The position numbers and the translations under genes were made by a program. Below, in pieces: positions 1 to 22,811 of a DNA stretch of 22,811 bases. How positions within the stretch are numbered: the first letter of the stretch is position 1; each line of letters starts with the position of its first letter. The notes beneath the pieces were generated by a model. The model had not been told where the DNA came from. It made no database searches and was given only the letters and a program-made list of their open reading frames with translations. This stretch comes from a virus. The stretch spans positions 1 to 22,811 of IMG/VR virus record IMGVR_UViG_3300019760_000012; one strand, written 5' to 3'.

Positions 1-396
1 CTCGGGGGTAACTTTCCCAGCATGGCATTATTAAAGAAAGAAAAGGGCGAACAAAAGCTATCTGATGCGCTGGCCATCATCATAATTGAAACATCGCTTA
101 GTTTTGGCGATGGCATGAACGAGAAAACAGCACTCGACCTGGCCACGGAGATACTGGTCGATTATTATTACTTAAGCCTGGAGGATTGCTTTGTTGTACT
201 CAACCGTTTGAAGCGAGCGAAGGTTTTCAAGTTCACCATTAATGTGGTTTTAAATGCCTTTGAAAGCTACGATAAAGAGCGTTTAAAAATGATTGATGAT
301 AACAGTTACAGCCAACACTTAAGCATTAAAGAAGGAAACCCGATGATCAGAGGAAGCGAAAAACTGGCAACCAGGTATAAAATTAAAAAGAAGTAG
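1..396 (+). CDS. Phage accessory protein, DUF6633-like, 5' end open
   Basis: The frame is open to the left edge. The first in-window ATG is at 22, giving 124 residues, but the seven codons before it read LGGNFPS, and related Bacteroidota phage proteins as I recall them have a similar NFPS-like run inside the protein. The true start may therefore lie outside the window. The protein is soluble and mostly helical. A central stretch (about residues 48-85, YYYLSLEDCFVVLNRLKRAK then a helix ending in ESYDKERL) resembles the conserved core of a small family (DUF6633, from memory) found in the early or middle regions of Bacteroidota phages. The function is unknown. It sits at the end of a rightward unit that must begin upstream. 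Confidence is high that it is a real gene, moderate for the family, and low for the start. Confidence 0.6.
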   Translation, partial: LGGNFPSMALLKKEKGEQKLSDALAIIIIETSLSFGDGMNEKTALDLATEILVDYYYLSLEDCFVVLNRLKRAKVFKFTINVVLNAFESYDKERLKMIDDNSYSQHLSIKEGNPMIRGSEKLATRYKIKKK

Positions 397-427
397 TTGG
401 AAAGTTACAGCAAGTAACTTATTTTTG
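397..427 (+). promoter_or_regulatory. Candidate Bacteroidota-type promoter for the 512 gene
   Basis: TTG at 397-399 is followed after 20 bp by TATTTTTG at 420-427. This fits the Bacteroidota sigma-ABfr consensus (-33 TTTG or TTG, about 19-21 bp, -7 TAnnTTTG). A transcript would start around 433 and have a leader of about 80 nt before the ATG at 512. Seen by pattern only. Confidence 0.45.
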
Positions 428-442
428 TAAAACAGCGTACAT

Positions 443-474
443 AAAAAAAGCCCTGCGTATTTCTACAACAAGGC
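443..474 (-). terminator. Possible minus-strand intrinsic terminator
   Basis: Read on the minus strand, GCCTTG (469-474) pairs with CAGGGC (450-455), with one U-G wobble and a 13-nt loop. Seven T follow (443-449). It could stop leftward readthrough from the packaging operon. On the plus strand it is merely a leader hairpin of the 512 gene, with no T tract. Confidence 0.35.
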
Positions 475-511
475 CTCCCGGACAGAGGTAAAAGTAGTAA
501 AATTTGTGCAG

Positions 512-736
512 ATGGCTTATAACAGGAGGAATATTTTACAACGAATTATTGATATCCAGAACCTCACCCTGGAACATACCCACAAAGGTGTGACACAGGA
601 ATATGTATATAACAATATCATTTACCCTCTATATAAAATATCACGGTCAACATATTATAGTTATCTTGGAACTCCGGCAAAAAGGGAACTAAAGGATATG
701 AACCTTAACCAAAAGAGACAATTACAGTTATTTTAA
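512..736 (+). CDS. Small conserved phage protein of unknown function
   Basis: This is a 74-residue basic protein starting MAYNRRNILQRI. The ATG at 512 is preferred over the in-frame GTG at 506, because MAYNRRN is the start I recall for similar small Bacteroidota phage and mobile-element proteins. It has a helix-rich N-terminal half (ILQRIIDIQNLTLEHTHKG), then VTQEYVYNNIIYPLYKISRSTYYSYLG, which has the spacing of a small helix-turn-helix-like fold. The last 20 residues are charged. No catalytic motif is visible. It lies 14 bp before the next gene and likely shares the promoter at 397-427. A DNA-binding or regulatory role is only a guess from the basic charge and helix pattern. Confidence 0.6.
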   Translation: MAYNRRNILQRIIDIQNLTLEHTHKGVTQEYVYNNIIYPLYKISRSTYYSYLGTPAKRELKDMNLNQKRQLQLF

Positions 737-750
737 CTAAACACCTTTAT

Positions 751-1161
751 ATGAGAACAAAAGCGGAAACTCAGAAAAGAAAGAAAATTGTTAATTCAAT
801 TATTGTAATAATCAGTTTGTTAATAGTTGGATATATAGTAAAAGGACTCTATGATATAAAACAAGTTGAAAAAATCGAAAAAGCAGAAAAAGCGTATCGG
901 ATATCTATGCGTAATAAATATAGTATCATAAACAAAAAGAAAGTAGGCACAACGGTTAAGATTTCGTTAGATATTCAATTAAATGAAAGACTAAACAAAA
1001 TGGAGCTCGAAGAGCTTGGTAATTTTATTAAGAAAGACGAAGCCAGGTATTTTAAGACGGCATACATTGGGTTCTATTTAGAAGAATTAGGCTTTTCGAA
1101 TGGATATTGGGCTACTACCCATTTTACACCAAATATGGAAGTTTGGATAAGTAATAAATAA
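751..1161 (+). CDS. Membrane-anchored small protein, moron candidate
   Basis: The protein has 136 residues. A positively charged N-terminus (MRTKAETQKRKK) is followed by one hydrophobic segment (about residues 14-36, IVNSIIVIISLLIVGYIVKG), suggesting a signal anchor with the C-terminus outside the cytoplasm. There is no lipobox cysteine. After a charged linker comes a compact domain (about residues 66-134) with a beta-rich end, WATTHFTPNMEVWI. From memory, similar 'WATTHFNP' endings occur in small exported proteins of prophages and in other bacterial genes of unknown function. The gene looks more A/T-rich than the structural genes around it and ends just before a strong terminator, fitting a moron. 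Superinfection exclusion is possible but unsupported. Confidence 0.6.
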   Translation: MRTKAETQKRKKIVNSIIVIISLLIVGYIVKGLYDIKQVEKIEKAEKAYRISMRNKYSIINKKKVGTTVKISLDIQLNERLNKMELEELGNFIKKDEARYFKTAYIGFYLEELGFSNGYWATTHFTPNMEVWISNK

Positions 1162-1167
1162 AGCAAC

Positions 1168-1199
1168 AAGCCCCAACCGTTCAGTTTGGGGCTTTTTTT
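1168..1199 (+). terminator. Intrinsic terminator after the 751 gene
   Basis: A 9-bp perfect stem (AAGCCCCAA at 1168-1176, TTGGGGCTT at 1186-1194) with a 9-nt loop is followed by a T tract at 1193-1199. It lies between convergent genes ending at 1161 and 1201. On the minus strand the hairpin is the same but lacks a good T tract, so it mainly serves the rightward unit. Confidence 0.85.
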
Positions 1200-1200
1200 A

Positions 1201-1623
1201 TTAAACCATATTATACTCCACTAAAGCCTTATAGGTTAGCTCCAGCTCATACCGTTTGCCCTGTTTGGTAAAATGCTCACCGGTCAGGCAAATGTTATTC
1301 AAATACTCCACCCCATCTTCATACAACTTTTTCTTTGCTGCATGCATCCATGCCAGGGAGGATTTAAGGTCATTGAGTTTTGGGCTGTTTTTATGGCTGC
1401 TGTGAAAGGACATGCCGGTGAGTTGTACCGTAAATGCAATATCCGCATGTAAAGTATCATCACCCTGCTGCTTCCAATCAATGGGCGGCAGTTTTACCAG
1501 TGCGGTTGGTTCACAGCTTTCCTGATCACCGGCATCCGGGTGATCCTGATCCACCATGTCGATGTACTTCAGCTCCGGCACTTCGGCCAGCTTATTTTCA
1601 ATTGCCAGGTATAAGTCAATCAT
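1201..1623 (-). CDS. Head-tail/tail completion protein, Mu gp37-like by position
   Basis: The protein has 140 residues and starts MIDLYLAIENKL. It has the form of small tail-terminator proteins: an N-terminal helix (IENKLAEVPELKYIDM), a beta sheet (residues about 40-75, ADIAFTVQLTGMSF), a long helix (LKSSLAWMHAAKKKLYEDG) and a closing beta strand pair (RYELELTYKALVEY). It is the last gene of the leftward packaging operon, directly after the gpG-like protein, where Mu-like phages often place a small neck or terminator gene. It probably caps the tail tube or joins tail to head. The assignment rests on fold pattern and context, not on a diagnostic motif. A Mu gpG/gpS-type completion protein is the alternative. 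Confidence 0.55.
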   Translation of the reverse strand: MIDLYLAIENKLAEVPELKYIDMVDQDHPDAGDQESCEPTALVKLPPIDWKQQGDDTLHADIAFTVQLTGMSFHSSHKNSPKLNDLKSSLAWMHAAKKKLYEDGVEYLNNICLTGEHFTKQGKRYELELTYKALVEYNMV

Positions 1624-1663
1624 ATTAATAGTGCTTAGTTGTTAGTGTATTGGGATTAGTATG
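1624..1663 (-). repeat. Heptad-periodic intergenic element, GTGCTTA type
   Basis: Read on the minus strand, the gap consists of 7-bp steps ending mostly in CTA: CATACTA, ATCCCAA, TACACTA, ACAACTA, AGCACTA, then TTAAT and the ATG at 1623. It fills the whole gap between the gpG-like stop and the next start. It resembles the element at 12068-12119 in composition. Confidence 0.6.
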
Positions 1664-2215
1664 TCACTGAACTTTATCATTAATTCTTTTTGTTACCTCC
1701 TTGTTGATTTTATTGGTCAACACCCGGGATGGGCCGACAAACCGTCTTTGCTTCACACGCCTGGCGCCTTTGCCAAATACCTGTATTTTACCGCCGTCAT
1801 TATGCACCTGTGCATAAGGTTTATCGCTTCGGATAACTACGTTGCGGGCATAGGTATACCGGATGGAGTTATACAATTCTTTGGAGGGACCAGATAGTAT
1901 TTTACGGGTGGTAGCTGCACTGCTATAGTTTAGGCGCTTTTGACGTTTGGCACGGCGTGTGGTACCATCACGGTTACGGGCAATCCGTACCGAGGTTCTT
2001 TTCTCTCCGGTGTAATTAAAACCATACCATTTGCTTTCCTGGTCGCGGCGTTTGACATCCGGCCAGGGCTCATCCTTTTCGGCATTATTGGAAAAAGCCT
2101 CATCGTGAAAACTTTGTTTGTAATGCCTGACTGCCTCCGTTCCTACAATGCGCTGCACACTGCCATCATTTAAGAAACGCTGTAGCCGGTTCAGCTTATC
2201 AATTAGTCCTTTCAT
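1664..2215 (-). CDS. gpG-like virion morphogenesis protein (phage tail_S family)
   Basis: The protein has 183 residues and is very basic. The N-terminal helix (MKGLIDKLNRLQRFL), the central Arg/Lys-rich stretch and the C-terminal signature PYAQVHNDGG (about residues 135-144), followed by RRFVGPS, match the Mu gpG / P2 gpS virion morphogenesis family. In that family a tyrosine-alanine-x-x-His-x-x-Gly-Gly motif precedes a 'P-R-x-F-L-G' motif. The role is head-tail joining or tail completion in the cytoplasm. It follows the MuF gene after a 187-bp gap that carries a repeat element and precedes the gp37-like gene, so the leftward operon continues through it. The ATG at 2215 is the only good start. 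Confidence 0.8.
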   Translation of the reverse strand: MKGLIDKLNRLQRFLNDGSVQRIVGTEAVRHYKQSFHDEAFSNNAEKDEPWPDVKRRDQESKWYGFNYTGEKRTSVRIARNRDGTTRRAKRQKRLNYSSAATTRKILSGPSKELYNSIRYTYARNVVIRSDKPYAQVHNDGGKIQVFGKGARRVKQRRFVGPSRVLTNKINKEVTKRINDKVQ

Positions 2216-2302
2216 GAGTATAGTATCAAGTAGTGAGTATCAAGGGGCAAGATGATTTACAGCTTGAAAATATCTTGTGTCTTATTTCTTGATACTTAAA
2301 TC
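2216..2302 (-). repeat. Heptad-periodic intergenic element, CTTGATAC type
   Basis: On the minus strand the element runs in 7-bp steps (AAGTATC, AAGAAAT, AAGACAC, AAGATAT, TTTCAAG, CTGTAAA, TCATCTT, GCCCCTT, GATACTC, ACTACTT, GATACTA) and ends seven bases before the ATG at 2215. The first half carries AAG and the second CTT, so the whole is an imperfect inverted repeat. The core TTTCAAG-CTGTAAA-TCATCTT nearly matches the core at 18936-19022. Confidence 0.75.
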
Positions 2303-2402
2303 TAATTTTAATGCCTTTTCAAAATGGTTTAAATAGCGTATATTTGTATTGGTAAAGGACGTTACATTTATGTAATGGTCTATTACCTCCCTAAAAGCCT
2401 TG
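2303..2402. other. Non-coding spacer with palindromes and weak promoter-like box
   Basis: No ORF is seen on either strand. On the plus strand TATATTTG (2339-2346) fits the -7 TAnnTTTG box but has no good -33 partner. TTACAT-TT-ATGTAA and GTAAT...ATTAC palindromes follow. At the right edge CTAAAAGCC and GGCTTTTAG form a hairpin across the MuF stop codon. The purpose is unknown. Confidence 0.35.
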
Positions 2403-3656
2403 TCATTTCGATGGCAGGGCTTTTAGCTTTTTAAGCTCTTCCATGGGCAGGCGTATCACCTTACGGCCTTTGATTACCCAAATATTCTCCAACTCTGAAT
2501 GATTAAGGCCCTGACCTTTTATGGCTCTGAATAAATCATGATCGCTGATACCAGATCGGATATCTAAAACAACAGTATTGGCCTGTTTGGCTGCATCCTT
2601 CACCTCTCGTTTAATGGCGTTAATTTTATTAGCCCGGTTGGTTTTAAACTCAACTGAAAGCTTCCTGTTCAGGATAAAGGCATCAGGATTTTTAAGTTTA
2701 TTCTTCATAAACTCAAACGGCATCAATTTTTCCCTGAGTACTTTTAAGTCCTTCACTTTCGTGCGCGGGTCAATATTAGGCAACAGCCATACATTGTCTC
2801 CTTTATCGGCCAGCTTTTTAGCCGTTCGCATATTGTCGCTTAATTCATCCGCCCCATGCAAATGATGTTTGTAAATACGCCCGCCTTTTGCTGATTTATA
2901 CATTTGATGATACCCTTCTTTATTAAGTGCCTCAGCAGCTTTAAAGAGCTTTTTCTTTTCGGCCCTGGTGGTGTTAACCTGGTAACTGTGATTATCAGAA
3001 AACACCTTGCCGGTATGAGCCGGATTCCCCTCAAGCCCTTTATCGGGTTTCACCGTCTCCGTTTCCCAGGGAGTATTGGTCGGTTTCTCGTTGGTTGGTT
3101 CGATACCGCACTGGCAACCCCACAAAGAACCGGGCATGTGATGTGCCCAAAAGGTATCGCTATATGCCCACACCTGACCGTAAAATGGTTTATGCCCTTC
3201 ACGCGGATGAGCTGCTGTAGAAGGCACCCACCGGAGGTTAGCGTACAAATCTTTGTTACGTTCATACTCCTTAAACTGACGGGTGATCCTGGCACGCTTA
3301 AGAGCCGTGCCGTGTTCGGTTTGTAACCAGGTGCGGTTGTATTGGCCGATTACCTTTTCACTGTCCTTTCGGAAGGTGTTAAACGGTTTCGCCTGCCCTT
3401 CTTTGTCATGGAGCAAGGCCACCAGGTCCTTTTGAAAATGGTGGTTTTTAAAGACCGAAAAAACAGCATTGTTATTCTTCAGCTCGTTGATAAACTCCCA
3501 ATCCGGATCACCCCACTTAACCACTCCAAAACCTTTATCAATAGCATTGTTTAGGGTTTGATGCGTTATTTTGAAAAGCTTTGGGTGGATATCGCCGGGC
3601 TTTTGATACAGGCCGCTGTGAATATCAAACAAGGCTTCCTCTTCATCCGGAAGCAA
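2403..3656 (-). CDS. MuF-type phage head morphogenesis protein with C-terminal PD-(D/E)xK nuclease-like domain
   Basis: Taken from the first possible start (TTG at 3656) it has 417 residues, but the frame is open 34 codons further, to 3758, without ATG, GTG or TTG, and those codons look like real protein (for example FRAEIDQLYFKSG). The true N-terminus probably comes from a -1 frameshift out of the portal gene. Residues 120-190 are the MuF/SPP1 gp7-like head morphogenesis part, ending in the typical HMPGSLWGCQCGI. Residues about 265-403 form a second domain with PD (324-325) and E-F-K (336-338), then an alternating helix/strand pattern ending WVIKGRKVIRL. This looks like the CdiA-type C-terminal tRNA nuclease or polymorphic-toxin domains known to be fused to MuF proteins. 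The role is a minor head protein near the portal, possibly delivering the nuclease. No evident immunity gene is adjacent. Confidence 0.75.
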   Translation of the reverse strand: MLPDEEEALFDIHSGLYQKPGDIHPKLFKITHQTLNNAIDKGFGVVKWGDPDWEFINELKNNNAVFSVFKNHHFQKDLVALLHDKEGQAKPFNTFRKDSEKVIGQYNRTWLQTEHGTALKRARITRQFKEYERNKDLYANLRWVPSTAAHPREGHKPFYGQVWAYSDTFWAHHMPGSLWGCQCGIEPTNEKPTNTPWETETVKPDKGLEGNPAHTGKVFSDNHSYQVNTTRAEKKKLFKAAEALNKEGYHQMYKSAKGGRIYKHHLHGADELSDNMRTAKKLADKGDNVWLLPNIDPRTKVKDLKVLREKLMPFEFMKNKLKNPDAFILNRKLSVEFKTNRANKINAIKREVKDAAKQANTVVLDIRSGISDHDLFRAIKGQGLNHSELENIWVIKGRKVIRLPMEELKKLKALPSK

Positions 3657-3711
3657 TTCAATACGCTCAAGTGGTGTGGATCCACTTTTAAAATATAACT
3701 GATCTATTTCA

Positions 3712-3764
3712 GCCCTGAAGGACTCATGATTTGTATTGAGAGCTCCAGGGCCTATGCGAAAAAA
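3712..3764 (-). other. Candidate -1 frameshift signal, portal to MuF
   Basis: In the portal frame the mRNA reads GGT TTT TTC GCA TAG. The heptamer T TTT TTC (3764 down to 3758) is a canonical X XXY YYZ slip site. Six bases later GCCCTG (3751-3746) can pair with CAGGGC (3717-3712), with an inner CTC/GAG pair, giving a downstream stem at the usual distance. After slipping, codons from 3758 are in frame with the MuF gene and would give an 861-residue portal-MuF-nuclease fusion. A sequencing indel in the six-T run is the main alternative and would also imply a fusion. Confidence 0.55.
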
Positions 3765-4987
3765 CCTTTTAAAGTATCGTAGAAGTTACGGGCACTACTT
3801 TCAGGCTCACCACTTTTACCTTTTGCCTTTTGCTTTTCCTTGCCTTGTGGTATGGGCTTTGGCTCGCTATTCTTTTTACCTGCTTTTTTTGCACCACCCT
3901 TGGGTACAGGGATATCATAAGTATCGTAGAAATATTCTGGCTCAATCTCAACAATATCATTTAGTTCGGTATCCCTTTCCAAGCGTTCTTTAGGTGATAG
4001 TTTATCCTCATCAGCAAAAGAAAACTCACCATCGCCCGGGTTATAACCATGCATCTCAAGCAGCTCTTTAAAACGGCCATTTAACAGCATTAAAACTTCG
4101 CGGTCATCGGCTTTAAATATGTCGCTCTGTTCCTCTTTATGCACATCCGCTTTATACTGGCCACCCTTATCACTTGTGGTTAAAGTATTGCCCAGGAATA
4201 TTTTTGCAATTGCATTTTCACGGGCAGTCTCAAACTCCTTCATACTGCCCTTGCTGTCGCCAATGTTGTTAGGCAGTATTTCTACATTCGTTCCTTCAGG
4301 ATGAACGATAGCCGTACCACTGTTTTGGTTTTCAAAAGTATCTTCCAGCTCTTCCTTGGCCTCTTTATCGTGACGCGGATAGGTTCCTTTTTTAAGAGGC
4401 TGCCCAAATATCTCGTTAAGGGTTGCCCAGTCAGCCGTATTGTTCCGTTTATAGATGATATGAGGAGCCGCTTCCAATAAACGTCCCATCTCTTCGGGCT
4501 CACCTACCTCTAAGACATAATGATTAAGCGGCGTTTGGGTATAATCAGTGCCATTGATGTCGTGTTGCTGATATTTGACAATATGCTTCTCGGGTACCAC
4601 ATGGCGGCGGTCGATTAATTTAACTTCTGGCTTTTGTTTTCCCGGTAAAGAGATATCACACCATAGAACCGTGTAACCATAGGGCACCCGGCTAATCATC
4701 AGCTTTAATAACTTATGCGTAAAACCCGACTTGATTAAACCGTTAATCAAATCATTCTTTTTACCATCGGCACTAAATACCAGGCGGCGGTTGAGTATGT
4801 TAAGCTCCCGTTTATTAAAAACCGAGATATACTGGTCGTCAAGTGCCAGGTTCTTATAAAGATTATGAAGGTATGAGCGGTCGGGATAATCAACGCTTTC
4901 TGCCCTTTTAATAGCCTGTGTCCATTTACTTAAATCAATGGGTTCACGCTTGGGGGCAATGGTTTTTATTACAATTTTATCGGACAT
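3752..4987 (-). CDS. Portal protein, DUF935 (Mu gp29-like)
   Basis: The protein has 411 residues, starting MSDKIVIKT. The ATG at 4987 is chosen over in-frame codons at 5023 that lie in the upstream repeat element. It forms the dodecameric ring at the capsid vertex through which TerL pumps DNA. Features typical of the DUF935 family are the N-terminal D-x-x-x-W-T-x-A segment (about 30), the clip/stem region with LMISRVPYGYTVLWCDI (about 110-125), the ATLNEIFGQPLKKG segment and the C-terminal helix FETARENAIAKIFLGNTLTT. The last 45 residues are Lys/Gly/Pro-rich and look flexible, leading to the slippery end GFFA. The flexible tail suits a linker to the MuF domain if the frameshift occurs. It lies between the gp36-like and MuF genes in the leftward operon. 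Confidence 0.85.
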   Translation of the reverse strand: MSDKIVIKTIAPKREPIDLSKWTQAIKRAESVDYPDRSYLHNLYKNLALDDQYISVFNKRELNILNRRLVFSADGKKNDLINGLIKSGFTHKLLKLMISRVPYGYTVLWCDISLPGKQKPEVKLIDRRHVVPEKHIVKYQQHDINGTDYTQTPLNHYVLEVGEPEEMGRLLEAAPHIIYKRNNTADWATLNEIFGQPLKKGTYPRHDKEAKEELEDTFENQNSGTAIVHPEGTNVEILPNNIGDSKGSMKEFETARENAIAKIFLGNTLTTSDKGGQYKADVHKEEQSDIFKADDREVLMLLNGRFKELLEMHGYNPGDGEFSFADEDKLSPKERLERDTELNDIVEIEPEYFYDTYDIPVPKGGAKKAGKKNSEPKPIPQGKEKQKAKGKSGEPESSARNFYDTLKGFFA

Positions 4988-5051
4988 GCGTTCCAGTATC
5001 AAGTAGTTAGTTTCAAGTATCAAGATTTCTTGTGTCTTGTATCTTATTTCA
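4988..5051 (-). repeat. Heptad-periodic intergenic element, CTTGATAC type
   Basis: It fills the entire gap between the gp36-like stop and the portal start. Minus-strand 7-bp steps are ATAAGAT, ACAAGAC, ACAAGAA, ATCTTGA, TACTTGA, AACTAAC, TACTTGA, TACTGGA, then ACGC and ATG. AAG units turn into CTTG units at the centre. No Shine-Dalgarno is present; the element occupies its place. Confidence 0.75.
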
Positions 5052-5489
5052 TCAGAAATAGTTATTACGTGAGGGGGCCCGGTTGATATAGCTTATGGAG
5101 CGGGTTTCATCAGTTTCCACATTCAGGTCTTTTAGCTTGCATCCAACCAATGGAATGGTATGGCCTTTGGGTGCGGTTCCTGCAATCAGTTCCAGGTCGC
5201 GGCGGGCACTGTCATACCTTGTTTGAATATCTTCAGGTGTGCTTTCCAGTACACCATAAAGCCTGAATACAGCAATGTCTTTGATAAGTCTTAAAACGGT
5301 TGTATTTCGTTCAGCTCCTACCTTACTGTATATATCATCCACATCGTACTTGATGCCTAAGAAGTTTTGAGCTTCACCCAATGCCAAACCAATGGCCGTA
5401 TCAATACGGGTATCATCACCACGTGTGATTGACTCCAGTACCTCTTCGTATAGTTCCGATTTTAAATCATCTTTGGTTAAGAATGCCAT
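5052..5489 (-). CDS. Mu gp36-like protein (DUF1320-type head-tail connector)
   Basis: The protein has 145 residues, starting MAFLTKDDL at 5489; the in-frame extension to 5510 lies in repeat sequence. The N-terminal 'F-L-T-x-x-D-L' and the helix bundle (IDTAIGLALGEAQNFLGIKYDVDDIY, then VLRLIKDIAVFRLYGVLESTPEDIQTRYDSARRDLELIA) match the DUF1320 / Mu gp36 adaptor family, whose members stack under the portal to connect head and tail. The C-terminus is Asn/Arg-rich and disordered. In Mu the gene lies after the capsid gene; here it lies between TerL and portal in the inverted packaging operon. Repeat elements flank it on both sides, suggesting it was moved as a block. Confidence 0.75.
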   Translation of the reverse strand: MAFLTKDDLKSELYEEVLESITRGDDTRIDTAIGLALGEAQNFLGIKYDVDDIYSKVGAERNTTVLRLIKDIAVFRLYGVLESTPEDIQTRYDSARRDLELIAGTAPKGHTIPLVGCKLKDLNVETDETRSISYINRAPSRNNYF

Positions 5490-5499
5490 GCTTTTTTGA

Positions 5500-5580
5500 T
5501 TTAGTATCAAGTATCAAGACGTAAGACACAAGACTATTTACATCATGTAAATCATCTTGATACTTTGTACTTGATGCTTA
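5500..5580 (-). repeat. Heptad-periodic intergenic element with near-perfect palindrome
   Basis: Minus-strand 7-bp steps are AAGCATC, AAGTACA, AAGTATC, AAGATGA, TTTACAT, GATGTAA, ATAGTCT, TGTGTCT, TACGTCT, TGATACT, TGATACT. The centre ATTTACAT-ATGTAAAT is a perfect 8-bp inverted repeat around one base. It ends 10-14 bases before the ATG at 5489 and lies after the TerL stop. Confidence 0.75.
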
Positions 5581-5592
5581 TATCTTTCATAA

Positions 5593-7152
5593 TTAATACC
5601 TGTTACTCCGCCGTTTGCCTTTGGTGGATGTGTTCTTTGCCCCATCGCTCCGGGATTTACTTTTATTTAGCTTGGCTACACCACCCTGAACAGCATCAGG
5701 GCCGTCATCGTTTGCGCCACTACCTTTTTCGAACGGAAGAAACTGGTCATCCCATAGCGTTGTAAAGTCCTTATCCTCTTTTCGGCGAATATCAAAAATG
5801 ATATTGCCCCGATGAAAATAGGCCTCCAGCCCCTCGATGCGATCGTACTTGTTGGGCTTACTATCCTCATCGGCCTGAACGGGTATGTAATAGTCTCGTT
5901 CTTCGCCTTCAGCATCAAAGTCATTGACAAACTCATCCTGGGCAAACAAACCTTCAATCCAGTATTGTACCGGGTAGCGTTGCAGGTTGAGTTCCTCATA
6001 CAGATCATAGAGCCATACGGCCGCATCGGCACGTGAAGCCCTGCGCAGAAACACCCGCAGGATGTAAAACTTTTTGCCTTTACGGCCAATCAATACCAGG
6101 GCTTTGTAGTCACCTTGATTCTTATAAGACAGGTCACCATACACAACCAATGAATCGTACTGGTTGATGCGGGGAACACTTTCCCACCGGGCATGTTCCT
6201 GTTTAAAAATAGTGCCGTCCTGAATGTGCTTATGCATGAACTCACGCATAAAGCTGCGATGGGTTGAGTTAGCATAGAACTTTCGCCAATATTCTGAACT
6301 TGTTTTTTCAGGCCATGCCGCTTTAAATTCCTCCAGGTTGTTAACGGCCTTAACCGTTAGGATAAAGTGCTCAATCTCCTCTTTGGGCTTATCCTTATTA
6401 ATGCGCTTAAATTCCTTCTTGAGCTGATTAATAATGGTGTTTTTGTGGAAGTTATTATTGGCAACCACGAACCGCCTGGTTGAACCTTCGCTTTGATCGA
6501 AAGTACCTTTTAAATCTTCCCACACCCATTCATACGCCTCGCGGCTCAGTCGATCGTTATTACACCGCTGCTTGGTATCCACGTCATCCACCACAATGTA
6601 ATCGGGGCGGTCGTTCCCCTCGCGCAAACCACGAACTGACTGGCCGATACTGGCCGAAACGAACTTAGCACCATCAGAAGCTGTGAAGTCACCATCTGCC
6701 CAGGAGCCGTATTTAAACCGACGCCCATAGTCATTAATAAGCCGTTTGTTATGCTTAAGCTGTGCCTGGATATCAGACAAAAGCTTCTTTGATTTGGGGT
6801 CTGTTTGCCCAATCAGTAACATGAAGCGCAGTTTTTTACGCATATAGAGCCAAAGCGGGATACCCATATCCAAATGCACGGACTTAGCTCCTGAACGATA
6901 GATTTCGCCCAACAAGTCTAATACATCATGCTCATCAATGATTTTGGCCATGCGCTTATGAAACCAGGCACATGGTACTTTGGCATAAGTCGGAAAGTAA
7001 TATTCAAACCATGACGCATAATCACCCTCCAGCTTCTTTACCCGCTTCCGTTTATCGCCAGGTGTTTCGGCAATATCAATAGAGGTAGATTGCTCAATAA
7101 GCAAACAATGCTGTTCATAGTCCTTTAATATGGTCTCCAGTTTTTTACTCAC
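5593..7152 (-). CDS. Terminase large subunit (TerL)
   Basis: The protein has 519 residues and starts with GTG at 7152, overlapping the TerS stop by four bases (GTGA), so translation is coupled. It is the ATP-driven packaging motor and head-filling nuclease that docks on the portal. The N-terminal ATPase shows an adenine-binding-like WFHKRMAKIID region (63-73), a Walker A-like R-S-G-A-K-S (86-91), Walker B YIVVDD (185-190) and a C-motif-like VVANNN (229-234). The C-terminal RNase H-like nuclease shows VVYGDLSYKNQGDYK with acidic residues D340 and D348, the middle WIEGLFAQDEF, and a final GANDDGPDAVQGG (about 485-497) with the last catalytic aspartates. The end is Lys/Ser/Arg-rich. The length is normal for Mu-like TerL. 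Confidence 0.92.
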   Translation of the reverse strand: MSKKLETILKDYEQHCLLIEQSTSIDIAETPGDKRKRVKKLEGDYASWFEYYFPTYAKVPCAWFHKRMAKIIDEHDVLDLLGEIYRSGAKSVHLDMGIPLWLYMRKKLRFMLLIGQTDPKSKKLLSDIQAQLKHNKRLINDYGRRFKYGSWADGDFTASDGAKFVSASIGQSVRGLREGNDRPDYIVVDDVDTKQRCNNDRLSREAYEWVWEDLKGTFDQSEGSTRRFVVANNNFHKNTIINQLKKEFKRINKDKPKEEIEHFILTVKAVNNLEEFKAAWPEKTSSEYWRKFYANSTHRSFMREFMHKHIQDGTIFKQEHARWESVPRINQYDSLVVYGDLSYKNQGDYKALVLIGRKGKKFYILRVFLRRASRADAAVWLYDLYEELNLQRYPVQYWIEGLFAQDEFVNDFDAEGEERDYYIPVQADEDSKPNKYDRIEGLEAYFHRGNIIFDIRRKEDKDFTTLWDDQFLPFEKGSGANDDGPDAVQGGVAKLNKSKSRSDGAKNTSTKGKRRSNRY

Positions 7153-7589
7153 GACTCAAGGCTTGCTTTATGGTGAATAAACAGCTTGTGAAACTCCAGG
7201 AACTTAACGGCCATCTGAGGATCCTGCCGGGCCATCCAGTTATCAAATTCCTTAAAAACAGTAATGACCACCTGAACCGATGTTTTGGCAGATACCGTTT
7301 CAATAACCTTACTGATCTTAACAAGGGCATCGGCATCAATGGTGGCTTTCTTACCTTCAGCCACTAGCTTCAGTTGCTTAAGTAGAATTTCCTTAATCTT
7401 ATGGGGGGCACTTAACACCTCGGCACGGCGTTCGTCCCAGTCTTTTTCACCGGCACGCCCTTTGCGCCAGTTGCTCACTGTTACCTCTGACACTTCCAGT
7501 TCTTCAGCAATGGCTTTCCCATTCATGCCCTCCTCGATGAACATGCGTTCGCCCAGTTCACGTTTCTTCTTATTTGACAGTCCTGCCAT
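7149..7589 (-). CDS. Terminase small subunit, Mu gp27-like (DUF1804-type)
   Basis: The protein has 146 residues, starting MAGLSNKKKRELGERMF. The frame is open to 7766, but the extra 59 residues have a non-phage composition (cysteine/phenylalanine-rich) and cover the divergent control region. A helix-turn-helix lies at about residues 24-45 (GKAIAEELEVSEVTVSNWRKG), as expected for pac-site recognition. It is followed by a charged linker, a long helical oligomerisation part (HKIKEILLKQLKLVAEGKKATIDADALVKISKVIETV) and a hydrophobic C-terminal segment for TerL contact. It is the first gene of the leftward operon and overlaps TerL by four bases. The DUF1804 assignment comes from pattern and context. 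Confidence 0.8.
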   Translation of the reverse strand: MAGLSNKKKRELGERMFIEEGMNGKAIAEELEVSEVTVSNWRKGRAGEKDWDERRAEVLSAPHKIKEILLKQLKLVAEGKKATIDADALVKISKVIETVSAKTSVQVVITVFKEFDNWMARQDPQMAVKFLEFHKLFIHHKASLES

Positions 7590-7766
7590 GTACTTTTTAT
7601 CACAAAATTGCTGAAACCAAAGGGCAGAATAAAGGCGTTTTTCATGGCTTGCACTAAAGAGTTTTAGGGTTGGACTATTGTTTTTTTTATCCCCTAAATG
7701 CTTGGATTTTTGCCCTGAACAAAAATGAAACACGCATAAGCGAAGCATTGAAAAAGTAACGCACAC
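7590..7766. promoter_or_regulatory. Divergent control region between packaging and capsid operons
   Basis: These 177 bp separate the two late operons and must hold both promoters. On the plus strand GATTTTTG (7705-7712) is one base from TAnnTTTG, with TTG at 7678-7680 but a long 24-bp gap. On the minus strand CAATTTTG near 7605 is also one base off. A run of eight T starts at 7681. Poor matches suggest a phage activator is needed. Confidence 0.4.
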
Positions 7767-8693
7767 ATGGCATTTACATTTGTAATAACTGATGAATCAA
7801 TAAACAGCTACGGGACCCGGATCCTGAGTGATGGGATTGATGCAACCGACTTCTTAAAAAACCCGATCGGTTTGTGGAATCACTTCCGAAACTGGAAAGG
7901 CACTAAGGATGAAGTGCTGCCCATCTGTCGTTGGGAGAACCTGCGAAAAGAAGGTAAAAAATGGCTGGCCGATGCCGTGTTTGATGAAAAGGATGAATTT
8001 GCCCAGAAGATTAAAAGCAAAGTTGAGCAGGGTATTATCAGTACTGTCAGCATTGGGGTACGAATCATTACTGTTTCAGAGGCTAAGAGTGTGCTTGTAA
8101 AGGGTCAGACCCGGCCAACCATCACCCGTTGTATGCTTCGAGAGATATCTATTGTTGACATTCCTGCCAATAAAAATGCGTGTAAACTTTACGATGTTTC
8201 AGGTGATGAGATTAACCTGAATGAAGGTGATCCGAGTGATGTTTTACCAATATTAGATACCAAGAATATGGACTTGAAAGAATCTGTAATCCAGGAAATG
8301 AGCCTTAAGGATTCATCGGATGACGCCATGAAAACGGCGCTTCGAAATGTCATTGCCAATGCCGGTAAAGTTACCCAATTGGAAACAACCAATCAGGAGC
8401 TGAACGATACGGTTACAGACCTGATCGGTAAGCTTAAAACTTATCAGGATGCTGAGAAGGAAGCCGAGAAGCAAAAATGTGTCGACCTGGTTGATCAGGC
8501 AGTGACTGATAAAAAGATCACTGAAAAACAAAAACCGCGCTACCAGTCATTGGCTGAAAAGGACTATGACAGTACAAAGGCCATCCTTGACGAAATGCCG
8601 GGAGCTAAAAAGCCTGAGACAGGTGATGAGTTCTCGGAAGGCGAGGAAAGTGCCTGGGACAAGCGCATGAAAGAAATTAACGCACGTAATTAA
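7767..8693 (+). CDS. Prohead protease fused to scaffold-like domain
   Basis: The protein has 308 residues. Residues 1-145 resemble HK97-family serine prohead proteases: NPIGLWNH with a candidate catalytic His39, the strand segment EGKKWLADAVFDE, then ISTVSIGV with candidate Ser95, and the conserved closing motif REISIVDIPAN (125-135), like 'EvSlVdvPAn' in the family. Residues about 170-308 are helical and charged, with a coiled-coil-like stretch (VTQLETTNQELNDTVTDLIGKLKTYQDAEKEAEKQK) that would act as a scaffold, as in Mu gpI. It should build the procapsid and then cleave itself and the capsid protein. It is first in the rightward operon, 11 bp before the capsid gene, with no clear Shine-Dalgarno. 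Confidence 0.85.
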   Translation: MAFTFVITDESINSYGTRILSDGIDATDFLKNPIGLWNHFRNWKGTKDEVLPICRWENLRKEGKKWLADAVFDEKDEFAQKIKSKVEQGIISTVSIGVRIITVSEAKSVLVKGQTRPTITRCMLREISIVDIPANKNACKLYDVSGDEINLNEGDPSDVLPILDTKNMDLKESVIQEMSLKDSSDDAMKTALRNVIANAGKVTQLETTNQELNDTVTDLIGKLKTYQDAEKEAEKQKCVDLVDQAVTDKKITEKQKPRYQSLAEKDYDSTKAILDEMPGAKKPETGDEFSEGEESAWDKRMKEINARN

Positions 8694-8704
8694 TAAATAT
8701 CACA

Positions 8705-9814
8705 ATGAAACGATTTAAAGCAATTGTAGCCTTATTGGTGTCGCTGATCCTGTCTTTTGTATTTGGGTCATTACTTGCCACCTGGTTAAGTACCGATACG
8801 TTTACCGTACACCCGATGGTGGTGGCGGGTATTCTCTTTATTCTGTCATTAATCCCCATGCCTAAAGGTGTTCTGCCAATGGCCATCACCATTAATTCTG
8901 CCTATGCCGGTGAAGTGATGGAGGAGCTATTGGTGAAAGCTACCACAGGTAATGAGTTGGTGGATGGCGGACACATCCGGCTGGAGCCAAATGTGACCGA
9001 TAAATTTTACATTCCAAGGCTTAAGACCGGTAAGATGCTTCAAAAGGTGAAGGAGCAACCGGAGGATTCGGATAGTAAGGGTGACTTTAATGTTGATGAA
9101 AAGGTATTGAAGCCTGAAGAGTTCATGGCCTTTACAACCTTTAACCCCAAGAGTTTCGAGAAGTTTTGGCGTAAGCATCAACCTAAAGGACCTCTGGTAT
9201 TTGCGGAGTTACCTCCCCATGTACAAAATCAGTTGTTAGCGGAGCTGGCCAAGGTGGTTGATTTTGAATTGGGACATGAATTCATCAATGGTGAATTTGG
9301 TGCCGGGGCTAACCAGTTCTTTAATGGTATCCTGACCCGCATTGTGGCTGACACAGATGTATTGAAAACAGCTGCCCCAACAACTGTGGCCATAACTGTA
9401 GATAATGTAATCCCAAAGTTAAAGGCTGTTCGTGTCATGATCCCCAAGGCCCTTCGCAAGAAAAAAGGCCTGAAGATTTTCATGAGCATTGAGGATGCCG
9501 ACCTTTATGATGACGCTTTGACAGCGCAGCCCAACAAGGGTAAGAATCACACCGATACCAATGAAGAAAGGTACAAGGGTATTCCTATTGTTGCCCTGGC
9601 CGACTGGCCAAAGGATGTGATTGTAGCGGCTGTGGCTTCAACAGATTTAACAACCAACTTCTGGGGTGCTGTATCCTTTATGGATGATTATGACACCATT
9701 CAGATTGATAAGCTGACCAATGCCGGTGAGAAGTACTTCTTTAAAATGAAGATGAAAGCGGATACCAACACAGCCTTTGGCGAAGAGATTGTGTTGTATG
9801 ATGCACGCCCTTAA
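8705..9814 (+). CDS. Major capsid protein with N-terminal transmembrane pro-region
   Basis: The protein has 369 residues. Residues 1-58 are unusual for a capsid protein: a basic start (MKRFK), a hydrophobic helix (6-26) and a second one (38-50), then PMPKGVLP. From M59 (MAITINSAYAGEVMEELLVK) the protein reads like an HK97-fold capsid protein: an N-arm and extended loop rich in charges (about 95-140), a long spine helix (VQNQLLAELAKVVDFELG, followed by the FINGEFG turn), then beta-rich P and A domain segments ending FFKMKMKADTNTAFGEEIVLYD. The pro-region could be removed by the protease encoded just upstream. An internal start at 8879 (ATG of M59) would give a 311-residue form without it; only a weak AAAGGTG precedes that ATG. 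Position after the protease supports the call. Confidence 0.82.
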   Translation: MKRFKAIVALLVSLILSFVFGSLLATWLSTDTFTVHPMVVAGILFILSLIPMPKGVLPMAITINSAYAGEVMEELLVKATTGNELVDGGHIRLEPNVTDKFYIPRLKTGKMLQKVKEQPEDSDSKGDFNVDEKVLKPEEFMAFTTFNPKSFEKFWRKHQPKGPLVFAELPPHVQNQLLAELAKVVDFELGHEFINGEFGAGANQFFNGILTRIVADTDVLKTAAPTTVAITVDNVIPKLKAVRVMIPKALRKKKGLKIFMSIEDADLYDDALTAQPNKGKNHTDTNEERYKGIPIVALADWPKDVIVAAVASTDLTTNFWGAVSFMDDYDTIQIDKLTNAGEKYFFKMKMKADTNTAFGEEIVLYDARP

Positions 9815-9874
9815 AGACCTCTTTAACTCTTCCCGGAACCACCGGGCGGAGAATTATATCTAATTGATTAAGAA

Positions 9875-10096
9875 ATGAAATCTATGCTTGATAAGATAAG
9901 TACTGTGTTGCCACCAACCACCGGAGGTGTGATAGGCGCAGTTGTTAAAGGAGCTCACAGTATAGCAGAGTTAAACATTGAAAGGTACGTGGATGTAGCT
10001 ATTAGCGCGGCCATTGGCGCCACAGTAGGTTATGTTATCAAGCTGGTTTTAGACTGGATTAAAAACAAAGTAAGATGTCAAAAATCAAAAAAATAG
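9875..10096 (+). CDS. Small membrane protein in the capsid cluster
   Basis: The protein has 73 residues. An amphipathic N-terminal part (MLDKISTVLPPTTGGVIGAVVKGAHSI) is followed by a hydrophobic, Gly/Ala-rich segment (about residues 43-62, AISAAIGATVGYVIKLVLDWI) and a very basic end (KNKVRCQKSKK). It is a likely single-span or amphipathic membrane protein. It overlaps the next gene by 22 bases, so the two are probably co-translated. Function is unknown: it could assist membrane-associated capsid assembly, given the hydrophobic capsid pro-region next door, or be a pinholin-like protein, but no lysis gene is adjacent. Confidence 0.65.
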   Translation: MKSMLDKISTVLPPTTGGVIGAVVKGAHSIAELNIERYVDVAISAAIGATVGYVIKLVLDWIKNKVRCQKSKK

Positions 10097-10440
10097 CGGA
10101 GGCCAACTTTAAGCTTTATCCAAAGCGTGATAAGCAATTCATCTTTTCTGATGGGGTATGTTTCTTCCGCGAATCTCAGGCAAAAGACCACGCCAGATCA
10201 TCAAAACAGAAGTACGAAACCGTTACTCGTGAGCCTAAAAAAGGTGGCACCGTAGAAATGACCAAAGAACAGGCGGAAAAGACGCTGATGGGCCTGGAAC
10301 TGGATAAAAGTGCCGATTACGAACTACTGGGCGACCTGGTGGAAGCTTTAGAATTAAAGCCGGAAGGCAAGTCGAAGGATGACAGGATCAAGGTACTGTT
10401 ACCCGTAAGAAATGATCTCCTTGGTATTGATAACCAATAA
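10075..10440 (+). CDS. Conserved phage structural accessory protein
   Basis: The protein has 121 residues. Residues 10-55 (ANFKLYPKRDKQFIFSDGVCFF, then AKDHAR) match a short domain I recall next to capsid genes in Bacteroidota phages, with the pattern 'P-x-x-D-x-x-F-x-x-x-D-G-x-x-F-F-x-x-x-x-x-A'. A Lys/Glu-rich linker follows. The last 35 residues (YELLGDLVEALELKPEGKSKDDRIKVL) look like a small helical HeH/SAP-type nucleic-acid-binding motif. Its place between capsid and sheath genes suits a head-completion or capsid-decoration factor, as with the gpFI-type genes of other phages. The function is inferred from position only. Confidence 0.65.
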   Translation: MSKIKKIAEANFKLYPKRDKQFIFSDGVCFFRESQAKDHARSSKQKYETVTREPKKGGTVEMTKEQAEKTLMGLELDKSADYELLGDLVEALELKPEGKSKDDRIKVLLPVRNDLLGIDNQ

Positions 10441-10452
10441 AACGACTAGATT

Positions 10453-11619
10453 ATGCCAGTACCAGGAGTAAGTGTAAATATATCAAACGGCAACCTTGGC
10501 GGGGTAAACTTTGTAGATGATTCAATCACCGGAATAATTTTGTCAGGCGTTGCCTTGACTGATTGGCCTCTCGGAACGGTAAAGGTGATTTTTTCATTAA
10601 AGCAAGCTGAGGATGCAGGTATCGTTGCATCAGTTGTTGATACGTCTTTTGCTCACAGGGAGATTAAAGAGTTTTACGATAAGGCCGGTTCAGGTCAGGA
10701 GCTGCATGTGATGTTGGTTGCTGATACGACTCAATTGGCTTTTGCCTGCGACCAGGTGAACCCGATGCTTAAAAAGCTACTTCAGGAAAGTGGCGGACGC
10801 ATTAAGCGTTGGGGTGCCAATATTGCCAAACCGGATGATTATGTACCTGTTTTGACCAAAGGTATTGATCAGGATGTATTGGATGCAGCTACCAAAGCCC
10901 AGGAGCTTACCGATGCTTTAGCGCTTAATTACATTTTTACCCGTGGCTTATTGCCCGGAAGGGATTATCAGGGTGCGGCTTCATTGGACGACCTGACGCA
11001 ACGGGCGGAGAATCGTGTTGGCATTTGCCTGTTAGGGGATATTGGCAATAAAGAAGCCCGTATTGGGTTCACATTGGGCTGTATGGCCGCTAATAGTGTA
11101 CAGCGAAAGATTGGAGCTGTTGAAGATGGTCACATGGGAATTAATGAGTGCTACCTCACAGACGGTACCACCAAAGCAGAGGAGATAATCAATGTGCAAA
11201 ATACCATTTACGACAAAGGTTACATCCTTCCGATCGTTCGCCCAGGGCGGGCAGGGTATTTCTTTGCCGGCGATCCCACAGCCACATCAAGCACCGATGA
11301 TTACCACAGCTTTGTTAACGGTTTTGTCATTGATAAAGCATGCCGTATTGCTTACGATGTGTACTTGTCATTCGTGAACACCGATTACGAAAAGGAACCG
11401 GACGGCAGCATTGGTATGATAGAGCAAAAGCGCCTGCAGGGTAATATCGATGACCGTGTGAAAGCGGAGATGGCGGGTGAGATCAGTGGCTTTAAGTCAT
11501 TGGTTGACCCGGCAGACCAACCCGGTAACGGGGTGACTAAAATAGCACTGGCCGTTCAGCCAAGAGGCTATCATGAGACAATTCAGGTTGAAATAGGAAT
11601 GACTAATGCAGTTGAGTAA
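10453..11619 (+). CDS. Contractile tail sheath protein, DUF2586 family (Mu gpL role)
   Basis: The protein has 388 residues. The start PVPGVSVNISNGNLGGV and the pattern of the middle (DALALNYIFTRGLLPGRDYQGAASLDDLTQRAENRVGI) fit DUF2586, the sheath-like family of Bacteroidota and some other Mu-like phages. Further marks are NECYLTDGTTKAEEIINVQNTIYDKGYILPIVRPGRAGYFFAGD (conserved sheath domain, about 236-280) and a C-terminal domain (about 285-388, ACRIAYDVYLSFVNTDYEK to the end) that would mediate sheath interlocking. It would surround the tube and contract at infection. Its stop overlaps the ATG of the tube gene by one base (TAATG), giving coupled expression. Confidence 0.88.
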   Translation: MPVPGVSVNISNGNLGGVNFVDDSITGIILSGVALTDWPLGTVKVIFSLKQAEDAGIVASVVDTSFAHREIKEFYDKAGSGQELHVMLVADTTQLAFACDQVNPMLKKLLQESGGRIKRWGANIAKPDDYVPVLTKGIDQDVLDAATKAQELTDALALNYIFTRGLLPGRDYQGAASLDDLTQRAENRVGICLLGDIGNKEARIGFTLGCMAANSVQRKIGAVEDGHMGINECYLTDGTTKAEEIINVQNTIYDKGYILPIVRPGRAGYFFAGDPTATSSTDDYHSFVNGFVIDKACRIAYDVYLSFVNTDYEKEPDGSIGMIEQKRLQGNIDDRVKAEMAGEISGFKSLVDPADQPGNGVTKIALAVQPRGYHETIQVEIGMTNAVE

Positions 11620-12068
11620 TGGGATTTAATAGTAAAACAGCACAGTTTGCCTGGAAGAATTTTAAGTTATTGGTTGATGGCCGTTATATGACCGAATTAA
11701 CCGACATTGAAATTAAGGAGAGCCGTGAGATTGAAGAGATCTATGCGGCCGGTGATGAAGCCCAGTATCTGGGTGAAGGTAACAAGGCGGTCTCCGGACA
11801 TATTGAAATGTTACAAAGTGGCTATGAGGCACTGGTGACAGAAGGTAAAAGCCGGGGCGGCACAGGAGCCCTGGACGTGGAGTGCACTTTTGTACTTTCC
11901 TACATCCCTAAAAGCAATGAACCCATTGCTATGCGTATTGCAAAAACCATTGTAGACCGGGTTGTTGGCGTAAAGTTCACTGAGGAAGGAAAATCCTTCT
12001 CACAGGGTGCGACCCACATGAAAGTACGCCTGCCGTTCAAAGCCCTGGTTTACGAAAAGCAAATATAG
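11619..12068 (+). CDS. Tail tube protein
   Basis: The protein has 149 residues and directly follows the sheath gene, overlapping it by one base. It has the tube-protein pattern of the gpM/FII/gp19 class: short N-terminal arm (NSKTAQFAWKNFKLLVDG), beta strands (MTELTDIEIKESREIEEIYAAGDEAQYLGEG), a loop with the conserved VSGHIEMLQSGYEALV and a beta-rich end (GATHMKVRLPFKALVYEKQI). Hexamer rings would stack into the inner tube. Order sheath, tube, chaperone, tape measure is the classic contractile-tail order. The stop codon is followed at once by a heptad repeat element. Confidence 0.85.
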   Translation: MGFNSKTAQFAWKNFKLLVDGRYMTELTDIEIKESREIEEIYAAGDEAQYLGEGNKAVSGHIEMLQSGYEALVTEGKSRGGTGALDVECTFVLSYIPKSNEPIAMRIAKTIVDRVVGVKFTEEGKSFSQGATHMKVRLPFKALVYEKQI

Positions 12069-12119
12069 TGATTAGTGCATAGTGCTTAGAGCACCGGGCA
12101 CTGAACACCAGGCACTGAA
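12068..12119 (+). repeat. Heptad-periodic intergenic element, GTGCTTA type
   Basis: The plus-strand steps are GTGATTA, GTGCATA, GTGCTTA, GAGCACC, GGGCACT, GAACACC, AGGCACT, GAAT: seven exact 7-bp registers. The inner GTGCT-TAG-AGCAC is a perfect inverted repeat. It begins in the tube stop codon and leaves about 40 A-rich bases before the chaperone ATG at 12161. Confidence 0.75.
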
Positions 12120-12160
12120 TTAAAAAGAGAAATTAAAAAGCGTTTAAAATCATTTTAAAG

Positions 12161-12586
12161 ATGAAAGTATCCCAGATTCTAGCAATGGATTTCACCAAGC
12201 TGAGCTTTGACCAGCTTCAAAAGTTAATTGAGAAAATAAGAGCAGCTGCAGCCACTAACCTGGAGGTGCCGGAAAAGTGGAGAGAAAAGGTAGCCGAATG
12301 GAAAGGCAAAGGCAAGGTGAAGCATGCACATGTGGAAAGTGTTGGTTCCATCTTCTTTGCATTACCAACCCGCGAACAGGTACAAGCAGCTGAAGAGTTG
12401 TCCACCGATGAAGAGGGCAAAGTGGATATCTATGCCAAAGCGGATCAGCTGATGGCCGACTGTTACCTGGGCGGTGATATCACACTGGAGGATGTTTTTT
12501 CAGACACTGAGCTTTACATGAGTGTGGCCAAGTTTGCACTGTATGAACTGGTACAGGCAAAAAACGTGCTCTCGGGTCTCTGCTAA
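12161..12586 (+). CDS. Tail assembly chaperone, short form (G-like)
   Basis: The protein has 141 residues. It starts MKVSQILAMDFTKLSFDQLQKL and is helical throughout, including EWKGKGKVKHAHVESVGSIFFALPTREQVQAAEEL and a C-terminal segment DVFSDTELYMSVAKFALYELVQAKN. Length and position between tube and tape measure are those of the G product of lambda and Mu gp41-type genes, which coat the tape measure protein during tail assembly. The last six codons (VLSGLC, then TAA) follow a slip site, so this is the unshifted product. No usual Shine-Dalgarno is seen; the leader is A-rich. Confidence 0.85.
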   Translation: MKVSQILAMDFTKLSFDQLQKLIEKIRAAAATNLEVPEKWREKVAEWKGKGKVKHAHVESVGSIFFALPTREQVQAAEELSTDEEGKVDIYAKADQLMADCYLGGDITLEDVFSDTELYMSVAKFALYELVQAKNVLSGLC

Positions 12587-12783
12587 TACAGGCAAAGTCC
12601 CGAATAGAAAGAGGTAGCATAGCCTATATCAATGCAGAATTAAAATACTACGGCATTTGTTCAGAGCCTGAGAAGTTGACCGACTGGCAATGGGCTCAGA
12701 CATACGCCACACTTGAGGATATACGAACAAGAGAAAAAAAGGAGGCTGAAGATGCTATCGGACGGCATGACATATCTGATTAA
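12161..12783 (+). CDS. Tail assembly chaperone, long form (GT-like) by -1 frameshift
   Basis: After 135 codons ribosomes can slip back one base at A AAA AAC (12559-12565) and read 72 more codons in the -1 frame from 12565 to the TAA at 12781-12783, giving about 207 residues. The added part (RALGSLLIQAKSRIERGSIA, then a stretch with YINAELKYYG, LTDWQWAQTYATLEDI and an acidic/basic tail) has no start codon of its own and looks like the T domains of other phages that bind the tube and tape measure. It overlaps the tape measure start (12752) by 32 bases. The arrangement is the widely conserved tail-gene frameshift. Confidence 0.82.
12559..12603 (+). other. -1 frameshift signal of the tail chaperone
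   Basis: The codons are GCA AAA AAC, so the heptamer A AAA AAC (12559-12565) is an exact X XXY YYZ slip site. Six bases downstream TCGGG (12572-12576) can pair with CCCGA (12599-12603), enclosing the zero-frame stop. The same six-base gap is seen at the portal slip site. Confidence 0.8.
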
Positions 12784-14962
12784 GATTGACACCAACGGTA
12801 ACACCATATTACCAGGGCTGGCCGGGAATGCCAAAAAAGCAGACACCTCCCTCAATAAAATTGGCGCCACCAGTAAACGCTCTTTTAGTTCTCTTTCTCA
12901 AAGTGCCCAGCGCAGTAACAGCATCCTTGGTAAAACAAGGGGGCTGTTAGCTGGCATTGGGCTCACCCTCACAACCGGTGTCCTGGCATCCGGGATTGTT
13001 GGGTTGGGTGCCAATTTTGAAAAGAGCATGAGCGAAGTTAAGTCGCTCACCAACGCCACTGCTGTTGAGATGAGCCTGATGGAAGCATCAGCCCGCAAAG
13101 CAGGAGCAACAACAGAACACACAGCCCTTAGCAGCTCGAAAGCGATGGGCTTTCTGGCCATGGCTGGTTTTGATACCAACCAAATTGTTTCAGCATTACC
13201 GGGTACCTTAAGCCTGGCATCTGCCGGTAACCTGGAGTTAGCCCGATCGGCTGATATTGCCACCAATATACTCACCCAGTATCGGATGAAGGCATCCGAA
13301 ACGGGTGTGGTTGTTGACCAACTGGCACATTTGCAGGCTTCATTTAATACGAATATTTCAGAGGCCGCAGAGGCCATGAATTACATTGGTCCCAAGGCGG
13401 CAGCAATGGGGATCAGCCTGGCCGAGACAAACGCCTCCATTGGTATTCTGGCCAGTGGTGGTTATAAAGGGACCATGGCAACCCGTGCCCTGGGAACATC
13501 ATTGGTGAGGTTGACAAAACCCACCAGCCAGATGCAGGCTAAAATTGAGGAACTGAACTTGAAGCTATTTGACTCCGAAGGTAAGTTTGTGGGACTGGCG
13601 GGTACGATAGAACAGCTGGAGAACCGCTACGCCTCTCTTACTCCACAGCAACAACTAAATGCAACTGCTACCCTCTTTGGAGCTGAGGCCGTGGATAAAT
13701 GGACGGTTTTACTGAATGCCGGTAGTGATAGCATTCGTCAATACACCGATGATCTGAACAATGCCAGCGGTGCGGCCAATCGCATGGCTGAAATAAAGAT
13801 GGACAACCTGGCAGGAGATTTTAAAACCCTGCAAAGTGCCACTCAGGAAGTCGGGCTTCAACTGTTTGAGCATGTCGGGCCATCCTTAAGAGCAGCTACT
13901 ATGGAAGCTACTGTTTTCATTAGAAGTTTGGATACTCGAGAGATAGGGCTATACCTAAGCAAAACGGTTAACCTGTTGTATAAAGGCGTTATCTGGATCA
14001 AGAATAACCACCGTTTAATTATTGGACTTGGTAAAGCCTACGTGGCTTTACGTGTGGGTATGTTTGCCTATACCAAAGCATCGATGATTGCCAACCTGGC
14101 CGAAAAAGCCGGTATTGGCTTAAAATGGGCTTACATAGCGGCAACCAGGAGCGCGGCTGTGGCAAACCGCGCGTTAGGTGTTTCTATGATGATGACGCCC
14201 TGGGGAGCCATAACGGGAGCCATTGCACTGGCAACTGCAGCATTGGGCATGTTTGCAATTAAGGCAAAAGCTACTAAGGAAGAAGTAGATGACTTAAACC
14301 TTGATAACATACTTAAGAAGCAGCAACGGCAAGAGAATGCCTCTTTACTTCCAAAAACCTTAGAAGACTTTAATAAACTAAAGGCTGGAGATTTATCACA
14401 ATTGCAATATTCGCAAGTCATTTCCAACGCAAAAGAAAGAATAAAAACTGCTCAGGATCAAATATTAGATTTAAAGGTAGCAGTTGGCAACACCGTTGGT
14501 GGTGAGTGGGCAAAAAAGAAATTAGCACAATCAAAAGATTTAGGGTTAAGTGCCGGCGAACGCGGAAAGGCAAAAGTCGCCTACGACAAGTTTATGGAAA
14601 GGGAGCTGTCGTCTTCCGCAATTGGATTGAATAAAGGTGTTAGCTACAGTAATTTAAAGAAGATAATAAAAGACAATCAGGCCCAGATTAATAAGGCATC
14701 AACCTTCATCAATGACCCGGCTTTAAAAAGTGGTTTATCCGGGGGTGTTGTTGCTGAAGGTGAAACCACCAGTGACAATGTAGTTAGTGGAGGTTCAAAA
14801 CAACGCATTGTTAATGTCACCCTGGAGAACATTGAGAATAACTTAAACTTCAATGTGGCCGATAAAATCAATGAGATTTCATCGAGCATAGAGGAGCTAT
14901 ATGATTTAGTGAACAACCAAATGGTAAGGGTATTTAATAATGCCAATCAATTAGCAGACTAA
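12752..14962 (+). CDS. Tail tape measure protein, TP901 family
   Basis: The protein has 736 residues. The ATG at 12752 has AAGGAGG six bases upstream (12739-12745), one of only two strong Shine-Dalgarno sites noticed in the window; the in-frame TTG at 12713 is rejected. The protein sets tail length and leaves through the tube during infection. Residues about 48-72 are hydrophobic (LAGIGLTLTTGVLASGIVGLG). The TP901 core follows (about 80-330: MSEVKSLTNATAVEMSLMEA, then RKAGATTEHTALSSSKAMGF and ASGGYKGTMATRALGTSLVRL). Hydrophobic segments near 410-500 (MMMTPWGAITGAIALATAAL) could cross the host membrane. The C-terminus is helical. It is shorter than many tape measures, predicting a short tail. 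Confidence 0.9.
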   Translation: MLSDGMTYLIKIDTNGNTILPGLAGNAKKADTSLNKIGATSKRSFSSLSQSAQRSNSILGKTRGLLAGIGLTLTTGVLASGIVGLGANFEKSMSEVKSLTNATAVEMSLMEASARKAGATTEHTALSSSKAMGFLAMAGFDTNQIVSALPGTLSLASAGNLELARSADIATNILTQYRMKASETGVVVDQLAHLQASFNTNISEAAEAMNYIGPKAAAMGISLAETNASIGILASGGYKGTMATRALGTSLVRLTKPTSQMQAKIEELNLKLFDSEGKFVGLAGTIEQLENRYASLTPQQQLNATATLFGAEAVDKWTVLLNAGSDSIRQYTDDLNNASGAANRMAEIKMDNLAGDFKTLQSATQEVGLQLFEHVGPSLRAATMEATVFIRSLDTREIGLYLSKTVNLLYKGVIWIKNNHRLIIGLGKAYVALRVGMFAYTKASMIANLAEKAGIGLKWAYIAATRSAAVANRALGVSMMMTPWGAITGAIALATAALGMFAIKAKATKEEVDDLNLDNILKKQQRQENASLLPKTLEDFNKLKAGDLSQLQYSQVISNAKERIKTAQDQILDLKVAVGNTVGGEWAKKKLAQSKDLGLSAGERGKAKVAYDKFMERELSSSAIGLNKGVSYSNLKKIIKDNQAQINKASTFINDPALKSGLSGGVVAEGETTSDNVVSGGSKQRIVNVTLENIENNLNFNVADKINEISSSIEELYDLVNNQMVRVFNNANQLAD

Positions 14963-15618
14963 TGGCGGAATTCGACATCGAGAAAATATACAGCAGTATT
15001 GCCAGTTATAAGGGCTTGCCGTTTCCATTAGGGCTCAGTGACCTGGTTAAGTACAAAGCCAAACAGATAAAGGCAAAAGGTGATATTCTTGGTAAACCCA
15101 TTAATTTTGTTCAACAAAAAGCTTACCCGGAGTTGGATAACTACGGTTTTAATCGAAGCGAGTCTGATATATACGGGCGCACTATGATTGCCCCTTTGCA
15201 ACTGGATGGGATTAAGTTTGGGTGTGGCGGAGCCGATGCCAGATCCGGAGAGCACTTCCCATTCCAGCCATTAATGACTGTGGAGGGTGGTAAAAAGATT
15301 GTTCAAACGACAATACCCGGTGGTCAGGTTCCTGGAACAGTTAAAGAGTTCATCAATTTCGATGATTATAAAATCAAAATATACGGTCCCTTAATCGGGA
15401 CTAACAACTACCCATGGTTACAGCTTAACAGGTTAAAAGAACTATGGTTACAAAACATTGCGCTCGAAATCAAAAGTGATATCGTGGCCGGGCTCTTTGA
15501 ATACGTAGTGATTAAGAAAATAAAGCTGCATGATTTAAAGAAGCTAAATAAAATACAGATGTACGAGATTGAGGCAATCAGCGATGGCGGCCTCGAGGTT
15601 GAACTGTTAATGGGATAA
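14962..15618 (+). CDS. DUF6046-like tail/baseplate protein
   Basis: The protein has 218 residues and its ATG overlaps the tape measure stop by one base (TAATG). It begins with a helix, then a Gly/Pro-rich part (LPFPLGLSDLVKYKAKQIKA) and a beta-rich centre with the motif TTIPGGQVPGTVKEFINFDDYKIKIYGPLI (about 114-143). A helical RLKELWLQNIALEIKSDIVAGLFEYVVIKKIKL region and EIEAISDGGLEVELL end it. The 'T-x-x-G-x-x-G-T-V-K-E-x-I...D-Y-x-I-x-I-x-G' pattern is like the tail proteins that follow tape measure genes and precede gpD-like hubs, where Mu has its gp43 protein. I assign DUF6046 from memory. The likely job is linking the tube end to the baseplate hub. Confidence 0.7.
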   Translation: MAEFDIEKIYSSIASYKGLPFPLGLSDLVKYKAKQIKAKGDILGKPINFVQQKAYPELDNYGFNRSESDIYGRTMIAPLQLDGIKFGCGGADARSGEHFPFQPLMTVEGGKKIVQTTIPGGQVPGTVKEFINFDDYKIKIYGPLIGTNNYPWLQLNRLKELWLQNIALEIKSDIVAGLFEYVVIKKIKLHDLKKLNKIQMYEIEAISDGGLEVELLMG

Positions 15619-15619
15619 C

Positions 15620-16585
15620 ATGCTGACACCTGTATTTGAAATAATTATTGACGAACATAAGTTCAGGGGCTGCCATAGCTTCACGGTGAATAAGGACATG
15701 GATGAATTATCATCAACCGGTGATATCACCTTTCCGCATAAAGTGTTTATCCGTGAGAATGGCAAACGCAAATACCTGGAGTTTTCATCACTGGTAACCC
15801 GTGGTAGCGCCATTACGATTAATGCAGGTTACAAAGAGCATGAAATGAATAAGGTGTTCAGCGGCTTTGTAAAGAATATCGATCCTGCTGAACGTATCCG
15901 CTTAACCTTTGAAGATGCCTATTACCTGTTGCGCAAAAAGCCTCTAGTAATCGATGCCAAGAATATTAAACTGGCCGACCTATGTAAGCAAATAGTAAGC
16001 GGTACCGGCTTAACAGTTGCCAGGAATATCACTGAATTAATGGTGGATGAAGTCAAATACAGCGGAAGTGCTGCCGGTTGCCTGGCACAAGTGAGGGATA
16101 ACCTGAATTTGCATGTGTCTTTTAATGGTGGAGAGCTCTTTGCCGGAATGGGGATGCTCAATATTAAAAACACCATCAAAGTAACCTACGGGCGAAACGT
16201 GGTTAAGAATGGAATGAAAAGCCAGTTTAAAGACACCAATCCCATGCAGGTGGTGGTAGTTGGTAAGAAGCGCGATAATACTGAAGTAAAGGTGACTGTA
16301 GGTTTGGAAGGTGGAAGTAAAAAGACCTTTTACCGCTACAATGTAACCGACAAAAACACCCTTCAGAAAATTGCTGAAGGATACCTGGACAAACATTGGT
16401 TTGACGGATTGGCCGGAAAGATTGATTTGTTCTTTATCCCATTTGCGGAACCAGGTGGGGCGATTGATTACAAAAATGACAATTACGAGGATGCCATGGG
16501 CGGCAAGTACATCATTAAAAAAGTGAAGTACATGTGGGGATCAGGCGGACTTCGACAAGTAGTAACACCCGGTAACCGATTATGA
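15620..16585 (+). CDS. Baseplate hub protein, gpD / Mu gp44-like
   Basis: The protein has 321 residues. The start TPVFEIIIDEHKFRGCHSFTV, the segment DELSSTGDITFP, the phrase ITINAGYKEHEMNKVFSGFVKNI (about 70-92) and ADLCKQIVSGTGLTV are the usual series in late-control-D-type hub proteins: a first tube-like domain, then a folded middle with KVTVGLEGGSKKTFYRYNVTD, and a second tube-like domain (AEGYLDKHWFDGLAGKIDLFFIP). A trimer would close the tube and hold the spike. The order D, spike and gp25-like is conserved. Its last bases overlap the spike gene (ATGA). Confidence 0.85.
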   Translation: MLTPVFEIIIDEHKFRGCHSFTVNKDMDELSSTGDITFPHKVFIRENGKRKYLEFSSLVTRGSAITINAGYKEHEMNKVFSGFVKNIDPAERIRLTFEDAYYLLRKKPLVIDAKNIKLADLCKQIVSGTGLTVARNITELMVDEVKYSGSAAGCLAQVRDNLNLHVSFNGGELFAGMGMLNIKNTIKVTYGRNVVKNGMKSQFKDTNPMQVVVVGKKRDNTEVKVTVGLEGGSKKTFYRYNVTDKNTLQKIAEGYLDKHWFDGLAGKIDLFFIPFAEPGGAIDYKNDNYEDAMGGKYIIKKVKYMWGSGGLRQVVTPGNRL

Positions 16586-17136
16586 GAGACGAAGAGGTAA
16601 GAGAAGCATTCAGAGAGTTTGTGCTCGACTTGTTGTCGTTCAGCTTTACCGGAAAGGTGGAGGCTGTTGATGAGCAAAGCCTGACAGCCACGGTTAGACA
16701 TGGTGACCTGCCATACACCGCCAATTTTAAAAGTGTGGTGGATGATAAACAGGAAGGTATGTGGATGGTTCCGGCAGTTGGATCTGATGTATTCTGTGTA
16801 CCTGAAGGACAATCTAAAGAACGCTTTATGATTGTGAAGTATAGCAAGATTGACCGCATCTATTTTGAGATAGGCAATACCAGGTGCAATGTGACCACCG
16901 ATGAGATTACACTCAATGGTGGCGAGAATGGCGGGATAGCCATTTCGCAAAAGGTTATTGATGAAATTAAGGGGATTAAAGATGATTTAAACAGCCTTAA
17001 AACAAAGATTAAAACGTGGGTTCCGATTGCCAATGATGGAGGGGCCAAACTAAAAGCCGATTTGGCAACATGGCTGGCAGATACGTTACCTGATCCTGAT
17101 CCAAATGTGATTATTAATGCTAAAGTTCAACACTAA
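16582..17136 (+). CDS. Baseplate spike protein, Mu gp45 / gpV-like
   Basis: The protein has 184 residues. After a charged N-terminal helix (EEVREAFREFVLDLLSF), residues about 28-80 have an OB-fold pattern (FTGKVEAVDEQSLTATVRHG, then MWMVPAVGSDVFCVPEGQSKERFMIVKYSKID) typical of gp45/gpV spikes. A short beta-prism-like part follows (YFEIGNTRCNVTTDEITLNGGENGG). The end carries a helical segment (KVIDEIKGIKDDLNSLKTKIKTW) and a final PDPDPNVIINAKVQH. No histidine-rich iron-binding tip of the H-x-H type is visible, so the tip may be built differently or supplied by another protein. It overlaps the hub by four bases and the next gene by one. Confidence 0.8.
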   Translation: MRDEEVREAFREFVLDLLSFSFTGKVEAVDEQSLTATVRHGDLPYTANFKSVVDDKQEGMWMVPAVGSDVFCVPEGQSKERFMIVKYSKIDRIYFEIGNTRCNVTTDEITLNGGENGGIAISQKVIDEIKGIKDDLNSLKTKIKTWVPIANDGGAKLKADLATWLADTLPDPDPNVIINAKVQH

Positions 17137-17423
17137 TGAAAGATTTCTTATTGGATGAAAATTATGATTTAGCAACCAGTAACGGGGATTTCGTTTGTGG
17201 TAATTCAGACCAACAGAATCAGGTACTGCTATTAACCTCGCTTCCCGGAGACTGGAAAGAAAGCCCAAACATTGGTGTAGATGTGGAAAGCTATATCAAT
17301 ACTGAAGATATAAGCGGGTTGCTTACTCAAGTAAAAAAGCAATTTGAAAACGATGGTATGACCGTTATTGGTCTGCCTAAGATTGAGAATGGCAAGATTA
17401 AAGTGAATGCTGAATACAAATAA
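17136..17423 (+). CDS. Baseplate wedge protein, gp25-like (Mu gp46-type)
   Basis: The protein has 95 residues. It reads MKDFLLDENYDLATSNGDFV, then GNSDQQNQVLLLTSLPGDWKESPNIGVDVESYINTED, a pattern of the gp25/gpW baseplate family in Mu-like phages: a short beta hairpin, 'D-x-x-x-Q-x-x-x-x-L-L-x-x-x-P-G-x-x', then 'P-x-x-G-x-x-x-x-x-Y'. The end (LTQVKKQFENDGMTVIGLPKIENGKIKVNAEY) is the usual helix and sheet. It helps hold the wedge onto the hub. It is the last gene before the lysis insert. Confidence 0.82.
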   Translation: MKDFLLDENYDLATSNGDFVCGNSDQQNQVLLLTSLPGDWKESPNIGVDVESYINTEDISGLLTQVKKQFENDGMTVIGLPKIENGKIKVNAEYK

Positions 17424-17444
17424 TTTATAATTGGAGGAGTAAGA

Positions 17445-18044
17445 ATGGCACTGTTTGAACAAACATTTGAAAAGACCCTAAAACATGAGGGTGGTTATTC
17501 CAACCACGCAAAAGATAAAGGTGGTGAGACCTACAAAGGAATTGCCCGGAAACACTGGCCGGATTGGCAGGGGTGGCGCATCGTTGACCGCATTAAAAAA
17601 CAATATCCAAACGGACATTTTAAAGCGAACCTGGATGGATCCACCCAATTGAATGAATTGGTAGCTGCTTTCTATCGTTCGGAGTTCTGGGATAAACTCA
17701 GCTGTATTCACATGCCCCAGGAGATTGCCGATGAATTGTTTGATACCTCTGTTAACATGGGCAAACATTATGGCGCTACCTGTCTGCAAAAGGCCTTGAA
17801 TAAGTTGAACCGCAATCAAAAGGATTACCCCGACTTAGTGGTAGACGGCGCATTGGGTAACCAATCCATTGATGCACTGGAAGCCTACCTGGATACATCG
17901 AGGTACAAGCATAGGAACCGGGAGAAACTTATTGAGTGGCTATTGAAGTGGATGAACTTCTACCAGCTCAAGAAATACGATGATATTACTAACCGTGACC
18001 TGGAGCAGGAGATATTCGTGCCCGGTTGGACAGAAAGGACGTAA
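17445..18044 (+). CDS. Endolysin, glycoside hydrolase family 108
   Basis: The protein has 199 residues. It has the strongest ribosome site besides the tape measure, GGAGGAG at 17433-17439, six bases and a bit before the ATG. Residues 14-18 (HEGGY) carry the family's catalytic Glu15. The following D-K-G-G-E-T-Y-K-G-I (24-33) is the conserved substrate loop of GH108 N-acetylmuramidases, which cut the MurNAc-GlcNAc link of peptidoglycan. A C-terminal PG_binding_3-like region (about 110-160, LQKALNKLNRNQKDYPDLVVDG, then GALGNQSIDALEAYL) matches the second Pfam part of the family. No signal peptide is visible, so export probably needs the holin encoded 2 bp later. It sits inside the baseplate gene order. 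Confidence 0.9.
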   Translation: MALFEQTFEKTLKHEGGYSNHAKDKGGETYKGIARKHWPDWQGWRIVDRIKKQYPNGHFKANLDGSTQLNELVAAFYRSEFWDKLSCIHMPQEIADELFDTSVNMGKHYGATCLQKALNKLNRNQKDYPDLVVDGALGNQSIDALEAYLDTSRYKHRNREKLIEWLLKWMNFYQLKKYDDITNRDLEQEIFVPGWTERT

Positions 18045-18046
18045 GG

Positions 18047-18430
18047 ATGGGACTATTAGGCGGAAAACTGAAAATCGACAAGGTGTTTGACACTATCTCC
18101 GGAGGCGTAGACAAATTAGCTTTCACGAAAGAAGAGAAAGCAGAGTTTAACATGAAAGTGAGTGATAAGGTAGCTGATTTCGTTGGCTCCAGCTTGAGCG
18201 AAAACACCGGGCGTAGCAAAGCCAGGAGAACGATCGCTTACATTGTTGTAGGCAACTTCTTTGCCCTGTTATGGGCTGTGGTTGGTCTCTACTTCTATAA
18301 TCAGGAGTCAGCCGCTTTTGTGAAGGATCTGTCTATTGAATGGAATGTCCCAACGGCTTTCATTATGGTGCTGGCCTTTTTCTTCAGCGCGTATTTGTTA
18401 AGAGGAACTCCGGTCAAAAAGAATGATTAA
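18047..18430 (+). CDS. Holin-like membrane protein
   Basis: The protein has 127 residues; the ATG at 18047 with AAGG just before it is chosen. A soluble, mildly charged N-terminal part (1-58) carries a short amphipathic helix. Two membrane helices follow, about 61-84 (RTIAYIVVGNFFALLWAVVG) and 101-120 (VPTAFIMVLAFFFSAYLLRG), then a charged end (TPVKKND). Both termini would lie on the same side. Size, topology and position right after the endolysin fit a class II-type holin that releases the endolysin. The stop overlaps the ATG of the next gene by eight bases. Confidence 0.75.
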   Translation: MGLLGGKLKIDKVFDTISGGVDKLAFTKEEKAEFNMKVSDKVADFVGSSLSENTGRSKARRTIAYIVVGNFFALLWAVVGLYFYNQESAAFVKDLSIEWNVPTAFIMVLAFFFSAYLLRGTPVKKND

Positions 18431-18932
18431 ACCAACCAACATACTACCGGGTGAAACCTTGTTTGATGTGGCCGTGAGAAATTACGGCCACCTGCAAGGT
18501 GTCTTTATCCTGACAAAAGACAACGGCATTGGCATGACCGATGACTTGTCTCCAGGAACGGAGTTAAAGGTTGATGATTCGCTTTCGTTTAAATCCCTCA
18601 AGGGCATCAGTATTTCCTTACAAACAACTGAACTACCCAACGAGGTAACGGTAGAGCCATCCCAAAACATGTTTGACCTGGCCGTTCAGGTGTACGGTGA
18701 TTTATCAGGCGTGTCTATCCTGGCAAAGGATAACGGCCATGAAATGACCGGTGAGCTAAGCGCCGGTGAGGTGCTCAGGAGCAGAAAAGAAGTAGCCAAC
18801 AAACTGGTTGTTGACTTTTACAAAGGTCGCAATATTAAACCGGCCACAGGCCTGTCACCTGAAGAAGCCGACGAACTGAAACCTGAAGGTATCGACTTCT
18901 GGGCAATTGAATATGATTTTGAAGTGAGCTAA
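18423..18932 (+). CDS. Double LysM-like domain protein
   Basis: The protein has 169 residues with two copies of a LysM-like unit: residues about 9-50 (ILPGETLFDVAVRNYGHLQG, then VFILTKDNGIGMTDDLSPGTEL) and about 78-118 (SQNMFDLAVQVYGDLSGVSI, then LAKDNGHEMTGELSAGEVL). Both have the LysM pattern of 'G-E-T-L-x-x-x-A-x-x-x-Y-G', a Leu or Ile core, 'N-G' and a final 'L-x-x-G-x-x-L'. The C-terminal 45 residues contain acidic helices. In Mu-like tails a LysM protein (gpX-type) lies near the hub; the neighbours here are lysis genes, so it could instead bind peptidoglycan for lysis. Expression is coupled to the holin by an 8-bp overlap. Confidence 0.8.
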   Translation: MIKPTNILPGETLFDVAVRNYGHLQGVFILTKDNGIGMTDDLSPGTELKVDDSLSFKSLKGISISLQTTELPNEVTVEPSQNMFDLAVQVYGDLSGVSILAKDNGHEMTGELSAGEVLRSRKEVANKLVVDFYKGRNIKPATGLSPEEADELKPEGIDFWAIEYDFEVS

Positions 18933-18935
18933 ATG

Positions 18936-19022
18936 AGACATAAGACACAAGTAGCAAGACATAAGACTATTTGCAAGCCGTAAATCATCTTGATACTTGA
19001 TACTCAAATCTTGATACAAAAA
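18936..19022 (+). repeat. Heptad-periodic intergenic element, CTTGATAC type
   Basis: Plus-strand steps are AGACATA, AGACACA, AGTAGCA, AGACATA, AGACTAT, TTGCAAG, CCGTAAA, TCATCTT, GATACTT, GATACTC, AAATCTT, GATACAA, then AAAAGA and the ATG at 19026. The core TTGCAAG-CCGTAAA-TCATCTT matches the minus-strand core at 2216-2302. It fills the gap between the LysM and J-like genes. Confidence 0.8.
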
Positions 19023-19025
19023 AGA

Positions 19026-19853
19026 ATGGCACGAGACATCGGAGACATACAACAAGGCATTATTAACACCGTTCAAGGTGATGAAACATTAAATACCCGG
19101 CTGACCAGCACGAGTAAAACAGCCAGGTGGCGATTGACAACCTACGTGGTGGCCGTCTCTATCTGGATGCTTGAAAAACTGTTTGATGAACATCAGCTCG
19201 AGGTGAATACCATCCTGGCGACGCAAAAAACGCATAACCTGCAATGGTATTCCCAAATAGCCAAAGCCTTTCAATATGGGCATGCATTGGTTCTGGACAA
19301 AGATTATTATGAAAGTGATGATCCCGACGCGCGAATCGTAAAGTATGCTGCCGTGGATGAGATTAACGGCACGCTGATCATGAAGGTAGCCAAGGATAAT
19401 AATGGTGAACTGGCACCCTTAAGCACTGCCAGTCCCAACGAGCTGACACCTTTCACCCAATACATTTTTCGCGTTAAAGATGCCGGGGTAAAGATAATCG
19501 TGGTCAGTGATGTGGGCGACAGCCTGCGCCTGGTGATGGATATCTATTATGACCCCTTGGTATTGAATGCCGACGGTACCCTGATCAGTGACTCCAGTCA
19601 AACACCGGCAGAGGACACCATTAAATCCTTCATCAAAACATTACCGTTTAACGGTGAGTTTATCCCGGCCAAACTGGTAGATGCACTTCAGAACACACAT
19701 GGGATTGATATCCCGGAGATACTTTCGGTAGAAACCAAATATGCCCAAAATGATTGGGTAGCAGTGCAGGGAAAGGTAGTGCCCAATGCGGGTTACCTCA
19801 CCATTGCCGATGAGGATTTAACACTCAATTACATTGCCAATGTTCGGGGTTGA
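19026..19853 (+). CDS. Baseplate wedge protein, J-like (Mu gp47 position)
   Basis: The protein has 275 residues, starting MARDIGDIQQGIINTVQGDE; the in-frame extension to 18990 is repeat sequence. The N-terminal half is helical (WRLTTYVVAVSIWMLEKLFDEHQLEVNTILATQK). The rest alternates strands and helices, including PFTQYIFRVKDAGVKIIVVSDVGDSLRLVMDIYYDPLVLNADGTL and YDPL-type loops. A C-terminal ALVDALQ-like helix (KLVDALQNTHGIDIPEILS) is like gpJ family ends, where DAL/I precedes a strand with KYA. It is shorter than most gpJ/gp47 proteins (about 350). Order and fold pattern support a wedge role next to the gp48-like gene, but homology cannot be proven here. It overlaps the next gene by 14 bases. 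Confidence 0.65.
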   Translation: MARDIGDIQQGIINTVQGDETLNTRLTSTSKTARWRLTTYVVAVSIWMLEKLFDEHQLEVNTILATQKTHNLQWYSQIAKAFQYGHALVLDKDYYESDDPDARIVKYAAVDEINGTLIMKVAKDNNGELAPLSTASPNELTPFTQYIFRVKDAGVKIIVVSDVGDSLRLVMDIYYDPLVLNADGTLISDSSQTPAEDTIKSFIKTLPFNGEFIPAKLVDALQNTHGIDIPEILSVETKYAQNDWVAVQGKVVPNAGYLTIADEDLTLNYIANVRG

Positions 19854-20322
19854 TTTCAATACGGTGGTAGTATGGCTGGTGCCAAAAGTTCTGCGTACAG
19901 GTTTTAATGTGAACTGGCTAAAGGCGCTGGTATCACCCATAGTGACGGTTTATAACCGGTTTACTACCTACCGCACCAATAATCTTTATAAGCTTGGCCA
20001 TAACGGTCAGGTATGTTACCTGGAGGGAGCATTGAACGATAGTTTTGATCCATCCCTTCGCCGCATTTTTATCAGCGATGCCGGTGGTGATGTCATCTCA
20101 CTGATCCACCGCGACAGCGATGTGAATGCTTTAGTATTGCACGATGATTCGCCAGGCACCTTTATCATGCATAATGACAGTGCCTATTTTGGTGGTAGTT
20201 ATGATTTTATAGTCAACATACCCTATTTATTCAGCCAGGCGGATTTATACCGGCTCCATGCCCTGGTGAATTATTACAAGCTGGCCGGTAAACGATACGA
20301 TGTAATAGTAAATACAAAATAA
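19840..20322 (+). CDS. Tail/baseplate protein, gp48-like position
   Basis: The protein has 160 residues with ATG at 19840, overlapping the J-like gene by 14 bases. It reads MFGVDFNTVVVWLVPKVLRT, then GFNVNWLKALVSPIVTVYNRFTTYRTNNLY, typical of small Bacteroidota proteins beside J-like genes. The middle (GQVCYLEGALNDSFDPSLRRIFISDAG) and the end (FIVNIPYLFSQADLYRLHALVNYYKLAGKRYDV) look like beta-sandwich then helix. In Mu the gp48 protein, also between gp47 and the fibre gene, ties wedge to fibres, and this protein likely has that job. The hydrophobic N-terminus is not a signal peptide of usual form. The family is not recognised with certainty. Confidence 0.6.
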   Translation: MFGVDFNTVVVWLVPKVLRTGFNVNWLKALVSPIVTVYNRFTTYRTNNLYKLGHNGQVCYLEGALNDSFDPSLRRIFISDAGGDVISLIHRDSDVNALVLHDDSPGTFIMHNDSAYFGGSYDFIVNIPYLFSQADLYRLHALVNYYKLAGKRYDVIVNTK

Positions 20323-20324
20323 CA

Positions 20325-21320
20325 ATGGATAAACTGACATTAGAGAACAGGCGCGACTTCCCCATGACCACCAATGTGCTGGCATTTATGCAGGCCGCCT
20401 ATGGTATGTTTGAGCAATTGGCTGCCCTGGGTGGCGATAATTACATTGTCTCCGGATGCACGGTAACCGGTTCCAGTGTGTCGGCTGGTTACATGGTATT
20501 GAAAGGAATTTTAATGCCGTTCACCGGCGGCTCCATCACCACTAATGTACAAATTGTAAAAACAATTCAAACCATTACTGTTGATACCGGCACACGCGAA
20601 CAGGTATCTTATCACGCCAAATTTGGCACGAGTGCCAATCCGGATGAGAATGTGCCATGGGTAGATATCAGCCCGATGATTAACCTGCAACAAAAAGTAA
20701 ATGCAGTGGCCGGGCACCGTTTAATGACCGATGCGGAGGGGACCAAATTGGCGGGTATTTCAGAGGATGTAAATAATTACGTCCACCCGGACAAGCACCC
20801 GATGAATATGATCGACGGGTTGGTCGAAGCACTGGCCGATAAAGTAGCTGCTGAAGCGGGTAAAAGGCTCATGACAGATGCTGAAGGGACTAAGCTGGCA
20901 GGGATTGCAACCAATGCGAATAACTATAGCCACCCGGCTTTGCATCCTATGGACAAGATAGACGGCTTGCCGGAGGCATTACAGGGGCTGGCATCATCAA
21001 CAGAATGGAAGGGTGTGGTAGCCAAAACGGCAGGAATTAACTCGTTTAATGTAAAAGCCAGGCAGACAGGAAATGTCGTAACCATTACCGGGATATTCGC
21101 GACAGATGGTACTGATGGCTCTCTGGGAACGCCTTTTGTAATTGGCACCTTACCCACCGAAATTTCAGCCCCAAATACTAATGTTTATGGTGTGGCTGCT
21201 AGTAGGACGCAAGAAGTAACCAAACTGAGAATAGAAGCGGGTAAAAACCTATTAACGATCATAGATGATACGGTCACAGAGGTGGAAGGCTATGTGTTTA
21301 ACCTATCTTATATCGTGTAA
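20325..21320 (+). CDS. Tail fibre protein with tandem repeats
   Basis: The protein has 331 residues. The N-terminal 120 residues (TLENRRDFPMTTNVLAFMQAAYGMFEQLAALGG) are a likely baseplate-binding domain of the type seen in Bacteroidota phage fibres. Two copies of a 49-residue unit follow (R132 and R181 as starts of RLMTDAEGTKLAGI, then NNY-HP-HPM-IDGL-EAL). This 'DAEGTKLAGI...NNYxHP' form is common in phage fibres. The last 110 residues (TEWKGVVAKTAGINSFNVKARQTGNVVTITGIF, beta-rich) are the likely receptor-side tip. Fibres form trimers; the 'NNYxHP' repeats suit a stalk. It is the first of the fibre genes after the baseplate operon. Confidence 0.8.
   Translation: MDKLTLENRRDFPMTTNVLAFMQAAYGMFEQLAALGGDNYIVSGCTVTGSSVSAGYMVLKGILMPFTGGSITTNVQIVKTIQTITVDTGTREQVSYHAKFGTSANPDENVPWVDISPMINLQQKVNAVAGHRLMTDAEGTKLAGISEDVNNYVHPDKHPMNMIDGLVEALADKVAAEAGKRLMTDAEGTKLAGIATNANNYSHPALHPMDKIDGLPEALQGLASSTEWKGVVAKTAGINSFNVKARQTGNVVTITGIFATDGTDGSLGTPFVIGTLPTEISAPNTNVYGVAASRTQEVTKLRIEAGKNLLTIIDDTVTEVEGYVFNLSYIV
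20709..20990 (+). repeat. Two tandem 147-bp units in the fibre gene
   Basis: The units run 20709-20855 and 20856 onward. They are close at the protein level but differ at many third positions (for example ATGACCGATGCGGAG against ATGACAGATGCTGAA), so this is an old duplication under selection for the protein, not a recent slip. Confidence 0.75.
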
Positions 21321-21323
21321 CCG

Positions 21324-22448
21324 ATGTCCAAACAACCCAAAAACACATTACGAGAGTGGTTCCGGAGAGGCCTTAAACCAACCCAACAACAGTTTTGGGA
21401 CTGGCTGGATTCATTCTGGCATAAGGATGAACCAATACCGGCCTCAACTATTGATGGCTTGCAGGGGCTTTTGGATGCCAAGGTGGATAAAAAAGATACG
21501 GTGGATCCCGACCAGGTGGGCCCGTATAACCCAGCCACAACTTATGTATTTGATGCTGCCCGGGCGGAGTATGTCAGCTTTAGCAATGCCGGTAGTGCCG
21601 AACCCCAGTTTCAGGTAGAAGGCTTCTACCGCCTTACCGAAAATGCACCTGCAGGAGAGAATCCGGAGACGCACCCAGGGCATTGGGCGTATCAGGGGTA
21701 TACTATCGGGGAAATTACTATTGATGATGTGGCGGAGCTGAATGAGGCATTGAAAAATAGACAAAGTATTCAGCGTGCCAGCCTGTCACGTGCTCAAAAG
21801 TTACCGGCTCCACCGGTCATCGGGATCGATTACAACGGCCGGAATCTTTTCAGGGCCCTTTCGATACTTGATGTACCAACAGCTTCAAATTTTGTAAGAT
21901 CAAATGATGCAAACGCCGATGAAGCGTCCTATTGGTTTGATATTACCAACCTATCACCTATTACATTTCCTGATAACACCGGCAAGGTGATGATTGAAGG
22001 AGGAGCCGGTTCCTGGAACGATGACACCAAAGTATTCACCCCGGCGGTTAATGGTGTATTTCTGTTTGAAGAGAAAAGACAGGGTGACACCTATTACCTG
22101 AAGGTGTTTAGTGAAAGTGTGGATGGGCAAGGAACCGGGGGCGGTGGCGATATCACTGTTGATGCAGTTCCAACCAAAGGAAGTGTTAACGCCGTTGCTT
22201 CAGGAGGCGTTTATAAGACGATTAAAGAGTCTTTTCTTGTTGAAAGCCTGTCTGACTATGGTTTCATATCTCGAGATGAAGATTTCAAAGTAACAGCGGT
22301 GGTAGCTGCAACCGGTTTGACCATCACCCTCAAAAAAAGTGATGATACAGCCTATACCCTGGGCGATACCATTACCGGCGGCGATTACCTGAAAGTGTTT
22401 GGGGACACCTTGAATAAGACAGCAACCATAAAAGGGGAGATTATCTGA
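21324..22448 (+). CDS. Tail fibre / receptor-binding protein with CBM5/12-like part
   Basis: The protein has 374 residues. The N-terminal 45 residues (NTLREWFRRGLKPTQQQFWDWLDSFWHKDEPIP) are a conserved head of Bacteroidota fibre genes. Residues about 65-125 (YNPATTYVFDAARAEYVSFSNAG, QVEGFYRL and NPETHPGHWAYQG) look like a small carbohydrate-binding module of the CBM5/12 type with aromatic residues spaced around a 'Y-x-x-G-x-x-V' strand. A linker of TIDDVAELNEALKNRQSI follows, then a beta-rich domain, a Gly-rich hinge (GQGTGGGGDI) and the fibre motif DAVPTKGSVNAVASGGVYKTI. The end is a compact beta domain. It probably contacts surface sugars. The stop overlaps the next ATG by one base (TGATG). 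Confidence 0.75.
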   Translation: MSKQPKNTLREWFRRGLKPTQQQFWDWLDSFWHKDEPIPASTIDGLQGLLDAKVDKKDTVDPDQVGPYNPATTYVFDAARAEYVSFSNAGSAEPQFQVEGFYRLTENAPAGENPETHPGHWAYQGYTIGEITIDDVAELNEALKNRQSIQRASLSRAQKLPAPPVIGIDYNGRNLFRALSILDVPTASNFVRSNDANADEASYWFDITNLSPITFPDNTGKVMIEGGAGSWNDDTKVFTPAVNGVFLFEEKRQGDTYYLKVFSESVDGQGTGGGGDITVDAVPTKGSVNAVASGGVYKTIKESFLVESLSDYGFISRDEDFKVTAVVAATGLTITLKKSDDTAYTLGDTITGGDYLKVFGDTLNKTATIKGEII

Positions 22449-22811
22449 TGCAGAAAATTATTCATAAGAGCCGGGAAATTAGTTATCAATTCAACTTCTC
22501 ACCAGACAGTGTTGATTCCTGGAGTTTCGTGGCGGAAGGTGATGGTGAGATATTTGAAATTGTAGCCACCAATATTGATGAATCAGCCATATTAATAGGA
22601 GCAACAACATTGAACCTACCTAAAGAAATTTCTAGTGGACAACAGTATTCCGTTTCAATAAGTCGGCTTACCGAGGGAGAAGTAGCTAGTTTGGAAATAA
22701 AATGCAGGCGAAAAGTTAATAAGTCGAAGAGTTTCAATCTGACTAGCTTATTCAAATATGATGGAAGGTATGCCTACTGTTTGGAAGAATTTAATGGGGT
22801 TGTTCACAAAC
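22448..22811 (+). CDS. Fibre-region protein, 3' end outside the window
   Basis: The frame is open from the ATG at 22448 to the right edge (121 residues visible, no stop), reading MQKIIHKSREISYQFNFSPD, then WSFVAEGDGEIFEIVATNIDESAILIGATTLNLPKEISSG, a beta-sheet-rich pattern like a fibre-attached or accessory tail domain. It overlaps the previous stop by one base, so translation is coupled. The latter part (SRLTEGEVASLEIKCRRKVN, then FNLTSLFKYDGRYAYCLEEFNG) continues as strands. Its function and length cannot be judged; a fibre chaperone, a further fibre or a tail tip component are possible. Confidence 0.7.
   Translation, partial: MQKIIHKSREISYQFNFSPDSVDSWSFVAEGDGEIFEIVATNIDESAILIGATTLNLPKEISSGQQYSVSISRLTEGEVASLEIKCRRKVNKSKSFNLTSLFKYDGRYAYCLEEFNGVVHK

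What the first reader, a model, noticed from the sequence alone, without database searches (positions are those of the whole stretch)
2403..4987. Portal and MuF-nuclease may be joined by a -1 frameshift
Seen directly: the portal gene ends GGT TTT TTC GCA TAG, with a perfect T TTT TTC slip site (3764 to 3758, minus) and a pairable GCCCTG/CAGGGC stem starting six bases later. The MuF frame begins right there, is open for 34 codons that look like protein, and has no ATG, GTG or TTG before the TTG at 3656, which has no ribosome site. Known: single-ORF portal-MuF fusions are annotated in some actinobacteriophages, and -1 slip sites of this type are used in phage tail genes. Inferred: most ribosomes make portal alone and a minority make an 861-residue portal-MuF protein, setting copy number at the portal vertex. 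I know of no described frameshift at this place.
Basis: partly seen in the sequence, partly recalled or inferred. Interest (0 to 1): 0.8.

Follow-up and report, generated by a model that had tools for sequence, protein, structure and literature searches.

The report
Frameshift switch joining portal and MuF
In a large group of bacterial viruses, a ribosome slip at one fixed spot appears to let one gene region make two versions of the DNA-gate (portal) protein, one of them carrying a toxin-type head protein; the slip site is kept across very distant relatives, even where the two genes have since become one.

Summary
A 97%-identical prophage in a Marinilabiliaceae MAG has the same six T. I collected 291 portal/MuF loci, mostly Bacteroidota phages. 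Of these, 184 have MuF in the -1 frame of the portal, and 169 of the 184 carry T_TTT_TTC in the correct register. A covarying GC hairpin follows at a constant 6-nt spacer. In-frame T_TTT_TTC occurs elsewhere in the portal gene once in 27,052 codons. The frame after the portal stop shows -1 codon constraint, and the annotated MuF start of the Bacteroides 'hankyphage' is not conserved.

The unexpected part is a mirror wiring. In 76 of 91 single-ORF portal-MuF fusions, including complete Porphyromonas gingivalis phages, the same slip site and hairpin remain. There the -1 frame ends early, in a short tail under its own coding constraint, as in dnaX. The two wirings interchange at least 8 times on the portal tree. 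Selection therefore appears to maintain two portal isoforms, with and without MuF.

Ribosomal -1 frameshifting is strongly supported by comparison. The isoform ratio and the virion role (toxin loading at the portal) are inferred. No paper found describes this site: a known mechanism at a new place.

The parts
3752..4987 (-). Portal protein, short (0-frame) isoform, Mu gp29-like (PF06074), 411 aa ending ...LKGFFA*
   Evidence: Pfam Portal_Mu E 4e-53, 181 bits; ORF
3758..3764 (-). Slippery heptamer T_TTT_TTC (P site TTT, A site TTC in the portal frame)
   Evidence: in-frame in 169 of 184 loci that have MuF in the -1 frame
3711..3752 (-). Downstream hairpin: arms 3752-3743 and 3720-3711, inner helix in the loop; conserved core GCCCTG/CAGGGC starts 6 nt after the heptamer
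   Evidence: z -4.2; conserved spacer and covarying pairs in relatives
3659..3758 (-). -1-frame leader (residues 3-36, RIGPGALNTNHESFRAEIDQLYFKSGSTPLERIE): coding, no ATG/GTG/TTG, conserved FFRxxP and Y24
   Evidence: predicted mostly flexible, pLDDT under 50 over residues 1-15 and 19-33
2403..3764 (-). MuF frame (-1), 453 codons plus stop; made as the C-terminal part of an 861-residue portal-MuF fusion
   Evidence: Phage_Mu_F PF04233 30.4 bits at residues 141-220; phrog_35074 is itself a portal-MuF fusion profile hit by both halves
2469..2693 (-). C-terminal CdiA_C (PF18451) domain of MuF, putative antibacterial toxin
   Evidence: 26.6 bits, exactly at the curated cut-off, residues 358-432

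Best explanation
The portal and MuF genes form one translation unit. Ribosomes reading the portal message reach GGT TTT TTC; a hairpin 6 nt downstream pauses them and a fraction slip back one base on T_TTT_TTC. Non-slipping ribosomes read one more codon (GCA), stop at TAG and make the 411-aa portal. Slipping ribosomes make an 861-aa portal-MuF fusion carrying a CdiA_C-type toxin domain. Because portal C-termini face the head interior (general knowledge), the fusion would tether a limited number of MuF/toxin copies inside the capsid at the exit channel. Shown by comparison: the site, the register, the hairpin, -1-frame coding of the leader, and maintenance in both wirings. Inferred: that the ribosome rather than RNA polymerase slips, the slip frequency, mixed portal rings, and toxin loading.
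For: (1) Site and register: 169 of 184 loci with MuF in the -1 frame carry in-frame T_TTT_TTC; most of the rest have a T7-T9 or A-run at the same place. (2) Hairpin: in 145 deduplicated loci, with the left arm fixed 6 nt after the heptamer and the right arm located only by the four outer pairs, pairs 5 and 6 still pair in 94% and 92% with several pair types (CG/GC/TA/TG/AT), against 31-43% at flanking positions. (3) -1 coding: after the portal stop, differences concentrate at the -1 wobble position (200/420 against 87 and 115 in 35 disjoint pairs); F1, F2 and Y24 are invariant, R3 and P6 nearly so, in 33 diverse MuF leaders. (4) No conserved start: at hankyphage's annotated ATG relatives have CTG 25, ATG 15, GTG 9, TTT 4 and others. 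(5) Mirror wiring: 76 of 91 single-ORF fusions keep slip site and hairpin; their -1 tail always stops within 6-32 codons, a narrower spread than in any of 200 synonymous-codon simulations, and shows dual-frame constraint (disjoint-pair Fisher p = 0.006). (6) Motif potency: U_UU.U_UU.C is among the more efficient heptamers in E. coli (PMC4066793). (7) Copy-number precedent: SPP1 gp7 (MuF) binds portal at 1-2 copies per capsid (PMC5576092).
Against: No protein-level data. The folded MuF domain begins near residue 38, so a MuF started at TTG 3656 would still fold. If MuF is needed in only 1-2 copies, wiring B would require very high slip rates, which is untested. Of 95 wiring-A representatives, 25 have an ATG in the MuF frame within 60 nt after the slip site, so some may also start MuF separately. 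Restricting the periodicity test to loci with no start codon leaves it weak (p = 0.03-0.5, few pairs). Loci are related, so counts are not independent events.
Confidence: 0.88

Rival explanations
1. Transcriptional slippage: RNA polymerase stutters on the T6 run and a share of mRNAs carry a changed run length, so the fusion is made without ribosomal frameshifting.
For: Some relatives have long A or T runs at the junction (A12 in L027/L036, T7-T9 in L043, L063, L097, L098, L113, L184, L209), where polymerase slippage is plausible.
Against: A six-T run is short for polymerase slippage (general knowledge). The T6 almost always sits in the P/A-site register T_TTT_TTC, which polymerase slippage does not need. 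The hairpin keeps a fixed 6-nt spacer and covarying pairs, typical of a ribosomal stimulator.
Confidence: 0.07
2. Independent initiation or stop-start coupling: MuF is translated separately, from TTG 3656 here and from ATG/GTG overlapping the portal stop in hankyphages.
For: Hankyphage p00 is annotated with an ATG 4 nt before the portal stop; several relatives have ATG or GTG there. L193 has TAATGG and no slip site.
Against: The codon at that place is CTG, TTT or CTT in many relatives. The -1 frame is conserved as protein upstream of it (FFRxSP...SFR). The slip site and hairpin would have no reason to persist.
Confidence: 0.04
3. Sequencing or assembly error, or a pseudogene: a lost T split a fused ORF.
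For: Homopolymer runs attract indel errors, and single-ORF fusions exist.
Against: The same six T and geometry occur in an independent assembly of a near-identical prophage, in sequenced isolate phages (hankyphages, TCUEAP3) and in over 160 loci. Both frames stay open and constrained.
Confidence: 0.01

Closest known systems
Phage tail-assembly chaperone frameshift (lambda G/GT and relatives)
   Same: -1 slip on an X_XXY_YYZ heptamer near the end of a structural gene makes a minor C-terminally extended protein; T_TTT_TTC is proposed there too, e.g. PaMx73 (PMC4378225)
   Different: Different gene pair (portal and MuF). Here the long form joins two whole proteins and the wiring occurs in mirror image. 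The window has its own tail-chaperone candidate elsewhere (12559-12565).
T7-type major capsid frameshift (gene 10A/10B; also Privateer, PMC7881722)
   Same: Two isoforms of a head protein from one gene by -1 frameshift
   Different: Capsid shell protein with a short extension, not the portal with a MuF/toxin domain
E. coli dnaX frameshift
   Same: In wiring B the 0 frame gives the long product and -1 slip gives an early stop (short product) with a downstream hairpin
   Different: Cellular polymerase subunit; unrelated gene. Here the same site also exists in the opposite wiring.
Single-ORF portal-MuF fusions (Microbacterium clusters EA3/EA5/EA8/EB, PMC7302621)
   Same: Portal and MuF joined in one polypeptide
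   Different: No frameshift reported there; actinobacteriophages, whose sequences were not compared here
SPP1 gp6/gp7 and MuF polymorphic toxins (PMC6316719, PMC5576092; Bacteroides Bxa, PMC11699363)
   Same: MuF gene directly after portal, binds portal at low copy (SPP1), variable C-terminal toxin domains
   Different: In SPP1 portal and MuF are separate proteins with separate starts; none of these papers mentions frameshifting at this junction

Membership tests
-1 programmed ribosomal frameshift | X_XXY_YYZ heptamer in the 0-frame register inside the overlap of the two frames | tested here: met
-1 programmed ribosomal frameshift | Heptamer conserved beyond amino-acid constraint across divergent homologues | tested here: met
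   (about 10^-87 under independence; 1 in 27,052 codons elsewhere)
-1 programmed ribosomal frameshift | Stimulatory RNA structure 5-9 nt downstream, supported by covariation | tested here: met
-1 programmed ribosomal frameshift | New frame under coding constraint, with no start of its own required | tested here: met
   the subset with no start codon at all is too small to settle it alone
-1 programmed ribosomal frameshift | Fusion product detected and abolished by slip-site mutation | not testable with these tools
   Needs proteomics and a reporter
MuF polymorphic toxin (Jamet et al. 2017) | MuF domain encoded directly after the portal gene | tested here: met
   PF04233 30.4 bits against cut-off 29.6
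MuF polymorphic toxin (Jamet et al. 2017) | Variable C-terminal toxin domain | tested here: met
   CdiA_C 26.6 bits at its cut-off; of 33 members scanned, 9 have CdiA_C, 3 LPD3, 1 Gln_amidase
MuF polymorphic toxin (Jamet et al. 2017) | Immunity gene immediately downstream | tested here: not met
   No ORF of 60 aa or more between 2403 and 2215; the next gene is tail completion. A shorter or distant gene is not excluded, so the toxin label is kept as putative.
dnaX-type frameshift (wiring B relatives only) | -1 slip leads to an early stop and a shorter product under selection | tested here: met

The most novel reading that the evidence does not exclude
An ancient two-isoform portal maintained by one recoding switch whose wiring has flipped repeatedly. 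In some lineages -1 slip makes portal-MuF, in others it makes the short portal, and one clade uses +1 or -2. The easy interchange suggests slip efficiency is near one half, so that both wirings give a similar mixed portal ring, loaded with a fixed dose of MuF/toxin.
Probability: 0.5. Interest if true: 0.87.

Novelty: new variant of a known kind. Interest (0 to 1): 0.79.

Why it matters
In SPP1 the MuF protein sits at the portal in only one or two copies, and MuF toxins are thought to ride there; how copy number is set is open. A frameshift fusion would couple MuF dose directly to portal synthesis. It also means MuF starts are probably mis-annotated in many Bacteroidota phages, including the hankyphages, so constructs made from those annotations lack the portal half. 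The mirror wirings make a rare natural test of whether evolution conserves a recoding site for the ratio of two products rather than for either product. Existing hankyphage proteomics could be re-searched at once.

Tried and rejected
Single-protein scans of IMG/VR found no relative with the portal and one with MuF; alignments were needed. AlphaFold showed the leader as disordered, so 'the leader is part of the MuF fold' was rejected. Foldseek against PDB gave no match with E under 0.001. The idea that fused relatives are simply frameshift-free was rejected because 76 of 91 keep site and hairpin. L118 and L038 (frame +1) look like indels or assembly artefacts and were not counted. The no-start-only periodicity test was inconclusive. 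Paper searches on portal with frameshift terms, and the hits that were opened, gave frameshifts in tail, capsid, transposase, hydrolase or reverse-transcriptase genes, none at portal/MuF; hits not opened were judged by title and abstract only.

Full report
What is there. On the minus strand of the window the DUF935/Mu-gp29-like portal gene (4987-3752; Pfam Portal_Mu 4e-53) ends AAA GGT TTT TTC GCA TAG. The heptamer T_TTT_TTC (3764-3758) is in the register needed for a -1 slip (P site TTT, A site TTC). The MuF gene lies in the -1 frame, open from after TAA 3788 to 2403, with no ATG, GTG or TTG before TTG 3656. A hairpin begins 5-6 nt after the heptamer (10 bp plus an inner 4-bp helix, -21.4 kcal/mol, z = -4.2). 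MuF carries Phage_Mu_F and, at the curated threshold, a C-terminal CdiA_C domain. Both halves match PHROG 35074, whose 890-position profile is itself a portal-MuF fusion.

It is not an error of one assembly. A near-identical prophage (97% aa) in a Marinilabiliaceae MAG and a 59-76% identical IMG/VR contig have the same junction. The portal and MuF halves of much more distant phages, at 30-40% identity, overlap with exactly the same geometry.

Sampling not tied to the site. Relatives were collected through motifs inside the MuF domain, inside the portal and through fused proteins. None of the scanned motifs includes the slip site. Of 291 loci, 184 have MuF in the -1 frame, 91 are single-ORF fusions and 11 are in +1. 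Of the 184, 169 (95 after 90% deduplication) have in-frame T_TTT_TTC. Of the remainder examined, most have homopolymer runs at the same place (A-runs in L008, L027, L036; T7-T9 in L043, L063, L097, L098, L113, L138, L184, L209), and L154 and L193 look like separate genes. In 69 representatives the codon before TTT TTC always ends in T. With their own codon usage the probability of this synonymous choice is about 10^-87 under independence. In-frame T_TTT_TTC occurs once in 27,052 other portal codons.

RNA structure. The hairpin's left arm starts 6 nt after the heptamer in 88 of 95 and 49 of 50 representatives of the two wirings. A stricter test fixed the left arm at that spacer and found the right arm only by the four outer pairs. 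Pairs 5 and 6 then form in 94% and 92% of 145 loci, with CG, GC, TA, TG and AT among them, while the flanking positions pair in 31-43%. That is covariation not built in by the search.

The -1 frame is translated. After the portal stop, nucleotide differences concentrate at the third position of the -1 codons (200 of 420 sites against 87 and 115; 35 disjoint pairs). The ordinary portal region shows the opposite pattern (position 3 of the 0 frame, 707 against 204). In 33 divergent leaders F1, F2 and Y24 are invariant, and R3 and P6 nearly so. The ATG annotated as the MuF start in hankyphage p00 is CTG in 25, ATG in 15, GTG in 9 and TTT/CTT/other in the rest. It is a variable residue, not a conserved start. 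Restricting the periodicity test to loci with no start codon at all leaves too few close pairs to be decisive.

The mirror wiring. P. gingivalis phages have portal-MuF as one ORF, but inside it lies CGTTTTTTCGCGTCGGCCCCGTCGCAAGGCGGGGCG, the same slip site and hairpin in the same register. In all, 76 of 91 single-ORF fusions keep the site (50 after deduplication). There the 0 frame gives portal-MuF and the -1 frame stops after 6-32 codons, giving a short portal. The spread of tail lengths (sd 5.2) is narrower than in every one of 200 synonymous-codon simulations (mean 19, minimum 9.6). Many tails read FFRxSP...W[KQR]SPH, others FFRxRP...EIDxxYxxH. Around the PH motif there are 11 distinct -1-frame tetrapeptides against 24 in the 0 frame over 30 loci. 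Difference counts in the tail show dual-frame constraint that reverts to the usual 0-frame pattern after the -1 stop (Fisher p = 0.006 on disjoint pairs). On the portal tree the two wirings interchange at least 8 times (IQ-TREE, 71 rows; FastTree gives 9), and a supported sister pair differs in wiring, L016 and L233. Many inner branches of these trees are weak, so the number of changes is approximate. A clade of three loci next to the window's clade (L028, L034, L114) keeps an FFR motif in a frame reached by +1 or -2 from CTT TTT TCG or TTT TTT TCG. Some fusions lost the site altogether, e.g. Parabacteroides sp. PF5-9 (GGT ATA TTT GTC).

Mechanism. The simplest account is ribosomal -1 frameshifting producing two portal isoforms, one with MuF attached. 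U_UU.U_UU.C is listed among the more efficient heptamers in E. coli (PMC4066793). That selection acts on having both isoforms is inferred from the mirror wiring: in single-ORF fusions MuF needs no frameshift, so the retained site must serve the short product. In SPP1 the MuF protein gp7 binds portal at 1-2 copies per capsid (PMC5576092), which suggests what the ratio is for: a small dose of MuF, and of its C-terminal toxin, inside the head. Slip efficiency, ring composition and toxin loading are untested. Repeated interchange of wirings would be easiest if efficiency were near one half; this is a conjecture.

Novelty. Papers on hankyphage, P. gingivalis phages, MuF toxins (including Bacteroides Bxa), SPP1 and Microbacterium fusions do not describe a frameshift at this junction, and targeted searches of the open library found none. 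Subscription papers and preprints were not searchable. The mechanism is known; the place and the mirror wiring appear new.

Noticed in passing
window 12559-12565 (+), extension to about 12783: Likely lambda G/GT-type tail-chaperone frameshift: A_AAA_AAC in ORF 12161-12586, with a -1 frame open through a protein-like extension to about 12783.
   Followed up: partly
window 2469-2693 (-): MuF C-terminus matches CdiA_C (PF18451) at threshold; no ORF of 60 aa or more lies between MuF and the tail-completion gene that could be its immunity gene.
   Followed up: partly
L005 3787-5226 (BK010646.1 hankyphage p00): Annotated MuF start ATG lies downstream of conserved -1-frame coding; the start is probably mis-annotated.
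   Followed up: yes
L028, L034, L114: A small clade beside the window's clade reaches MuF by +1 or -2 from CTT TTT TCG / TTT TTT TCG, keeping the FFR motif in the MuF frame.
   Followed up: partly
L027, L036, L008: Junctions with A-runs (7-12 A) instead of TTTTTTC and no obvious GC hairpin; transcriptional slippage is a possibility.
   Followed up: no
L005 5209-5508, L010 and L012 5209-5478 (-): Hankyphages carry a reverse-strand ORF directly after MuF; possible immunity gene.
   Followed up: no
L095 (JAEINY010000109.1): A nearly identical prophage lies in a Marinilabiliaceae MAG, suggesting the window phage's host.
   Followed up: no
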